The notes below the pieces were generated by a model, which was not told the DNA's origin, ran no database searches, and was given only the letters and a program-made list of their open reading frames with translations. DNA of 64,000 bases from Methanothermococcus thermolithotrophicus DSM 2095. GTDB lineage: Archaea; AGJL01; Methanococci; Methanococcales; Methanococcaceae. A program made the translations under genes and the position numbers. The stretch is from contig NZ_OX296583.1 in NCBI RefSeq assembly GCF_946463545.1, positions 372,001 to 436,000 of the forward strand. The letters run 5' to 3'. This document shows, piece after piece, positions 1-64,000 of the stretch; positions within the stretch are counted from its first letter, which is position 1; each line of letters opens with the position of its first letter.

Positions 1-2
1 AC

Positions 3-368
3 TTAAGGGAAAGAATAAATAAAGGTATGAGAATAAGTGAAAGTGCAATGTATGAAACTGCATCAGAGGCCTACATATATTCACAGGCAAATGAGAAAAA
101 CAGGCAGGATGTAATTAATGAGGTACTGTCAAAATCAGTAAATAGTTTTAGAAATAAATATAGAGGTGCCTTAAGGACAGGCACTTTAGACAGTGCCCCC
201 GATTTAGACGTTCTTCTGCTTGCAAAGGAATTAGATGCAGCAGTAGTTGCAAGTGACGAAGGAATTGAAAAATGGGCTCAAAGGTTAGGGTTGAGATTTG
301 TTAATGCAAAGGATTTCCCATTCATACTTAAAGAATATCTTAACATGTGGGAAGTAAAAAATAAATAG
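3..368 (+). CDS. RNA ligase partner protein (PIN-like), 5'-truncated by window edge
   Basis: The frame is open from base 3 to the TAA at 366-368, and the first internal ATG is at base 27, so the true start lies outside the window. The visible 121 residues carry the C-terminal half of a PIN-fold protein: [22 protein letters not shown] and then a short RFVNAKDFP segment. The acidic residues in ASDEG fit the PIN metal site. I recognise it as the archaeal 'RNA ligase partner' family, named because it co-occurs with Rnl3-type RNA ligases, and such a ligase is encoded at 59937. The biochemical role is not established to my knowledge; RNA end cleavage is inference from the PIN fold. Confidence 0.75.
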
Positions 369-414
369 ATTAAAACATTTTAATTACAGTAAAATTAAAC
401 ACGGTGAAAGAAGG

Positions 415-828
415 ATGGTATTGCTAATGATAAGGGGAGACAGCTATGAAAAAATTAAAAATGCTCTAGCTGATGTCCACAGGCATGCAAAATTAACAAT
501 ATCTGGAAAGCCAAGAATAATGGTTCCAGAAGCTGCTGACGAAATTTTAAGGCATATTGTAGGAGAAATCAAAAAACCTTGTAAAAAAGCCTGTATTGTA
601 AAGGTAGAAGAAAATGCACCACAGGCAATAGATAGAATAAGAAAAATACACCCTCCGGCACATATCGTAATAATAAGCGAAAGGCACGAACCTTATTTCT
701 ATTTACTGGATGACTTTCCAAAGATGCCAACATTAAAAGGTTACTACAAGAGTAAAAATGAAGTTGCTGAAGAAAATGAAAAACAGGAAAAGCTAAAAAA
801 AAGAAAAATAGCAAATAAAACCAAATAG
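415..828 (+). CDS. DUF356 family protein
   Basis: A 137-residue soluble protein with no signal peptide. The N-terminal core (LIRG-like start, ALADVHRHAKLTISGKPRIM, then IVKVEENAPQAIDRIRKIHPPAHIVIIS) matches what I remember of DUF356, a methanogen family of unknown function. The last 25 residues are a charged Glu/Lys tail. The chosen ATG has GGTGAAAGAAGG just upstream; an internal ATG at 427 would give a start four codons shorter. It lies 47 bases after the RNA ligase partner gene on the same strand and may share its transcript. No catalytic motif can be assigned. Confidence 0.7.
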   Translation: MVLLMIRGDSYEKIKNALADVHRHAKLTISGKPRIMVPEAADEILRHIVGEIKKPCKKACIVKVEENAPQAIDRIRKIHPPAHIVIISERHEPYFYLLDDFPKMPTLKGYYKSKNEVAEENEKQEKLKKRKIANKTK

Positions 829-904
829 AATTCCTCCGAATGTTATATTTTATTTTCATAATATTTTGGTTTAGGATATATTATTATTTACACGGGGTGA
901 CGTA

Positions 905-3900
905 ATGAAACATGTTGATACTGTAAATTTCAGAGAGTTGGATAGAAAGATAAAAGAGTTCTGGAACGAAAATAAGGTTTATCAAAATGTAAAAAGCTTA
1001 AACGAGCAGGGGCCAGATTATTATTTTGTTGATGGACCACCTTACTGTTCTGGTGCGATACACCTTGGAACCGCATGGAACAAAATAATAAAAGATACTG
1101 TTTTAAGATTTAAAAGAATGCAAGGCTACAATGTTTTAGATAAAGCTGGATGGGACATGCATGGATTACCTATCGAGGTAAAGGTTGAAAATGAATTTAA
1201 AATAAAATCAAAAAAAGATATTGAGTCAAAAATCGGTACAATGGAGTTTATCGAAAAATGTAAAGAATTTGCACTTAAAAACAAGGAAGTCATGGAAAAA
1301 CAGTTTAAAAATCTCGGTGTTTGGCTAGACTGGGAAAACGCATATATGCCAATTACAAAAGAGTACATGGAAATAGGTTGGTGGACACTTAAAAAAGCCC
1401 ATGAAAAAGAGCTCCTTACAAAAGATTTAAGGGTTGGATACTGGTGTCCTAGATGTGAAACTGCATTAGCTGAACACGAAGTCAGGGGAGAATATAAAGA
1501 GGTATTGGACCCGTCTGTATATGTAAAATTCAAAGTTAAAGATAGTAATAGCGATGATAACGAAAACGGCAACGAATACTTGATAATTTGGACAACAACA
1601 CCTTGGACACTGCCATCAAACCTCTTAGTTGCAGTTCATCCAGAGTACGACTATGCATATGTTGAAGTTGAATTTGAAGATAAAAAAGAAACATGGATTA
1701 TTGCTGAAAAATTAGTAGAAAGTGTGATGCACCAGGCACAAAAGCAGAATGCTATAAAATCCTACAAAGTCACAAAATTAGTTAAAGGAACAGAATTAGA
1801 AGGAATAAAGTACGTCCACCCATTGCTGGAAGAAAATGAAACACAGCAAGAATTTGAAAAATTAGAAAATGTTCATAAGGTAGTACTTGGAGAACACGTA
1901 ACATTGGAAGGAGGTACTGGTTTAGTCCATACTGCTCCAGGATTTGGTGAAGAAGACTTTGAAATTGGTAAAGAACACGGTGCACCAATATACTCTCCAA
2001 TAGATGACGAAGGAAAGTACACCGAAACTATCTGGAAGGGCATGTTTGTAAAGGACATGGACAGCCAGGTTATAGAAACTCTAAAAAATAAAAACCTCCT
2101 TGTAAATGCTGGAAAAATAAAACACACATACCCTCACTGCTGGAGATGTAAAACTCCTTTACTGTTTAGAGCTACAGAACAGTGGTTCCTATCAATCTCA
2201 AAAATAAAAGAAGATATCATGGAACACGGTAAAACTGTAGATTGGGTGCCAAAGTGGGTTGAAACAAGGTACTTAAATGGTGTCAAATTTGTTGGAGATT
2301 GGAATATTTCAAGACAGAGGTACTGGGGAATACCGCTTCCAATATGGGTATGTGAAGAATGTGGAAAGTATGAAGTTATAGGTAGCGTGGAAGAGTTAAA
2401 AGAAAAAATGAAAAACGATGACATCGATTTAAGCGATATTCACAAACCTACAGTGGACAAGGTAATTTTAAACTGTTCATGCGGAGGGGAAATGAAAAGA
2501 GTTCCAGACGTTCTTGACGTGTGGTACGACAGTGGTTTAGCTCCTTATGCTTCAATAAATGCAAAGGAACTTAAAAAAGCAGAATTCATTACAGAAGGAC
2601 ATGACCAAGTTACAAAATGGTTCTATTCACAACATGCTTTAAGTGAGCTCGTATTCAACGACATACCATACAAGAAGTGTTTGATGCATGGTTTCACCCT
2701 TGATGAAAATGGAAACAAGATGAGTAAGAGTTTAGGGAATATTGTAAACCCAGACGATGTGGTTAAAGAATACGGTGCAGACCCATTAAGATTCTATCTC
2801 TTAAGTGCAAACAAGGCTTGGGAAGACCTAAGATTCTCATACAAAGAGATGGATGAAGTTAGAAGCATGTTTAACACTCTCTGGAATTCCTATGCATTTG
2901 CAGTTAACTATATGGTTTTAGATGAGTTTGTTCCTAATGAAGAATACTTCAAATACCTAAGGGATGAAGATAAATGGATAATAAGTAAGGTAAATACCCT
3001 TGCAAAAGAAGCAATTGAAGCTTTAGAAGTTCCACATTTACACGACTACACATGGAAACTTAGGGATTTCATATTAAACGATTTAAGTAGATGGTACATT
3101 AAATTGATAAGGGATAGAACCTGGAAGGAAAGAAACGACACAGATAAACTTTCAGCATATCAAACCCTGTACTATGTATTGATGAAATTAATAACAATAA
3201 TGGGACCAGTAGCTCCGCACATAAGCGAAGAGATATATCAGAACTTAAAAACCGAAGGAATGCCTGAAAGTCTCTTTATGAATAAAATAGAAGTAGATGA
3301 AGAGCTCATAAATAAAGAGTTAGAAGAAGACATAGGTATAATTAGGGAAATAGTAGATTCAATACTCCGTGGAAGGGATAAAGCCAAATACACACTTAGG
3401 TACCCAATAGCTAAAATAACACTACCTGAAAATATAAGGGAAACTGTTGAGAAATACGGTTATATCATAAAAGAACAAGGAAACGTAAAAGAAATTGAAT
3501 TGAAAGAATTTGAAGGAAACGTAACCGTAAAACCAAACTACAAAGAACTTGGAAAGGTATTCAGAAGTGATGTTCCAAAAGTTGTAAAGGCAATAAACTC
3601 TGTTGATCCTAAAGAACTAAAAGAAAAACTAAAAGAAGGAGAGCTCGAGATAGATGGATTTACAATAAAACCAGAATATGTTGAATTCAGAATAGATATT
3701 CCTGAGAATATAGTAGGTGTCGAGTTCTCAAAAGGAAGTGTGTACATAGACATAGACATGAGCGATGAGTTAATAAAAGAAGGACTCATGAGAGAAGTAA
3801 TAAGAAGAATACAGTCAATGAGAAAAGACATGGACCTTGACATCAACGAAAAGATAAAAATCAAACTAGAAGGAATAGAGTTCAGCGACGATATTTTAAA

Positions 3901-4036
3901 ACATATAGGAAATGAAGTTAGGGGAACATTTGTTGATGAAGTAAAACCTGACTACGCACAAGCCTGGGAAATAAAAACACCAAACAAAGAAACTTACAAC
4001 ATAAACATTGAAATTGAAACCATGTCAAACAGTTAA
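905..4036 (+). CDS. ileS: Isoleucyl-tRNA synthetase
   Basis: Class I aminoacyl-tRNA synthetase of 1043 residues, the usual length for the archaeal/eukaryotic type. It charges tRNA-Ile with isoleucine in the cytoplasm. The HIGH-type motif is HLGT at residues 53-56 and the KMSKS loop is exact at 605-609. Between them sits the editing domain (TTTPWTLPSN, GTGLVHTAPGFGEEDF) and Cys pairs (CEECG, CSCGG) that look like a zinc knuckle. The C-terminal third holds the anticodon-binding helices and the appended domain. Start has an upstream GGGGTGACGTA ribosome binding site. An oligo-T stretch at about 4112-4136 downstream is a likely archaeal terminator. Confidence 0.97.
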   Translation: MKHVDTVNFRELDRKIKEFWNENKVYQNVKSLNEQGPDYYFVDGPPYCSGAIHLGTAWNKIIKDTVLRFKRMQGYNVLDKAGWDMHGLPIEVKVENEFKIKSKKDIESKIGTMEFIEKCKEFALKNKEVMEKQFKNLGVWLDWENAYMPITKEYMEIGWWTLKKAHEKELLTKDLRVGYWCPRCETALAEHEVRGEYKEVLDPSVYVKFKVKDSNSDDNENGNEYLIIWTTTPWTLPSNLLVAVHPEYDYAYVEVEFEDKKETWIIAEKLVESVMHQAQKQNAIKSYKVTKLVKGTELEGIKYVHPLLEENETQQEFEKLENVHKVVLGEHVTLEGGTGLVHTAPGFGEEDFEIGKEHGAPIYSPIDDEGKYTETIWKGMFVKDMDSQVIETLKNKNLLVNAGKIKHTYPHCWRCKTPLLFRATEQWFLSISKIKEDIMEHGKTVDWVPKWVETRYLNGVKFVGDWNISRQRYWGIPLPIWVCEECGKYEVIGSVEELKEKMKNDDIDLSDIHKPTVDKVILNCSCGGEMKRVPDVLDVWYDSGLAPYASINAKELKKAEFITEGHDQVTKWFYSQHALSELVFNDIPYKKCLMHGFTLDENGNKMSKSLGNIVNPDDVVKEYGADPLRFYLLSANKAWEDLRFSYKEMDEVRSMFNTLWNSYAFAVNYMVLDEFVPNEEYFKYLRDEDKWIISKVNTLAKEAIEALEVPHLHDYTWKLRDFILNDLSRWYIKLIRDRTWKERNDTDKLSAYQTLYYVLMKLITIMGPVAPHISEEIYQNLKTEGMPESLFMNKIEVDEELINKELEEDIGIIREIVDSILRGRDKAKYTLRYPIAKITLPENIRETVEKYGYIIKEQGNVKEIELKEFEGNVTVKPNYKELGKVFRSDVPKVVKAINSVDPKELKEKLKEGELEIDGFTIKPEYVEFRIDIPENIVGVEFSKGSVYIDIDMSDELIKEGLMREVIRRIQSMRKDMDLDINEKIKIKLEGIEFSDDILKHIGNEVRGTFVDEVKPDYAQAWEIKTPNKETYNINIEIETMSNS

Positions 4037-4109
4037 GATAGTTCCCTGAGTTCTGGGGAAATTATACAACTATCATATTTTAAAACCTGAGCTCTGAATT
4101 AAAAAATAA

Positions 4110-4137
4110 TTTTCTCTTTTTTTTATTTTTATTTAAT
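4110..4137 (+). terminator. Oligo-T terminator candidate after ileS
   Basis: Run of T interrupted by single C or A bases in the non-coding gap after ileS. Archaeal RNA polymerase terminates at such U-tracts without a hairpin. No stem is visible before it. Confidence 0.45.
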
Positions 4138-4245
4138 TAGATTTATGTTGATTGATATGCAAAACTTTTATATTTTGAAATATTTAAATTATTAAAATGG
4201 TAGTTTAATGTTAATTAAGGATATATGCCAATTAGAGGGGGTTTT

Positions 4246-6581
4246 ATGAAAATTAATTCAATTGAAGTTAAAAATTTATTTTCTTATGATGATAAGGATG
4301 GACTTAAGATTGAATTTAATAAGGGGAATACTGCAGTTATTGTCGGACCAAATAATGCAGGGAAAACGAATCTATTTAGAGTTTTTGAATTTTTGAAGGA
4401 TGTGATAAATGGTAAAATAAACACAGGTAAAGAAATTAAAAATTATCTTTATAATGAAGAAAATAAATCAGCAAAAGTTACAATAGATATTAAATTTGAT
4501 GAAAATGAAAAAAATCTACTGATGGAGTTTATTGAATGTTTTGCAATGCAGACTGATTATTTAAAAAATGCATATGAACGTGGACCTACAAACATAAATG
4601 AGATTGTTGATTTATTTTTAGAATGCCAAATTATTTGGAAGTATAATGGAGAATATGCCAAACCTCCACAACCATATTGTAAAATACCACTGGAAGGCAG
4701 AATAAAGCGATATGTTGAACCAATTAAGAAAGAATTTGAAAAATATGGGATGTCCATATTGGTCTTTGAAAGACTTGATGAAAATACTAAGTTATTAGAT
4801 AATGATGGCGTGAATGTATTATTTGAAAAAGAAATTTTAGATAAACTAAAACAATACCTCATTAAATACCCAGTTAATATTCCCTATAACTATTCAAAGG
4901 ACCTGAGTAATATCGTGAATAAGTTATTAGATATCAATAGCGATGTATTTTATATCATAAACGATAACCAAAGTCAGAGAGATATATTATTTAGTGATAA
5001 CAACTTAATTATCAAAACAAATGATATTTTTCCAAATTTTGAAAACAATCCTAGGGGCCTATATAGTATTTGGTTGAATGAGTATCCAAGCAAATATCAT
5101 AAATTAGTATTATTGTTACATTCACTCAAAGAATTATGCAACGCAAAAATAACTAAAAGTAATGATAAAAAAATAATGTATAAACTTGAATATCTTTGTA
5201 ATTATATTAATCTCAACATTGATCACATTAGTACTGGTCCGAATCCTGGATTGTCATTACATAATTTTATACTAAAACTCTTTGATAAAGCAATTATAAA
5301 ATTTGAAGAAGTTAGAGGTTATCCTGAAAATCAATCTTATCGACAGGATATGGTCTTAGAATATTTTGGAAATAGCAGGGAATTGGCTAATTATCTATAT
5401 TACTTAAAAAATTATGATAATCCTGCGAACCATATGAAATATGACCATATAAAAGGAAAGTTTGAAGAAATATTTGAAAATGAAAAAATTACTTTCGATA
5501 TTTTTCATGATAAGAACAATATTCCAAAAATTAAAATAATATTTAAAGATGGTGAACAATTATATATTGATAGAGTAGGCTCTGGAATTTTTGAAGTTTT
5601 AAACATCTTATCGGTTGTTATTGGTGCAGAAGGAAAAGTTATTCTATTGGATGAACCAGCACTTCATCTACATCCTATTTATCAGAAAAAATTATTAAAG
5701 GAGTTCAAAAAGTTAGAAAGGAATGGAAACAACCAAGTTATAATAATAACACACTCTCCTTATTTTGTAGATATCGAATTATTAAGTAATACATTTAGAT
5801 TTTATAAAGAAAGTGGAACTACACAAGCAATAAATATTTATGATAAAATTTTTGAAAAAAAATTTAATAAAATATTTGAAAGTAATGAGCGGTTAATTCG
5901 AGCTCTTTTTGCAGATGGTGTTTTGTTGATGGAGGGACTATCTGAGCTCTTATCATTCCCGATACTTGCTAGAAAAATTGGTTATTCGTTGGAAGATAAT
6001 AATATAGAAATTATTGACGTTAATGGGAAAAAAGGTTTTAACAATTATATGGAAATTATGAATTCACTAAAAATACCATTTGGAATAGTTTGTGATGGGG
6101 ATACATACAATACATGTAATTTTAATGCCGGACTCCCAATTTATAAATGTGAAGAACATGATTGGACAGATTTTATGATAAATAAGTTTAGAGATTGTGA
6201 AATTGAAGGGAAAAAGATAATAGAATATTTAGAAGACGAGTATGAGATTACCATTACTGAGCAAAGTAAAAGCGGAAATAATGGGGCAAAATTAACATTA
6301 GGGGTAATGGAAAATCATACGATATACAGCTAAACGTAAATAGTACGCCAGATAGCTTAATAAATGAATTAAAGGAATATTTAAATAGTTCAGAAGGGAA
6401 ATATGAAATTAAAGAGCTCGATAACAATAAAAACAATACAAATGGCGGTAAAAAATACACAATTAAAAATGCAGATAAAGCTGGATTAGCATATATTATA
6501 GCAAAAAATATTCAGGATGACATTGATGAGAAATTAAAAGACCTAAAAGAGTTTATTGAAAAATTTAACAATGAAAGTTAA
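4246..6581 (+). pseudogene. OLD-family ATP-dependent nuclease, frameshifted near the C-terminus
   Basis: AAA ATPase of the overcoming-lysogenization-defect class. Walker A GPNNAGKT is at about residues 34-41, Walker B ILLDEP at about 465-470, and the H-loop ITHSP around 502. A TOPRIM nuclease domain follows (LLMEGLSE near 560, then VCDGD). I start at ATG 4246, which has GAGGGGG upstream, not at 4225. The first frame stops at TAA 6331-6333, but another frame continues from about 6303 to TAA 6579-6581 with a coherent Lys-rich helical end (LKEYLNSSEG, KNIQDDIDEKLKDLK). Adding one base in or near the GGGG at 6301-6304 would rejoin them into about 778 residues. It is either a recent mutation or a sequencing error. 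No Gabija-type helicase gene is adjacent. Confidence 0.8.
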
Positions 6582-6598
6582 GTTTTCTTAAAAACCTA

Positions 6599-7351
6599 TT
6601 AAATAATTTTACCTAAAAAATGAGAAATTAAATTCCCATATGCCATAATTATTGTTTCTAATACAGGCATTCCATTATTTTTTGCATAGGTATAAATTGC
6701 CCAATCCAAAGGTTCTATGATTGCAGCTATGCTTATAAGTGCAAGAGCTCCGAAAACCTTAACCAAAAATTTAATACTATATGGAAATTGCGGAGCTCCA
6801 TATTTTTTCGTTTCATCTAATGGCAAATTATAGATCGCATACTCCAAACCAAGAACTATTGAGAATGCAAGTCCTGCAAATTCAAAGATGCCATGGGGAA
6901 TTAATACTCCCAAATCACTAAAATTTAAATCCACGCCTAAAATACCAGTTAATGGATTTATTATTACCAGTAGGTAAAATATTATAAGTGAATTCAAATA
7001 TTCCCTAATTGTGGATTTTCCAGAGGATATTTCTTTTTTGTAAAGGTATGAAACCAAAATAAATGCTAAAATTATTGAAATGCAAGCCAAAGAGTTATTT
7101 ATGAAGTATGAAAAAACTGCCGAATAGTAGTTAAAGCCCACTTTAGAAGCCACTACTGTAGATATTGCTTCAAACTTTGCATCCGCTACAGCTCCTGCTT
7201 TTTCCACAGTGAAGAAAGAATTTAAAAATTTTCCAACTACTATAGTAGATAAGAACCCGCCCCAACAGGCAAAGTATGTAATAAAAAACTTTTTTAAAGT
7301 ACCGAGCTCTAAGAATTTTTTAAATATACTTCTAAATTTATCAAAATTCAA
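6599..7351 (-). CDS. Stage II sporulation protein M-like membrane protein
   Basis: A 250-residue integral membrane protein with about five hydrophobic segments. The signature PHGIFEFAGLAFSIVLG (about residues 152-168) is the hallmark of the SpoIIM/DUF95 family, which archaea carry widely without sporulating. The start codon is TTG, directly downstream of GGGGGATAA, a strong ribosome binding site. It is transcribed after the SAM hydroxide adenosyltransferase gene, 24 bases apart, so they probably form one operon. Its function in archaea is unknown. Confidence 0.8.
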   Translation of the reverse strand: MNFDKFRSIFKKFLELGTLKKFFITYFACWGGFLSTIVVGKFLNSFFTVEKAGAVADAKFEAISTVVASKVGFNYYSAVFSYFINNSLACISIILAFILVSYLYKKEISSGKSTIREYLNSLIIFYLLVIINPLTGILGVDLNFSDLGVLIPHGIFEFAGLAFSIVLGLEYAIYNLPLDETKKYGAPQFPYSIKFLVKVFGALALISIAAIIEPLDWAIYTYAKNNGMPVLETIIMAYGNLISHFLGKII

Positions 7352-7375
7352 ATTATCCCCCTAAATACTTAAAAC

Positions 7376-8119
7376 CTACAGGATTTCAATCCTATCCAAA
7401 TAACCCACTTCAAGAGTCTCTGCAGCACTATCCATAAACAGAGCTATCTCCAGAAAACCTTCGCTATTTATAAGGGCTAAAAACCCTTCTTCTTTTTCAT
7501 AGTAGGATTTAACAAATTTACAATCTATAATTTTTTCCTTATTTTTCCTAGCATATTTTATTTTTATTCTTATATTGTCCCCGTAGTTGAAATCGATATC
7601 TTCTTTTCTAATGTTTGTAATTATATTCCCAAACACATCTATATGAATTACACAAGGTTCAGGATTGAGTTTTACAATGGACTCAATTTCAGTACCTTTT
7701 ATCTCACTTCCAGAAGCTATTTCAGCGGCTACAACCGAATAAATATCCCTTCCATGAAATGTTGAAGAGGGATTGTATCTATCCTCATCGATTTTAATTA
7801 TCTTTTTTACACCCATTCTTTCAACTAAATAGGTAAACAAACCATTATCAGGACCTATCAAATAGTGATTATCCCTTGTAATTACAACTATTGAATTTCT
7901 CTCGCTTCCTACAGTTGGATCCACAACTGCAACATGAATAGACGGTGGAAAATAAGGAATTGACGTTAAAAGAACGTATGCCCCGTGATAGATATTAAAA
8001 GGTTTTACATTATGTGTTATATCTACAATAGAAACATTTTTGGCTATTGATAGAATCCTACCTTTCATTGCACCAACATAGCCTTCATTACCAAAATCCG
8101 AAGTTAAAGTTATAATCAT
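7376..8119 (-). CDS. SAM hydroxide adenosyltransferase (DUF62 family)
   Basis: A 247-residue protein of the duf-62 family, which hydrolyses S-adenosylmethionine to adenosine and methionine and is related to fluorinase. Visible family motifs are LTSDFG at residues 4-9, VVDPTVGS around 65-72, GPDNGLFT around 87-94 and FHGRD near 120. The C-terminal domain contains HIDVFGNIITNI, the usual Asp/Asn segment for SAM binding. Length matches the archaeal family (MJ1651-like, from memory). Start ATG has AAAGGGGTATT upstream. It heads a two-gene minus-strand operon with the SpoIIM-like gene. Confidence 0.88.
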   Translation of the reverse strand: MIITLTSDFGNEGYVGAMKGRILSIAKNVSIVDITHNVKPFNIYHGAYVLLTSIPYFPPSIHVAVVDPTVGSERNSIVVITRDNHYLIGPDNGLFTYLVERMGVKKIIKIDEDRYNPSSTFHGRDIYSVVAAEIASGSEIKGTEIESIVKLNPEPCVIHIDVFGNIITNIRKEDIDFNYGDNIRIKIKYARKNKEKIIDCKFVKSYYEKEEGFLALINSEGFLEIALFMDSAAETLEVGYLDRIEIL

Positions 8120-8265
8120 AATACCCCTTTATCCTTAGCTAATTAATAACTATCTGAAAATATTTAACAAATGTTTTAAGACTATCTTTGTATATAAAAT
8201 TATTAAGACACATTTTTATAGTTTTTATATTAAATATCATCATTACATATTAAAAATTAAGTGAC

Positions 8266-8311
8266 TGAACGAAACCGATAGGTTTCGTAGCTCACTCACT
8301 TCGTTCGTGAT
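8266..8311 (+). repeat. Palindromic element, type A, abutting cfbB start
   Basis: Perfect 8-bp stem ACGAAACC / GGTTTCGT (8269-8276 with 8281-8288) followed by TAGCTC and a TTCG-rich tail. The same plan (variable stem, then TAGCTC, then TTCG/CTTCGCT tail) recurs at 36166, 47694 and in reverse at 51917. The tail's CGTGA lies 4 bases before the cfbB ATG and probably acts as its ribosome binding site. Confidence 0.75.
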
Positions 8312-8314
8312 AGT

Positions 8315-9658
8315 ATGAAAAGAGTAGTTATTGCAGGAAGTTCATCAATGGTGGGAAAAACCACTATATCAACAGGAATAATGAAGGCACTTTCAAAAAA
8401 ATATAAAGTGCAGCCGTATAAAATAGGTCCAGATTATATAGATCCAACATACCATACAATGGCCACAGGGAATAAATCAAGAAATTTAGATTCATTTTTT
8501 ATGGGAGCTCAGCAAATAAGATCTATTTTTAAAAGACATTCAAAAGAAAAAGACATAAGTATAATTGAGGGTGTTAGGGGACTTTATGAAGGTATCTCCC
8601 CGTATGATGATGTGGGAAGTACTGCATCTGTTGCAAAAGCCCTAAACGCCCCAGTAATACTAATAATAGATGCAAGGAGCTTAACAAGAAGTGCAGCCGC
8701 CATAATAAAAGGATTTAAGATTTTTGATAAGGATGTAAACATCAAAGGTGTTATATTCAATAAAATCAGAGGAGAACATCATTTAAAAAAGTTAAAGGAT
8801 GCTGTAAATTACTATGTGCCCGATATAGAGATAGTAGGTGCAATACCAAGGGATGAAAAGCTAACAGTATCTCAGAGGCATTTAGGTTTGATACCAACAC
8901 CTGAAAACAGATCAGAAATTAGTAAAAATATAGAAGTTTGGAGCGATATAGTTGAAGAAAATTTAGATTTAGATAAAATCGTAGAAATAAGCGATGAAAG
9001 CTTTGATTACGACGTGGATTATAAAAATAAAGACCAAACACTATGGGAAGTAAACAAAAACAAATGTAAAATTGGCGTGGCATACGATGAAGCGTTTAAT
9101 TTTTACTATTGGGATAATTTCGATGCACTATGTGAAAATGGGGCAAAAATAGAATTTTTTAGCCCACTAAATGATGAAGAAATCCCAAACTGTGATATTC
9201 TGTACCTTGGAGGAGGCTATCCTGAAATATTCCCACAGAAATTAAGTAATAACAAATCAATGTTGGAATCCATAAGAAACTTTGATGGAAAAATCTATGG
9301 TGAATGTGGAGGTTTAATGTACCTTACAAACTCAATAAACGGCGTTGAAATGTTAAAGCTGATAAACTGCGATGCCATTATGACCAAAAATGTTCAAGGT
9401 TTGAGCTATGTTAAGGGAACTTTTACAAGGGATTGTCCAATTGGTAAAAAAGGATATGAATTCAGAGCTCATGAATTCCATTATTCAAAGCTAATAAACA
9501 TTAATGAAAAAGATTTTGCATATAAAATAAATAGGGGAAAGGGCATAATTAACGGTATGGATGGAATTATCACCAAAGATGGAAATATTCTTGGAGGTTA
9601 TGCTCATCAGCACTGTGTAGCCAACCCATACTTCGCTTCATCCATGGTAAAAATTTAA
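8315..9658 (+). CDS. cfbB: Ni-sirohydrochlorin / cobyrinate a,c-diamide synthase
   Basis: ATP- and glutamine-dependent amidase that converts the a and c acetate side chains of a tetrapyrrole to amides. In methanogens the same protein (CfbB, formerly CbiA) works in coenzyme F430 synthesis and can act on cobyrinic acid. The P-loop [10 protein letters not shown] lies at residues 8-17 and KIGPDYIDP follows. The C-terminal class I glutaminase domain shows [10 protein letters not shown] and the nucleophile cysteine in [10 protein letters not shown]. The 447-residue length is normal. The leader is odd: a palindromic repeat ends just before the ATG. dacZ begins 13 bases after the stop. Confidence 0.92.
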
Positions 9659-9670
9659 CTTGGTGTCATA

Positions 9671-10606
9671 ATGGATAAAATAAAATCACTAATGAAGCAT
9701 GGATTCAACTTAGCTATTGACATTGATGCCGATATATTCCTAATATTTACAGAAACTGGAATGACTTACGAGATTTTCAAGGATTATTACTTTAATTCAT
9801 TCCTAAAAGATCCAAAATACAGCGAACAGCGCAAAAAGATCAAAGGCCCAAAAATTATAGTTGCTACCCCAAATGAAGAGACTTTCTTTAAATTAAACTG
9901 TGAAAAGATAATTCCACTTCAAATGAATTATAGAAATGAAGATAGATGCTCAATGATAAAACAAGCTGTCACAAAACTCTTTGAAAATAATCTTGTAGAA
10001 CTAGGGGACACAATAGTCTCAATATTGGGTACTCCAGGAATACCTGGAGGAACTGATACAATAGCAGTTGTTAATGTAAATGAATACCCGCCAATTCTTA
10101 AGTTTTATGAATTTATAAATACTATTGAAAAAACAAAGGGGAAAGTTATCAATGAAGTTTTAAACATCAGCATGGAACTTGCTGTAGAAGGTAGGGAAGG
10201 AAAATCTGTAGGGGCCATATTTGTAATAGGCGATACTGAAAAAGTTCTAAAAATGTCCAGTCAATTAATATTAAACCCATTTGAAGGACACAATGGAATA
10301 ATTTTCGATAAAAAAGTTAAAGGAACCATAAAAGAACTTTCAACGATAGACGGGGCATTTATAATTACCGAAAAAGGTGAAGTAAAGGCTGCAGGTAGGT
10401 ACATTGAATGTACAGGAGGTAATTTAAATTTACCACTTGGACTAGGTGCAAGACACTATGCGGCTGCAGCCATTTCAAAATACACTGACGCAATAGCTAT
10501 TACAGTATCTGAAAGTGGTGGAATAATAAGAATCTTTAAGGATGGATGTATTTTAGCAGAGATTAATCCAAATAAGTTAAATAACAGTTGTTCATATCTG
10601 TACTAA
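9671..10606 (+). CDS. dacZ: Diadenylate cyclase (c-di-AMP synthase) DacZ
   Basis: A 311-residue protein with an N-terminal region resembling the pyruvate kinase C-terminal domain (about 1-130) and a C-terminal DAC (DisA_N) domain. The catalytic DGA motif is in STIDGAFII at about residues 223-231, and the second conserved motif is LGARHYAAA at about 264-272. It condenses two ATP into c-di-AMP, an osmotic and potassium signal in methanogens. The ribosome binding site GGTG precedes ATG 9671. The next gene is hacA, an order I recall from M. jannaschii (MJ1002-MJ1003). Confidence 0.88.
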   Translation: MDKIKSLMKHGFNLAIDIDADIFLIFTETGMTYEIFKDYYFNSFLKDPKYSEQRKKIKGPKIIVATPNEETFFKLNCEKIIPLQMNYRNEDRCSMIKQAVTKLFENNLVELGDTIVSILGTPGIPGGTDTIAVVNVNEYPPILKFYEFINTIEKTKGKVINEVLNISMELAVEGREGKSVGAIFVIGDTEKVLKMSSQLILNPFEGHNGIIFDKKVKGTIKELSTIDGAFIITEKGEVKAAGRYIECTGGNLNLPLGLGARHYAAAAISKYTDAIAITVSESGGIIRIFKDGCILAEINPNKLNNSCSYLY

Positions 10607-11023
10607 TTTTATCTTTTTATAAATATTTCATAAAAATTTTATAGTATGGATGAAAATAAATTTTCGTCATTTGATAACAGGTCATTTGACGAAAGTAACA
10701 AATAATATCAAACAACCATATTTAATAGTCAAACTATATATGGTCTGCGTTGTTTATATCCTAAGAGTTTATTCGTTATTGGAATTTAAAAGGAAATAAA
10801 TTCATTAAAGGAATATAATAAATAATACAAAAGTTTCCACAAACAACCACATATTCCTTTTTTATGACCATTCATATTACATTTTTACAGAAAAAACATT
10901 CACTATAATTCTTACACAAAAGTCCATACACTTAATAAAACGGTTTCAAAACAAAACACGCGTAGTGTTAAAACATATTTTTCAGGTTGGAACTATTTAT
11001 TTAAACTTGTTGGTGAGATATTT
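10607..11023 (+). other. 417-base intergenic region before hacA
   Basis: No open frame of interest on either strand. It contains an inverted pair TTTCGTCA / TGACGAAA (around 10661-10698) with the repeated core GTCATTTGA, and a small stem AACAC / GTGTT at 10955-10969. A TATA-like CTATTTATTTAAA lies at about 10992-11004, close to the hacA ATG. Upstream regulation of hacA or a non-coding transcript is possible but not shown. Confidence 0.5.
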
Positions 11024-12283
11024 ATGACACTCGCAGAGGAAATAATCTCAAGAAAAGTGGGAAAAAAAGTTTATCCAGGAGATACAATTGAAGTAAGTGT
11101 AGATCTAGCGATGACTCATGATGGTACCACACCTCTAACAGCAAAAGCGTTTAAGCAAATCTCAGACAAAGTTTGGGACAATGAAAAAATAGTGATTGTA
11201 TTTGACCACAACATTCCAGCAAACACTTCAAAAGCTGCAAACATGCAAAAGATAACAAGGGAATTTATAAAGGAACAAAAAATAAAACATTACTATCTCG
11301 ATGGAGAGGGAATTTGCCACCAACTTTTACCTGAAAATGGGCATGTAAAGCCAAACATGATTATAGCAGGTGGAGACAGCCATACGTGTACTTACGGAGC
11401 ATTTGGTGCATTTGCTACTGGATTCGGGGCCACCGATATGGGTTATATCTACGCCACAGGGAAAACCTGGATGAAAGTTCCTGAAACAATCAGAGTAAAT
11501 GTAAATGGAACAAATCCAAAAATTACTGGAAAGGACATTATTTTAAGAATTTGTAAAGAGGTTGGAAGAAGGGGAGCTACGTACATGGCTCTTGAATACG
11601 GTGGTGAAGCCATCAGGAATTTGGATATGGACGATAGGATGGTTCTAAGCAACATGGCTATTGAAATGGGCGGTAAAGCAGGACTTATAGAAGCAGATGA
11701 AATAACCTACGAATACCTTAGGACGGTAGGGGTAAGCGAAAAAGAAATCTTAAATTTAAAGAAAAACCAGATAAAAATAAACGAAAAAGAAGAAACATAC
11801 TATAAATTTATCGATTTGGATATTACCGACATGGAAGAACAGATAGCCTGTCCACACCGTCCAGATAATGTTAAAGGGGTTTCTGAGGTTGAAGGAACCC
11901 CTATTGACCAGGTGTTTATAGGTTCCTGTACAAATGGAAGATTAAGCGATTTAAGAATTGCTGCAAAATATTTGAAGGGAAAAAAGGTTCACAGAGATAC
12001 TCGATTGATTGTAATTCCTGCATCCAAGAATGTATTTAAAAAGGCATTGGAGGAAGGACTTATAGATATCTTTGTTGACGCAGGAGCTCTCATATGCACA
12101 CCAGGATGTGGTCCATGCTTAGGAGCTCACCAAGGTGTTTTAGCAGATGGAGAGGTTTGTCTAGCAACGACGAACAGAAACTTTAAAGGAAGAATGGGCA
12201 ATAAAAATGCTGAAATTTATTTATCATCCCCGGCCATTGCTGCAAAGAGTGCCGTTAAGGGATACATAACAAATGAAGAATAA
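11024..12283 (+). CDS. hacA: Homoaconitase large subunit
   Basis: Iron-sulfur hydro-lyase large subunit of 419 residues. It isomerises (homo)n-citrate to (homo)n-isocitrate in the 2-oxosuberate pathway to coenzyme B. Aconitase-family signatures are GGDSHTCTYGAFG (about 112-124), GSCTNGR (about 302-308) and CTPGCGPC (about 360-367); the cysteines of the last two hold the [4Fe-4S] cluster. The isopropylmalate isomerase large subunit is very similar, so the name rests on the position after dacZ, as in M. jannaschii (MJ1003, from memory). The small subunit partner is probably the protein at 54090. It converges with the methyltransferase gene, with one base between stops. Confidence 0.83.
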   Translation: MTLAEEIISRKVGKKVYPGDTIEVSVDLAMTHDGTTPLTAKAFKQISDKVWDNEKIVIVFDHNIPANTSKAANMQKITREFIKEQKIKHYYLDGEGICHQLLPENGHVKPNMIIAGGDSHTCTYGAFGAFATGFGATDMGYIYATGKTWMKVPETIRVNVNGTNPKITGKDIILRICKEVGRRGATYMALEYGGEAIRNLDMDDRMVLSNMAIEMGGKAGLIEADEITYEYLRTVGVSEKEILNLKKNQIKINEKEETYYKFIDLDITDMEEQIACPHRPDNVKGVSEVEGTPIDQVFIGSCTNGRLSDLRIAAKYLKGKKVHRDTRLIVIPASKNVFKKALEEGLIDIFVDAGALICTPGCGPCLGAHQGVLADGEVCLATTNRNFKGRMGNKNAEIYLSSPAIAAKSAVKGYITNEE

Positions 12284-12284
12284 T

Positions 12285-13019
12285 TTATTTATTTGATTTT
12301 TTTCTTCTTTTTTTTCTTTTCTTTGCAACAACACCGATATACGAGCCAAAGTTCTTTAAGAAACTTTTATAAATAAATTTATCAACGAAAGAGTTTGTTA
12401 TATTTGCTCCAAAAGTATATTTTATCTCAAAATTATGCTTTTTTAATACATTTTCAATATCGTTTAATGTATAAAATTTTGTTTTGACCTTTATCCTTTT
12501 TCCATCGATAAATTTTACAATTTCTCCTTTCTTGTTTTTTAGTGCTTTTTTTGTCTTTTTTATTCCTTTTCTTCTCAAACTTTTAAAAATCCATTTTAAA
12601 TCATAGGCGTTTGCAACTGTGAATATCAAAACACCGTCGTCTTTTAAAACTCTTTTTATTTCCTTTAACGCCTGATTTAGATTTACATGATTCAGAGCTC
12701 CAAAGAAGGATATAACACAGTCGAAAGTTCTATTTTTGAATGGTAGGTTTTCAGCACTTCCAACTACAACAAATTTATTTGTTTTTTTAACTGCTATTTT
12801 TGCCATTTCCAGTGAAATATCGAGACCAATGGAGTGGTTATTTTTTAATTTCTTCAACTGCTCGCCAGTTCCGCATCCTATATCTAAAACAAGAAATTCT
12901 TTTCTAATCTCGTCATTTATTACCAAATCCTCTATTTTCCTCATCCACTTTAAGTTGGTTTTATCGTATTTTTCATCGTATTCCTTTGCCAAGGTATTAT
13001 AGTATTTTGCCAACTTCAT
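12285..13019 (-). CDS. Class I SAM-dependent methyltransferase
   Basis: A 244-residue Rossmann-fold methyltransferase of unknown substrate. The SAM-binding motif I LDIGCGTGEQL is at about residues 45-55, the acidic motif II SIGLDIS follows, and motif IV region FDCVISFFGALNH is near 104-116. The last 12 residues are almost all Lys, Arg and Ser; this basic tail is encoded by the A/G-rich complement of an oligo-T tract (12296-12325) that could also terminate hacA transcription. The product may be a ubiE/COQ5-like small-molecule methylase, but nothing in the neighbourhood tells the substrate. Confidence 0.8.
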   Translation of the reverse strand: MKLAKYYNTLAKEYDEKYDKTNLKWMRKIEDLVINDEIRKEFLVLDIGCGTGEQLKKLKNNHSIGLDISLEMAKIAVKKTNKFVVVGSAENLPFKNRTFDCVISFFGALNHVNLNQALKEIKRVLKDDGVLIFTVANAYDLKWIFKSLRRKGIKKTKKALKNKKGEIVKFIDGKRIKVKTKFYTLNDIENVLKKHNFEIKYTFGANITNSFVDKFIYKSFLKNFGSYIGVVAKKRKKRRKKSNK

Positions 13020-13107
13020 GGTCTCACATTAAATGGTTTAATCGTATAAATAAATTTCAATCTTTTAAAAGTTATAAAAAATAGTGAGTGCATGGTGTAT
13101 ATATGCC

Positions 13108-13133
13108 CATTATTAAAGGAATTTTTAATAATG
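13108..13133 (+). promoter_or_regulatory. Perfect palindrome upstream of cbiM, candidate operator
   Basis: CATTATTAAA at 13108-13117 and TTTAATAATG at 13124-13133 form a perfect 10-bp inverted repeat around GGAATT. A strong TATA box TTTATATATAA (13150-13160) begins 17 bases downstream and the cbiM ATG is at 13216. The position fits an operator for a metal- or corrinoid-responsive regulator; this role is inferred. Confidence 0.5.
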
Positions 13134-13215
13134 ATAAAAAATAGTTAAGTTTATATATAAGATATAATACAAGTCAAGTATAATTAATTTAAGTTATCTT
13201 TAGTTAGGTGATAAC

Positions 13216-13911
13216 ATGCACATAATGGAGGGATTTCTACCACCAATGTGGGCAGGAATTTGGTTTGTACTATCGGGTATTGTGGTTCTATATGGTGTAT
13301 CTCAGTTAAACAAAATTATAAAAGAAAAACCAGAAGTTAAACCATTGTTGGCAGTTGCAGGAGCATTCATGTTTGTTTTAAGTTCTTTAAAATTACCATC
13401 AGTAACAGGAAGCTGTTCCCATCCTTGCGGAAACGGATTTGGTGCAATTTTATTTGGTCCGGCAGTTGCGGCAGTTATGGCAACTATTGTATTATTGTTT
13501 CAGGCAATATTGTTAGCCCATGGTGGATTAACCACTCTTGGGGCAAATATTTTCTCAATGGGTATTGTTGGTCCTTTTGTTGGATACTTAGTATTTAAAA
13601 CTTTAAAAGGAAAGATGAATTCAACATGGGTCGTAATGTTGGCAGCAATGTTTGCAGATTGGGCCACCTATGTAACAACATCATTCCAACTGGCTTTGGC
13701 ATATCCAATACCAGATTTCACAACCTCATTGGCAACATTTGGTTCAATATTTGCACTAACTCAGATTCCTTTGGCGATAGCAGAAGGTCTATTAACTGCA
13801 TTATTCTGGGATTATATTAAAAAACTTAGACCTGATATTTTACTGAAGTTAGGAGTTATTGATGAAAGTGAAGTAAGTGTCTCTATCACGCCAGAAGGAG
13901 GTGCCGAATAA
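13216..13911 (+). CDS. cbiM: Cobalt transport protein CbiM (ECF S component)
   Basis: A 231-residue membrane protein with about six to seven hydrophobic segments, the substrate-binding component of a cobalt ECF importer. The N-terminal [10 protein letters not shown] is the family hallmark; the free amino group and His2 coordinate the metal after the chain inserts into the binding pocket. [14 protein letters not shown] (about residues 73-86) is the second conserved loop. It is the first gene of cbiMNQO and overlaps cbiN by one base (TAATG). Presence of CbiN points to cobalt more than nickel. Confidence 0.94.
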
Positions 13912-14207
13912 TGGAAACAAAACACATATTGATGATTATCGGTGTTATCATCCTTACAATTGCACCACTGGTTATGTACTCGGGCCTTGGAGAAGATGAA
14001 GGATATTTTGGGGGAGCAGATGGTGCTGCAGAAGATGCAATCACAGAGTTAAACCCAAACTATGAACCATGGTTCAGTCCAATATGGGAACCTCCAAGTG
14101 GTGAAATTGAAAGTTTATTGTTTGCATTACAGGCTGCAATAGGTGCAATAATTATTGGATACTTTGCAGGATACAATAAAGCAAAAAGAGAAGTTGTTTC
14201 CAATTAA
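13911..14207 (+). CDS. cbiN: Cobalt transport protein CbiN
   Basis: A 98-residue protein with two transmembrane segments (about residues 5-25 and 68-88) joined by an external acidic loop that contains GADGAAEDAI. This layout is typical of CbiN, the small accessory subunit needed with CbiM for cobalt loading. Its ATG shares an A with the cbiM stop, so translation is coupled. Confidence 0.92.
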   Translation: METKHILMIIGVIILTIAPLVMYSGLGEDEGYFGGADGAAEDAITELNPNYEPWFSPIWEPPSGEIESLLFALQAAIGAIIIGYFAGYNKAKREVVSN

Positions 14208-14237
14208 CCTTTATTTTTAACTTTTAAAAGTGATATT

Positions 14238-15011
14238 ATGGTTCAAAACATGTTGATTGACAGTATAGCCCACTACAATAAGTTAAGGGAGATAAACCCT
14301 AAATTGAAAGTTTTTTTCTCCCTTTCTACATTGTTAGTTTGTGTATTGTCAAAATCCATAGTTGTTCCAATAATTGTAACGGCCATTATGCTCTATTTAA
14401 CATTATTTAAGGCAGAAGTTCCAAGAAACGTCTATATGAAGCTCTTACTAATTCCTGTTTGCTTTGGTGCTTTAACTCTGCCACTAATGATATTTATGTT
14501 CGGATATGAACCTTGGTTTTCATTTAATGTTCTTGGATTTAAAATAATCGCCTTTAAAGATGGATTTGATTTAGGAATGCTGCTCTTTTGGAGAATGGTT
14601 GGCGGAGTAGCATGTACTTTGTTTTTAGCGTTAACTACACCTTTCACTGAGCTTTTTTATGTATTAAAAGAAATTAAAATACCTGAAAGTGTACTGGAAA
14701 TCTCTATGATGATGTACCGGTACATATTCGTACTACTTAACGAGCTCATAAAAATAGAAAATGCCCAAAAAACTAGGTTGGGATATTCGAGCTTAAAAAA
14801 TACGTACAAATCATTGGGAGTTTTAGCAGGGAGCCTTTTTATAAAAACCTGGGATAAGGGCGAAATCCTATACACCACTATGAATTCAAGAGGATACAAT
14901 GGTAATTTTAGATTATTTGGAAATATGGCGGGCCCTAATGCTAAAGATTTAATATTAATAGGGTTTTTTGAATTATTTTTAATTACATTACAATATTCCA
15001 TTAAAATATAG
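14238..15011 (+). CDS. cbiQ: Cobalt ECF transporter T component CbiQ
   Basis: A 257-residue energy-coupling T component with several hydrophobic helices that transmits ATPase motion to CbiM. It begins with the family pattern DSIAHYNKLREINPKLKVF, and near residue 200 has the coupling region KTWDKGEILYTTMNSRGY, including the conserved Arg-Gly of the 'A-R-G' loops. The gene starts 30 bases after cbiN with GTGAT upstream. Confidence 0.92.
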   Translation: MVQNMLIDSIAHYNKLREINPKLKVFFSLSTLLVCVLSKSIVVPIIVTAIMLYLTLFKAEVPRNVYMKLLLIPVCFGALTLPLMIFMFGYEPWFSFNVLGFKIIAFKDGFDLGMLLFWRMVGGVACTLFLALTTPFTELFYVLKEIKIPESVLEISMMMYRYIFVLLNELIKIENAQKTRLGYSSLKNTYKSLGVLAGSLFIKTWDKGEILYTTMNSRGYNGNFRLFGNMAGPNAKDLILIGFFELFLITLQYSIKI

Positions 15012-15158
15012 AATCATTACTATTATTTTATTTAAATTTAATTTAGTATTAATCATTTTTTTATATTATGTTTCTGTATTATGAGTATCATAAAATTTAT
15101 TATTTTATACAACACCTAACAAATCAAGGAGTTTTTAGAAATAAATATTGGTGGTTTT

Positions 15159-15998
15159 ATGATCATATTGGAAACCAAAGAATTGCATTATACCTATCCT
15201 GATGGAACCCCAGCATTAAATGGGATAAATTTCAAAGTCAACAAAGGAGAAATGGTGGCCATGTTAGGGCCCAATGGGGCGGGAAAATCAACATTATTTC
15301 TTCATTTCAACGGAATTATAAAACCTACAAAAGGTCAAGTTTTGGTTAAGGGAAAACCAATAAAATATGACAGCAAATCTTTAATCGATGTTAGAAAAAC
15401 TGTTGGAATAGTATTTCAAAACCCTGATGATCAGCTTTTTGCACCAACTGTAAAACAGGATGTTGCCTTTGGACCGTTAAATTTAGGATTGCCCGAAGAT
15501 GAAATAGAAAAAAGAGTAAACGATGCATTAAAAGCCGTTGGAATGGAGGGTTTTGAAGATAGGCCCCCTCATCATTTAAGTGGAGGGCAGAAAAAGAGGG
15601 TGGCAATAGCAGGTATTTTAGCAATGGAACCTGAAATCATAGTCCTTGATGAACCTACTGCAGGATTGGATCCACTCGGAGCTTCCCACATTATGAAATT
15701 ACTATATGAATTAAATAAAAAGGGCATAACTATTATTATATCAACACATGATGTTGATTTAGTCCCAGTTTATGCAGATTATATGTATCTCATTAACAAG
15801 GGAAAAATATTGGGCAGCGGAACTCCAAGAGAAGTATTCGGCGATACACAGTTGATAAGAAAGGCAAACTTAAGACTGCCTAGGGTGGCTCATTTAATGG
15901 AAATACTGAATAAAAAAGATAATCTCGCACTTGAAATGGGGTACACTGTAGGGGAAGTAAGAGCTGCGCTAAAAGAATATCTTGAGAGTAATAAATAA
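15159..15998 (+). CDS. cbiO: Cobalt ECF transporter ATPase CbiO
   Basis: A 279-residue ABC ATPase. Walker A GPNGAGKST is at about 38-46, the Q-loop is in VFQNPDDQLF, the signature LSGGQKKRVAIAG at about 140-152, Walker B VLDEPTAGLDP at about 161-171, and the switch His is in STHDVDLV. It drives CbiMNQ. It is separated from cbiQ by 147 bases of AT-rich DNA containing TATA-like sequence, so it may have its own promoter besides the operon promoter. GGTGGTTTT precedes the ATG. Confidence 0.93.
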   Translation: MIILETKELHYTYPDGTPALNGINFKVNKGEMVAMLGPNGAGKSTLFLHFNGIIKPTKGQVLVKGKPIKYDSKSLIDVRKTVGIVFQNPDDQLFAPTVKQDVAFGPLNLGLPEDEIEKRVNDALKAVGMEGFEDRPPHHLSGGQKKRVAIAGILAMEPEIIVLDEPTAGLDPLGASHIMKLLYELNKKGITIIISTHDVDLVPVYADYMYLINKGKILGSGTPREVFGDTQLIRKANLRLPRVAHLMEILNKKDNLALEMGYTVGEVRAALKEYLESNK

Positions 15999-16019
15999 CA
16001 GTCAGAATTTGGTGAAATT

Positions 16020-16511
16020 ATGCATAAAGGTCTTGAAAATGTCAAATATGGAGTAATAACTGTAAGCGACAGTAGATTTAACAAATTTATTTCAGGGGAT
16101 AAAAATACAGATGATAAATCTGGGGAATTTTTAAAAAATGAATTAAATGCAGTTTTTCACGCTTTAATTCCCGACAACAAAGAAATGTTAAAAGGTTTGA
16201 TAAATCATTTGATAGATTTTTTTGATGTGGATTGCATTGTAATAACAGGGGGGACTGGACTTTCAAAAAGAGACAACACTCCGGAAGTTCTAAAGGAAAT
16301 ATTTGAAAAAGAACTGGATGGTTTTAAGATAGTTTTCCACAAGTTGAGCTACGAAGAAGTTGGGTTTTCAACCATACTTTCAAGAGCTTCTGCAGGAATA
16401 TATAGAAACAAAATAATATATTCACTACCTGGATCATTAAATGCATGTAAAACAGGAATTGAAATTATTAAAAAAGAAACAGGACATATTTTAAAACATT
16501 TGAAAGAATAG
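16020..16511 (+). CDS. moaB: Molybdenum cofactor biosynthesis protein MoaB/MogA
   Basis: A 163-residue protein of the MoaB/MogA fold that adenylates molybdopterin before metal insertion. Motifs: GVITVSDSR at about 11-19, VITGGTGLSKRDNTPE at about 74-89 for MPT binding, and SLPGSLNACKTG near 138-149. It serves molybdenum or tungsten enzymes such as formylmethanofuran dehydrogenase. It starts 21 bases after cbiO with GGTGAAATT before the ATG, so it may be read through from the cobalt transporter. Confidence 0.88.
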   Translation: MHKGLENVKYGVITVSDSRFNKFISGDKNTDDKSGEFLKNELNAVFHALIPDNKEMLKGLINHLIDFFDVDCIVITGGTGLSKRDNTPEVLKEIFEKELDGFKIVFHKLSYEEVGFSTILSRASAGIYRNKIIYSLPGSLNACKTGIEIIKKETGHILKHLKE

Positions 16512-16842
16512 GATATTATTTAATTATTACTTTTTTTATAAATTACCAATTGATTAAGAATAGAAATATCAAGATCGCAATCACCAAAGTCTAATATTTG
16601 AATATTTAAAATAACTATAAAATAGAGGATATTCAAAACCAGTATCTAGTTAAAAAGACCATTAACAAGCCGATATCCAATAAAATAAGATAACAAAGGA
16701 TTTCCATAATGTAACAGGCTAAAATACATTTATATAAAAAAACTTAAAGATATAATACATATAATTGATTGACAATTTAATTACATACGCACTTAAGAAA
16801 GTGTGGATGGATTATTTTTAATTATTTTTGACGGGTGAGATT
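16512..16842 (+). other. Intergenic region before cofA
   Basis: 331 bases of AT-rich DNA with stops in all frames. A TATA-like TTTATATAA lies at 16729-16737, about 105 bases before the cofA ATG. I see no stable stem-loop, RNA gene or element of the palindromic family. Confidence 0.5.
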
Positions 16843-18237
16843 ATGTTTATAAATGGAGAATGGGTTATCAGAGAAGATTTAGAGGTTTTTAATCCATACA
16901 CTTACGAAACAATAGGTAAAATAACTTCATTAAGTAGGGATGAGGTCAAATACGCCATTGAAGTGGCTAACGAACATAAGGAATTTATGAAAAATTTATC
17001 CCCTTCAAAAAGATACAACCTACTAATGAACATTGCAAAGGAAATAAGCGAAAATAAAGAAAAATTTGCAAGAACGATATCGTTAGATGTTGGGAAACCT
17101 ATAAAACAATCCATAATAGAGGTTGATCGGACATTAACCACATTTAGGCTTTCTGCATTTTATGCCAAAGAGCTAAGAGGGGAAACAATACCATTTGAAG
17201 AAGGAATTATTTTAACTAAAAGGGAACCTGTGGGAGTAGTCGGAGCTATAACGCCTTTTAACTTTCCATTAAATTTAATTACCCACAAAGTGGGGCCTGC
17301 ATTTGCCACTGGAAATTCGATAGTTTTACATCCATCCTCAAAAGCTCCAATGGCTGCCATAGAGTTAACAAAAGTAATTGAGAAAGTATTGAAAAAAATG
17401 AAAATTCCATTGGGGGTTTTTAATTTAACTACTGGTGAGGGGCCAGTTGTAGGGGATGAAATATCGAAAAATGAAAAAATAAACATGGTTTCATTTACTG
17501 GAAGTGTTGAGGTAGGTGAATTAATAACCAAAAATGCAGGAATTAAAAAGGTATCTTTGGAGTTGGGAGGAAATAATCCAATGATAGTTTTAAAAGATTC
17601 TAACATTGAAGAAGCCGCAAAAGCTGCCGTCAAAAGTAAATTCTTAAATGCAGGTCAGGTGTGTATTTCAGTTGGAAAAGTACTGGTAGAGGAGGAAATT
17701 GCAGATCAGTTTATAGACCAGGTTATAGCTGAAACAAAAAAACTTAATGTAGGAAATCCGCTGGACAGGACCACTGATGTGGGACCTTTGATAACATTGG
17801 AAAGTGCTGAGAGAGTTGAAAACCTAATAAATCAGTCAATTGAGGAAGGGGGAAAACTTTTATTTGGTGGAGAACGAAATAACTCGATAATCTATCCTAC
17901 AGTAATGGAAGTTAATGAAGACAACATACTTTCAAAAGTTGAAGTATTTGGACCAGTTTTACCGATTATTAAGGTTAAAGATGAAAATGAAGCTATAGAA
18001 ATAGCAAATAACACAGAGTATGGGTTACAGGCTGGAGTATTTACCAACGATATAAATAGAGCTCTAAAGTTGGCAGATAGTTTAGAGTACGGTGGTGTAA
18101 TGATAAACAATAGCCCGACATTTAGAAGGGATAATATGCCATTTGGAGGAATTAAGAAAAGCGGTTTAGGAAGGGAAGGAATAAAATACGCCGTTGAGGA
18201 AATGACCGAAATAAAAACCATTGTATTTAATAAATAA
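16843..18237 (+). CDS. cofA: Lactaldehyde dehydrogenase CofA
   Basis: A 464-residue NAD(P)-dependent aldehyde dehydrogenase. In methanogens the MJ1411-type enzyme oxidises lactaldehyde to lactate for coenzyme F420 synthesis. The catalytic cysteine is in LNAGQVCISVGK and the general base Glu in VSLELGGNNPM; FTGSVEVG is the cofactor loop. I place the start at ATG 16843, which sits 5 bases after GGGTGA, giving MFINGEW; an upstream TTG at 16828 would itself contain that ribosome binding site. Assignment over a general aldehyde dehydrogenase rests on length and family resemblance. Confidence 0.82.
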   Translation: MFINGEWVIREDLEVFNPYTYETIGKITSLSRDEVKYAIEVANEHKEFMKNLSPSKRYNLLMNIAKEISENKEKFARTISLDVGKPIKQSIIEVDRTLTTFRLSAFYAKELRGETIPFEEGIILTKREPVGVVGAITPFNFPLNLITHKVGPAFATGNSIVLHPSSKAPMAAIELTKVIEKVLKKMKIPLGVFNLTTGEGPVVGDEISKNEKINMVSFTGSVEVGELITKNAGIKKVSLELGGNNPMIVLKDSNIEEAAKAAVKSKFLNAGQVCISVGKVLVEEEIADQFIDQVIAETKKLNVGNPLDRTTDVGPLITLESAERVENLINQSIEEGGKLLFGGERNNSIIYPTVMEVNEDNILSKVEVFGPVLPIIKVKDENEAIEIANNTEYGLQAGVFTNDINRALKLADSLEYGGVMINNSPTFRRDNMPFGGIKKSGLGREGIKYAVEEMTEIKTIVFNK

Positions 18238-18268
18238 TCTAACTTTTATATTTATTTCAGGTGAAACA

Positions 18269-19642
18269 ATGACAATAGACAATATGGACATAAGTATTGA
18301 AAAATTAGAAAGATTATTAGAGCTCGGCACCTATGCAGACATTAGGATAATTTCTGGAGAATCTAGCCACATTATTTTAAAAGATGGAAATATTGAAGAA
18401 ATCTCTTCAGGCATGAGCTCTGGAGTAGGTGTGAGAGTACTCAAAGAAAATGGGTGGGGATTTGCCACTTCAAACAAGGTTACCTCGGATGAAATCGAAC
18501 AGTTGATAAACAAGGCATACAAGATAGCCAAAATTTCAAATGAAAATACTAAAAAAACCGTGGTTTTAAAGGATGTCAACACCGTTGTGGATGTTGTTAA
18601 ATCAACAGGCAAAATAAATCCCGAGGATATCGATATTGAAGAAAAAAAGAGCTACCTTAATTTAGCACACGAAACAATGCAAGGAGACAAAATAGTAAGT
18701 ACTTCAGTTTCCTATTCTGACGGCGTTGGTTATTCAATGTTTATGAGTAGTGAGGGAACGAGAATAGAAAAAGAAGGCATGAAAACTTTAATGCGATTCA
18801 CTGCAGTTGCAAAAGATGGAACACTTCAATTTGCATCTGAAAGAGTTGGTGGAGATGGATTTGAAGTTATAAAAAACGGAAACATTGAAGAACTATCAAG
18901 AGTTACAAAAGAAAGAGCTCTAAGACTTTTAAGTGCTAAACCATGCCCTAAAGGAAAATTCAAAGTTATCTTAGATCCAGAACTTGCAGGAGTATTTATT
19001 CATGAAGCAGTTGGACATGCTTCAGAAGCTGATTTAGTATTACAAAACGACAGTGTCTTTAAAGATAAACTTGGAGAAGCTGTTGGAAGCGAGTACGTAA
19101 CTGTAATCGATAATCCACTTGTAGATAAATCTTTTGGATATTACAAATACGATAGTGAAGGGGTTAAAGGTAGGGAAACCGTATTAATAGATAAAGGAAT
19201 TTTAAAAAGCTACATGCATACAAGAGAAACAGCAGGAAGACTTGACATGGATGTTACAGGAAATGCAAGAGCTGAAGGGCTGAGCAAACCTATCGTAAGA
19301 ATGAGTAACACATATATTAAACCAGGAGATTGGAAGTTTGAAGAGCTCCTGCAGGACACCAAAGACGGAATATTTTTAAAAGGTTCAAGGGGAGGACAGG
19401 TAGATACTGGAAAAGGACTTTTCCAGTTTAACTCGGTTGAAGCGTTTTTAATTGAAAACGGTGAATTAACAACCCCATTAAGAGATGCAGGTTTAAGTGG
19501 TGAAATATTGGATATACTCCACCATGTGGACGCAGTTTCTGATGAGTTTAAATTAAGCGTTGGCTACTGTGGAAAGAACGGGCAGAGTGTTCCAGTTGGA
19601 GACGGCGGAGGTAGTATAAGGACAATAACTACATTGTCCTAA
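18269..19642 (+). CDS. tldD: TldD family metalloprotease homologue
   Basis: A 457-residue protein of the TldD/PmbA (peptidase U62) family. The zinc motif HEAVGHASEAD lies around residue 248 (HExxxH). C-terminal features GLSGEILDIL and GKNGQSVPVGDGGGSIR match the conserved end of TldD. In bacteria TldD works with TldE to cut unfolded or leader peptides; the partner is not in this window. ATG 18269 follows AGGTGAAACA; an upstream in-frame start at 18221 would overlap the end of cofA. Confidence 0.88.
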   Translation: MTIDNMDISIEKLERLLELGTYADIRIISGESSHIILKDGNIEEISSGMSSGVGVRVLKENGWGFATSNKVTSDEIEQLINKAYKIAKISNENTKKTVVLKDVNTVVDVVKSTGKINPEDIDIEEKKSYLNLAHETMQGDKIVSTSVSYSDGVGYSMFMSSEGTRIEKEGMKTLMRFTAVAKDGTLQFASERVGGDGFEVIKNGNIEELSRVTKERALRLLSAKPCPKGKFKVILDPELAGVFIHEAVGHASEADLVLQNDSVFKDKLGEAVGSEYVTVIDNPLVDKSFGYYKYDSEGVKGRETVLIDKGILKSYMHTRETAGRLDMDVTGNARAEGLSKPIVRMSNTYIKPGDWKFEELLQDTKDGIFLKGSRGGQVDTGKGLFQFNSVEAFLIENGELTTPLRDAGLSGEILDILHHVDAVSDEFKLSVGYCGKNGQSVPVGDGGGSIRTITTLS

Positions 19643-19661
19643 TTTCTCTACTCCATTAAAT

Positions 19662-21419
19662 CTACTCCATTAAACCAAGTTTTTTTAGTTTGCTGTAAAA
19701 ATTGGATCCTTTCACAAAGTAGGCATAATTGTCAGATTTTCTCAGGATTAATTCATCCCCCATTCTAGCTATTTCTTCAACATCCCCATCTACAACAACA
19801 AGTGTGGATTTTTTTAAGATTTTTATTTTAATTTCTGAATTTCCATCAACTACTATAGGACGAGAAGAGAGCTTAAATGGACATATTGGCACTATAATAA
19901 ATCCATCAACTAAAGGTTCTACAATTGGTCCTCCAGCACTTAAAGAATATGCCGTTGAACCGTTTGGTGTTGAGATTATTATACCGTCTGCTCTTACATC
20001 CTCTACAAAGTTTCCATTAACATATACCTCAAAGTGAAGCATTTTAGCAGGATTTTTGGTAGTTACAACAACTTCGTTTAAGGCATCAGGGAGTATCTTT
20101 TGAGATCCATCTTTGAATCTAATGAATCCCATTAATTTTGTTCTTTTTTCAATTTCGTAGTTTCCATTTATAACTTCATCAATAGCTTTAAAGACATCCT
20201 CTTTACTAAATTCAGTTAAAAACCCGACAGTCCCCATGTTTATACATAATATGGGGATTTCATTACCGTTTGTAATCTTTGAAGCTCTTAATACAGTACC
20301 ATCCCCCCCAATTGATATCATGTGGGATATATCATCAATATTTTCTATTAGATCACAGTTTGAAGGTATTATTGAATCAAAAATATCCTTATCCATTAGT
20401 TTTAACTTATTTTTTAATACATTATATATTCCTTTATCCAATGAATATCGAATATTTTTAGAATTTAAATACTTAATAACATCAATAACGAGCTCAACAG
20501 CCTCTTCCTTATCCAGTCTTGAAATGATTCCAAAATTGGTAGGTTTTATAATCCATTTATTTCCAAATATTCCAACGAGTTTTTTATGAAGTATTTCATT
20601 TGAACTTATTAAGGATGTTTTTTCATTTACATTCAATTTTAGATTTATCGGCTTCCCATCTTTGTTGGTTATTTTGCCCCCTGCTTCTTTAATAATGATA
20701 TAACCTGCCGCAATATCGCAAAGCCTCGTGGTTTCATTTACATTTATAAATGCATCCAATGCCCCCCTTGCAACATAGCTCATTTCTAAAGCTATTGACC
20801 CAAAAAGCCTTATCCTTCTAACTTTTCTATCTTTTATAAAAGCTAAAGTATTGGGCGAAAGTCCGTATGAAAAAACACCCACAGAGGAATCCTTTAAATT
20901 TTTGGTTTCTGAAACTCTAATTTGTTTCTCCTGCTTTTCTCCATTTTTCAAAATATATGCTCCTTTTCCATTCTGAGCATAGTAAATATCTCCTGTAGCT
21001 ATGTTCTTTACAACTCCAACCTCTAAATCACTTAAAGTAGAATTGTTTAACAATTCATCGTAATTCTTATACTTCTCCAAATTTTCACTTTTTATTTTCC
21101 CCATGGCCACAGAAACCGAATATATCGGAATATCGTTCAATGCATTGTAGGTACCATCAATTGGATCTAAAACCACAATATATTCTGGCTCATTGTTACC
21201 GATTTTTTTCATCCCGATTTCTTCACTTATAAGTATGGCCCCACCATATTTCTCAAGAAAGTTTATAGCTATATTCTCTGCAATAAGATCTATCCTTTTG
21301 GTAGGCGTTCCATCTGCCCCTATTTTTACAACTTCATCTGATTTCTCCCATCCTATTAAAGGTTTTACACCCTTTTCTATACTTTCAGTCATTTTTATTG
21401 CCATTTCTAACATATCCAT
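19662..21419 (-). CDS. Bifunctional NADP phosphatase / NAD kinase
   Basis: A 585-residue fusion. The N-terminal inositol-monophosphatase domain (about 1-275) has the metal motifs ISEEIG and LDPIDGTYN, and LCDIAAGYIII as the third motif. The C-terminal NAD kinase domain (about 300-585) has GGDGTVLRAS, TPNGSTAYSLSAGGP and a VVDGDVEEI-like ending. The same architecture is known from MJ0917 (from memory), which makes NADP and also dephosphorylates it. The first ATG follows GGTGGAAAA. Converges with tldD over 19 bases. Confidence 0.92.
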   Translation of the reverse strand: MDMLEMAIKMTESIEKGVKPLIGWEKSDEVVKIGADGTPTKRIDLIAENIAINFLEKYGGAILISEEIGMKKIGNNEPEYIVVLDPIDGTYNALNDIPIYSVSVAMGKIKSENLEKYKNYDELLNNSTLSDLEVGVVKNIATGDIYYAQNGKGAYILKNGEKQEKQIRVSETKNLKDSSVGVFSYGLSPNTLAFIKDRKVRRIRLFGSIALEMSYVARGALDAFINVNETTRLCDIAAGYIIIKEAGGKITNKDGKPINLKLNVNEKTSLISSNEILHKKLVGIFGNKWIIKPTNFGIISRLDKEEAVELVIDVIKYLNSKNIRYSLDKGIYNVLKNKLKLMDKDIFDSIIPSNCDLIENIDDISHMISIGGDGTVLRASKITNGNEIPILCINMGTVGFLTEFSKEDVFKAIDEVINGNYEIEKRTKLMGFIRFKDGSQKILPDALNEVVVTTKNPAKMLHFEVYVNGNFVEDVRADGIIISTPNGSTAYSLSAGGPIVEPLVDGFIIVPICPFKLSSRPIVVDGNSEIKIKILKKSTLVVVDGDVEEIARMGDELILRKSDNYAYFVKGSNFYSKLKKLGLME

Positions 21420-21704
21420 TTTTCCACCAAATAATAATCACAATTATATCGATAATATACCATTATACTATAAATGACATGCACCATAGTCGTTCTGCAA
21501 TATACATCATTATACATCATTTAAAATTTTTTAAGTTTAAATTAAAATCGTACTGAATTCGAGACAGATCGAAGATTTATTGAGACTTATAAATTTTAAT
21601 TTTTAAATAATACTGTAAGTGTCAAGTTCGCAGAATGACTATAAATAAGTATGAATGAAATAAGTTAAGCTATTAGCTTACTAAAAACTTAAACTGTGGT
21701 ATAT
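21420..21704 (+). promoter_or_regulatory. Divergent promoter region between NAD kinase gene and pstK
   Basis: A 285-base gap between divergent genes. An inverted pair, ATAGTCGTTCTGC at 21486-21498 and GCAGAATGACTAT at 21630-21642, brackets it. The right arm runs into a TATA-like GACTATAAATA about 60 bases before the pstK ATG. A 16-base near-copy of the right arm lies before pheS (30310-30325). Confidence 0.5.
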
Positions 21705-22493
21705 ATGCTAATAATATTAGTAGGACTTCCATCTGTTGGAAAATCGACATTTTCAAAAATACTATCTAAAAAATTGGCTGAAAAGGGAATTGACAATATA
21801 ATATTGGGAACAGACCTGATAAGAGAGAGTTTTCCTGTTTGGAATGAAAAATATGAAGACTTTATAAAAGATTCAACCTATTACCTTATAGATCAGGCCC
21901 TAAAAAAATATGTTGTAATAGTGGATGATACCAACTACTACAACTCAAAGAGAAGGGATCTAATAAACCTAGCCAAAGATGATTCCCATTTTATGATATA
22001 TCTTCATGCCCCACTTGAGGTATTGATAAAGAGAAACATCGAAAGAGGGCAGAAGATCCCAAATGAGGTTATAACAAACATGTTTAATAAATTTGACCTT
22101 CCTGGATCAAAATATAAGTGGGATAAGCCAGATATAACAATAGATACCACCAAGAAAATCGACTACGATGGGATAGTGGATAGAATAATCCAGGAAATTA
22201 AAGAAGGGAAAAAGGAAAGAAAACATGAAAAATACAATGATAAAGAAAAAGATAAAGAAAAGGAAAATGAAAAAGACCTTATAAATAACGTCGATAGAAT
22301 AACGAGAAATATAGTCGGAAATTTTATAAAAAATAACAACACGCTTGACAACAAACAGATCAAAAAAGTTTTAGAACTTAGAAAAACCTTTTTAAAAGAG
22401 TTTAAACACAAATTAAAAGACGGCGAATCCCGAACAAATACTGATAACATAGAGAATGAATTCAAAGATTTTTTAAAAAATAATTTAAAATAA
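21705..22493 (+). CDS. pstK: L-seryl-tRNA(Sec) kinase
   Basis: P-loop kinase (GLPSVGKST at residues 6-14) that phosphorylates Ser-tRNA(Sec) so that SepSecS can make selenocysteinyl-tRNA. Family cues are the DDTNYYNSKRR segment and the long charged C-terminal extension, here with a Lys/Glu-rich stretch (about 165-195) that looks like a flexible linker. The start at 21705 gives MLIILVGLPS; the GTG nine bases upstream is less likely because GTGGT then acts as the ribosome binding site. Its presence implies that the organism makes selenoproteins, so in-frame TGA in this genome need not mean a pseudogene. Confidence 0.9.
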   Translation: MLIILVGLPSVGKSTFSKILSKKLAEKGIDNIILGTDLIRESFPVWNEKYEDFIKDSTYYLIDQALKKYVVIVDDTNYYNSKRRDLINLAKDDSHFMIYLHAPLEVLIKRNIERGQKIPNEVITNMFNKFDLPGSKYKWDKPDITIDTTKKIDYDGIVDRIIQEIKEGKKERKHEKYNDKEKDKEKENEKDLINNVDRITRNIVGNFIKNNNTLDNKQIKKVLELRKTFLKEFKHKLKDGESRTNTDNIENEFKDFLKNNLK

Positions 22494-22506
22494 TTAATAT
22501 TAATTA

Positions 22507-23781
22507 TTAATTAATTAGATCGTAGTATGCCTTTTCGGCCATTTCATAGACTTTCTCTTCATCAACGTTTACCATCTTTCCATCGTTCATTACTATATTA
22601 CCGTCGATTATTACGGTATCTACATTTCCGTTGAAGGAATAAACTAAATGAGAATATATATTCTCTTTTGGAATTAAGAATGGTTTGTTTAAATCAATAA
22701 TTGCCAAATCAGCCAAATAACCTTCTTTTAATTCTCCAGTATTTAAACCTAGAGCTCTTGCCCCATTCTTTGTAGCAAAGTCAAATGCCTCCTTTGCATT
22801 TACAACAGTCGGGTTTAAATTTACTCCCTTATGTATCAAAGCACAGGACTTTATTTCTTCAAATAGGTTCAAATTGTTATTACTTCCACAACCGTCTGTT
22901 CCAAGAGTTATATTTATCCCATTATCCAAAAGTTTTGGAATTGGAGCAACACCTGAAGCCAGTTTTAAGTTACTTATCGGATTATGGGAAACTGTGATGT
23001 TTTTTTCTTTGATAATATTGATCTCACTGTCTGAAAGATGAACACAATGAGCTGCTATAACATTTACGTCATTGAAAAATCCAAATGAATTTAGGTATTC
23101 AAATGGTCTCATTTTGGTTTTTTCATTTACCATTTTCACTTCATCCAATGTTTCATTCATGTGTATGTGTATTGGAACATCGTACTCCTTTGCCATATCA
23201 TGTACCTCTGACAAGAGCTCCTTTGAACATGTGTATGGAGCATGAGGACCAAGGGCGGCATTTATCCTTGGGTTGTTCAAATTTTTAATTATTTCAATGG
23301 ATTCTTTTGCAGACTTTAGCTCTTTTTTTCTTTTTTCTTCATCATCTAAATCTATCATACCATAAGAAAGTGTGGATCTAATCCCAGTTTCATCCACTGC
23401 CTTTAAAATAGAGTCTAAATAGAAGTACATGTCGTTAAAAGTTGTTGTTCCACTTTTTATCATTTCTACACAGGCTAAAAGTGTTCCAGCATAGATTATT
23501 TTTTCGTTTAACTTAGCTTCAAGTTTCCAAATATGGTCATTAAGCCATTCCATCAATGGCATGTCGTCTGCAACTCCCCTAAATAACGCCATAGGGGCAT
23601 GGGTGTGAGTATTTACAAGACCTGGAATTATTACTTTATCTTTTCCATCTATTATCTCGGTTTCATCCTTACTGATTTCTGAAACATCTATTTCGCCTAT
23701 CTTTTGTATGATATTGTCGTTTACCAATAAATCTTGTTTTTTTCCATTTATTATTCCATTTTTTATTAAAATTGAAGCCAT
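22507..23781 (-). CDS. dadD: 5'-deoxyadenosine deaminase (MTA/SAH deaminase family)
   Basis: A 424-residue amidohydrolase. Metal ligands are visible as NTHTHAPM (about 57-64), HMNE around 203-206, AAHCVHLS and GTDGCGSNNN. The C-terminal KNGARALGL followed by GYLADLAIIDL closes the barrel. The M. jannaschii homologue MJ1541 deaminates 5'-deoxyadenosine, and also SAH and MTA, for recycling radical SAM products; this is family knowledge. CGGAGAGATAAA precedes the ATG. A divergent paralogue lies at 57926. Confidence 0.86.
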   Translation of the reverse strand: MASILIKNGIINGKKQDLLVNDNIIQKIGEIDVSEISKDETEIIDGKDKVIIPGLVNTHTHAPMALFRGVADDMPLMEWLNDHIWKLEAKLNEKIIYAGTLLACVEMIKSGTTTFNDMYFYLDSILKAVDETGIRSTLSYGMIDLDDEEKRKKELKSAKESIEIIKNLNNPRINAALGPHAPYTCSKELLSEVHDMAKEYDVPIHIHMNETLDEVKMVNEKTKMRPFEYLNSFGFFNDVNVIAAHCVHLSDSEINIIKEKNITVSHNPISNLKLASGVAPIPKLLDNGINITLGTDGCGSNNNLNLFEEIKSCALIHKGVNLNPTVVNAKEAFDFATKNGARALGLNTGELKEGYLADLAIIDLNKPFLIPKENIYSHLVYSFNGNVDTVIIDGNIVMNDGKMVNVDEEKVYEMAEKAYYDLIN

Positions 23782-23830
23782 TTTATCTCTCCGAAATCTT
23801 TAAGACAAATGATTGATTTATGAAAGAAAA

Positions 23831-25885
23831 TTATGAATCAATATTTAATCTAATTATACACTTATTTTGTTTAATCTTATCCCTAAGATTATTTACAATT
23901 TTTTGTAAGTCATACAAATCTACTTCATTAGTTCCTTTTAATAAATGATATTCTTTCATACTTTTAAAATTAACATCATTTTGATACGCATCTAAAATTT
24001 TCTTACAGAATTTTGTTTTAGTAAATCCATCGAAATCATAAGGTATTGTTCCTTCATAGGTTATGATACTCCCATCTGGAAGATTATATTCAAATCTTTT
24101 TAATTTTTTTTCAGAATTGTCAAAAAAATCAGCAACATCTTTTAATTTTTTTGACTGTATTGGTATTCCTATCTGAGTTTTAATTTTATAATATACATTG
24201 ATAAAAGCTTCTTTAACCGGTTTTAATTTCATATTTCTACTTCTAAATAAATTTAATATGCTATTTCGGCCTTCTCCTCCATAATGTAGTATTTTATAAC
24301 CATCCAATATTAATTTATTAACTAAATCAATAACCTCTTCTTCTTCCCCTACGGAAAATTGTTTTATTTTCTCATCAATTAAAAATCCATATAATATAGT
24401 ATTTGATGAATCGATATATTCCGTATCAAAATAAGCAACTTTTTTTTCAAAAAGCCATTCTAAATCATTAGTTAATATAACTAATTCTCCGTCTTTTGCA
24501 AATACTTTTGAAAGGGCATCCATTAATATCATTTTAGATAGTCCGTTCTTTATTTTTTTTACTAATTTTTCAGCATGCTCTTTTTTAATATCATCTGGTT
24601 TTTTAACTCCCATCTTATAAAGTTCTATAACATGAAATAAACTAAACCCATATTTACATTTTATATTCCAGTATAAGTTAGGAAAATCTGAAACAAATTC
24701 GTCTCCAAACTCTTCTATTGCAGAAGTAAGAATATTACAATCCTTTTCATATAAAAATCCTGATTCATATAAATTCTTATATATTTCTTCTCGAGTTTTA
24801 GATGATTTAACTGCAAGTTCAAAGTTTGAGGGTATTTTTATCCATTTAGTTTTAATTTCATCATTTTCTATTTCAATTAATGCCATATTGCCATGAGATA
24901 AATCATCATCATGAGATGCTACATTAATTATAGGAGTGTTTTCAAAAAGAGTTTCCTTACCGCCATATCTATGTACATGACCACAAACCACCAATAATGG
25001 CTTTTTTTCTTTTACAAATTCTAACAATGGTTTAGACCCAATATGCTTTTCTCCATATCTCATGGCATAATCCAATATACTATAAGGAGGGGCATGGGAT
25101 AAAATAATCATTTTTTTATCTTTATACTTTTTTGCCATATTGTTAAGGTGTTTTTTAACAGTTTTGTCATCAGAAGATAGAATATAGTTAATTGGTGTTT
25201 CAGAAGGAGCTCCCTCTAAACCAATGATTACAAAATCGTCAATTACTAAGGGATTGGAATGCACATTATAAACATTTTTATGTTTTGTCTCTATTTCTTT
25301 ATATATCGGATGATTATCATTACCAAGAACAAAACATAGACCATATTTAGATAATGCGGATAGTTTTTTAAAATACTCTTTTTCATTAGAAAAATAAATT
25401 AATCCTTTAACTTCTCCATTTTTAGTAGTATAGTATGGCATATGCTTTTCAAAAAAATTTTTTATATCTTCAAGTGATGGTTCTTTATTTCCATAGTTGT
25501 CCATTTTATAGAATATACTCCTGATTACAAAATCATTGGGGTTATTAAATATATAATTAGAAAGATAATTAATTATCTCTTTTTTTGTATATCTTTTCTT
25601 TTCTTTTTTAAAATAGAATACGGCCACATCACTTAAAGTCGCAGATGATCTTTTGTCTATTTTCACAGAAGGAGCGTAGTGTATACATTCTTTATTAAAT
25701 GTATTAAGACTCTGTTCAACAATTTGTTTTAGAGTTTTTTTTGGCAAACTTTCAAATCTATCAATATCATCTCCACCATATAAAATAATGTCGGGATTAA
25801 TATCTTTTATGATTTCTAAGCATTTCTTTATGGAATGTACCCGTAAATCTGAAAATGCCACAATTCTTAATTTTGATTTGTGCAT
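23831..25885 (-). CDS. Metallophosphoesterase fused to a DEDD-like exonuclease domain
   Basis: A 684-residue multidomain protein. Residues 1-320 are a calcineurin-like phosphoesterase with an insertion: VAFSDLR, YGGDDID, LGNDNHP, LSHAPP and CGHVHRYGG replace or match the five metal motifs; note SDLR where SDxH is usual. A central segment (GVKKPDDIKKEHAEKLVKKI) looks like a helix-hairpin-helix. The C-terminal part begins KVAYFDTEYID, resembling an RNase H/DEDD exonuclease motif I, and ends LLKGTNEVDLYDLQKI. I start at ATG 25885, preceded by GTGATAAT; an in-frame ATG at 25939 exists. Function unknown; nucleic acid processing or defence is inference. Confidence 0.68.
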   Translation of the reverse strand: MHKSKLRIVAFSDLRVHSIKKCLEIIKDINPDIILYGGDDIDRFESLPKKTLKQIVEQSLNTFNKECIHYAPSVKIDKRSSATLSDVAVFYFKKEKKRYTKKEIINYLSNYIFNNPNDFVIRSIFYKMDNYGNKEPSLEDIKNFFEKHMPYYTTKNGEVKGLIYFSNEKEYFKKLSALSKYGLCFVLGNDNHPIYKEIETKHKNVYNVHSNPLVIDDFVIIGLEGAPSETPINYILSSDDKTVKKHLNNMAKKYKDKKMIILSHAPPYSILDYAMRYGEKHIGSKPLLEFVKEKKPLLVVCGHVHRYGGKETLFENTPIINVASHDDDLSHGNMALIEIENDEIKTKWIKIPSNFELAVKSSKTREEIYKNLYESGFLYEKDCNILTSAIEEFGDEFVSDFPNLYWNIKCKYGFSLFHVIELYKMGVKKPDDIKKEHAEKLVKKIKNGLSKMILMDALSKVFAKDGELVILTNDLEWLFEKKVAYFDTEYIDSSNTILYGFLIDEKIKQFSVGEEEEVIDLVNKLILDGYKILHYGGEGRNSILNLFRSRNMKLKPVKEAFINVYYKIKTQIGIPIQSKKLKDVADFFDNSEKKLKRFEYNLPDGSIITYEGTIPYDFDGFTKTKFCKKILDAYQNDVNFKSMKEYHLLKGTNEVDLYDLQKIVNNLRDKIKQNKCIIRLNIDS

Positions 25886-26114
25886 ATTATCACATATATG
25901 GTTTATTATCAAATCTTTGTTTTGTAGTATATGGAACATATTAATATGTTTATATATGAATATATTATGTTAAATAATATCACTTTATTGGCTAAATTAT
26001 GGGTGTTGAGGAAAATAGTGCTTGCATCATATTAAGGAGTGGATAAACCATTTTTATATGGGTGTTTATTTTTTATATATAAATTAAGAAAGTTAAATAA
26101 GAAAATTATTTATT

Positions 26115-26681
26115 TTAAAAATTTTTCCCTACTCCGAGCTCTTCAATTGTAACCAATGGTATGAGCTCGACATTCATTTCCTTTAAGTTGTCTTTTGCCC
26201 CTTCCATTCTATCTACGATAACAAAAACTTTTTCAACTATTCCGTTATTTCTCCTTATTTCATCAACTGCCTTTGCAACACTGCCTCCTGATGTCGTAAC
26301 ATCTTCAACAATGATAACCCTATCGCCATCATTTAATTCTCCTTCAATTTTATTTTTTGTTCCATAATCCTTTGCCTTTTTTCTCACAATAAGAAGGTCT
26401 TTTTCTGTTTCAAGTGAAACTGCAGTGGCTATAGAGACAGACCCTAACTCTACACCAGCAATTTTTAAGTTCTTATTTTCGAGCTCATTTTCCTTCTCTA
26501 AGTATTCTTTAATCATTTTTGCAACTGCCTTTAAAACCTTTGGATTTGTAGTGGCTTTTTTTATATCCACGTAGTATTTGCTTTTTTTCCCTGATGCAAG
26601 TACAAAATCACCAAATTTTACACAATTTACATCCTTTAAGAGCTGAATCAAATTTTTCTTTAAAGTGTCATAATCATTCAA
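26115..26681 (-). CDS. pyrE: Orotate phosphoribosyltransferase
   Basis: A 188-residue type I phosphoribosyltransferase that joins orotate and PRPP to form OMP in pyrimidine synthesis. The PRPP-binding motif VIIVEDVTTSGGSV is at about residues 118-131, and the catalytic Lys loop is KKAKDYGTKNKIEGE. The start codon is TTG at 26681, with GGTGATAC just upstream; no in-frame ATG is available before the core fold. Confidence 0.93.
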   Translation of the reverse strand: MNDYDTLKKNLIQLLKDVNCVKFGDFVLASGKKSKYYVDIKKATTNPKVLKAVAKMIKEYLEKENELENKNLKIAGVELGSVSIATAVSLETEKDLLIVRKKAKDYGTKNKIEGELNDGDRVIIVEDVTTSGGSVAKAVDEIRRNNGIVEKVFVIVDRMEGAKDNLKEMNVELIPLVTIEELGVGKNF

Positions 26682-26829
26682 AGTATCACCTTATATCTAT
26701 TTACCTGGAATATCCTGCAGTACACTTCTAATAGTATCGGCTGATAACTTATAAATTATTGTTTATATATTATATTTAACATATAAGATTCATTTAAGAT
26801 TCATTTTAAAATAAACAGGTGGTTAAATA

Positions 26830-28167
26830 ATGGGATTTATAGAAAAAATGACAATTCTGGTTTTAACTATTTTGTGTATACTTCCTGCCAGTTATGCCAT
26901 AATTGGACAAGATTCATTCCATATTATAGTAAACGAGGATAATGTAGATAAAAATTACGCTGAAATGCTCATGAAGAACTACTATTCAAACAAGGAAATA
27001 GAAGTAGAAGATGGAAATAAATTAAAAGTTAAAGAAACAATAATATACAACGTTCCAACAGCAACCGATAGTTTTGAGATTAAGGACAGTAAAAGCAAAC
27101 TTTTTGTAGTATTTGAGAAGGATGATAACGACAATAGGATAAGATATAAAAAAGTAGAATATGAAGAAAACCTTGAAACATCCGATATTGGCAAGGAAAT
27201 AATATTCTTAGGAAAAGCCTACACTATTTTGGATTACGATAAAAATTCCATGCTCCTTGGCAACAAGGTAAAAGATGTAATAGTAAAAGATAAAGATCCA
27301 CAATTTGAATATGGAGGGTATAAAATTATTTTGGAGGCCATGAATGAAAACGGGGATGAATTGATAATTAATATATCAAAAAATAATGAATCAATAGATC
27401 ACCCAAAAATACGAGAGAAGAACTATTATAAAATCAAAAACTCCACAATTTCCATATACTACAACGGTACAGAAAAAAGTGGTAAGTACTATTACTTCTA
27501 CTTTGAAGTTTATGACGCCCTTAAATTAGAAGATGGAGAAAAATTTGATATTAACAATGATTTTAAAGTATTTCTTGATGATAAAAATATCATACTAAGA
27601 TATGATAATCCTGAGGAGCTCCCTGAAAACTTCGAGTTACTAAACTATAAAGTTAGTGTAGAGAATATTGATGAAAATAACTCCATCGTTTATTTTAACG
27701 TTAAATCCACAAACAATTATGAAGTTGAAATGGATGAAGATACAAAATACTTCGGAAACAACATATTTGCAATTAAAAAAGATGACGAAATAAAACTGTA
27801 CAAAGATGGAAAGCAGTACAGTAAAATAATAGATTACCAAGGTTCAAAGATCCTACTGGACGATGACGTATTAAAAACCAATAGTGATTTAATACTCATT
27901 GGAGGTCCTGTTTCAAATAAACTAACTAAGGAGATAGAAAATTATCTAAAAATACCTATTGATAACGAAAATCCCGGAAAAAACAGAGGAGTTATCCAAC
28001 TTATAGACAAACCTTACAACCAAAAATACAAAATATTGGTACTTGCAGGCTCAGATAGAAACGGTACCAAAGCCTGTGTATTGGCCTTGATAGATGGTAT
28101 TTACAAAAACCAAGAAACTTTAATGGTTGAATTAGAAGATGGCGATAAAGTCAAAGTTGTAGAATAA
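26830..28167 (+). CDS. S-layer-like secreted protein
   Basis: A 445-residue exported protein with a signal peptide (hydrophobic residues 7-24, likely cut after ASYA). It contains several N-glycosylation sequons (for example NIS, NNS, NST, NGT). The C-terminal part, LILIGGPVSNKLTKEI and later ILVLAGSDRNGT, matches the closing segment of the S-layer proteins at 47803 and 49897 (LILVGGPVVNALTKEL, LVVAGGDREAT), so it belongs to the methanococcal S-layer family but is shorter and divergent. It may be a minor wall component. It is divergent from pyrE and has AGGTGG before ATG. Confidence 0.78.
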   Translation: MGFIEKMTILVLTILCILPASYAIIGQDSFHIIVNEDNVDKNYAEMLMKNYYSNKEIEVEDGNKLKVKETIIYNVPTATDSFEIKDSKSKLFVVFEKDDNDNRIRYKKVEYEENLETSDIGKEIIFLGKAYTILDYDKNSMLLGNKVKDVIVKDKDPQFEYGGYKIILEAMNENGDELIINISKNNESIDHPKIREKNYYKIKNSTISIYYNGTEKSGKYYYFYFEVYDALKLEDGEKFDINNDFKVFLDDKNIILRYDNPEELPENFELLNYKVSVENIDENNSIVYFNVKSTNNYEVEMDEDTKYFGNNIFAIKKDDEIKLYKDGKQYSKIIDYQGSKILLDDDVLKTNSDLILIGGPVSNKLTKEIENYLKIPIDNENPGKNRGVIQLIDKPYNQKYKILVLAGSDRNGTKACVLALIDGIYKNQETLMVELEDGDKVKVVE

Positions 28168-28274
28168 TCGACAAATCATGTGGTATAACACATGAATTTT
28201 AGTTTAATTTATTTTTTAGTTATTCTTTATAACTTATAATTTACTTATTTTTTAATTTTCTTAATGGTGAAAAA

Positions 28275-28880
28275 ATGGTTGAGATAATAGACTTCGACAA
28301 TATTTCTGTAGTAATTGTTGACAAAGAAATGAAATATACGGGAAAAGAAATAGAACCATTATGGGCATTTAAAACTTTTAATATACAAAAAGACAGTATT
28401 GTAGTTTTTAAAGGACCTATGGAAGTAAAAATCGAAGACATGAAGGATTTAAAAGACGTAAAGGAAGAATCAGAATACCAAATTCCAATAAAGTCTTCTG
28501 AAAGTATAAACTACATTGTTGAACACTTCGATAATCCCGACTTAAAAATCACGTACTTGAGGCAGAGAATATTGGTTTCCATTGCAAAAGAAGTTATTGA
28601 GGAAATGGGAAATATTAGATTGAAGAGGGAAGGGGATGATTTATACTTTGAAGATAAAAAACTTTCAGTTTGTATTGCATGTAGGGGCGTATCCTCTGGA
28701 AAAATCCATCTCGGTATAAATGTAAAAACTGAAGGTACTCCAGAACATGTAAATGCTACAGGCTTAAACGATATAGGGGTTAAAAATATTGAAAAAGTTA
28801 TGGAAAAAATAGCAACTTTGTATGCAAAAGAGATGACAAAAATTGAAAAGGACATGAGAAAAACCATGGTTTTGATTTAA
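28275..28880 (+). CDS. DUF366 family protein
   Basis: A 201-residue cytoplasmic protein. The start (DKEMKYTGKEIEPLWAFK), the segment SIVVFKGPMEVKIEDMKDL and the C-terminal CIACRGVSSGKIHLGINV match DUF366 as I recall it, an archaeal family without known activity. The conserved Cys in SVCIACR and basic residues nearby could form a site. GGTGAAAAA precedes the ATG. It converges with the radical SAM gene downstream. Confidence 0.65.
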   Translation: MVEIIDFDNISVVIVDKEMKYTGKEIEPLWAFKTFNIQKDSIVVFKGPMEVKIEDMKDLKDVKEESEYQIPIKSSESINYIVEHFDNPDLKITYLRQRILVSIAKEVIEEMGNIRLKREGDDLYFEDKKLSVCIACRGVSSGKIHLGINVKTEGTPEHVNATGLNDIGVKNIEKVMEKIATLYAKEMTKIEKDMRKTMVLI

Positions 28881-28975
28881 GATCATCCTTCCGGGAATTT
28901 TACCTAAATCATCTCTTCATTATCAATATTTAAAGCTATAATTATTCCTCCAGCCTGTACTCTCCTAAGAAGTAT

Positions 28976-29974
28976 TTAAATTAAATACTTACTTCCTTGC
29001 CTGCTTTTTCTTCTCTTTAATTCATTACTTATTTCATTCAATATCTTAAGTCTACTTAAAACCCATTCTGGAGATACCTTTATCTCGTCAGGTACTTTAT
29101 CCTTTGACACCCTCTGAATTAAAACATACGGCGATAGATGTTCTAAAAAATCACATACTAAACTAACATACTGTTTTTCATCTACAGTTTTGTATTCTCC
29201 TTTCCAATAAAGTTCTTCTAATTTCGTGTTTTTAACTACAACCAACGGGTATATTTTCAAAGCATCAATTTTAAGCGCTGAAAGAACTTTTGCAGTCTCC
29301 ATCATTTCGCTCCAGCTCTCATTTGGAAGTCCCAATATAATATGCCCACATACTAAAATTCCCCTTTTCTTACATTCTTTAATGGCGTTAATAATATCGG
29401 AAGTGCTATGTTTTCTATTTAAAAATTCCAGTGTTTTTTGATGTATCGTCTGGATCCCTAAATCAAGCCATATCTCATAACCTTTTTTGACGTAATCACC
29501 CAAAATGTCCAGTTTTTCTTTTTCAAGACAATCTGGTCTTGTGCCTATGGACAATCCAATAACGTCATCGTACGAAAGTGCAAAATCCCATAATTCTTTT
29601 AATTTTTCAACATCTCCGTAGGTGTTTGTCCCAGGATAGAAATAAATATAAAATTTTTCAATTCCCTTATTTTTTTGTCTTTCCATCTGTACTTCGATCT
29701 GTTCCTTTAGGGAGTACTTCGAATCACAGTATTTAACACTAATTGGCCGTCCCATCTTTGGGCAAAAAATACAGCCATTTTTATCCAGTGTTCCATCTTT
29801 ATTGGGGCATGAAAACCCTGCATCAACAGGGATTTTAAATGTTCTATAGGGTTTTGCCTTTTTTGAATAAATTCCATACTGAGCTATTGGAAAGCCTTCG
29901 GAATATATTGAGTCTATAATGCTTTTGTCTATATTGTGGTTATAGTTATTGATTTCACAATTTTCACTCTCCAT
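28976..29974 (-). CDS. Radical SAM protein, TIGR01212 (YhcC) family
   Basis: A 332-residue radical SAM enzyme. Cluster cysteines lie in DAGFSCPNKDG and NGCIFC with a spacing longer than the usual CxxxCxxC, which is typical for the TIGR01212/YhcC group. Other marks are YFYPGTNTYG, GLSIGTRPDCL and HIILGLPNES. The substrate is unknown; a tRNA or sulfur modification role has been suggested for related proteins. GGTGATTTT precedes the ATG. Confidence 0.85.
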   Translation of the reverse strand: MESENCEINNYNHNIDKSIIDSIYSEGFPIAQYGIYSKKAKPYRTFKIPVDAGFSCPNKDGTLDKNGCIFCPKMGRPISVKYCDSKYSLKEQIEVQMERQKNKGIEKFYIYFYPGTNTYGDVEKLKELWDFALSYDDVIGLSIGTRPDCLEKEKLDILGDYVKKGYEIWLDLGIQTIHQKTLEFLNRKHSTSDIINAIKECKKRGILVCGHIILGLPNESWSEMMETAKVLSALKIDALKIYPLVVVKNTKLEELYWKGEYKTVDEKQYVSLVCDFLEHLSPYVLIQRVSKDKVPDEIKVSPEWVLSRLKILNEISNELKRRKSRQGSKYLI

Positions 29975-30409
29975 AAAATCACCAAATGTGTAAATTAGCC
30001 TATAATCCGCATAAATTAGAATACGGTTTCTGTGAATTGACGTTATAAATAATTATTAAATTTTTCAATTTAGAAGTATTAATATCCAAGAATTAAATTA
30101 AAATTTTAAGTGTTAAATATTGCAAAACGACCACATATGTTCCTATTATCAGATTATTTTAGTTAAATTTAAATTATTGTAAGTTTTTATAACTAATATA
30201 TTAATTGTAATGGTTAGATGAATCTAAGTCATTCTACAATTAATGATACTTAAATATGAATTGTTAAATTTTAAATTAAAATTTAAAGATAACGATTTAC
30301 GATACTCATCGCAGAATGACTATATATTGGATATTATATTTATACAAATACTTACACTACAGACGATATCTATTATTATGATTGTGTATGATTATAATTA
30401 GGTGAAACA
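29975..30409 (+). promoter_or_regulatory. Divergent intergenic region before pheS with shared promoter-like motif
   Basis: 435 bases without a gene. AGTCATTCT (30227-30235) and AGAATGACT (30313-30321) form an inverted pair. The right arm belongs to CGCAGAATGACTATATAT (from 30310), nearly identical to the sequence before pstK (21629-21646), and includes a TATA-like core 87 bases before the pheS ATG. Otherwise AT-rich with no RNA gene seen. Confidence 0.5.
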
Positions 30410-31924
30410 ATGGAACTTCATAACGATGAGAAAAGATTGTTGAAAGTATTTCAGGATGTTAAAAAAGAAAGCATGTCTGTTGAAGAGCTCTCCAATTATA
30501 TGGAAAAAGAAAAGATTATGAGAACTGCATTATGGTTATCTGGAAAGGGCCTTTTGAATATAGTTGAAAACAAAACCAAAATTGCAAAAATAACTGAAGA
30601 GGGAGAGGAAATATTAAAGTTAGGGCTACCTGAAAGAAGAGTAGCAAACTACTTAAAAGAAAATGGATTAGATTCAATTCCAATTAAAGACCTTGGGAAG
30701 ATCCTGAAGAAGGAAGAAATAAACCCTGCACTTGGAAACTTAAAGAAAAAAGGTTTAGTAACCATAGAAAAGGGCAATATAAAATTCAAAGATTTAGATT
30801 ATGCCGATGATGAAGAAGAATTATTAAAAAAACTGGCTTCATTGAGTGAAACTAAGGGATTCACCCAATTGGATGAATATTCACAGGAAGAACTAAAAAC
30901 CATAGATAACCTTAAAAAAAGAGGGTTTATCACCATAGAAGAAGTAATAGATAGAAAATTGGAGCTCACCGATGAAGGAAAAAAATTCATAAAGAACCCA
31001 ATTGAAATAAAAGAAGAAATCACGCAGTTGACAAGGGAACACATAATAAGCGGCAAATGGAAAGAATGTCACATAAGACCTTACGATGTTAAAATACCTA
31101 CAGAAGAAGTTTATCCTGCAAAAGTACACCCGCTAACAAGAATAATTGATGAAATCAAAGAGATTTTAATTGGCATGGGTTTCAAAGAAGTTAAAAACCC
31201 TATAGTTGAAACCGAATTCTGGAATTTCGATGTTCTCTTTGAGCCACAAGACCATCCAGCAAGGGACATGCAAGATACGTTCTTCCTAAGATACCCTGAT
31301 AAAGGTACAGTTCCAGAGGAGCTCCTTAAAAAAGTTAAAGACATGCATGAGGAAGGATGCATAGATGAAAATAAAATATCTAAGGGATGGTGCTATAAAT
31401 TCAGCGAAGAAATATCTAAAAGAACGGTTTTAAGAACCCATACAACAGTTTCATCAATAAAGTATTTGGCGTCATTATCTGAGGAAGAAAAAGCCGAACC
31501 ACATAAAGTTTTCTGTATTGATAGGGTATTTAGAAACGAAGCTATTGACTACAAACACCTTCCTGAATTCTACCAGTGTGAAGGAATCATTATGGACGAA
31601 AATGTCAATTTTGATAACCTTGTAGGAGTTTTAACTGAATTCTTGAGAAGATTAGGTTTCGAAAAGGTTAGAATAAGACCCGCCTACTTCCCATTTACAG
31701 AACCCTCCTTAGAAGCTGAAGTATATATGGAAGGAAAAGGATGGTTAGAGCTCCTTGGTGCAGGTATATTTAGACCGGAAGTTCTAGAACCTTTGGGGAT
31801 TAATAAACCTGTACTGGCATGGGGTATTGGATTAAGCAGGCTCGCAATGTTAAAATTGGGACTTACAGATATAAGGGACCTTCATAAGAATGATTTAGAA
31901 TGGCTTAAAAAAGCCAGAATTTAA
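30410..31924 (+). CDS. pheS: Phenylalanyl-tRNA synthetase alpha subunit
   Basis: A 504-residue class II synthetase alpha chain of archaeal type. The N-terminal 200 residues form winged-helix repeats, and the catalytic domain holds [17 protein letters not shown] (motif 2 region begins after), [28 protein letters not shown] and [10 protein letters not shown]...[12 protein letters not shown] (motif 3). The beta subunit gene is not in the window. ATG follows AGGTGAAACA. Gene order pheS-hcgB-hcgC is as I recall for MJ0487-MJ0489. Confidence 0.96.
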
Positions 31925-32052
31925 CATGACGTGTTAGATGAATTCCAAATTTATAAACGATCTTATTTCAAATCCAATAGATAATCCCTTTAAATTTTAA
32001 AATTTTGTGAAATCTAAAAAATTTCGCACACTACTACAATAGGTAGGTTAAA

Positions 32053-32556
32053 ATGAAGAATTACGATATAAAAAATCTCGATTTTCAAGAATCTATAAAA
32101 ACTGCATATTTGGAATCATTAAATAGAACTAGAAAAGGGGATAAACCAGAAGAAGTCGAACTTATTAAAAAAAAGATACTTGAGTCAAAAAACATAGTGA
32201 TCGCCACCAACAATCCAAAAAAATTTAAAGTAGTAAAGAATATTATTTCAAAGATAGTTAACGCAGATATAAAAATGATTGAAATTTCAACAGATGTTGC
32301 AGATTTAACAAGAACACCGGCCATAAATAAAGGCCTAATTGCCGTAGACTCCAAAGATGCAGATATAGTTATTGCAAGAGGAAGGTTGGGGGTTCCAGGC
32401 TCAGGTTCGATGCTTGTGATAATGGACAACAAAGGGAGAATACTAACAGGCAGTCTATCCCCATCATCTGTAATACACAAGGAAGACATCGAACAGAGAA
32501 TAAAAAATGAACTAATTGAAGCATTAAATAGGGTCGGTATAACGGTGAAAGGATGA
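32053..32556 (+). CDS. hcgB: FeGP cofactor biosynthesis guanylyltransferase HcgB
   Basis: A 167-residue protein of the DUF3236 family, known as HcgB. HcgB transfers GMP to the 4-hydroxyl of the pyridinol precursor of the iron-guanylylpyridinol cofactor of [Fe]-hydrogenase (Hmd). The region NIVIATNNPKKFKVVKNI (about 50-67) and RGRLGVPGSGSMLVIMD (about 117-133) are the family marks; the fold resembles inosine triphosphatases. It overlaps hcgC by ATGA, so the two are translationally coupled. Their presence indicates that the organism makes Hmd. Confidence 0.85.
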   Translation: MKNYDIKNLDFQESIKTAYLESLNRTRKGDKPEEVELIKKKILESKNIVIATNNPKKFKVVKNIISKIVNADIKMIEISTDVADLTRTPAINKGLIAVDSKDADIVIARGRLGVPGSGSMLVIMDNKGRILTGSLSPSSVIHKEDIEQRIKNELIEALNRVGITVKG

Positions 32557-33335
32557 AGTACGGTATAACAGAAAGCGTAAAAACAATAAATTCTAAAACC
32601 AAAGTTAAAGATATAATATATCACATAGTAGAAAAAAAAGCGAACGCAATAAAGTATTTTTTAGAAGGGGAGGAGTTTAAACAGACCGTAGTCTTTGGGG
32701 CTTATCTCTGTGGAAACTATATTGCCCATTCACTTACGAGAGATTCAGAAGAAGTTATTCTTGTGGATATTCAACCTCATCTAAAAGATATAATATTTGA
32801 TGAAAGGATAAAATTTATGGATTTAAACAAGTTTAAATTGAACATGAGAAATGGAAATCTGGATCCAGATTTAATTGTGGATATTACAGGAATCGGCGGT
32901 TTAGATTCAGATTTTATATCAAATTTCGATCCAGAAGTACTAATTGTTGAAAATCCAAAGTGTTCATACGACAGGGAAATATTTAAAGTCGATGATTCTT
33001 TAGAGAGGCTATGTACCGGTAAAAAAAGAGGAATATTAAATACATATAGATCCTCAAAAATTTCAAAAACATCAGGTACTATGACATTAACTGTTGATAC
33101 AATACTAGACTCCTGTATGGAAATAAGAGAATTGGATGGAGTACTTTATGCATTACCTGAATTAAAGTACTATGAAGGACTTATTTTTCATGAAAAAGAC
33201 ATTCGTAAATTTTTAAGTGAAGTAAACTCTCCAGCAATAACGGTAAGTTCTTTAGATGATGTTGAAAATGAAGTAGAAGATATAATATGGAAAAACACTT
33301 CAAGAATAAATTCATTTGTCGAAAAAATAAAATAA
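32553..33335 (+). CDS. hcgC: FeGP cofactor biosynthesis methyltransferase HcgC
   Basis: A 260-residue SAM-dependent methyltransferase of the DUF1188 family. HcgC methylates C3 of the pyridinol precursor in [Fe]-hydrogenase cofactor synthesis. Visible are TVVFGAYLCGNYIAHSL and EEVILVDIQPHL, a Rossmann nucleotide-binding stretch, and VDITGIGGLD. The C-terminal half has KTSGTMTLTVDTILDSCMEI. The start codon overlaps the hcgB stop. It converges with the regulator gene at 33355. Confidence 0.87.
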   Translation: MKYGITESVKTINSKTKVKDIIYHIVEKKANAIKYFLEGEEFKQTVVFGAYLCGNYIAHSLTRDSEEVILVDIQPHLKDIIFDERIKFMDLNKFKLNMRNGNLDPDLIVDITGIGGLDSDFISNFDPEVLIVENPKCSYDREIFKVDDSLERLCTGKKRGILNTYRSSKISKTSGTMTLTVDTILDSCMEIRELDGVLYALPELKYYEGLIFHEKDIRKFLSEVNSPAITVSSLDDVENEVEDIIWKNTSRINSFVEKIK

Positions 33336-33354
33336 AAATAAATACCGATATTTT

Positions 33355-33867
33355 TTATATTTTATTAACTGCTATTTCAAGGGCATTCATAAAGGCATCT
33401 TTTTCAGGTAGTATAACCGCAACAGGGACCCTCACTATTTTCTCAATACTTGAACTTACAATTGGGGCACAAACTATAGCTTTAGCATCCTCTCTTTCTG
33501 CATATATTGCAGCGATTATGCATTCCTCTAGTGAATTTGCAGGATATTCTTTCAGTAGATATTCCTTACCTTTTATTGATATTTTTTTAGTTCTAATTTT
33601 ATTTAAAGAAGGTCTTGCTGCAATTACTGCTATTTTATCTATGTCGTCTTCGTTACTCTCAAAGCTTTTTATGGTTTCTACAATTTTCTTCAGTGTAGAG
33701 ACTCTAAAATCTTTTCCATGTACGATTTTATAGATGGTACTGTAAGGAATACCAGATATTTCAGAAAAATCTTTTAAGGGGATATCCAATTCCAAAAGGA
33801 TTTTTTTGAATTCTTCTACGAACTTTCCAGAGCCTACACTTAGTAAAAGCCTCTCATAAGCTTTCAT
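33355..33867 (-). CDS. HTH-type transcriptional regulator
   Basis: A 170-residue protein with an XRE/lambda-like helix-turn-helix at about residues 20-65 (DIPLKDFSEISGIPYSTIYKIVHG). The C-terminal half (KIAVIAARPSLNKI, ECIIAAIYAEREDAKAIVCAPIVSSSIEKI) looks like a ligand-sensing domain with alternating strands and helices, common to a family of methanogen regulators. The target is unknown. It is co-directional with ftsZ upstream and convergent with hcgC. Confidence 0.75.
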   Translation of the reverse strand: MKAYERLLLSVGSGKFVEEFKKILLELDIPLKDFSEISGIPYSTIYKIVHGKDFRVSTLKKIVETIKSFESNEDDIDKIAVIAARPSLNKIRTKKISIKGKEYLLKEYPANSLEECIIAAIYAEREDAKAIVCAPIVSSSIEKIVRVPVAVILPEKDAFMNALEIAVNKI

Positions 33868-33915
33868 ATTTTCACACGAAATAAAAGATTTTTAAAGGAA
33901 TGTATGTTGTTTAAT

Positions 33916-35013
33916 TTATACAATATAATCTATACCTAATGAACTTCTAGATTTTTTTTCTGTTTTTGGGATTATTCTTTGAGGTGATTTCCCCCCACCC
34001 AATATATTTGGAGATTTTACTCCCGTAATAATGGCCATAACTCTTATACATCCTTCCATAGATGGGTCTATTCTAGAGCCCCATATAACATTTGCGTTAG
34101 GGTCCATGCTACTTGTTATACCTTCACCAATTCTATTTGCTTCTCCAAGGGTCAAATCAGGCCCTCCAGTGATGTGTATTATAGCACCTGTAGCTCCTTT
34201 ATAATCGATGTCTAAAAGAGGGCATTCCAATGTATCCTTTACAATTCTTTCAACCCTATCTCCCTTTGTATCGTAATCTACTTCACCAACACCTATCATT
34301 GCAACTCCACCGTTTGACATAACAGCTCTTACGTCTGCATAGTCGATGTTTATTAAGCTTTTCTGGGAGATAGTTTCAGTTATACCTTTTACAGCTTGAG
34401 CAATAATTTCATCTGCTACTTTAAATGCCTCGTTCATTGGTAAATTTGGAACAAAATCAACTAATCTATTGTTGTCAATTACAATAACTGTATCACAGCA
34501 TTCGGTTAGTTTTCTAAGCCCTTCATCCGCCTTTTTTAACCTGGCTCTTTCAATCTTAAATGGGTAGGTAACTACACCTATAACCACTGCACCATTTTCT
34601 TTAGCAATTTCAGCTACAACTGGAGCTGAACCAGTACCGGTACCTCCACCCATTCCCGCAGCAACAAATATTAAATCAGCATTTTTTATAACATCTTCTA
34701 ACACATTTTTAGCCAATTCTGCAGATTTCTTACCTATTTCCGGATATCCTCCAGCTCCAAGACCTCTTGTTAATGTAGATCCTATTAATATTTTTTTATC
34801 TGCATCAATATTCTCCAAATGTTGTTTATCTGTGTTAATGGCTATTGTTTCTGCACCTTCAATTCCTATTTCCATAAGTCTATGAATTGTGTTATTTCCT
34901 GCACCACCACATCCAACCACAACAATACTTGCATTTCCGAAATCATCTTTGGACATTTGTTTTTGGTATAGTTCATCATTATTTTTGGCAAGTGCTTCTT
35001 TAACTAGTCTCAT
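33916..35013 (-). CDS. ftsZ: Cell division protein FtsZ
   Basis: A 365-residue tubulin-like GTPase that forms the division ring. The motifs are [10 protein letters not shown] near residue 29, the tubulin signature [10 protein letters not shown] near 115, and the T7 loop region [15 protein letters not shown]. The variable tail ends [16 protein letters not shown]. It resembles the FtsZ2 type of archaea; a second ftsZ is expected elsewhere. I start at ATG 35013 because a perfect GGAGG lies 6 bases upstream; the frame is open to 35046 but lacks such a site. Confidence 0.93.
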
Positions 35014-35150
35014 ACTAATCCTCCAATTCAATTGAAACTGCCCCATATAATAGAGAGGTTTATTGTAAAGAGTTTTAACATCACATATATATTAATACTT
35101 ATTTGTTATCTCATACATTTATTATATAATTTTCTTTTTAGAAATCGTAA

Positions 35151-35163
35151 AGTATATATAAGA
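35151..35163 (+). promoter_or_regulatory. TATA box for SRP RNA
   Basis: AAGTATATATAAG ends about 17 bases before the predicted 5' end of the SRP RNA, the usual archaeal distance between TATA and start site being near 25. Confidence 0.6.
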
Positions 35164-35179
35164 ACTTTGACTTAAATAT

Positions 35180-35496
35180 AGGTGGCTAGGCCGGGGGGTT
35201 AGGCGTCCCCTGTAACCTAAAATCGCCTTATGTAGGGGCCGAAAACTTGGGGGCGGCACAGTTTTTTCTACCATTCATTCCTAGATTTTGCTGTGAAATC
35301 CTGTCCTATGGGGTAAGGTGTTGAAGGGAGCTCCTCTGGAGGGAGGAGACAATCCTTCTTCATCCTTCGAACCCCGTCAGGCCCGGAAGGGAGCAGCGGT
35401 AGATGGAGCACCAACGCTCATAGGGTAGCGGGATTGAGCAGGATCTAGGGTTTAATGATGGTAGATGGCTGTGTCCACCCCAAGGAAGCCACTTTT
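35180..35496 (+). ncRNA. ffs: Signal recognition particle 7S RNA
   Basis: About 315 nt. The ends pair (GGTGGCT at 35181-35187 with AGCCACT at 35487-35493), and the SRP54-binding helix 8 apex is present as GTCAGGCCCGG followed by AAGGGAGCAGCGGTA at about 35378-35402. The 5' Alu-type domain has the GGTTAGGCG loop region. A T6 tract follows at 35493 as terminator. The RNA is the scaffold for SRP19 and SRP54 in membrane protein targeting. It lies divergent from ftsZ. Confidence 0.96.
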
Positions 35497-35633
35497 TTAA
35501 TATATGTTAGTTGTTACCAAATGTTAGTTTTGTGAGTTTTGTTATTGGATTAAATTTGATTTCACCCATATTTTTATTTAATTTAAATAAATATTTAGCT
35601 ATTCTGCAATTAAAAACAGCCTGTGGCGGTATT

Positions 35634-36122
35634 ATGATTATCGGCGTAATTTCAGATACTCATGTTACAGATAGAGTCAGAGAACTACCAAAAGATGTTT
35701 TTGAACACTTTTCAGATGTAGATTTAATAATACACTGTGGAGATGTAACCTCCCCCAACGTTTTAGACAGTTTGAAAGATATATCCAATGTTGTCGCAGT
35801 TAAGGGAAATATGGATTATATGGATCTACCTGAAAAAGAAATATTGAACATTGAAAACTTTAAAATAGGCGTTATGCATGGGGATGTGATATACCCAAGA
35901 GGGGATCTTCTGAAAATGAAATACACGAGTATGGAAATGGGTTTAGATGTTTTAATAACAGGACACACCCACGTACCACTTGTAAAAGAAGTTGAAAATA
36001 AAATCCTTCTGTTAAACCCTGGAAGTCCAACTGTCCCAAGGTATCCTCTTAAAACAATTATGAAGCTTAAAATTGAAAACAACAATATAAAAGCTAATTT
36101 AATTCCCCTAAATGAAAAATAA
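35634..36122 (+). CDS. MJ0936-type phosphodiesterase (YfcE/MPE family)
   Basis: A 162-residue compact calcineurin-like phosphodiesterase. The metal motifs are ISDTHV (6-11), HCGDV, GNMD, MHGD and GHTHVP. Archaeal relatives hydrolyse phosphodiesters with Mn or Ni in vitro; the cellular substrate is unknown. ATG 35634 is preceded by GGCGGTATT; the open frame runs back to 35511 but this upstream part is hydrophobic, unlike the family, and overlaps the region just after the SRP RNA. Confidence 0.85.
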   Translation: MIIGVISDTHVTDRVRELPKDVFEHFSDVDLIIHCGDVTSPNVLDSLKDISNVVAVKGNMDYMDLPEKEILNIENFKIGVMHGDVIYPRGDLLKMKYTSMEMGLDVLITGHTHVPLVKEVENKILLLNPGSPTVPRYPLKTIMKLKIENNNIKANLIPLNEK

Positions 36123-36165
36123 AAATTAAAGTTATTTAAAATAGAAATAATTTTAGTTATTTTAA

Positions 36166-36215
36166 ACAAAAACCCTTCGGGTTTTTGTAGCTCTCCGTTC
36201 GCTTCGCTCACTCCG
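36166..36215 (+). repeat. Palindromic element, type A
   Basis: Perfect 10-bp stem ACAAAAACCC / GGGTTTTTGT around TTC (36166-36175 with 36179-36188), then TAGCTCTCCGTTCGCTTCGC and an ACTCCGAT end. It lies between the convergent phosphodiesterase gene and porF. The reverse-complement copy at 51917-51975 is nearly identical in the tail but has a different stem. Confidence 0.8.
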
Positions 36216-36261
36216 ATTTAAGTTATTTGGTTTTATTTTATTTGCTAATGAAATAATTTAA

Positions 36262-36678
36262 TTATATGCAGTTGTATATTTTCTTAAGTTTTGAGATTAT
36301 TTTTTCCTGTTTCTGTTCTACAGTCTTTTCAGAGTATTCCAATGCATCAGTTGGACAGGCCAACTTACAAAGTTCATCTTCCCTACCATAACATCCATTA
36401 CACTTTACAGCAACCATCTCACATTTATCAATTCTTATAGCTCCTATAGGACAGACCTCTATACATAAAGCGCATCCTACACATTTCTCCTTATGAAGTA
36501 CGACTTTATCCCCTATCCTTTCAATTGCATCTTCAGGGCATACCCGTAAGCACGGGTTTTTTTCACAGTGCATACATTTTATAGAGATGCCCTCAATAAC
36601 AAAAATCCCATTGTCAGGACAGATTCTTTCGCATTTCTTGCAGTCAATACATAATTCAACATTAGGCATAAGTTTCAT
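36262..36678 (-). CDS. porF: Pyruvate oxidoreductase-associated ferredoxin PorF
   Basis: A 138-residue polyferredoxin with several Cys clusters: CIDCKKCERICP, CMHCEKNPCLRVCP, CVGCALCIEVCP and CNGCYGREDELCKLACP, enough for about four [4Fe-4S] centres. Last gene of the minus-strand operon porCDABEF. In M. maripaludis PorE and PorF are needed to pass electrons to the oxidoreductase during carbon assimilation (established there). GGTGACATT precedes the ATG. Confidence 0.88.
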   Translation of the reverse strand: MKLMPNVELCIDCKKCERICPDNGIFVIEGISIKCMHCEKNPCLRVCPEDAIERIGDKVVLHKEKCVGCALCIEVCPIGAIRIDKCEMVAVKCNGCYGREDELCKLACPTDALEYSEKTVEQKQEKIISKLKKIYNCI

Positions 36679-36740
36679 AATGTCACCATCCCAAAGGGAG
36701 ATTGAAAATTTTATTTTATAAGTATTTATATTAAAACTAG

Positions 36741-37247
36741 TTACGGCCTAGTTTTAGCTGGAACAAGCAATTTAGATATAAAGTTCTTCTTACTTTCTTT
36801 TTTAAGTTCTTTGTTTGGGCTTAATTTGGCCATAGTTTCGAGATTTTTAGATCTTTTATCAAATATAAGATCTTCCACACCAACTACATCTAAACATCTT
36901 TTTGTACATGCTTTAACACAGGCCTGTTCATCTCTTCCAATACATAGTGTACATTTATGAGCCTTGTCTGAAACTACAATTGCACCAAACGGGCAGGCTA
37001 TTGCACAAAGTCCACAGCCTATACAGACATCTTCGTCTAAATAAACTATATCTCCTCTGAATTCAATTGCATCAACAGGACATACTTCCTTACATGGTGC
37101 AGAAGCACAGTGTTGACAAACTATTGGTAAGTATTTATCATCATGTTCTAAAATACTAATCCTACTTATCCCGTGGACTTCCATGCATGACTTTACACAA
37201 TCTCCACAATTGTCGCAGGTATCGGTAATCATCATTATCTTCTTCAT
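36741..37247 (-). CDS. porE: Pyruvate oxidoreductase-associated ferredoxin PorE
   Basis: A 168-residue HycB-like polyferredoxin. Cysteine groups are CDNCGDCVKSC, CQHCASAPCKEVCP, CIGCGLCAIACP and CTLCIGRDEQACVKAC. The C-terminal 40 residues are basic (KELKKESKKNFISKL). It follows porB after 95 bases and precedes porF. Likely an electron carrier between an energy-converting hydrogenase or ferredoxin and the Por complex. Confidence 0.88.
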   Translation of the reverse strand: MKKIMMITDTCDNCGDCVKSCMEVHGISRISILEHDDKYLPIVCQHCASAPCKEVCPVDAIEFRGDIVYLDEDVCIGCGLCAIACPFGAIVVSDKAHKCTLCIGRDEQACVKACTKRCLDVVGVEDLIFDKRSKNLETMAKLSPNKELKKESKKNFISKLLVPAKTRP

Positions 37248-37342
37248 GAAAACACCTTTATGTAATGTTGTGAGTAAAAACTGGTTCTATAGATCCATTC
37301 TATGAAAAATAAATAAAGAAATATTTTATTCGAATTAGTGTT

Positions 37343-38245
37343 TTAATCGATTCCTAACAATTTGCATCTTTCATCAACATCTTTTTGCAACATTTCAATA
37401 TCTTCGTCGGTTAAATGCCTGTATCTCTTCTGTAATTTTATGTATTCTTTTAATGGCACTCTTTTTGCAGGTTTGTATGTTACTCTAAATTCACCATTTT
37501 CTATTTCATACAATGGCCATAATCCAGTTTTAACTGCTAATCTTCCTATTTCCACAGTGTCTTCTGCGTTATATCTCCATCCTGTTGTACATGGTTGTAA
37601 TATCTGGATATATGCAGGTCCTTCAATTTCACATGCTTTTTTAACTTTTTTCATAAAGTCTTCAGGGTAACTTAAACATGCTGTAGCAACGTATGGAATT
37701 CCGTGAGCTGCCATTATCATAGGCATGTCTTTTTTAGGCATGTCTTCTCCCCTTATGACGCTTCCAGCAGGGGATGTTGTTGTTGAAGCCATTAATGGAG
37801 TAGAACCACTTCTTTGAATTCCTGTGTTCATGTAAGCTTCGTTATCGTACATTATGTAAACCATGTCGTGTCCTCTTTCCATGGCACCACTTAAAGCTTG
37901 GAAACCGATATCAGCAGTACCACCGTCTCCACCAAATGCAATTACATTTATCTTTTTATCAGCATACTTTCCTCTTTTTCTTTTCAGAGCTCTGACCGCA
38001 CTTTCCATTCCACTTGCAACTGCTGCAGCGTTTTCAAATGCAACATGTATCCAAGGAACTCTCCAAGCTGTTTCTGGATAAGGTGTGGTCATAACTTCTA
38101 AACATCCTGTAGCGTTTGCAACTATTGTATCTTTTCCGGTAGCCTTTAAGGTCAATCTTGCAACAATCGCAGCACCACAACCAGCACAGCCCCTATGTCC
38201 TGGAGCAAAGTACTCTTCTCTTGAAAACTGAGATTTACCAGTCAT
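37343..38245 (-). CDS. porB: Pyruvate:ferredoxin oxidoreductase beta subunit
   Basis: A 300-residue thiamine pyrophosphate-binding subunit. The TPP motif is [16 protein letters not shown] with [14 protein letters not shown] behind it, and cluster cysteines are in [11 protein letters not shown] and near the C-terminus (RCKLLG). With PorA, C and D it makes pyruvate from acetyl-CoA, CO2 and reduced ferredoxin in autotrophic growth. GGTGATATA precedes the ATG. Confidence 0.95.
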
Positions 38246-38311
38246 TATATCACCATTAAATGTTAGTAAAGGAAATTAAGAAAGGAAATATAGTTCGCTG
38301 AATTCTACTAA

Positions 38312-39475
38312 TTATTCTTCCTGTAATCCAACCCACTTTGTTTCTCCGTCTTCTGCATTTTCAGCATGTTCCATTATATCCTTAATATCCTGAATTCTAA
38401 TATCTCTTCCACCAAGACCTACTATGTAATTAACTGTTTTTTTGTCCTTTAAGAATGAAGCCAAGTCCAGATAAACTGCTCCTTTATTTGTCCCGAAGCT
38501 AATATCCTTATCAAGTATAGCGACATTCTTAGCATTCTTTAAAGCTTCCCTGATGTGTTTTATTGGTAAAGGTCTGTAGCATCTTATTCTTAGTAATCCG
38601 TATTCCTTGCCTTCCTCTTTCATCTGGTCTATAACTTCTTTTATAGGGCTACATACTGAACCTAATGCTACAAGTACTGTTTCAGCATTTTCTATGTTGT
38701 AAGTTTCTATCAATCCATTTCCGTAGCTTCTTTTGAATTTTTCTGCAAATTCGTCGTGGATATCCATAATTATCTTTTCGGCATTATCCATTGCTTTTTG
38801 AACCGCATATCTTGATTCCATATAGCAGCTCGGAACTCCAACAGGTCCTTGTGTAATTGGTCTGTCAGGATCCATGTATGCATGTTTAGGTTCGTATATT
38901 CCCACAAAGTCTAAAACATTTTCTTGTTTAGGCACTGTAACAGGTTCAACTGTATGGGTGAGTATAAATCCATCTAAGTTAACCATTACAGGTAATAGAA
39001 CATCTTCATGTTCGGCAATCCTGTATGCTTGAATTATTGTGTCTAAAACTTCCTGATTGTTTTCCGCATAAAATTGAATCCATCCAGTATCTCTCTGAGA
39101 TATACTGTCTTGCTGATCGTTCCAAATGTTTATAGGTGCTGATAACGCCCTGTTTGCATTCATCATAACTATTGGTAATCTCATACCTGAAGCCGCAAAC
39201 AAGAGCTCATGCATTAATGCGAGACCCTGTGAAGCAGTTGCAGTAAATGTTCTTGCACCGGTTGCACTTGCACCGATACATGCACTCATTGCGGAATGTT
39301 CACTTTCAACTTTTATGTATTCCGCATCCAGCTCCCCATTGGCAACAAATTCAGCAAGTTTTTCTACACATGTTGTTTGTGGTGTAATTGGATAAGCTGC
39401 AATGACATCAACATCACATAATTTTGCAGCCTCTGCAGCAGCAGAAGTTCCTGTAATAATCTTAACCTCACACAT
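38312..39475 (-). CDS. porA: Pyruvate:ferredoxin oxidoreductase alpha subunit
   Basis: A 387-residue alpha subunit. The N-terminal IITGTSAAAEAAKLCDVDVIAAYPITPQT and the ESEHSAMSACIGASATGARTFTATASQG stretch are family hallmarks for pyrimidine-ring binding and domain contact; residues after 250 form the transketolase C-terminal-like domain. The start ATG 39475 is used because an upstream ATG in another frame runs at once into TGA. Confidence 0.95.
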   Translation of the reverse strand: MCEVKIITGTSAAAEAAKLCDVDVIAAYPITPQTTCVEKLAEFVANGELDAEYIKVESEHSAMSACIGASATGARTFTATASQGLALMHELLFAASGMRLPIVMMNANRALSAPINIWNDQQDSISQRDTGWIQFYAENNQEVLDTIIQAYRIAEHEDVLLPVMVNLDGFILTHTVEPVTVPKQENVLDFVGIYEPKHAYMDPDRPITQGPVGVPSCYMESRYAVQKAMDNAEKIIMDIHDEFAEKFKRSYGNGLIETYNIENAETVLVALGSVCSPIKEVIDQMKEEGKEYGLLRIRCYRPLPIKHIREALKNAKNVAILDKDISFGTNKGAVYLDLASFLKDKKTVNYIVGLGGRDIRIQDIKDIMEHAENAEDGETKWVGLQEE

Positions 39476-39540
39476 CCATATTCACCCTATATATTTTTAA
39501 GTATTTTAATTAATCGTCATTTAATTAAAGTGTTTTTAAG

Positions 39541-39798
39541 TTATTTCTCTTCCCTAACCTTTGTTATTGCATTAACCGGACATTCCCTTACACAAATTAA
39601 ACATCCCTTACAGTAATCGTAGTTTATGTCAAATTTTCCATCTTTTTCTTGAATACAGCCTTCAGGACAGAATATGTAACAGTTTTCACACATTACACAC
39701 TTATCTTTGTCCATCACTGGTTTAAAAACTCTCCAACTACCTGTTTTGTTTTTAATAGAATTACCTGGTTCGTATATTATCGTACCTATAGTAACCAT
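39541..39798 (-). CDS. porD: Pyruvate:ferredoxin oxidoreductase delta subunit
   Basis: An 85-residue two-cluster ferredoxin subunit with CVMCENCYIFCPEGC and CKGCLICVRECP. It moves electrons within the Por complex. I start at 39798, where GGTGATTTT precedes the ATG; the frame is open to 39846 but that extension lacks a ribosome binding site and overlaps the spacer after porC. Confidence 0.93.
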   Translation of the reverse strand: MVTIGTIIYEPGNSIKNKTGSWRVFKPVMDKDKCVMCENCYIFCPEGCIQEKDGKFDINYDYCKGCLICVRECPVNAITKVREEK

Positions 39799-39881
39799 AA
39801 AATCACCTATAATTTTGAGATAGTTTAAAACATGTTTATTCGGCACTAACTATCGTAATCACAAAGCATGTTTTAGCATGT

Positions 39882-40412
39882 TTATTTAGTTTTTATTCTA
39901 TTGTATGCCACTTCTGCAGCTTCTGCGTTTTTCTGTCCAAGTTTTCCGGGGAAAGTTTCAAGAATAGCTTTTTTGAGTGATTCAAGAGTTACCTCATTGG
40001 TAGCCCCTGCAAAAGCTCCCAACATTGTGGTGTTTACAATAGGTAACCCTAAAACTTCCAAAGATATTCCTGTAGCATCTATTGGATAAACCTCATAATC
40101 ATCCATTTTTACATCTTTTAATGTGTTTATGATGAGTTTTCCGCCCTTCTTTAAACCGCTTGTAACATCTACTGTATCCAAAAGAGTTGGATCCTGAACT
40201 ACGACATAATCAGGTTTGTAAATTTGACTTCTTAATCTTATTTTCCTATCATCTATTCTTGTAAATGCCATAACCGGAGCTCCCCTTCTTTCGACACCAA
40301 AGAAAGGAAAGGCCTGACAAAATTTACCATCAAAAAAAGCTGCTTTTGCTAATATCTGTGCAGCAGTAACTGCACCTTGACCTCCTCTTCCGTGGAATCT
40401 AATTTCAATCAT
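39882..40412 (-). CDS. porC: Pyruvate:ferredoxin oxidoreductase gamma subunit
   Basis: A 176-residue gamma subunit, first gene of the operon. The start [26 protein letters not shown] is the family signature, followed by [19 protein letters not shown]. The operon order porC-D-A-B-E-F is that of M. maripaludis. A GAGGTGAAGTA site precedes the ATG; the promoter must lie in the 228-base gap to the divergent DUF357 gene. Confidence 0.94.
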
Positions 40413-40640
40413 TACTTCACCTCAATAATACGTTACCATAATAACCGTCATTATTAATCATTATAATTTTGTTATATATAGGTTTTTATTGTTAGTCAAA
40501 CGTCGAAATATATTTTTGCATAATATTTAAATAATATATTGGCCTTAAGTTTTTAGTTCTTTTTGAGATAGTTTTATAACGAGTATATATACATTATTTG
40601 TATATTTGTATACTTCTAACATGATTGGCATAGGGATATC

Positions 40641-40955
40641 ATGAAAGATATAAAAAATATAAAAAACATAATAACTGATGAAAAAATAACCAACTACTTT
40701 GAAAGAACCGAAGAAGCAATAGAGATTATAAAGAAAGGTGTCCCTCCAAAAAGAAGTCTCCTATATGATGTAGCATTAGACTATCTCTGTATGATTGAAT
40801 GTTATTTTAAAGACGCAAAAGCATTTATAGAAGAAGGAGATTATGTTAATGCATTTGCATCATTAAATTATGCTTATGGTTGGATAGATGCTGGAGCTAG
40901 ATTAGGAATCTTCAATGTAGGAGATGACGACGTGAGATTTACGCTGGCAAAATAA
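40641..40955 (+). CDS. DUF357 family protein
   Basis: A 104-residue, mostly helical protein. The core [43 protein letters not shown] marks DUF357, an archaeal family of unknown function with a helical repeat-like shape. The stop is followed after 78 bases by the DUF555/UPF0212 gene, on the same strand. TATA-like sequence GAGTATATATAC lies near 40579. Confidence 0.75.
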
Positions 40956-40996
40956 TAAAAAATTAAGAGCTCATAAAGTTAGAGCTATGAACTACT

Positions 40997-41013
40997 ACGA
41001 AACTAAGTTTCGT
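40997..41013 (+). repeat. Short palindrome ACGAAAC-TAA-GTTTCGT before UPF0212 gene
   Basis: Perfect 7-bp stem with a TAA loop, with the ACGAAA / TTTCGT ends typical of the dispersed palindromic family. It sits 20 bases before the next ATG and lacks the type A tail. Confidence 0.6.
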
Positions 41014-41033
41014 TTAAATATTTGGTGAGACCG

Positions 41034-41375
41034 ATGGGAAATTATCATGTAACGCTACAGGCGGCATATACTGCAAAGAATATTGAAGATGTTGAAGATG
41101 CCATAGGGGTGGCCATATCCCAAATTGGAAAACTCCTAAACAGAAACAATTTAGATTATGTGGATATTGACGTTGGATTAACAATATGTCCTAAATGTGG
41201 AGAACCTATAGACTGCGTACTGGTTGTTGCAAGAACTGCAATAGTTGGTATTTTACTATCTATGAAAGTCTTTAATGCCGAAAGTCCAGAACATGCTGTG
41301 AGAATAGCAAAATCAGCAATTGGTAAAGCTTTAAGAGACATTCCCCTTGAAGTTGTAGATGTTGTTGAGATTTAA
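41034..41375 (+). CDS. UPF0212 (DUF555) family protein
   Basis: A 113-residue protein with one [10 protein letters not shown] zinc-knuckle-like pair (about residues 47-56) and the following [36 protein letters not shown]. It matches the archaeal UPF0212 family (MJ0068-like), function unknown. I start at ATG 41034, 5 bases after GGTGAG; the TTG at 41022 contains that ribosome binding site. Confidence 0.85.
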
Positions 41376-41462
41376 TCAAATCCTTTATATATTTTTTATA
41401 TATTTTTACTACTGTATCATCGAAAAGTATATATACTATTAATATGATTATTAAGTGAGTGT

Positions 41463-41547
41463 GCGGAGGTGGCCCAGCCTGGTACGGCGCGGGACTGCTA
41501 ATCCCGTTGGGCTTTGCCCAACCCGAGTTCAAATCTCGGCCTCCGCG
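41463..41547 (+). tRNA. tRNA-Ser (GCU)
   Basis: Acceptor stem GCGGAGG / CCTCCGC, anticodon GCT in GGGACTGCTAATCCC, a long variable arm (GTTGGGC TTT GCCCAAC), T-arm GAGTTCAAATCTC, discriminator G. The long arm and anticodon give serine for AGC/AGU codons. The 3' CCA is not encoded. No intron. Confidence 0.97.
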
Positions 41548-41888
41548 TCATTGTTTTACTCTTTTATCTGGCTTTATTTTATTAAATCCGATATGGTTTT
41601 AAGTGTCTATTTTTGAAGATCTCAATAATTTGTTTAAAGGACTACTAAAAAGTGGTTAATACCAAACAGGATTATATTTTGATACGGTAGTTAGATATAC
41701 AACTTTAAGACTTAATTTCTATTTTTTGCCCCTACTTCAAACTTAACTAAATTTTAGTAAATCATATTTATCAACTTTAAACACTTTTAAAGCATTCTCT
41801 ATCAAAACATCGTTTTTATCAAAATTTCTTTCGCTTCGAATTCGTATATCCTCGGAGCTCCGATATTCATACATACTTTCCAAATTTT
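41548..41888 (+). other. Intergenic region after tRNA-Ser
   Basis: About 340 bases, no convincing frame. It contains a perfect 10-base palindrome CGGAGCTCCG (41853-41862) inside a near-symmetric ATATC...GATAT frame, and a TCGCTTCGAATTCG stretch resembling repeat tails. No RNA gene seen. Confidence 0.45.
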
Positions 41889-42395
41889 TTACAAAGGTTT
41901 ATCTTTAAAATATGATCCATTGCCTTTCAAGTACCTAACTCCCAACATACTGCCAAGTTCCTCCCCTAAATCAATTGTCCATGTGTATTTAGATCGTTCA
42001 TTCCATTTTTTAAATGCTTCATCCTTATGTCTAAGAAAATCTTCATCAGTACAGTTATTCACATTCATATAATGTTTTACAAGTGTACTGTAGTCCAGCT
42101 CTCCCTTATTTGCCAACACCTCTGCAAAACCTAAATGTTTTATCATGTGGCAGTTAGGGCACAACATTATAAACCTCTTAAACTTCTGTATCTTGTTAAT
42201 ATCATCATATTCCCATTCCTCATGCATGTGCAGGCCTTTTTCCATAGATATTCCACATATTTCACACCTGTATCCTGCCCTTATAACCTCCTTTCTTCTT
42301 ATGTTATACCATTGTTCTTTTGACATTAACATTCTGATATTGGCACCCCAAGAACCAGACGGTACGAGCTCTATTTTTAGTTTTAAATCTTTCAT
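41889..42395 (-). CDS. HNH-type nuclease-like protein
   Basis: A 168-residue protein with the zinc and HNH-like pattern YRCEICG (about 43-49), LHMHEEWEYDD (about 56-66) and MLCPNCHMIKHLGFAE (about 78-93). The first His-Glu pair and the last His fit the beta-beta-alpha metal motif of HNH endonucleases. The C-terminal part is unassigned. ATG 42395 is preceded by GGGGTATT, which lies within an extended frame beginning with GTG 42407. No restriction or mobile partner is adjacent; it could be a homing or repair nuclease. Confidence 0.72.
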   Translation of the reverse strand: MKDLKLKIELVPSGSWGANIRMLMSKEQWYNIRRKEVIRAGYRCEICGISMEKGLHMHEEWEYDDINKIQKFKRFIMLCPNCHMIKHLGFAEVLANKGELDYSTLVKHYMNVNNCTDEDFLRHKDEAFKKWNERSKYTWTIDLGEELGSMLGVRYLKGNGSYFKDKPL

Positions 42396-42519
42396 AATAC
42401 CCCACACTAACTAGATGATATTAATATCCTAAAAAATAAACTTAATAAAAACACTTTTTAAAAAAGTAGGTTATAATATTATGTATAACAATCATATTTA
42501 TTGTTCGAGGGGTGTAACC

Positions 42520-42681
42520 ATGTTTGGAATATTTGATTGGGTCATAACCGCTATTATAGCTGCATTATTACTTTGGATCATAATTCGTTTAATATTCAAT
42601 ATAGTAGTGTCATTTGTGAAGCTCGTTAGTTTTATTATTGGTCTTGTAGTGGTAGTATATATTTTGAGTATTCTCATCTAA
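42520..42681 (+). CDS. Small membrane protein
   Basis: A 53-residue, almost wholly hydrophobic protein with two membrane spans (about residues 7-29 and 33-52) separated by SFVKL. It begins MFGIFDWVITAII after GAGGGGTG, a good ribosome binding site; the open frame begins at 42481 but that part has no such site. I do not recognise a family. It converges with the cation exporter gene. Confidence 0.6.
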   Translation: MFGIFDWVITAIIAALLLWIIIRLIFNIVVSFVKLVSFIIGLVVVVYILSILI

Positions 42682-42714
42682 AAATAACGACGAAAGTACA
42701 ACTACGATATGCTT

Positions 42715-43635
42715 TTAATTTTTAATTGGGCCGGGATTTACATGAACCATGCAATGTTTTGCATTGTATTTTTTTTCGATTTTTTCATGAACTTTTTCTG
42801 CAATATCGTGTGCTTCTTTTACCGAAAGATTTTCATCAACTGCAATTTCCACATCTACATACATTTGATTCGCATAGGTTCTTGTTTTTAAATCATCAAC
42901 ACCCATAACGCCTTCTGTATCCAATATATCTTGTAAAATACATTTAACTACTTCTTCATCTGCTGCACGGTCTATCAATTCATTAACTGCCTTTAAGTAA
43001 ATTTCAACAGCTGCTTTTATAATCCATATGCAAATTACAAGAGATGCTATAGGGTCCAACATAGGAAAGCCTAAACGTGCGCCTACAATCCCTACAACGG
43101 TTGCGATTGATGATAATGCATCTGAACGATGGTGCCATGCATCTGCAATCAAAGCTGAACTTCCAATTTTTTCAGCCCATTTAATTGTGTATCTATACAT
43201 CCATTCCTTTGTGATGATCGAGAGTATCGCAACATAGATTGTAATTTCTGCAGGTATTATGGTGGTTCCTTGTAGAATAAGCTGAACTGCGTTGTATCCG
43301 ATTACCAGCCCTGTTGCAAGTAAAATAATTGCCAGTATTTTTGACACAACTGGTTCCAATTTTTCATGCCCATAGAGATGGCGCTTGTCTTCAGGCTTAC
43401 TTGCTAACTTAATTCCAATAAATACAATAATTGTACTGAAAACATCAGATAGGGAGTGTATACCATCTGCAATCAAAGCACTACTTTGTCCTACAATTCC
43501 TACAATTACTTTTAAAGCGGACAGTAATACATTTGCAGCAATGGTAACTTTTGAAACTCTTTTTCCAACATCCACCCTTAAAGTTGCCGAGGTGTTGTAA
43601 AAGCTGTTGGATTTTTGTTTAATTTTTTGTTTCAT
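42715..43635 (-). CDS. Cation diffusion facilitator family transporter
   Basis: A 306-residue CDF-type metal exporter with six membrane helices. Metal-site motifs HSLSD (in ALIADGIHSLSDVFS) and HHRSDAL (in ALIADAWHHRSDALSS) are in helices II and V. The C-terminal cytoplasmic domain ends with HCMVHVNPGP. Substrate is probably Zn, Mn or Fe; the HxxxD / HxxxD pattern does not decide. GGTGATAGG precedes the ATG. Confidence 0.9.
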   Translation of the reverse strand: MKQKIKQKSNSFYNTSATLRVDVGKRVSKVTIAANVLLSALKVIVGIVGQSSALIADGIHSLSDVFSTIIVFIGIKLASKPEDKRHLYGHEKLEPVVSKILAIILLATGLVIGYNAVQLILQGTTIIPAEITIYVAILSIITKEWMYRYTIKWAEKIGSSALIADAWHHRSDALSSIATVVGIVGARLGFPMLDPIASLVICIWIIKAAVEIYLKAVNELIDRAADEEVVKCILQDILDTEGVMGVDDLKTRTYANQMYVDVEIAVDENLSVKEAHDIAEKVHEKIEKKYNAKHCMVHVNPGPIKN

Positions 43636-43827
43636 CCTATCACCTATATTGTCTGTTAAATTTATGATATGCCCAAGAAGACCGTAAAGTGATTTTCATA
43701 CAATGGAATAATAAAACATCTAAAATTACCTTTACTCGATAAAAATATATAAATATATTATGTCATATACATCCAACCAACAAAATAATGAAATTGTTAG
43801 TTTAAAATTTCCGGACGATTGGGTACT

Positions 43828-44376
43828 ATGACGAGACACTACTGCAAAGATTGGTTAACAAAAGAAGAACTAAAAGAGTTTATAGATGCTGTAAAATATC
43901 CACACCATAGATTATTTTTCAAAATGCTTTATGGAATGGCTTTAAGGGTTTCAGAGTTGCTAAATGTTAAAGTCAGAGATTTAAATCTAAAGGAGGGAGT
44001 CTGTAAACTATACGATACAAAGACCGAGAGCTTCCAACTGTGTATAATTCCTGAGTGGCTCATTAACGATATTTCACAGTATATTCGAGATAACAATTTG
44101 CAGCCAGAAGATGATCTATTCAACTTTAAAAATAGGACTTATGCATGGGAGCTCGTAAAAAGATACACGAAAGATGCGGGGATAAAAAAGGAACTTTCAA
44201 CACACACATTTAGAAGGTCAAGGGCATTACATCTTTTAAATGATGGAGTACCTCTTGAAAAGGTTTCAAAATACCTAAGGCATAAGTCAATCAATACCAC
44301 CATGCATTACCTGAGAATTACTGTTGAAGATATTAAGAAAGAATTGAACAGAATAGGGGACTGGTATGACTTATAA
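43828..44376 (+). CDS. Tyrosine recombinase (XerA/integrase type), catalytic domain only
   Basis: A 182-residue tyrosine recombinase. Catalytic residues can be placed: Arg in GMALRVSELLNV, His and Arg in STHTFRRSRALHLL, His in YLRHKSINTT, and the Tyr in MHYLRI. The usual N-terminal SAM-like core-binding domain is missing, since the protein begins only about 15 residues before the catalytic fold. It overlaps the next gene by 11 bases, so they are coupled. No other phage or plasmid genes are adjacent. It may be a domesticated recombinase or the rest of a small mobile unit. Confidence 0.82.
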   Translation: MTRHYCKDWLTKEELKEFIDAVKYPHHRLFFKMLYGMALRVSELLNVKVRDLNLKEGVCKLYDTKTESFQLCIIPEWLINDISQYIRDNNLQPEDDLFNFKNRTYAWELVKRYTKDAGIKKELSTHTFRRSRALHLLNDGVPLEKVSKYLRHKSINTTMHYLRITVEDIKKELNRIGDWYDL

Positions 44377-44905
44377 AACATATTATACTCCAAAATATTT
44401 ATCTAAAAAAGAAGTTGAAAAGTTGATAAAAGATGGGGTAGATGAAATAGTTATGCCAAAATCAGTTTACGAGCTCATGGAAAGAAAGAACAAGAATGCC
44501 CTTAACAGGTTGCTACTATTTGGAGTAGATGTAAAGATAAGTAGTAAAGTTGGAAGACCTAAAAAAATAGATGAACAAGTTAAAAACCATACTGTAGAAT
44601 TGATAAAAGAAGGTTGGAGTATTAGAGAAGTAGCAAAGGAATTAGGTTTAAAAAAATCGACCATATGGGATAATATCAAAGATGATTTAGAACACATTAA
44701 GAAAGAAAGACTAAAAAATTTAATCTACGAGTACAAGGAGCTCCTAATTAAAAAGGATAAATATAACGAATATGTTCAGACGTTGTTTAGTGAATTGGAG
44801 ATTTATGTAAATAACGACCAACTGGAGAATGCAGAAAAAGCTTTGAAAGAGATAATCAATTATGTAAACTTGACGAAAAAGAATAATCCATTTAATAAAA
44901 AATAG
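44366..44905 (+). CDS. HTH DNA-binding protein coupled to the recombinase
   Basis: A 179-residue basic protein. Residues 1-55 show LSKKEVEKLIKDGVDEIVMP; GRPKKIDEQV leads to a resolvase-like helix-turn-helix, LIKEGWSIREVAKELGLKKSTIWDNI (about 74-99). The rest is helical and charged, likely coiled coil for dimerisation. Its start overlaps the recombinase stop, so it probably acts with it, as a directionality or site-recognition factor supplying the DNA-binding part that the short recombinase lacks. This pairing is inference. Confidence 0.65.
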   Translation: MTYKTYYTPKYLSKKEVEKLIKDGVDEIVMPKSVYELMERKNKNALNRLLLFGVDVKISSKVGRPKKIDEQVKNHTVELIKEGWSIREVAKELGLKKSTIWDNIKDDLEHIKKERLKNLIYEYKELLIKKDKYNEYVQTLFSELEIYVNNDQLENAEKALKEIINYVNLTKKNNPFNKK

Positions 44906-45092
44906 TTTTGTTCAACCGGAAACTATTTTACATCCTCCATTGGTATCAAAACTTAATGGGAGTCACACGTATATTCAAAATACATGTTGGAGTATCTTAT
45001 ATTAACATATCTAATCCAAATATATTGTGCGAAGCTATAATGTTTTACCACCACCCTTACTTTACTCGGATACGACAATATAGGGATTATTT

Positions 45093-45110
45093 CCGAAAGA
45101 CTTATATATT
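45093..45110 (+). promoter_or_regulatory. BRE/TATA promoter of the histone gene
   Basis: CCGAAAGA (BRE-like) directly followed by CTTATATATT, 43 bases before the histone ATG. It is one of the clearest archaeal promoters in the window. Confidence 0.7.
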
Positions 45111-45152
45111 TCTTTTTTCAAAATTAAAAATATAAAAGATTGAGGTGAGTTT

Positions 45153-45356
45153 ATGGCAGAGCTTCCAGTTGCTCCAGTTGTAAGAATATTAAAAAAAGCA
45201 GGTGCTGAAAGAGTAAGTGAAGAAGCAGCTAAAGTATTTGTAGAAGCTTTAGAAGATATCGCATTAGATATAGCTAAAGAAGCTGCAGAATTATCAAAGC
45301 ACGCTGGTAGAAAAACTGTAAAAGTTGAAGACATTAAAATGGCTTTAAAAATGTAA
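45153..45356 (+). CDS. Archaeal histone
   Basis: A 67-residue HMf-type histone, one histone fold with no tails: [20 protein letters not shown], then the long helix [43 protein letters not shown]. Arg19 region and the RKT loop contact DNA. It packs the chromosome as dimers and longer superhelices. A strong promoter and GAGGTGAG site agree with high expression. The 5' gap 44906-45152 holds only an unconvincing frame. Confidence 0.97.
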
Positions 45357-45792
45357 TTAAGCTTTTTTTCTACATATTTATTATTTATTAAGGTTATTCG
45401 AAAAACATTAAATATTGTACGTATAAGTAACTTCAATTTAGTTTCTTTTTATTTGAAAATCTAATGATTTTTAAATCCCTGAAGACCTTCGGTTTTCGGT
45501 AGGTTATATTGTTCTTCATGTTGTAATTAGAATAGTGTGCAGTTTTAAACATAATGCCCATCTAAATTTAAAAACTTAATAAATCATTCAATACCCACCA
45601 CTATCGCAGTATAATAAAATTTTATATATTTGTATATCATACTATTTAGGAAATCGAGTAAATCTCTTTACGAACTTGTTGCTGACTCACAAAAATTTGA
45701 AGAATTTTTGTTGAGTCGAGGCAAAACCTTCGGAGTTTTGCAAACTCATATAATCACAAATTTTATATTTTATAAACATTAGAGGGTTTAAC
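45357..45792 (+). other. Histone-pyrH intergenic region with palindromes
   Basis: About 436 bases with no gene. A weak stem GAAGACC / GGTTTTC occurs near 45480. A stronger cluster lies at 45680-45745 and is listed separately. The pyrH ribosome binding site GAGGG is at its end. Confidence 0.5.
45680..45745 (+). repeat. Palindromic element, type B cluster (two hairpins)
   Basis: Stem ACAAAAATT / AATTTTTGT around TGAAG (45689-45711), flanked by GACTC and GAGTC that extend the pairing, then linker GAG and stem GCAAAAC / GTTTTGC (45721-45741) around CTTCGGA. Same design as the hairpin arrays at 51991 and in polB. Confidence 0.7.
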
Positions 45793-46473
45793 ATGAAAGT
45801 AATTTTCGCATTAGGTGGTTCAGTTTTAATGCCTAAAGAAGGAGCATCTGTGGAAAAAATCAAGGAATATACTGAAACATTCAAAAAAATAAAAGATATG
45901 GGCCATGAGATGGGAATAGTTGTAGGTGGAGGATATACTGCAAGAAACTATATTTCAGTTGCAAGAGAATTTGCAAATGAAGCCTTTTGCGATGAAATTG
46001 GAATAATGGCCACAAGAATGAACGGTATGCTGTTGATATCTGCCCTTGGAAACTACACAATTAAAAAAATTCCAGAGAACTTCAAAGAAGCGGAGCTTAT
46101 CATGAATTTAAATAAAATTGTTGTAATGGGTGGAACCCATCCTGCACACACCACAGATGCAGTTGCAGCATCCTTTGCAGAATATATAGATGCCGATTTA
46201 CTCGTCATAGCTACAAACGTTGACGGTGTTTACGACAAAGACCCAAGAAAATATGATGATGCTAAAAAGCTTACTAAAATAACCACAACAGAGCTCTTAG
46301 ACCTCACTGGTTCAGCTTCCATAAGTGCAGGCTCTTCCAGTGTTGTGGATCCTTTGGCATCTAAAATTATAGATAGGGCAAAATTAAAAACCCTGGTAGT
46401 TGAAGGAACCCCTGAAGAAATTTTAAATGCTATTTTAGGAAATCATAGTGGAACTACCATTGTTTCAGAATAA
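45793..46473 (+). CDS. pyrH: UMP kinase
   Basis: A 226-residue amino-acid-kinase-fold protein converting UMP to UDP. Motifs: FALGGSVLMP, VVGGGYTAR, NVDGVYDKDPRKY and SAGSSSVVDPLASKII. Length and motifs fit the archaeal PyrH. GAGGG precedes the ATG. The next small gene starts 25 bases after the stop. Confidence 0.95.
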   Translation: MKVIFALGGSVLMPKEGASVEKIKEYTETFKKIKDMGHEMGIVVGGGYTARNYISVAREFANEAFCDEIGIMATRMNGMLLISALGNYTIKKIPENFKEAELIMNLNKIVVMGGTHPAHTTDAVAASFAEYIDADLLVIATNVDGVYDKDPRKYDDAKKLTKITTTELLDLTGSASISAGSSSVVDPLASKIIDRAKLKTLVVEGTPEEILNAILGNHSGTTIVSE

Positions 46474-46498
46474 CAATTTTTTGGTGTTTGGTGAAATT

Positions 46499-46681
46499 AT
46501 GGAAAAACATAAACATTGCATAAATTGCGGATTGTCGATCCCTCCTGAAGAATCCTTCTGTTCACAGAAGTGCAAGGAGGAATACATAAAAAAGAGAAAA
46601 AAGATTATGAAAAACCAGCAGATATTTTTTGTTACCATGTTGATTATACTTGCGATTTATGCGTACTCGGTTTTGTTATAA
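46499..46681 (+). CDS. DUF2116 zinc-ribbon membrane protein
   Basis: A 60-residue protein with a treble-clef-like CINCGLSIPPEESFCSQKC (residues 8-26), then a basic stretch and one C-terminal membrane helix (about 41-60). This matches DUF2116. ATG 46499 follows GGTGAAATT. It converges with the RelE remnant: its TAA ends at 46681, one base before the remnant's stop. Confidence 0.8.
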   Translation: MEKHKHCINCGLSIPPEESFCSQKCKEEYIKKRKKIMKNQQIFFVTMLIILAIYAYSVLL

Positions 46682-46892
46682 TCATGGAAATTTTTTATAA
46701 ATTTGTTTCCTATGCAAAACCTTATAAAAAACAATTTTTCTATTTTCGTATTTAAAACCTATTCTATAATCTCCAACCTAATTCGATAATAACTATATGC
46801 ACCTTTTAACTTTTTTACATTTGGGATTTCAGATAAATTATTTTTAAATCTTTTAAATCTTTGATAAAAGATTTTTTAAAAGATACTTCCAT
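46682..46892 (-). pseudogene. RelE-type toxin remnant with two frameshifts
   Basis: Starting at ATG 46892 (with GTGAT upstream), the frame reads MEVSFKKSFIKDLKDLK and then is lost. A second frame continues [22 protein letters not shown], and a third gives [23 protein letters not shown] to TGA 46684-46682. Together these are the classic RelE/ParE elements (N-terminal strand and helix, VKKLKG, YRIR-GDYRI, KVLHRKxIYKKFP). Net length is 211 bases, not a multiple of three, and a stretch of helix 2 seems missing, so the toxin should be inactive. It lies 11 bases after the antitoxin stop. Confidence 0.75.
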
Positions 46893-46902
46893 TATATCAC
46901 TA

Positions 46903-47082
46903 TTATAATAAATTTTTAGCAGTTTCTAAATTAATTTCTTCCTCATCTTCGATTTCTTCCATAGCCTTTAAAAGTTCATAATCTAATAACAATTCTTCAA
47001 TTTTTTTAAATATTTTATAATCTAAAATAACCCCTTTGATATTTCCTTTTTCATCGGTAAGGTATGATTGGACAATATTCAT
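46903..47082 (-). CDS. RelB-like antitoxin, intact
   Basis: A 59-residue acidic protein too short for many ORF filters. It begins MNIVQSYLTDEKGNIKGVIL, then DYKIFKKIEELLLDYELLKAME and a Glu/Asp-rich end. This is the form of archaeal RelB/Phd-type antitoxins: N-terminal strand for dimerisation and DNA binding, then a helix that wraps the toxin. GGTGGT precedes the ATG. The partner toxin downstream is broken. The antitoxin could protect against related RelE toxins elsewhere or repress transcription; this is inference. Confidence 0.72.
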   Translation of the reverse strand: MNIVQSYLTDEKGNIKGVILDYKIFKKIEELLLDYELLKAMEEIEDEEEINLETAKNLL

Positions 47083-47171
47083 ATGACCACCATTATTATT
47101 TGTTAAGTAGGATATTATTCGAAATATGTAATAGTTTCGAAAAATGTGTTATTTTATAACTCCCTGCACAA

Positions 47172-47188
47172 CCGATAAGTTTATATAC
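47172..47188 (+). promoter_or_regulatory. BRE/TATA promoter of first tRNA-Met
   Basis: CCGATAAG followed by TTTATATAC, 36 bases before the tRNA. The second tRNA-Met copy has no equally good box, though both share a TTTACTTTGC leader just before the tRNA. Confidence 0.65.
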
Positions 47189-47223
47189 TAGAATATACAT
47201 CTTTACTTTGCAAAGGAAATAGA

Positions 47224-47299
47224 AGCGGGGTAGGGTAGCCAGGCCCATCCCGCCGGGCTCATAACCCGGAGATCCGAAGTTCAAATCTTCGCCCCGCTA
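47224..47299 (+). tRNA. tRNA-Met (CAU), initiator type, copy 1
   Basis: 76 nt. Acceptor stem AGCGGGG / CCCCGCT with the A1-U72 pair of archaeal initiators, anticodon stem CCGGG-CTCATAA-CCCGG with three G-C pairs next to the loop, T-arm CGAAGTTCAAATCTTCG, discriminator A. CCA is not encoded. Its 3' end from GTTC onward is duplicated about 90 bases downstream (47371-47395). Confidence 0.95.
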
Positions 47300-47395
47300 T
47301 ATTATTTTATATTAAGTTTAAATACGAGCGTAGCGAGTATTGTTTTTGATGCAACTTTTTTAAAAGTTGCGTTCTAAATCTTCGCCCCGCTATAT
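47276..47395 (+). repeat. Duplicated tRNA-Met 3' end flanking a short palindromic insert
   Basis: GTTCAAATCTTCGCCCCGCT at 47279-47298 recurs as GTTCTAAATCTTCGCCCCGC at 47371-47390 with one extra T; both continue TATAT. Between them lie about 70 bases with ACGAGCGTAGCGAGT and the 9-bp stem GCAACTTTT / AAAAGTTGC (47351-47370). The string TTTTGATGCAACTTTTTT occurs here and again after the C/D sRNA near 61299. Confidence 0.8.
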
Positions 47396-47515
47396 CAGAC
47401 AATTTTCGTTCTTTTTGATTTTAAATTCAATTAAAGCGTTTTTAAGATTGTTGTAAGTTTTTTCTGTTTTCGTAGTATTGTAAACATTTGTTGTTTTACT
47501 TTGCGAACGAATAGA

Positions 47516-47591
47516 AGCGAGGTAGGGTAGCCAGGCCTATCCCGCCGGGCTCATAACCCGGAGATCGGTCGTTCAAATCGACCCCTCGCTA
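47516..47591 (+). tRNA. tRNA-Met (CAU), initiator type, copy 2
   Basis: 76 nt, same body as copy 1 (GTAGGGTAGCCAGGCC start, CCGGG-CTCATAA-CCCGG anticodon arm). Acceptor stem AGCGAGG / CCTCGCT and T-arm GGTCGTTCAAATCGACC differ from copy 1 by compensated changes, so both are functional folds. CCA is encoded at 47592-47594, unlike copy 1. Confidence 0.95.
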
Positions 47592-47693
47592 CCAAGTTTT
47601 GTTTTAGATTAAATTTCTTTTTTGTTAAAATTTATAGGAATATGTTTATTAATTTGTAAATTTAAATAAATTAATCTATTTATTTAAAATTAA

Positions 47694-47738
47694 ACAAATT
47701 CCTTCGGAATTTGTAGCTCTTCGCTTCGCTACGATTGA
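47694..47738 (+). repeat. Palindromic element, type A
   Basis: Perfect 9-bp stem ACAAATTCC / GGAATTTGT around TTC (47694-47714) then TAGCTCTTCGCTTCGCTACG. Located between tRNA-Met copy 2 and the 3' end of the first S-layer gene; it could assist termination from either side. Confidence 0.78.
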
Positions 47739-47802
47739 ATAAAAACTGATGTTTATAACCTTTCGAACTTTTTTTGAAAATAAAAAAATAGATATAAGAA
47801 AT

Positions 47803-49800
47803 TTAAATCATTTCTAATAATGCTTTTGCAGCTTCTCTTGTTGCTTCTCTGTCGCCACCTGCAACAACTAAAACATCGTTTCCGTTTGCTGCATCTGGAA
47901 CAGCAACTAACATTGCTGGGCTTTCGTTGTCAATTGCAACTTTACCAGCATCTACTAATTCTTTTGTTAATGCGTTTACAACTGGTCCACCAACTAAGAT
48001 TAAGTTTTTGTCAGCAGTATCTAATGATACTTCTGAGTCCAATTTTGCAATTGGTGCTGTTAATTTAACTGCTTGTTGTGCATCTGCTAAGATGTCTTTT
48101 AATCTAACTTCTGCGTTTAATACAGTTTCTTTCTGACCGATGTTTAAGGTTACTTCTTTTGATTCGTCCATTAAGAATTTAACTTTTAACACATTGTTTT
48201 TGTCTTCGTCGTCAAATACTAATTTAAGGTAGTCTGCAATGTTTATTTCGTCTCCATCGTCTAACTTCTTCTTCTTGTCTCCAACGTATTTTAATGCAAT
48301 ACCTACTACATTAGCTTTATCAGACTCAGTAATATCTTTTTTAATGTCTAATTTACCACTGACATTAAGGGCAGCCCATGCTTCCCAGTCTGGTATGTAT
48401 TCTTCACCAAGTTCAAGGGCTTTGGTATCTTTGGTGATTAATACTTCAGCGTAACCTGTTGTTCCTGCAATGTCTTCCCATGCATCGTTTACAACAACAC
48501 CAACGTCTTTGTATGCGAGTGTTAACTGGGTTGTATTAGAAACTGTATCAGTTTTTTCTTTTACAACTTTTCCGTCTTTTAATACTTGAACGGTAGCTTT
48601 GTACTCGCTTCCACTCTTTAAAATACTTGCTACTTTAACTTCGTAGCCGTTTCCAACTGCGAATGTTTCTCCTTCTTTTAAAACACCGTCTTTTGCTTCT
48701 TTACCGAGGTATATTATATCATCATCAGCGTCGATTTTTACAACAGCGTACTCTTCACCTAAGAATGGTATTCTCATACCTGGTTTTAAAGTAACTGTAT
48801 TAGCATCGTTGAATACTTCTTCGTCATTTTTGTATGCAATTGATGCATATAATAATTGGTCTTCATCTATTGACCTTTTATCGCTGTCATAGACTATTTT
48901 TGCAAATACGACTTCTCCAGCATCGTTGTCGTTGCTGTCGAACCAGTCTGATGGGTCAATGTCAGTTACTTTTAACATTGTGCTAACGTCACCTAATGAT
49001 GTAAAACTATATCCATCAGTTGGGTGGTCATTTTTTAAATCTATGTTTGCGTCATTTGAAGTAACTCCAAAAGTTTTTACAGTTGCAGACCCAACAAGTT
49101 GTATCCAGTCAGGGTTAGTTACTTTTGTACCATTAGTTGTAGTGTCATCCACCAAGGTACCATTAATAACTAATTTTAAATAACTACCATTGTAAGTTAT
49201 GCTTTCTACAATACCGGAACCTTTAGTTATATTAGTACTGCTAGAATCGATATTTACTGTATCTCCTTTTGACAGACTTCCTAGTATGTTTTTTAATTCA
49301 TAATTGTCTGTGGTAATGTTGATATAATCAACAGTACCGTTGGACAAAACTATGTTTGTTGTTGGATAGTCAGCATCTGTAAAGTTTACATTAAGAGTAC
49401 TTTCAGTTATAAATCCTTTTGCATAGTCTGAGTCTGCAGCAGCTACGAGAACTACATCTTCTGAAGGACTATCTGAATCTAAATTATAAACATCTACATC
49501 GTCAGATTCAGCTTTTGCACTAACTTTTATTTTAGCGCTTCCTGTATCAACAACTCCTGTTTTGTATGCCATTGAACCTATTTTTGCAGCAACATCAGCA
49601 GCTGAAATAACATCCATTGTAGCTGCTCCTGAACCAACTACAATATCTACGTTTGGTGTTCCATCTTCTTTAATAGCATTTTTCATAAATCCTGCAACAT
49701 CTCCTGATGTGGTTGCTGCCATTACACCACTTGCTAATGCGGAAGCTACCATAGCCCCTCCAACTGCAATTGCACCAATTTTCTTTAAACTCATAGCCAT
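47803..49800 (-). CDS. S-layer protein, longer tandem copy
   Basis: A 665-residue secreted wall protein. The signal peptide (KKIGAIAVGGAMVASALASGVMA) is followed by the S-layer N-terminal region NVDIVVGSGAATMDVISAADVAAKIG; the C-terminal region ends LILVGGPVVNALTKEL and LVVAGGDREATREAAKALLEMI. Between about 135 and 265 lies a copy-specific, Thr/Asn-rich segment with many N-glycosylation sequons. The rest is nearly identical to the next gene upstream. It forms the paracrystalline surface lattice of methanococci. GGGGGAGATATG precedes ATGGCTATG. Confidence 0.93.
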   Translation of the reverse strand: MAMSLKKIGAIAVGGAMVASALASGVMAATTSGDVAGFMKNAIKEDGTPNVDIVVGSGAATMDVISAADVAAKIGSMAYKTGVVDTGSAKIKVSAKAESDDVDVYNLDSDSPSEDVVLVAAADSDYAKGFITESTLNVNFTDADYPTTNIVLSNGTVDYINITTDNYELKNILGSLSKGDTVNIDSSSTNITKGSGIVESITYNGSYLKLVINGTLVDDTTTNGTKVTNPDWIQLVGSATVKTFGVTSNDANIDLKNDHPTDGYSFTSLGDVSTMLKVTDIDPSDWFDSNDNDAGEVVFAKIVYDSDKRSIDEDQLLYASIAYKNDEEVFNDANTVTLKPGMRIPFLGEEYAVVKIDADDDIIYLGKEAKDGVLKEGETFAVGNGYEVKVASILKSGSEYKATVQVLKDGKVVKEKTDTVSNTTQLTLAYKDVGVVVNDAWEDIAGTTGYAEVLITKDTKALELGEEYIPDWEAWAALNVSGKLDIKKDITESDKANVVGIALKYVGDKKKKLDDGDEINIADYLKLVFDDEDKNNVLKVKFLMDESKEVTLNIGQKETVLNAEVRLKDILADAQQAVKLTAPIAKLDSEVSLDTADKNLILVGGPVVNALTKELVDAGKVAIDNESPAMLVAVPDAANGNDVLVVAGGDREATREAAKALLEMI

Positions 49801-49896
49801 ATCATATCTCCCCCTTTGATCTCGTTGGATTATTGATTAAATTTAAATAAACAAATCTATACCCAATAAAAAAATAAAAAAATAGATATAAGAAAT

Positions 49897-51576
49897 TTAA
49901 ATCATTTCTAATAATGCTTTTGCAGCTTCTCTTGTTGCTTCTCTGTCGCCACCTGCAACAACTAAAACATCGTTTCCGTTTGCTGCACCTTCAACAACAG
50001 CTAATGTTGCTGGGCTTGTGTTGTCAATTGCAACTTTACCAGCGTCTACTAATTCTTTTGTTAATGCGTTTACAACTGGTCCACCAACTAAGATTAAGTT
50101 TTTGTCAGCAGTATCTAATGATACTTCTGAGTCCAATTTTGCAATTGGTGCTGTTAATTTAACTGATTGTTGTGCATCTGCTAAGATGTCTTTTAATCTA
50201 ACTTCTGCGTTTAATACTGTTGCTTTTTGACCAATGTCTAATGTTACTTCTTTTGATTCGTCCATCAAGAATTTAACTTTTAATACGTCGTTCTTGTCTT
50301 CGTCGTCAAATACTAATTTGAGATAGTTTGCAATATCTACTTCGTCTCTATCTCCTAACTTCTTCTTCTTGTCTCCAACGTATTTTAATGCAATACCTAT
50401 TATATTAGCTTTATCAGACTCGGTAATATCTTTTTTGATTTCTAATTTATCACTATTGTTGAGTGCTGCATATGCTTCCCAGTCTGGTATGTATTCTTCA
50501 CCAAGTTCGAGAGCTTTGGTATCTTTTGTAATTAATACTTCAGCGTAACCTGTTGTTCCTGCAATATCTTCCCATGCATCGTTTACAACAACACCAACAT
50601 CTTTGTATGCGAGTTTTAACTGTGCTGAACTACTACCGCCAACTGTATCAGTTTTTTCTTTTACAACTTTTCCATCTTTTAATATTTGAACGTTAACACT
50701 GTATTCAGTTGATGTATCTCCACTCTTTAAAATACTTGCTATTTTAACTTCGTAGCCGTTTCCAACTGCGAATGTTTCTCCTTCTTTTAAAACACCATCT
50801 TTTGCTTCTTTACCGAGGTATATTATGTCATCTTCATCGTCGATTTTTACAACAGCGTACTCTTCACCAAGGAATGGTATTCTCATACCAGGTTTTAAGG
50901 TAACTGTGTTATTATCGTTGAATACATCTTCGTCATTTTTGTATGCAATTGATGCATATAATATTTGGTCTTCGTCTATTGATAATTTATCGCTGTCATA
51001 TACAATTCTTGTAAATACGACTTCTCCCGCATCGTCGTCGTTGCTGTACCAGTCTGATGGGTCAATGTCAGTTACTTTCAACATTGTGCTAACGTCACCT
51101 AATGATGTAGCATTAAAATCGGAGTCGTTCACATCTTGTATGCTACCGCTGGCTAATTCATCTGTAACCTTAAGTTTGTCACTACCATTAATAAATCCTT
51201 TTGCATAGTCTGAGTCTGCAGCAGCTACAAGGGCAATATCTTCATTAGTAGCATTTAAAGTAAAAATATTTACATCGTCAGATTCAGCTTTTGCTGAAAC
51301 TTTAACTACTGCACTTCCGTCTTCAACAACTCCTGTTTTGTATGCCATTGAACCTATTTTTGCAGCAACGTCAGCAGCTGAAACAACATCCATTACAGCA
51401 GCTCCTGAACCAACTACAATATCTACGTTTGGTGTTCCATCTTCTTTAATAGCATTTTTCATAAATCCTGCAACATCTCCTGATGTGGTTGCTGCCATTA
51501 CACCACTTGCTAATGCGGAAGCTACCATAGCCCCTCCAACTGCAATTGCACCAATTTTCTTTAAACTCATAGCCAT
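49897..51576 (-). CDS. S-layer protein, shorter tandem copy
   Basis: A 559-residue paralogue of the protein at 47803, transcribed first. The first about 100 and last about 400 residues are almost the same; the middle segment is about 100 residues shorter (TDELASGSIQDVNDSDF in place of the sequon-rich part). The gene follows GGGTGAATATAT. Only 96 bases separate the two genes, and no strong stem is seen there, so they may be cotranscribed. Near identity outside the middle suggests recent duplication or gene conversion. Confidence 0.93.
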   Translation of the reverse strand: MAMSLKKIGAIAVGGAMVASALASGVMAATTSGDVAGFMKNAIKEDGTPNVDIVVGSGAAVMDVVSAADVAAKIGSMAYKTGVVEDGSAVVKVSAKAESDDVNIFTLNATNEDIALVAAADSDYAKGFINGSDKLKVTDELASGSIQDVNDSDFNATSLGDVSTMLKVTDIDPSDWYSNDDDAGEVVFTRIVYDSDKLSIDEDQILYASIAYKNDEDVFNDNNTVTLKPGMRIPFLGEEYAVVKIDDEDDIIYLGKEAKDGVLKEGETFAVGNGYEVKIASILKSGDTSTEYSVNVQILKDGKVVKEKTDTVGGSSSAQLKLAYKDVGVVVNDAWEDIAGTTGYAEVLITKDTKALELGEEYIPDWEAYAALNNSDKLEIKKDITESDKANIIGIALKYVGDKKKKLGDRDEVDIANYLKLVFDDEDKNDVLKVKFLMDESKEVTLDIGQKATVLNAEVRLKDILADAQQSVKLTAPIAKLDSEVSLDTADKNLILVGGPVVNALTKELVDAGKVAIDNTSPATLAVVEGAANGNDVLVVAGGDREATREAAKALLEMI

Positions 51577-51783
51577 ATATATTCACCCTTTGATTTTTTA
51601 GTTTTTATATTCAACCTTATTTTGACTTTTGACTTTTTAATTCTTTCACGATAATACCTTCGACATTTTTGATATATATACCTTTCCATTTGAAACGGTT
51701 GTAACAATGGTTTCATGGCATTAAACCTTATATATTAATCTTAATCTAAGAAAGAACTATTTTAAGAAGATGTATTCAAAAAC

Positions 51784-51813
51784 AAAAAAGTTGCAAATAT
51801 TTGCAACTTTTTT
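51784..51813 (+). repeat. Perfect 30-base palindrome
   Basis: AAAAAAGTTGCAAAT followed by its exact complement ATTTGCAACTTTTTT. The core GTTGCAAA / TTTGCAAC shares GCAACTTTTTT with the insert in the tRNA-Met duplication and with 61299. With its T-run it could be a terminator, though no gene ends right before it. Confidence 0.65.
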
Positions 51814-51885
51814 AAATGGATTAAAATAAATATTTATAGATTTATATTGTCGGATATAACAAACTTAAATCTACTCCTAAAATAT

Positions 51886-51975
51886 ACCTACTCAACTTCG
51901 TTGAGTAGGTATCAGATTTGGGGATCGGAGTGAGCGAAGCGAACGAAGAGCTACAAAATCCCGAAGGGATTTTGT
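51886..51975 (-). repeat. Hairpin plus reversed type A palindromic element
   Basis: First, stem ACCTACTCAAC / GTTGAGTAGGT (51886-51910), 11 bp, perfect. Then, on the minus strand, a type A unit: stem ACAAAATCCC / GGGATTTTGT (51953-51975) and tail TAGCTCTTCGTTCGCTTCGC to ACTCCGATC. Tail differs from the 36166 copy at one or two bases, while the stem differs at several paired positions. Confidence 0.8.
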
Positions 51976-51990
51976 TCAATCCAACACCTC

Positions 51991-52096
51991 TCGACAAAAA
52001 CCTTTGGTTTTTGTGAATCGACAAATTTCCTTGAAATTTGTCTCGATCAGCGAATCCCTTGGATTCGCTTCGACAGCAAATCGAGATTTGCTTCGA
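51991..52096 (+). repeat. Array of four hairpins spaced by TCGA (type B)
   Basis: Stems: ACAAAAACC / GGTTTTTGT, ACAAATTTC / GAAATTTGT, AGCGAATCC / GGATTCGCT, AGCAAATC / GATTTGCT. Each is perfect; TCGA recurs at 51991, 52018, 52043, 52070 and 52093 between units, a spacing of 23-27 bases. The same architecture occurs inside polB at 55093-55203. Confidence 0.8.
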
Positions 52097-52259
52097 TTTA
52101 TAAAGGGGTTGGAGATATATATTAAAGTTTTTTTATCTAGTAATTCCAATGTTTTTTGCTGAGCTCTACCAACACATCAAATTTATATTTAAGTTATTCA
52201 ATTTATCGAGCTCCGTAGTATTACCAATTAATTGAAAATATTTAATCCTCATTTTATAT

Positions 52260-54032
52260 CTATTCATCCACGTAGTAGTATTCCCCAATTTCCTTTTGAT
52301 GCAAATCTCTTTGGCTTCCTTCCTTGTTAACCCTTGGTCTTCCAGTATCTGGGTCCCTTCTAAATGTGATATTCATTTCTTTTAAAAACTTATTTGCTCC
52401 ATCTCTTTTCTTCAGTGGGGCAGAACCTTCTCCCCAAATTCCTGGCTCACCACTAAATACTATAAATCTATCTGAAATGTAATCTTGGAATAATATATCG
52501 TGGTCAACTACAAGCATTGCAGCTTCTTTTTCGTCTGCCATTCTTCTGATAACTCTTGAAACACTTAAACGCTGTTCAACGTCTAAAAATGCCGAAGGTT
52601 CGTCTATAAGGTATATATCTGCATCCCTACTTAAGCATGCTGCAATGGCAACCCTTTGTAATTCCCCACCTGAGAGGTCTTTAATATTGAAATCCATTAT
52701 CTTTTCTAAACTTAATGGTTTAATTATTTCTGATTTATAGAATGAAGTGTTTATGTTGGTTATAGACCTCAGTAAATCCTCAACTGTACCATCATAATCA
52801 GAGACTATGTACTGTGGTTTGTATGAAACTTTTACATCATCCCCTGAAATACTTCCTTCATCAGGCTCAACAACTTTTGCAAGCAGTTTAACAAATGTAG
52901 TTTTACCTATACCATTTGGACCAAGGATACCAACAACTTCTCCTTTATATATTTCTCCACCTTCTACAGTTAATTTGAAATCTCCCAAGGTCTTTGAAAC
53001 TTTTGAATAGTTTAAAAGCAAAGGTCTGTTTGAATGGTCTATAGGTGGTCTCTTTTCAAATACGATTGGATTCTTTCTGAACCTTATGTTTTCTTCCTTT
53101 AAAAATCCATCCAAATACGTGTTTATACCTACCCTTGTTCCCCTTGGATGAGCTACAACCCCATAGGCTGAAGGGGTACCATATACAATATGAATATAAT
53201 CTGAAAGATAGTCTAAAACAATTAAATCGTGTTCAACTGCAACGACCTTTTTATTTTCACCGATATCTCTTATAACTTTTGCAACATTGAACCTCTGCTT
53301 AACATCAAGCCATGATGTAGGTTCGTCAAAGTAGTAAATGTCTCCTTCTTTTAAACATGCAGCTGCAATTGCCACTCTCTGGAGCTCACCACCACTAAGT
53401 TGATCGAGCTCTCTGTCCAACAGTTTATTCAATTCCAACTTAGTTACTATTTCATCAAAGAGTCCTTTTTCATCTACCTTTTTTAATAAATCTCCTACTT
53501 TTCCCTTAACAACCTTTGGAAGAGCATCGATATACTGTGGTTTGTGAACAGGTTTAATTCCTTTGTTTCTCAATTCTTCAAAGTAACTCTGCAATTCAGT
53601 ACCTGCAAAGTACTCCTTAACCTTATCGTAGGAAACCTCTTCATCCAACTTATTCAAGTTAGGTATCAATTCACCGCTTAAAATTTTCAATATTGTAGAT
53701 TTACCTACACCGTTAGGACCTAATATACCAACTACACCATCTCTAGGAGTTATCAAACCATAAAGCCTGAACCTATTTTTACCATAGGAATGTACTATTT
53801 TATCATCTGTTAGTTCCTCAGGTAATCCAATAATATTGATAGCTTCAAATGGACATCTTTTAGTACAGATACCACATCCACCACAGAGCTCTTCTGAGAT
53901 TATTGGTTTCCCAAGACTTTCATCCATAACTATAGTTTCTTCACCCATCCTAACTCCTGGACAGTACTTCATACATTCCAAAGAACACCTTCTTGGCTGA
54001 CATCTGTCATAATCTAAAATAGCCAATCTCAT
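52260..54032 (-). CDS. Ribosome recycling ATPase ABCE1/RLI
   Basis: A 590-residue ABC protein that splits ribosomes after termination. The N-terminal ferredoxin-like part has CQPRRCSLECMKYCPG and CGGCGICTKRCP for two [4Fe-4S] clusters. Two nucleotide domains follow, each with Walker A (GPNGVGKST, GPNGIGKTT), signature (LSGGELQRVAIAA twice) and Walker B (YYFDEPTSWLD, YLIDEPSAFLD). I start at MRLAILDYD (54032), which is the family start, with GGTGATGTTA upstream; the frame is open to 54050. Confidence 0.96.
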   Translation of the reverse strand: MRLAILDYDRCQPRRCSLECMKYCPGVRMGEETIVMDESLGKPIISEELCGGCGICTKRCPFEAINIIGLPEELTDDKIVHSYGKNRFRLYGLITPRDGVVGILGPNGVGKSTILKILSGELIPNLNKLDEEVSYDKVKEYFAGTELQSYFEELRNKGIKPVHKPQYIDALPKVVKGKVGDLLKKVDEKGLFDEIVTKLELNKLLDRELDQLSGGELQRVAIAAACLKEGDIYYFDEPTSWLDVKQRFNVAKVIRDIGENKKVVAVEHDLIVLDYLSDYIHIVYGTPSAYGVVAHPRGTRVGINTYLDGFLKEENIRFRKNPIVFEKRPPIDHSNRPLLLNYSKVSKTLGDFKLTVEGGEIYKGEVVGILGPNGIGKTTFVKLLAKVVEPDEGSISGDDVKVSYKPQYIVSDYDGTVEDLLRSITNINTSFYKSEIIKPLSLEKIMDFNIKDLSGGELQRVAIAACLSRDADIYLIDEPSAFLDVEQRLSVSRVIRRMADEKEAAMLVVDHDILFQDYISDRFIVFSGEPGIWGEGSAPLKKRDGANKFLKEMNITFRRDPDTGRPRVNKEGSQRDLHQKEIGEYYYVDE

Positions 54033-54089
54033 TAACATCACCTTAATCAATTTTACACATCATCCAAATGTAAAGTTAAAAAAATAAAA

Positions 54090-54596
54090 TTACTTTAATT
54101 CTTTTTGTTTAGCGTAGTTAACAAGCCCTCCTGCACTTAATATATCACACGCCAAACCTTTAGGAGCGCTACATTTGATTTTCTTAATTATTGTCCCTTC
54201 TGTATCTTCAATTTTTATTTCCTCGTTTTCTAAATCTATCTCGATAGTATATCCATCTTCAACGTGTTTTTTTATTCCTTTGCATACGATAGGGATTAAA
54301 CCTATATTTATACAGTTTCTATAAAATATCCTTGCAAAACTCTCAGCTACAATGGCCTTAATTCCACAGTACTTAATGGAAATTGGTGCCTGTTCTCTTG
54401 AGCTCCCACATCCAAAGTTCTCTCCAGCCACTATTAAATCTCCTTCATTAACTCTTTTTGGGAAGTCTTCATCAATCCCTGCCATGCAATGTGAGGCGAG
54501 CTCATAAACATCTGTAGTTTTTAAATAAGCTCCTGGAATTATTGCATCTGTATCAACGTCATCTCCAAAAATATGAACCTTACCTTTTAATTTCAT
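54090..54596 (-). CDS. hacB: Homoaconitase small subunit (HacB/LeuD family)
   Basis: A 168-residue swivel-domain subunit of a (homo)aconitase or isopropylmalate isomerase. Motifs: FGDDVDTDAIIPG (10-22), the specificity loop YLKT (24-27), GENFGCGSSREQAP (58-71) and FARIFYRNCINIGL. The large subunit is likely the product of 11024. Position 26 is Lys, where MJ1271 homoaconitase has Arg (YLRT, from memory); an engineered R26K change in that enzyme gave relaxed isopropylmalate activity. Thus the subunit could be homoaconitase, LeuD, or dual. GGTGATAAT precedes ATG. Confidence 0.78.
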   Translation of the reverse strand: MKLKGKVHIFGDDVDTDAIIPGAYLKTTDVYELASHCMAGIDEDFPKRVNEGDLIVAGENFGCGSSREQAPISIKYCGIKAIVAESFARIFYRNCINIGLIPIVCKGIKKHVEDGYTIEIDLENEEIKIEDTEGTIIKKIKCSAPKGLACDILSAGGLVNYAKQKELK

Positions 54597-54609
54597 ATTA
54601 TCACCTTTT

Positions 54610-54700
54610 ACGAGCGAAGCGAGTAAATTAGCAAATCTATGATTTGTGTATTTTACGAACGAAGTGAGTAAATCAGCAAATCCGAAGGATTTGTGCTTTT
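54610..54700 (+). repeat. Tandem 45-base repeat with hairpins
   Basis: Unit 1 starts ACGAGCGAAGCGAGTAAAT at 54610 and unit 2 ACGAACGAAGTGAGTAAAT at 54655. Each is followed by a stem: GCAAATC-TAT-GATTTGTG and AGCAAATCC-GAA-GGATTTGTG. The unit is a rearranged type A element (tail first, stem second). Located just upstream of hacB. Confidence 0.75.
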
Positions 54701-54762
54701 AAAAATATTAAACGAAAAACCGTTAATCCTATGCTATAATGTTTCGTCTATGCCATAAATAT

Positions 54763-54782
54763 ATGAAAACCGAAGTTTTCAT
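54763..54782 (+). repeat. Short hairpin ATGAAAAC-CGAA-GTTTTCAT
   Basis: Perfect 8-bp stem with a CGAA tetraloop, of the same GAA/TTC loop type as the other elements. In the hacB-polB gap. Confidence 0.6.
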
Positions 54783-55001
54783 AAGTTTCAGTTACTTGAT
54801 AAAATAGGCCAATAACAAAATATAAAACGATATAGCTTAAATATTTCTTGTAATTTTTTGATGGGATGAACGTATTTCTTATTAGAATAATATATAATAA
54901 TAAGTGACATATAAATAATCAATACATGTTGAAAAGCATATAATTTAAATATATTGCAACTTTTGCCAATATATAAATTTAATCCTTCATTTGGTGTTAT
55001 C

Positions 55002-57557
55002 ATGGATGTCCTTATAGACCTAAACTACAGCTCAGAAGAAAAATGCCTGTATTTGTACTTAATCAATGAAATGTGCCGACCCCTACAACACATCGAAGCA
55101 AATCCGAAGGATTTGCTGTCGAAGCGAATTTCAAAAAATTCGCTGACTCACGAAACCGAAGGTTTCGTCGAGACTTACGAAAACTCGAAGAGTTTTCGTC
55201 AAGTTTTAAAAGAAAAAGATTTTAAACCGTATTTTTATGTTGATGCAGATATAAATGATATAAAAAGTTTTTTAAAAGAAAAAGAACTTTCTGATCTTGT
55301 GGAAAACATAGAAATTGTAAAAAAAACTATTTTAAAGGATATTAACGACAGTATGGATAGGATAGTTGAAAAAGAATTGTGCAAAATAATCGTAAAATAT
55401 CCAAAGGATGTTCCAAAACTTAGGGCCCTGAAGGAGATTGGGGTAATATACGAACACGACATACCATTTACAAAGCGATACCTAATTGACAGCGGCATAG
55501 TTCCAACTGCCTACTTTGATTTTAAAAATAAAAAAATAATTAATAACAATATACCAAAGTTAAAGGCAATTTCCTTTGACATGGAAGTTTATTGTGAAGG
55601 GGGAGAACCTGACCCAGAGAAGGATCCAATTTTAATGACTAGTTTTTGTTCAGATTTGAGAAAAGTTATAACATATAAATCCTTTGAACATGAATACGTC
55701 GAGCTCGTAGAGGATGAAAAGGAACTAATTAAAAAAACAATTGAAACACTTAGAAACTACGATATAATATACACATACAATGGGGATAACTTTGATTTTC
55801 CATATTTAAAGAAAAGGGCAAAATACCTTGGAATAGATGTTAATTTGGGAAAGTCCCCTTCAAATCAAGTTTGCGAAGAAAATAAACAACTTTATTATTC
55901 AATTAACAACGAGGACATAAAGATTTCAAAGGGTGGGATGCACTTAAGGAGCTACATACCAGGAAGGGTTCATATCGATCTATATCCCATCGCAAGGAAA
56001 CTTTTGAACTTAGCTAGATACAAGTTGGAGGATGTGACTTTCGAGCTCTTTGGAATAAATAAGTTGGAAGTTGGGCATTCAAATATAGCCCGCATCTGGA
56101 ATGAAAAAAATGAAACCTTGGTGGAATACTCCTTTCAAGATGCATATTATACCTATAAAATTGGAGAATATTTCTTACCTTTAGAAATAATGTTTTCAAG
56201 AATCGTAAATCAGACGTTATTTGAAATAAGCAGAATGAGCAGTAGTCAGATGGTGGAATATCTTCTGTTAAAAAACTCATTTAAAAACAATTTTATAGCA
56301 CCAAATAAACCTTCAAACAGAGAATATCTAAGAAGGATAAGAGAAAGGTATGAAGGGGGCTATGTAAAGGAACCTATAAAGGGGATTCACGACAGCATAG
56401 TTTCAATGGATTTCAAAAGCCTTTACCCGTCCATAATAATTAGCCATAACATAAGTCCAGATACCATCGATTGTAAGTGCTGCGAACATGAAGCTGAAAA
56501 AATACTTGGTCATTGGTTTTGTAAAAAAAGAATAGGTATTATTCCAAAAACATTAAAGGATTTAATTGAAAGGAGAAAGAAAATTAAAACGATTTTGAAA
56601 TCCAAGCAGGATAAAATTTTATTGGATACGGAAAATCCGAAGGTTATGGATGAGGATACAAAATCTACCGACGAGTATTATGACCTACTGAATTACGAAC
56701 AGAAATCTTTGAAGGTTTTGGCAAACTCAATCTATGGTTACTTAGCCTTTCCAAGGGCAAGATGGTACTCAAAGGAATGTGCAGAAGTCATAACATATCT
56801 TGGAAGAAACTACATTCAAAAAACCATGGATGAAGCTGAAAAATTTGGGTTTGAAGTAATATACGCAGACACCGATGGATTTTATTCAAAATTAAAAAAT
56901 AACAATACGACCAAAAATAAAGATGAATTGATAAATAAAACCTATGAATTTTTAGAAATTATAAACCAAAAACTCCCGGAAAGTATGGAATTAGAGTTTG
57001 AGGGGTACTATAAAAGAGGCATATTTATCACAAAAAAAAGGTATGCATTAATTGATGAAAGGGATAAAATAACAATTAAAGGTTTGGAATTCGTTAGAAG
57101 GGATTGGTCTAACATTGCTAAAAAAACCCAAAGAAGAGTTTTAGAAACCTTACTCAAAGAAGGAGATGTTGAAAAAGCCAAAAAGGTAATTCAGGACGTT
57201 ATAAACGATTTAAGAAATGGAAAAGTAGATAAAAAAGACTTGATAATATACACGCAGCTGACAAAGAATATAGACGAGTATAAAACCACATCACCACATG
57301 TTGAAGTTGCCAAAAAAATAATTAAAAAGAAAGGCAGGCTAAAAGTCGGAGACGTTCTAGAGTATATAATAACGAGTGGAAATAAATCAATAAGTGAAAG
57401 GGCTTTTTCACCTGAAGATGCAAAGGACTACGATATAAACTATTACATTGAAAATCAAGTTTTACCGCCTGTATTGAGAATCATGGAATCCTTAGGCATA
57501 TCAAAAGATGAACTTAAAAACTTGGATAAACAGGTGACTTTGGATAGATTCTTTTAA
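55002..57557 (+). CDS. polB: DNA polymerase family B
   Basis: An 851-residue replicative/repair polymerase without inteins. The exonuclease site begins AISFDMEVY (about 189-197) with [13 protein letters not shown]; polymerase motifs are [26 protein letters not shown] and [10 protein letters not shown] start at ATG 55002 (GGTGTTATC upstream). Odd: residues about 30-67 are encoded by a four-hairpin palindromic array (55093-55203). In the M. jannaschii enzyme, as I recall, the flanking sequences LIN and [11 protein letters not shown] are nearly adjacent, so this is an insertion. The frame is kept. Confidence 0.93.
55093..55203 (+). repeat. Palindromic array inserted in frame within polB
   Basis: Four perfect stems: AGCAAATCC / GGATTTGCT (55097-55117), AGCGAATTT / AAATTCGCT (55123-55144), ACGAAACC / GGTTTCGT (55150-55168), ACGAAAACTC / GAGTTTTCGT (55177-55199), with linkers GTCGA, GACTC and CGAGACTT. 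Loops are GAA or CAAA. About 111 bases, 37 codons, no stop. Same family as 51991-52096. Confidence 0.85.
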
Positions 57558-57574
57558 TAAAAATAAGGGATAAA

Positions 57575-57919
57575 ATGAAGGTTAAAGCTTTAGAGGTTGG
57601 ATTTAACGTATTTGCATATGGAGAATTGATGAAAGAAGAGAGATTAAAGGAGTTAATAAATAGGGTTCCAAAAATGAAAAAAGGAAAAGTTTTTGGATTT
57701 GAAAAGTTTTTTGATGATAGTATTGGTTACTACGGTGCAAGGGAAAAGAAAAACAAATTTATTGAAGGGATTATTTTATTTGGTATAACTGAGGATGAAT
57801 TAAAAATATTTGATGATTACGAAGATGAAGGCATTTACTACATAAGGAGAGAAACAAGTGCCATTGATGAAGAAGGTAATGAATATTCTGTTTTTATATA
57901 TTTAAGGAAGGAGGACTAG
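57575..57919 (+). CDS. Gamma-glutamylcyclotransferase-like (AIG2) protein
   Basis: A 114-residue protein of the AIG2/GGCT fold. FAYGELMKEERL (13-24) is the YGxL substrate-binding loop, the conserved Glu is likely in KKNKFIEGIILFGI, and DDYEDEGIYYIRRE is the closing motif. Reactions in this fold include cyclising gamma-glutamyl amines to 5-oxoproline; the substrate here is unknown. It follows polB by 17 bases and precedes the deaminase gene by 6, so all three probably share a transcript. Confidence 0.75.
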   Translation: MKVKALEVGFNVFAYGELMKEERLKELINRVPKMKKGKVFGFEKFFDDSIGYYGAREKKNKFIEGIILFGITEDELKIFDDYEDEGIYYIRRETSAIDEEGNEYSVFIYLRKED

Positions 57920-57925
57920 ATACAT

Positions 57926-59227
57926 ATGAGCAACATGATTTTAATAGAAAACCTTTCATATGTGGTTGATAACGATTTAAAGACCTATAGAAACTGCGAT
58001 ATTTTAATAGAAAAAGTAGAAACTGATAACAAACCAAAAACAAATAAAACAATAGGCAAAAATCTTGTTGAGAAAAAAAATTTAAACAGAAAAGACCTTA
58101 AAATCATAGACGGAAGAAATAAATGTGCTATACCGGGATTGGTCAATACACACACCCATATTCCAATGACACTTTTAAGGGGAATTGCAGACGATATGAT
58201 TTTACAGAATTGGCTAAATGAAAAGATATGGCCAAATGAAGCAAAATTAACTAAAGAAGATGTTTATTATGGCTCCATCTTAGGATGTCTAGAGATGCTA
58301 AGGTTTGGAGTTACGACATTTAATGAAATGTACTTTTTTTCAGAGGAGATTTTAAAGGCTACAAAAGAAATTGGATTAAAAGGAGTTATCGGCTTTCCAA
58401 TAATCGATTTTGGAACACCTGAAAATAAAAGCCTTGATAAACTCTTAAAAATGGCAGAAGATTTTATTTCAAAGCATAATGATGAAAATCTAGTTAAACC
58501 TGCAATCGCACCACATGCTCCATACACTTGCTCAGATGAAACCTATTTAAAATGTAAGGAAATGGCTGACGATTACAATACCTTATTACATACTCATTTA
58601 TCTGAAACAAGGTATGAAGTTGTTGAAATGGAAAATAATTTAAAAACCCGTCCAATAGAATATTTAGAAAAAATAGGGGTTTTGGATAAAAATGTTATAG
58701 GAGCTCACTGTGTATGGATTACAAAGGATGAAGTTAGAAAACTGGCAAAACATGATGCAAAAGTTTCCCACTGCCCAACAAGCAACATGAAGTTGGCAAG
58801 TGGTGGAGTTATGCCCCTTGTTGAAATGCTAAATGAAGGGGTAAATGTTTCTATTGGAACCGACGGTCCTGCAAGTAACAACAACTTAGATATCTTAGAG
58901 GAAATGAAAGTAACGGCATTACTACACAAAGCACATAGATGGGACCCAACAGTTGGGGACATAGATGCAGTTTTAAAAATGGCATTTAATAGCGACATAC
59001 TAGGATCTGAAAACAACGATATCGTATTGATAGACCTTAATGCACCACATTTAAGACCTGTTAACAATATAAAATCCAATATTGTTTATTCTGCAAATGG
59101 TAATGATGTTGATACAGTTATAGTTGAGGGCAGTATTTTAATGGAAAACAAAAAATTTAAATTTGAAGATAAATTTTTAAATAAGGTATATGAAAATGTA
59201 GAAAAAATAAAAGAGAAGTTCAACTAA
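57926..59227 (+). CDS. Amidohydrolase, DadD paralogue
   Basis: A 433-residue amidohydrolase close to the deaminase at 22507. The metal ligands remain: NTHTHIPM, HTHLSE, GAHCVW and GTDGPASNNN. Two differences: a Lys/Asn-rich insertion in the N-terminal sheet domain (about 28-55), and loss of about 20 residues in the segment where the paralogue has NGARALGLNTGELKEGYLAD; here FNSDILGSENNDIVLIDL joins directly. The active site looks complete, so it is probably functional with a shifted substrate (another adenine- or guanine-containing nucleoside, inference). GGAGGA lies 11 bases before the ATG. Confidence 0.78.
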   Translation: MSNMILIENLSYVVDNDLKTYRNCDILIEKVETDNKPKTNKTIGKNLVEKKNLNRKDLKIIDGRNKCAIPGLVNTHTHIPMTLLRGIADDMILQNWLNEKIWPNEAKLTKEDVYYGSILGCLEMLRFGVTTFNEMYFFSEEILKATKEIGLKGVIGFPIIDFGTPENKSLDKLLKMAEDFISKHNDENLVKPAIAPHAPYTCSDETYLKCKEMADDYNTLLHTHLSETRYEVVEMENNLKTRPIEYLEKIGVLDKNVIGAHCVWITKDEVRKLAKHDAKVSHCPTSNMKLASGGVMPLVEMLNEGVNVSIGTDGPASNNNLDILEEMKVTALLHKAHRWDPTVGDIDAVLKMAFNSDILGSENNDIVLIDLNAPHLRPVNNIKSNIVYSANGNDVDTVIVEGSILMENKKFKFEDKFLNKVYENVEKIKEKFN

Positions 59228-59286
59228 AATTTATAACTGTTAATTAATAAATATAGTATTATAGATATAATCCCGGTGAATATTCA

Positions 59287-59949
59287 ATGAAAATAGACAT
59301 GCATGTCCACACCATATCCTCCAAATGCTCCATAAATCCAATAAATATTTTAAGAAAAGTTTGTTTAAAAAAAGAAATCATACCAGTTATAGCAGACCAC
59401 AACATACTAACAAAGGTGGATTTTGGAATTCCAGGGGAAGAAATTGCAACAGAGAGAGGCGAATTTATTGGAATGTTCTTAAACGAGCAGATAAACGAAA
59501 AGGATATTTTTGAGGCATTTGATAAAGTAAAGGAACAAGGAGGCCTTATCTATCTTCCCCATCCGTTTGATATAAAAAGGAAAAGATCTTTGTGTAAGTT
59601 TAATAATTTAAATGATCCCGAATTTACAAAGAAAATTGACATAGTTGAAATTTTTAACAGTAGATGTATTGACAACCAACCTAACGAACGGGCATACGAA
59701 TATGCAAAGAAAAACAAAATGTTAATGGGAGTTGGAAGCGATTCTCATTTTCCATGGGAAATAGGAAATAGCTACATGATTATAGACGATTTTGATATTG
59801 ACAATCCCAAAGAGTTTTTAAAAACTTTAAAGAAATCCAACAAATTAAACTACCATGGAAAGTTAGGAAATCCTTTAAACATGCTATTTTGTAGTAAGCT
59901 TTCTAAAAAAATTAAAAAATTAAAATGTGATTTTTTATGGAAGATATAA
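59287..59949 (+). CDS. PHP-domain phosphoesterase
   Basis: A 220-residue PHP protein. Metal motifs HVHT (HMHVHTISSKCS-like start at 6-9), ADHN (about 36-39), HPFD and GSDSHFPWEIG fit the trinuclear site of the family. Its 3' end overlaps the RNA ligase gene by 13 bases. Because of this coupling, a job in dressing RNA ends for the ligase is plausible, but the substrate is not known. CCCGGTGAA precedes the ATG. Confidence 0.82.
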   Translation: MKIDMHVHTISSKCSINPINILRKVCLKKEIIPVIADHNILTKVDFGIPGEEIATERGEFIGMFLNEQINEKDIFEAFDKVKEQGGLIYLPHPFDIKRKRSLCKFNNLNDPEFTKKIDIVEIFNSRCIDNQPNERAYEYAKKNKMLMGVGSDSHFPWEIGNSYMIIDDFDIDNPKEFLKTLKKSNKLNYHGKLGNPLNMLFCSKLSKKIKKLKCDFLWKI

Positions 59950-61133
59950 GCTGTTGTGATTCTGATAAATTTATTTCAAAAATTTCAGAAAGGTTGAAAA
60001 TAAGCGAAGAAGATTTAAAAAAAGGCTTTATGAGAAAGATAATAACAACAGACGAGTATAAAGGCACCAAAATATTGTCATTCAAAAAGAAATTAAAACA
60101 TATTGAAAGGGGCACCATCGTATTTTTAAATGATAATATTGAGTACATCATGGGTTATCCAAAAATTAGAAGAGCCATGACTTTGTATCCCACATTAAAA
60201 AAGTACTTTATAGATAAAATTGTTGTAGAGGAGAAGTTAGACGGTTATAACATTAGAATAGCCAATATAAATGATGAGGTAATTGCAATTACAAGGGGAG
60301 GAAAGATCTGCCCATTTACAACAAAAAAAGTTTCAAAATTTCTATCAAATAGTATAAAAATATTGGATGATTATCCTGATTTAATGCTTTGTGGGGAAAT
60401 GGTAGGTTTAAACAATCCTTACGTATCCCACTACTATCCAGAAGTTGATAAAGAATTGAGTAATAACGAATACGAAAACTTAGGATTCTATATTTTTGAC
60501 ATAAGAAATAAAGAAACAAATAACCCACTTTCAATTAATGAAAAGGAAAAAATGCTTAAAAAGTATAATATTCCTTATGTAAAACCTCTTGGAATATTTG
60601 ATAAAGAAGGAGCTCATGAAAAGGTTAGAGAATTAATTGAAACATTGAGCAATGAGCAAAGGGAGGGGGTAGTATTAAAAGATCCAGATATGGCTGTTGA
60701 ACCTATAAAATACACTACCCACTATACTCAATGTAACGATTTATCAGTAGCATTTGAATATATGTATGACTTAGGAATTGACTTTATGTTTAGCAGGATC
60801 GTTAGGGAGGGGTATCAATCTTTTGAATTTGGAGAAAATGAAGAAGAAATGGAAAGAAGGGCACTTGACTTAGGAAAGTCTATACTGTATCCAATGGTCA
60901 ACAGCATAAAAAAAGTTTCACAAGGCGGAACAATTTCAGAAGATTTTGAAATATTCATGGATAGTGAGGAAGATATAGCCGAGTTTGTAGCATATTTAAA
61001 GAAATTACATATTAATTTCACGATAAAGAATAAAGAAAAAATAGATAATGGGATTTATAAGGTAAAAATAGGTAGGATATACAGTTCAACAAATGACAGA
61101 ATCAAGAGCCACTTAAACGGAAATCTCTGGTAA
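59937..61133 (+). CDS. ATP-dependent RNA ligase, Rnl3 family
   Basis: A 398-residue nucleotidyltransferase ligase of the archaeal Rnl3 type (MTH1221 / Pab1020 homologues). The AMP-accepting lysine is K100 in VVEEKLDGYNIR (motif I); motif III is LMLCGEMVG, and motif IV EGVVLK is near 245. The C-terminal dimerisation region runs from about 270. Family members circularise or join RNA with 5' phosphate and 3' hydroxyl ends. The start lies inside the PHP gene (ATG in TTTTTTATGG). The partner PIN-like protein is at the left window edge. Confidence 0.9.
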   Translation: MEDISCCDSDKFISKISERLKISEEDLKKGFMRKIITTDEYKGTKILSFKKKLKHIERGTIVFLNDNIEYIMGYPKIRRAMTLYPTLKKYFIDKIVVEEKLDGYNIRIANINDEVIAITRGGKICPFTTKKVSKFLSNSIKILDDYPDLMLCGEMVGLNNPYVSHYYPEVDKELSNNEYENLGFYIFDIRNKETNNPLSINEKEKMLKKYNIPYVKPLGIFDKEGAHEKVRELIETLSNEQREGVVLKDPDMAVEPIKYTTHYTQCNDLSVAFEYMYDLGIDFMFSRIVREGYQSFEFGENEEEMERRALDLGKSILYPMVNSIKKVSQGGTISEDFEIFMDSEEDIAEFVAYLKKLHINFTIKNKEKIDNGIYKVKIGRIYSSTNDRIKSHLNGNLW

Positions 61134-61216
61134 CCATAACTATATATTGAATTAAATATTATTTAGATTAGTTATGTTTAAGATTGTTTAATAATTTATT
61201 ATCTATATCAAAAGCA

Positions 61217-61289
61217 AAAACATCCAATGATGAGAGTCATCCCTGCTGATGCTGTATATGATGAGACCTGGGGTAACTGAGGATGTTTT
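61217..61289 (+). ncRNA. C/D box sRNA (2'-O-methylation guide)
   Basis: Terminal stem AAAACATCC / GGATGTTTT (61217-61225 with 61281-61289). Box C ATGATGA 61227-61233, D' CTGA 61246-61249, C' ATGATGA 61258-61264, D CTGA 61277-61280. Both guide spacers are exactly 12 nt (GAGTCATCCCTG and GACCTGGGGTAA), the standard archaeal length. By the N+5 rule, the targets would be methylated at the fifth base from D or D'. Target RNAs were not identified here. Confidence 0.93.
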
Positions 61290-61359
61290 TTTATTTATTT
61301 TGATGCAACTTTTTTGTAAATTAAATTTAAAAAAATAAAAAAGAAGATTTATTCAAGTT

Positions 61360-63555
61360 TTATTCAAGTTCTCCCATCATTTCTGAAAATGCATTTTTAT
61401 ATGCTTTAGATAGTTTTTTAACTTTTAATTTAATTATTTTTTCGCCATTTAGTTTTATTTTTAATTTTTCACCGTGGATTTTTCCAATAATGTATCCACC
61501 AGTTTCTTTTAAAACTTCTTCTGCGTTTTCTTCACTTACTGCAAGTATGATTCTTCCGGATGTTTCGGAGAATAGGAGGACATCTTCTCTTAAGTTGTTC
61601 TTGTTGTAATCCGCGAGCTCTAACTTTGCACCGATGTTGTTGCTTATGCACATTTTTGCAAGAGCTACGGCTAAACCACCTTTTGAACAGTCAACAGCTT
61701 CATTAATTAAACCTTTGTTTATTAACTCCACCACTTTTTCGTAAATCTGTTTTTCTTTCTCTAAATCCACTTTTGGAACTATTCCTTCTTCCGTATTATG
61801 AATTACTTTGTAGTACTCACTTCCGCCCATTTCATCCTTGGTTTCGTTTGTGATGATTAAAATATCCCCTTCTCCAGCTTTTTTAAATACTCCTGGAACT
61901 TTTTCAACATCCTCTATAACACCAACTATACTAATTGTAGGTGTTGGGTTAATTGGATAATCTTTTCCATCTATTACCGTTTCGTTGTAGAGACTTACGT
62001 TTCCACCTACAACAGGTATGTTGAAAAATTCTGCCCCATCTGCCAATCCTTTTACAGATTCTTTTAACTGCCAGAACCTTTCTGGTTTCTCCGGGTTTCC
62101 AAAGTTCAAGTTGTCAAGCATTCCTATAGGTTTTGCCCCAACTGTTGCCAAATTCCTGACGCTTTCACATACTGTGTTTAAGCTTCCTTCGTAAGGATTT
62201 AATTTACAGTACGTGGAGTTGCAGTCTGTTGTTATGGCTATTCCTTTAGGGTAACCATCTATTAACCTTAAAACTGCTGCATCTTTTCCTGGTTTTACCA
62301 CAGTTCTCAACTGAACTTCGTGGTCGTACTGCTGGTATATCCATTCTTTTGAGTTAATATTTGGACTCTTCAACAACTTCAAAAGAACTTCGTTTAAGTC
62401 TTCAGGCATTTTTATTTCGTCTTTGTTGTCAGGGGTTTCTTTTAAATCTTCTTTTTCTTCCCTATCCAATAAAGTAGCTTCACAGAGAAGTTCAAGAGGT
62501 AAATCTACAACGGTTTCTCCATTCATCTTTGCAACTAGTTTTTTTGTATCAGTAGTTTTACCGATTACAGATGCTGGGAGCTCGTATTTTTCAAATATTT
62601 TAATTACTTCTTCCTCACTTCCTTCTTCAACAGCTACAAGCATTCTCTCCTGACTTTCTGAAACCATTATTTCATAAGGAGTCATTCCTTCTTCTCTTAA
62701 AATTACATTTTCTAAATAGAGCTCTGCCCCAACTCCTCCACTGTAACACATTTCAGAACATGATGAAGTTATACCTGCTGCCCCTAAATCCTTCATAGCT
62801 TTTATTTTTCCTGTTTTACATGCTTCTAATGTAGCATCTATCAAACATTTTTCAGTGAATGCGTCCCCAATTTGAACACTTGGTCTGTCTTCTTCACTTT
62901 CGCTTGTAAGGTCTTTTGAAGCAAAGGAAGCTCCTCCTATACCGTCTCTTCCAGTACTTCCAACCAATATTAAGGATAATCCTGGTTCTTTTGCACTTCC
63001 AGTTATTATCTCATCTTCGTTTACAAGTCCAATACATACAACGTTTACAAGGTTGTTGTAGTCGTAGGATTTATCAAATTCACATTCTCCACCAACTGTT
63101 GGGACCCCTATTCTGTTTCCGTAGTCCCCGATTCCCTTAACTACACCTTCAATTAACCATCTAACTTTGTCCTTTTCTTCACCTTCAATATCTCCAAATC
63201 TCAAAGCGTCCATTAATGCTATAGGTTTTGCATTCATTGAAATTATATCCCTAACAATTCCACCAACACCTGTAGCTGCACCGTTGTATGGGTCTATGTA
63301 TGATGGGTGGTTGTGGCTTTCCATCGCCATTGCAATACATGTTTTACCATCTACTTTGATTATTGCAGCGTCGTCTCCTGGACCTACTACAATGTTTTGA
63401 TTTTCCTTGATGGTTTTTCCAAACATTCTTAAAAGTTTTTTAGAGCTCCTATATGCACAGTGTTCACTCCAGAGGTTCTCAAACATTCCAACTTCAACAT
63501 CATTTGGTTTTCTACCTAATTTTTCCTCAATATACTTTAAATCGTTTAGATCCAT
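61360..63555 (-). CDS. purL: Phosphoribosylformylglycinamidine synthase subunit PurL
   Basis: A 731-residue small-type PurL that makes FGAM in purine synthesis together with PurQ and PurS (not in the window). Motifs: [12 protein letters not shown] (29-40), [49 protein letters not shown] and [14 protein letters not shown]. The length is that of the three-subunit systems. GGAGGAACACT precedes the ATG. Confidence 0.96.
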
Positions 63556-63633
63556 AGTGTTCCTCCAAAAATTTAAAATGATATTTGAATAATAACTTAT
63601 GCATATTTAAATTTAATCAATATATTTAATGTG

Positions 63634-64000
63634 TTATTGCTTGGAAAGGCTACCTACTATAACATTGTCCTTTGTTCTCAGGATTCTAACTTTAACCGTT
63701 TTTCCTATAAGTTTATTTTCATTCTTATGGATAAAACCTTCGGTTTTGATACCTCCCTTTGGAGGACTTATTATCTGTATCAATCTATCTTTTGCAACCC
63801 CTATTACTTCTCCCTGGATTCTTCCGCCCATAACAACCTTTGCATTCACAACTTCGTTTATTTTAAATGGACATGGTAGTTTTTTTCTTCTATGGCTTCC
63901 AAAATCTTCAGATAATGAAACCCTGAGCTTAACGTTAATTCCTTTTTTCTCATATTCGTTTTCATAGGTTTTAAGTAAATCATAAAATTTTTTAAACTCC
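63634..64000 (-). CDS. TRAM/OB-domain protein, 5'-truncated by window edge
   Basis: The reading frame is open from the right window edge (first full codon at 63999) to the stop at 63634, about 121 visible residues. The C-terminal 70 residues (VVNAKVVMGGRIQGEVIGVAKDRLIQII ... GKTVKVRILRTKDNVIVGSLSKQ) look like a TRAM or S1-like OB fold for RNA binding. The preceding part has RRKKLPCPFKINEVV. The beginning lies outside, so the enzyme class cannot be told; RNA methyltransferases and tRNA-modifying enzymes often carry TRAM. Confidence 0.6.
   Translation of the reverse strand, partial: EFKKFYDLLKTYENEYEKKGINVKLRVSLSEDFGSHRRKKLPCPFKINEVVNAKVVMGGRIQGEVIGVAKDRLIQIISPPKGGIKTEGFIHKNENKLIGKTVKVRILRTKDNVIVGSLSKQ

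Follow-up and report, generated by a model that had tools for sequence, protein, structure and literature searches.

The Rickettsia palindromic elements (RPE; Ogata et al. 2000, 2002) are short, palindromic and non-autonomous sequences of about 150 bp that form several families, are strongly intragenic, and are inserted in frame in unrelated protein genes by a mover that is not known (PMC10969869). REPs, some of which lie in replication and repair genes, have mismatches that suggest one structured strand, and a CGTC tag is described in the same source (PMC3733652). Perfect hairpins can also be created and maintained by template switching, with multi-base compensatory changes (PMC8794818), and polymerase template switching between inverted repeats gives homogenised arms together with inversion of the spacer (PMC8604942).

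The window analysed here is a stretch of 64,000 nucleotides, bases 372001-436000 of the 1,706,496-base single-contig genome of a member of the Methanococcales (the host, G000). This placement follows from intein-bearing PolB relatives in order-mates, an archaeal SRP RNA and a Methanocaldococcus MAG that has the element too. With a probability that we put at roughly 0.6, the hairpins scattered through it represent short non-autonomous palindromic mobile elements of the Methanococcales, with arms kept by template switching and a mover that we guess to be of the HUH/Y1 type. No description of such elements in archaea was found in the literature searched, which covers subscription journals sparsely.

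The hairpin census covered 864 kb of host stretches, about half of the genome, and the elements called type A below, Y1 transposases and reverse transcriptases (RT) were sought by whole-genome searches. A total of 236 perfect GC-containing hairpins belonging to several modular families were identified, or 27 per 100 kb, roughly tenfold the level of about 2-3 in shuffles. The figure reflects the choice of stretches, part of which were picked around matches; nine host stretches picked otherwise have 11 per 100 kb and four relatives have 6-15. The window itself has 16 perfect stems of at least 8 bp with at least three G/C in the arm, compared with 0-5 in five Markov shuffles, and nine of at least 10 bp, compared with 0-1. 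The stems therefore outnumber random expectation, the explanation that the original prediction had named as its own refutation.

That prediction, made from the window alone, described four tailed copies and several hairpin-only clusters (near 45683, 51990, 54606 and 55097), and all of these are present. The features are listed by window position.

8264-8312, plus strand: type A (covariance model R1); genome 380264-380312; ends just upstream of an ORF start at 8315
36161-36218, plus strand: type A (covariance model R1)
45683-45742, unstranded: two clustered hairpins, linked by GACTC/GAGTCGA, that lie upstream of an ORF at 45793
47689-47736, plus strand: type A (covariance model R1)
51884-51912, unstranded: hairpin C, ATACCTACTCAAC-ttc-GTTGAGTAGGTAT, first half of a C-D composite
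51923-51980, minus strand: type A between C and D, the reversed copy; the site without insert is at genome position 1495960
51981-51989, plus strand: left arm of palindrome D, CCAACACCT
51990-52096, minus strand (AGC-first orientation): B array of four hairpins (51994-52014, 52020-52042, 52049-52069 and about 52074-52091) in the loop of D
52099-52112, plus strand: right arm of palindrome D, TATAAAGGGGTTGG
54606-54698, plus strand: two tandem type-A-like units, upstream of PolB
55002-57557, plus strand: family B DNA polymerase gene (PolB), named from motifs, carrying an insert
55071-55202, plus strand: in-frame PolB insert of 44 residues, made of four B hairpins (55097-55199) and about 26 bp of flank

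Type A, which corresponds to the tailed family, has 45-60 bp and consists of two hairpins joined by AGCTC, in the order flanking ATT, GA, hairpin 1, AGCTC, hairpin 2, GATT. The conserved tail is itself a second hairpin, which had been missed, and the TTC/GAA loop attributed to all tailed copies is GATA in the one at 8269. In most copies hairpin 2 has an outer stem, TC/TC mismatches, which are tandem G.A on the opposite strand, an apical 2-bp stem and a TTC or TAC loop; in the units at 54606-54698 it reads TTTAC-GA-GC-GAA-GC-GA-GTAAA. Its apical part on the opposite strand, GC-GAA-GC, is what we take to be an unusually stable DNA mini-hairpin. Regarding the other families, B forms arrays of two or more hairpins with TCGA, GTCGA, GACTC or CGAGA linkers; C-D is a composite of ATACCTACTCAAC..GTTGAGTAGGTAT and CCAAACC..GGTTTGG; E is a double hairpin, AGTTGAATAATC..GATTATTCAACT plus CCGCAAC..GTTGCGG; and F has 33-bp units, CGAAAACC..GGTTTTCG with TAACCTACTGGATT. 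The multi-hairpin modules of the host span 45-130 bp. Some C-D composites (592342-592630, 805765 and 1004100) have some 50 bp of flanking sequence in common, with ends resembling TATAGT...GACA, and these may be parts of a larger MITE-like element. Elsewhere in the host, two copies of a 319-bp sequence, 100% identical, lie about 400 bp apart (G000:C1:852566-852884 and 852968-853286).

The region 51884-52112 is a nested stack of hairpin C, a type A copy and the four-hairpin B array within the loop of the outer palindrome D, CCAACACCT...AGGGGTTGG. Neither this nesting nor the array in frame within PolB had been noticed in the original prediction. Insertion and nesting are shown by sites found in both the empty and the filled state (^ marks the junction). 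Within the host, the C-D composite site GGAAT^CAAAACC is empty at 805765 and filled with type A at 1004100, and the site GATTTGGGGAT^CCAACACC is empty at 1495960 and filled at 423885. In a gene named from its sequence as AONS/KBL-like, the site TTTAAT^AGAAG is empty in the relative G015 and filled with 45 bp in the host; at the identical codon G032 and G029 have inserts of 51 and 57 bp with different perfect stems, and the site is empty in G028 and others. Two further pairs come from transposon sequences of relatives: the IS605 left end GATGAATT^AGGGG is empty in G029 and filled with type A in G003, and the TnpB 3' region is empty in G029 and G027 and filled in G026. Most type A pairs have an AAT/ATT core of 2-5 bp on both sides, with none in the TnpB pair. 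Element E interrupts the arms of hairpins, at GGTTT^TTGT and at GGATT^TGT, in neither case with a duplication, and the B array in the loop of D shows no clear one. As these comparisons show, type A inserts into spacers, protein genes, IS605 elements and older hairpin elements.

Two contigs filed in a 'Bacteroidales' MAG (JASGMZ010000055.1 and JASGMZ010000119.1) are misbinned, since they are 99.96% identical to the host genome. They were considered as a source of strain-level insertions and rejected, as all differences fall at contig ends; the interiors of these two same-species contigs show no strain polymorphism. One of them shows a loop inversion, also at its end, which may be an assembly artefact.

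The covariance model R1, built from 34 type A copies, gives at least 89 matches in the host genome, so the family is far larger than the four copies first described. A lack of further copies would have refuted the original prediction; they were found, and its reading of a dispersed mobile family is supported. At least 27 matches were found in G004, at least 25 in G015, at least 22 in G006, and at least 1-10 in most Methanocaldococcus-like genomes; the M. maripaludis-like group has weak ones only. Outside the Methanococcales there are none among the matches listed, save two weak ones in one genome, and a stricter E-value left the picture unchanged. A pattern scan recovered one true relative, a Methanocaldococcus MAG sharing an element, besides the two misbinned contigs. 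Six matches in unrelated organisms were discarded, as they have no hairpin in front and their number is about that estimated for chance. The contig collection scanned with PolB gave no match.

In-frame inserts were identified in PolB and about nine other genes, the AONS/KBL-like one among them. The 44 extra residues that the four B hairpins add to PolB are missing in all 13 aligned relatives, two of which have a few unrelated residues at that position; the PolB relatives of order-mates contain inteins. Comparison with the orthologues of G009, G015 and G004 revealed inserts in Hel308, porphobilinogen deaminase (PBGD), homoisocitrate/isopropylmalate dehydrogenase (HICDH), YjeF/NNRD, a methyltransferase, UPF0146 and a metallo-beta-lactamase-fold (MBL-fold) protein, where the insert has about 50 residues; the one in GH57 is less clear. 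A further B array lies within the intein of Hel308, a hairpin is present in the coiled-coil part of the host Rad50, and RACo has tandem type A copies common to the host and G004. The B arrays are poor in stops, with 22 of 42 frames open in seven arrays, compared with about 10% expected at random. The PolB insert offers a gauge of the foreign peptide load that a core enzyme tolerates. The host and G004 belong to two genera, yet their Hel308 genes, including the intein and two palindromic inserts, are more than 99% identical, and this suggests a recent transfer between them.

Regarding the mover, the elements could be REP-like units mobilised in trans by a RAYT/Y1 transposase, as in gammaproteobacteria, an explanation that we regard as possible though doubtful. 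Like REPs, they are short paired palindromes in high copy number, some of them within genes for replication and repair. Type A is present in each of the five genomes that have Y1 genes or their remnants, and it is more frequent in genomes with TnpB (14 of 17) than in those without (4 of 19), but phylogeny confounds this association, as do the copies that lie within IS605 elements. PF01797 (Y1_Tnp) is absent from the complete host genome, in a search with positive controls, and thus the genome richest in type A has no Y1 gene; intact Y1 transposases were found only in G003 and G029, and TnpA is missing from the host, which does have two convincing TnpBs. An enzyme acting in trans, as had been suggested, may still be involved, but the RAYT proposed for that role was not found. 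Nor is there a constant GTAG tag: at the foot of hairpin 1, GTAG occurs only when the hairpin ends in GT, and other copies have ATAG, GTAA or GCAG. The target differs as well, as type A follows ATT and the IS605 of relatives begins after TTAC/TCAC. A reverse transcriptase was also considered and rejected, because the only RT of the host is a DRT UG5-nitrilase-type defence protein; other type A-rich genomes have no RT. This protein of 1110 aa (G000:C1:25654-28986) is the sole PF00078 match in 37 Methanococcales-centred genomes.

The pairing of the stems bears on a second explanation, according to which the hairpins function as RNA or single-stranded DNA structures and selection for compensatory mutations keeps them paired. 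We consider it unlikely, although the covariation is strong: of the cells in the seven outer pairs of type A, 99.2% are paired, compared with 80.7% after shuffling (0/500), and a tail-anchored search blind to pairing found 37 perfect stems in about 43 true type A copies. The stems were said to vary freely; they do vary, but the set of stems in use is limited, and the seven outer pairs include two that are invariant. Among the outer-pair cells, 43 are changed on both sides, one is G-U and two are unpaired, and two of the outer pairs include A-U to U-A swaps, which have no wobble intermediate. Both arms of hairpin 2 of RACo are changed between the host and G004. Near-identical composites differ by inversion of the loop (gaa/ttc) with the arms untouched, in addition to some single-arm changes. 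When hairpins of matched orientation with equal stems, equal oriented flanks and unequal loops of the same length are compared, 72 of 112 pairs, from 14 stems, have loops that are exactly the reverse complement of each other. This figure is descriptive, since one hairpin can enter several pairs, which are therefore not independent. A simple listing of the loops found with each stem was rejected as proof of inversion because a palindrome shows both loops from either strand, and the orientation-matched test was used instead.

The original prediction had posed the right question, namely whether the stems evolve by compensatory change or are copied by a process that makes both arms. The evidence favours the latter, because 43 double changes stand against three halfway cells and exact loop inversion is frequent. 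Template switching is the likely process, since arm matching together with loop inversion is its published footprint. Compensatory selection is disfavoured because G-U intermediates are too few and because selection on pairing would leave the loops uninverted; in addition, elements occur in coding genes in both orientations, and Rfam finds only the archaeal SRP RNA and tRNAs in the window, with no family matching the hairpins. Two observations are more in line with selection. Hairpin 2 keeps its tandem G.A on one strand while the stems vary, and the mismatches of B arrays are biased to A.C when read in one orientation, equivalent to G.U on the opposite strand, a hint that selection may act to some extent on a specific strand.

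Template switching might even account for the spread itself. In that case no dedicated transposase would be needed, and host template switching or single-strand repair would copy, flip, extend and paste the hairpins, so that arrays, nesting and perfect stems would be products of one host process acting on self-folding DNA. We judge this improbable.

Alternatively, type A could have spread together with IS605, as the hairpin structure of its ends or as its omega-RNA region. Type A occupies the same place in the IS605 left end of G003 and in six G027 derivatives, adjoins TnpB 3' ends in G026 and G030, and in the host closely follows the stop codon of a TnpB gene. But the homologous IS605 of G029 and the TnpB 3' regions of G029 and G027 have no type A, and most host copies are away from any IS and have no flanking IS ends, which makes this explanation very improbable. 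An origin of type A from IS605 ends was likewise rejected, as the empty IS605 of G029 differs from the filled ones by an internal insertion. Some copies lie in the left ends of IS605 and others in the 3' region of TnpB, from which the guide RNA would be produced, so they could alter TnpA expression or omega-RNA folding.

The weakest explanation, non-mobile hairpins formed in place as transcription terminators or chance palindromes of an AT-rich genome, agrees with the intergenic position of most hairpins (205 of 236 in the 864 kb) but has a negligible chance of being right, given the excess over shuffles, the shared linkers, tails and junctions, the nesting and the coding-frame insertions, and is already refuted by the empty and filled sites.

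In the mobile-element model that we prefer, type A inserts at an AAT/ATT target, as the empty and filled sites show, usually leaving a direct repeat of 2-5 bp. Insertions in protein genes are retained when in frame, and those into linkers or loops of older palindromic elements build nested arrays. The perfect pairing would be due mainly to template switching between the short arms during replication, in which one arm is rewritten to complement the other and, judging from the footprints, the loop is often inverted. Single-arm changes do occur, which counts against this part of the model. The copying and pasting of new units would need a mover, for which a single-strand transposase of the HUH/Y1 type and of the IS200/IS605 class, since lost from the host, is tentatively put forward. 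The IS605 class is the best lead, given the TnpB association and the type A copies inside IS605 elements, but it is a weak one and confounded by phylogeny, and our confidence is lowest for the mover. Against such a mover stands the absence of Y1/RAYT from the genome. The direct repeat is inconstant, being missing in the TnpB pair, B and E.

Compared with known systems, type A elements appear from their sequences to work like RPE and REPs, although they lack the transposase and the tag of the REP/RAYT system. REP/BIME sequences are likewise short palindromes in high copy number, often paired, with some in replication and repair genes (PMC3733652); in contrast, the host has no RAYT/Y1 gene and many copies interrupt each other. 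The dispersal of GC-richer hairpins in an AT-rich genome recalls, from their descriptions, organelle double-hairpin elements and GC clusters (PMC2800124, PMC4478555, PMC2670323); the present hairpins lie in the chromosome of an archaeal cell, and for them exact empty sites and inserts in protein reading frames are documented. MITEs of IS605 are also small and non-autonomous with an enzyme in trans, and type A is carried inside IS605 derivatives of relatives, but its ends are unlike those of IS605 and IS605 copies without type A exist. Template-switch mutations between inverted repeats likewise homogenise the arms, invert the spacer and produce multi-base compensatory changes (PMC8604942, PMC8794818); there they are scattered, whereas here a large dispersed family within a single genome would undergo them and provide many natural replicates. 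With DNA-level empty sites, a visible nesting order and dozens of copies, changes in stems and loops become countable, and for this reason stem evolution by selection or by template switching can be tested, as can the question of whether hairpins spread without a transposase of their own. Strong covariation, usually taken as proof of a functional RNA, can also arise from a DNA-copying process. The likeness to RPE is close by description, as a palindromic repeat lies in frame in unrelated proteins, is missing from their orthologues and leaves frames open, as in the B arrays. The differences are the archaeal host and units that are multi-hairpin, mostly intergenic, nested, found within IS elements and subject to loop inversion. 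These elements thus appear to be an unrelated archaeal counterpart of the protein-inserting palindromes of Rickettsia.

Follow-up and report, generated by a model that had tools for sequence, protein, structure and literature searches.

The polB locus

The window analysed in this study, a 64-kb stretch of the genome of the methanogenic archaeon Methanothermococcus thermolithotrophicus DSM 2095, carries a complete family B DNA polymerase gene (polB; Table 1). The encoded protein, PolB, has the Pfam domain DNA_pol_B (E-value: 3.6e-73) plus an exonuclease domain. Four hairpins lie in a row within its reading frame, as a sequence-only reading of this DNA had described; all four are perfect and the ORF stays open across them (55097-55199). 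That reading took them for a simple array, and in this respect it needs correction: when innermost units are removed stepwise (peeling), the segment resolves into two units of two hairpins each, one nested in the other. Perfect inverted repeats (arm of 8 or more) number 40 in the window, whereas five first-order Markov shuffles gave 15-21. Rows of at least four perfect hairpins occur in the window only in polB and at 51953-52092.

The insertion is missing from the PolB homologues of all 26 relatives, among which no alignable conserved segment was found. The flanking segments abut directly in 25 of the 26, much as the sequence-only reading had stated for the M. jannaschii polymerase, while G008 has a short unrelated segment at this position. 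Excision of exactly 111 nt brings back the conserved I-L-K junction and matches the ILK(D/E)..FKPYFYV of the relatives. Just before the element, a further 21 nt that the relatives lack lie outside the recognised unit; after removal of the element they are flanked by AAATGTG...CACATTT, and they are possibly an earlier small insertion. In the AlphaFold2 model of PolB, residues 23-65 have pLDDT values below 50 and lie between strands 15-22 and 66-71, which suggests that the insert is placed at a beta-hairpin turn of the N-terminal domain.

Table 1. Coordinates of the polB insertion and of related features (window positions unless another sequence is named; CM, covariance model)
Feature	Position	Strand	Remarks
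Family B DNA polymerase gene (PolB)	55002..57557	+	851 aa; intact save insertion; ORF from ATG 55002; alignment basis 18 relatives
21 nt, codons MCRPLQH	55071..55091	+	absent in relatives; outside recognised unit (alignment)
111-nt in-frame insertion	55093..55203	- (element sense)	net 37 codons; peeling analysis
Outer 57-nt two-hairpin unit, polB	55093-55118 + 55173-55203	-	hosts nested 54-nt unit
Hairpin B, outer polB unit	55097..55117	-	9-bp arms, loop GAA
Inner 54-nt unit, polB	55119..55172	-	within A-B linker of outer unit, AAGT^CAGC; CM 1.3e-17
Hairpin B, inner polB unit	55123..55144	-	9-bp arms, loop CAAA
Hairpin A, inner polB unit	55150..55168	-	8-bp arms, loop GAA
Hairpin A, outer polB unit	55177..55199	-	10-bp arms, loop GAA
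Decayed family unit	45654..45715	-	CM match G000:417654-417715, E-value 2.1e-6
Hairpin ATACCTACTCAAC-TTC-GTTGAGTAGGTAT, another repeat	51884..51912	+	copy elsewhere is target of strain-specific unit
Intergenic unit	51990..52046	+	CM match G000:423990-424046, E-value 6.5e-16; then two B-type hairpins to 52092
Hel308 gene compared	L117 1205-4966 and L124 1138-4935		

A family of twin-hairpin units

A DNA search of this genome (G000) with the polB segment returned about 75 matching stretches, with E-values of 1e-16 for the best matches at foreign sites. The stems were thus found far outside PolB, which contradicts their explanation by conserved protein sequence. A covariance model of the two-hairpin unit (R1) identified 47 strong units in 41 clusters in G000 and one to about ten units in each of G003, G004, G009, G015 and G028. 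No strong units were found in the remaining Methanococcales searched, and a phylum-wide search covering 36 genomes returned nearly the same set. The non-coding row at 51994-52092, in which the same architecture had been noticed earlier, belongs to this family by the covariance model. Nearly all copies in this genome are intergenic.

The unit is 51-59 bp long and has approximately the form CTYG-[hairpin A]-RAGT-CAGC-[hairpin B]-TCGA. Peeling recovered at least 48 units in the genome, 14 of which hold exact nested units. The nesting position is almost always the A-B linker, GAGT^CAGC (sequence of the empty linker: GAGTCAGC), and exact nesting of this kind is a record of insertion order. Other hairpin families (AGTTGAATAATC, CCGCAAC and ATACCTACTCAAC) also recur throughout the genome and host the units. 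No match to the units was found in a plasmid search. Pattern matches in viral contigs proved to be ordinary sequence without the hairpins, and a CRISPR reading was ruled out by the mutual difference of the hairpins and by the nesting of the units.

Units in other protein-coding genes

Copies of the family lie within several unrelated genes. The leucyl-tRNA synthetase (LeuRS) gene of G015 contains an in-frame unit of exactly 57 nt (19 codons) that is missing from 22 homologues, one of them 89% identical. This gene must be essential in that relative. An O-methyltransferase has an in-frame unit at the same site in G028 and G003, missing from 17 homologues. Rad50 of this genome carries an in-frame unit within its coiled coil, where the alignment is less exact, and the endonuclease portion of an intein in Hel308 contains in-frame nested units in both this genome and G004. 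The sequence-only reading had called polB an essential gene; this is at odds with M. maripaludis, in which PolD is the sole essential polymerase and PolB is dispensable (PMC4065339). The tolerance of an insertion in polB is therefore less striking than that in LeuRS.

Three further observations concern these host genes. Over 3,744 bp, G000 and G004 share 98.3% identity in the Hel308 gene, including the intein and the nested element, against 73% in the flanks; judging by this difference, the gene apparently moved recently between genera. An O-methyltransferase fragment with three stop codons lies at G000 C1:1575625-1576104 (L223); an intact copy, at 1570624, is approximately 4 kb away. G009 has seven copies of one transposase-like ORF (L253-L259), each with the same in-frame 57-nt unit; this ORF has no Pfam match and may be truncated, so it is uninformative on protein function.

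The clearly bounded coding insertions measure 57+54, 54+51, 51, 57, 57 and 57 nt, and all are stop-free multiples of three. A GH57 copy (56 nt, in a variable region) was omitted from this set because its bounds are not clean. By unit, the length is a multiple of three in 8/8 clearly bounded coding copies versus 21/43 non-coding ones, a count not taken as proof because, in this genome, coding copies were located via their open frames, so that their in-frame state is partly a selection effect. Units are read in polB antisense to the element, in LeuRS and the methyltransferase in the sense direction, and in the inner Hel308 unit in another sense frame. As both strands and several frames are used, no particular peptide is favoured; among the 43 non-coding units, each of the six frames is open at a similar rate (in 19-32 units).

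These data bear on two other explanations of the polB segment. It could be an old protein-level feature of PolB in this lineage whose codons are palindromic by chance. The open frame is the one observation in favour of this view. Relatives lack the segment, and units of the same DNA lie outside coding sequence as well as in unrelated genes, where they use several frames and either strand, so that the probability of this view is negligible. Alternatively, the segment could be removed by archaeal BHB-type splicing of the mRNA or by ribosome bypass, leaving the protein unaffected. The insertion is predicted to form strong mRNA hairpins (-49.5 kcal/mol at 37°C, -18.7 kcal/mol at 65°C), and palindromic byp elements are bypassed in Magnusiomyces mitochondria, as mentioned in PMC6649704. 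Against removal, stop-free lengths in multiples of three would be needless in spliced or bypassed segments, an argument that is partly circular. We consider removal very unlikely; the polB segment is probably translated and harmless.

Presence and absence between strains

A scan of named genomes identified one contig of a second strain in a metagenome bin filed as Bacteroidales (bin G061; L231/L250, JASGMZ010000055.1; contigs C36, C91 and C103). Several of its contigs are 99.9-100% identical to this archaeon; judged by this identity, they are from a misbinned conspecific and contaminate the Bacteroidales bin. C36 matches this genome without gaps at 99.97% identity over 13,857 bp (4 mismatches). 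At its end, a 57-bp unit lies inside a hairpin, ATACCTA[unit]CTCAAC, at a site that is empty in this genome. Over 3,061 bp, C103 and this genome are 99.94% identical; the array of C103 is set apart solely by a 57-bp unit, which sits at GTGAG^TCAGC between flanks that are the same in both. As the sequence matches to the left and right of its unit, the C103 insertion is a stronger case than C36.

The filled sites in conspecific contigs and the exact empty sites in this genome indicate that the family moved recently, with some remaining risk of assembly error, as these are metagenomic contigs with the arrays no more than 250 bp from contig ends. Additional units on C91 and at the extreme end of C36 were not relied upon, since assembly error is least excluded there. 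Among these data there is no strain in which the polB site is empty, and polB is absent from the conspecific contigs. At the four sites dissected, the flank ambiguity is 1 nt (C103), 4 nt (C36), 1 nt (LeuRS) and 1 nt (inner polB unit), and hence there is no consistent target duplication. The earlier proposal that a spreading palindromic element entered the gene in frame agrees with these results: the insertion is absent in 26 relatives, and its family is repeated genome-wide, occurs in other genes and is polymorphic between strains elsewhere.

Two other differences were seen between the strains. A different two-hairpin element, a 47-bp insertion with the structure ATCACCAAC-GAA-GTTGGTGA-gct-ACGAAACTC-GAA-GAGTTTCGT and AATC on both sides, is also polymorphic (L250 1-130, G000 C1:1009487 region). 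Past 13.9 kb (L249 14300-14720 versus L250 13950-14300), the strains are separated by a 77-bp gap in a repeated coding stretch, which is either a real deletion or an assembly collapse.

Perfect arms and inverted loops

Among 96 hairpins, only 7/862 base pairs are mismatched and 90 hairpins are perfect, despite divergence of 14-17% between copies with arms of equal length. Loops occur in both orientations (GAA/TTC, 22:27; AAA/TTT, 18:14). At the O-methyltransferase site both loops are inverted between G028 and G003, and the loop of the C36 target hairpin is GAA in the contig and TTC in this genome. Near-perfect arms in spite of divergence between copies, the occurrence of both loop orientations and the loop inversion at one site would all be expected if one arm is copied from the other by template switching, a process that has been proposed in general terms to account for the perfection of coding palindromes (PMC6649704).

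In an alignment of 20 two-hairpin units, 98% of cells are paired, and changes on both sides were found in 11/20 pairs, giving a covariation score reached by 0/500 shuffles and lost when the partner is shifted by one base. Helix A has a conserved bulged base, and the pairs flanking this bulge covary on either side. Such compensatory changes, the conserved bulge and the mostly intergenic position of the copies could reflect selection for a functional RNA or DNA structure (a regulatory RNA, termination or nucleoid binding), with the genic copies being accidental. Selection on structure does not predict loops that invert freely, however, nested copies alter the structure, and the copies in polB are just as perfect. 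The family is absent from most relatives, and a search of 51500-56000 against Rfam gave nothing above the gathering score. As arm-to-arm copying accounts for perfection without selection, we regard a structural function of the whole family as improbable, but selection on structure is possible for the intergenic copies.

Comparison with known palindromic elements

The sequence-only reading had likened the element to Rickettsia palindromic elements (RPE; Ogata et al. 2000, 2002). These are described as small palindromic repeats of coding and non-coding DNA that occur in-frame in genes of unrelated function, some of them concerned with replication, repair or tRNA (PMC10969869, PMC2229807). The archaeal units share the dispersal of a palindromic repeat through coding and non-coding DNA and its in-frame presence in unrelated genes, and to this extent the likeness stands. 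It fails for the conserved peptide of each RPE family: the archaeal units have no conserved peptide or single frame. They also differ from RPE in being archaeal, in comprising two adjacent hairpins (approximately 55 bp in all) where RPE form a single long stem of 105-150 bp, in nesting within themselves and in keeping their arms perfect, whereas RPE arms are said to decay (PMC6649704).

In architecture, and in architecture only, the units resemble the double-hairpin elements (DHE) of fungal mitochondria (Allomyces, Schizosaccharomyces), which are units of two adjacent hairpins (PMC10085805). DHE are described as potentially mobile and patchily distributed, with suspected interspecies transfer, traits in which the archaeal units are like them. 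Unlike these, DHE are organellar, GC-rich and mostly found in intergenic regions or rRNA genes, while the present units lie in a chromosome of 33% GC and include in-frame protein-coding copies. Yeast mitochondrial GC clusters (GC42) are likewise short palindromes that are polymorphic between strains and merge into one another, but they are GC-rich and have an AG-type target duplication (PMC4478555); here there is none that is consistent, and the nesting site is fixed. The coding palindromes of nematomorph mitochondria are also perfect, which is ascribed to template switching, and within protein-coding genes, but are long and formed in place (PMC6649704), unlike the dispersed, mobile archaeal units. 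By analogy, the mode of action may be said to be like that of RPE and DHE.

Bacterial REP sequences (GTAG or CGTC tags) are short hairpins of many copies that occur inside DNA repair genes (PMC3733652). A miniature element, REP/RAYT-like or derived from IS200/IS605 and mobilised by a tyrosine (HUH) transposase, would fit the bulged hairpins, the small size, the lack of a consistent target duplication and the copies in repair genes. The Y1 transposase domain of RAYT (PF01797) has matches in G003, G004, G015, G027 and G029, but none in the carriers G000, G009 and G028. Because CGTC REPs have been reported without a dedicated transposase, this absence counts against GTAG REPs only. The units share neither tag, however: they start with CTYG and end with TCGA, and CGTC is found within units with ACG-type stems and in none of the ACA-type. 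The REPs of that study are, in addition, from bacterial phyla (PMC3733652). An origin of this type is in our judgement rather unlikely. Neither the terminal inverted repeats nor the target-site duplication of a MITE were found, as the unit ends have only TCGA in common. With at least one tested feature lacking for each of RPE, REP and MITE, the family is not assigned to any of them.

Proposed model

We propose that the hairpins are very probably those of a mobile, non-autonomous twin-hairpin element, one copy of which entered polB and was itself entered by another, and that the resulting insertion of 37 residues is tolerated. The model is as follows. A unit would insert seamlessly, and its target would often be the linker that joins the two hairpins of a unit already in place, so that nested arrays arise. 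At polB the outer unit would have inserted first and the second unit then into it. Because 57 and 54 are both multiples of three and the frame is open, selection appears to have tolerated the additional residues at the surface turn of the N-terminal domain. The hairpins are presumably copied while single-stranded or extruded, and template switching would keep the arms perfect and flip the loops. Insertion would be carried out by a putative host or trans-acting enzyme; no match to PF01797 was found in G000.

The family may represent a new class, a reading that we favour by a modest degree: a self-nesting, twin-hairpin element of archaeal chromosomes, 51-59 bp in length and itself non-coding, which lacks a consistent target duplication, prefers its own linker as a target, is copied via an intermediate (hairpin or cruciform) in which arms are homogenised and loops inverted, and can enlarge conserved proteins by 17-37 residues while leaving them functional. 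In keeping with the earlier remark that no archaeal case was known, none was found in a search that covered 5.39 million open-access papers but not most subscription journals.

These units extend gene-embedded mobile palindromes, known from bacteria and mitochondria, to the archaea. The empty and filled sites in near-identical strains make the movement of a palindrome without a transposase testable in an archaeon that can be grown, and the copies in PolB, Rad50, LeuRS and the intein are natural experiments on the extra sequence that these proteins tolerate.
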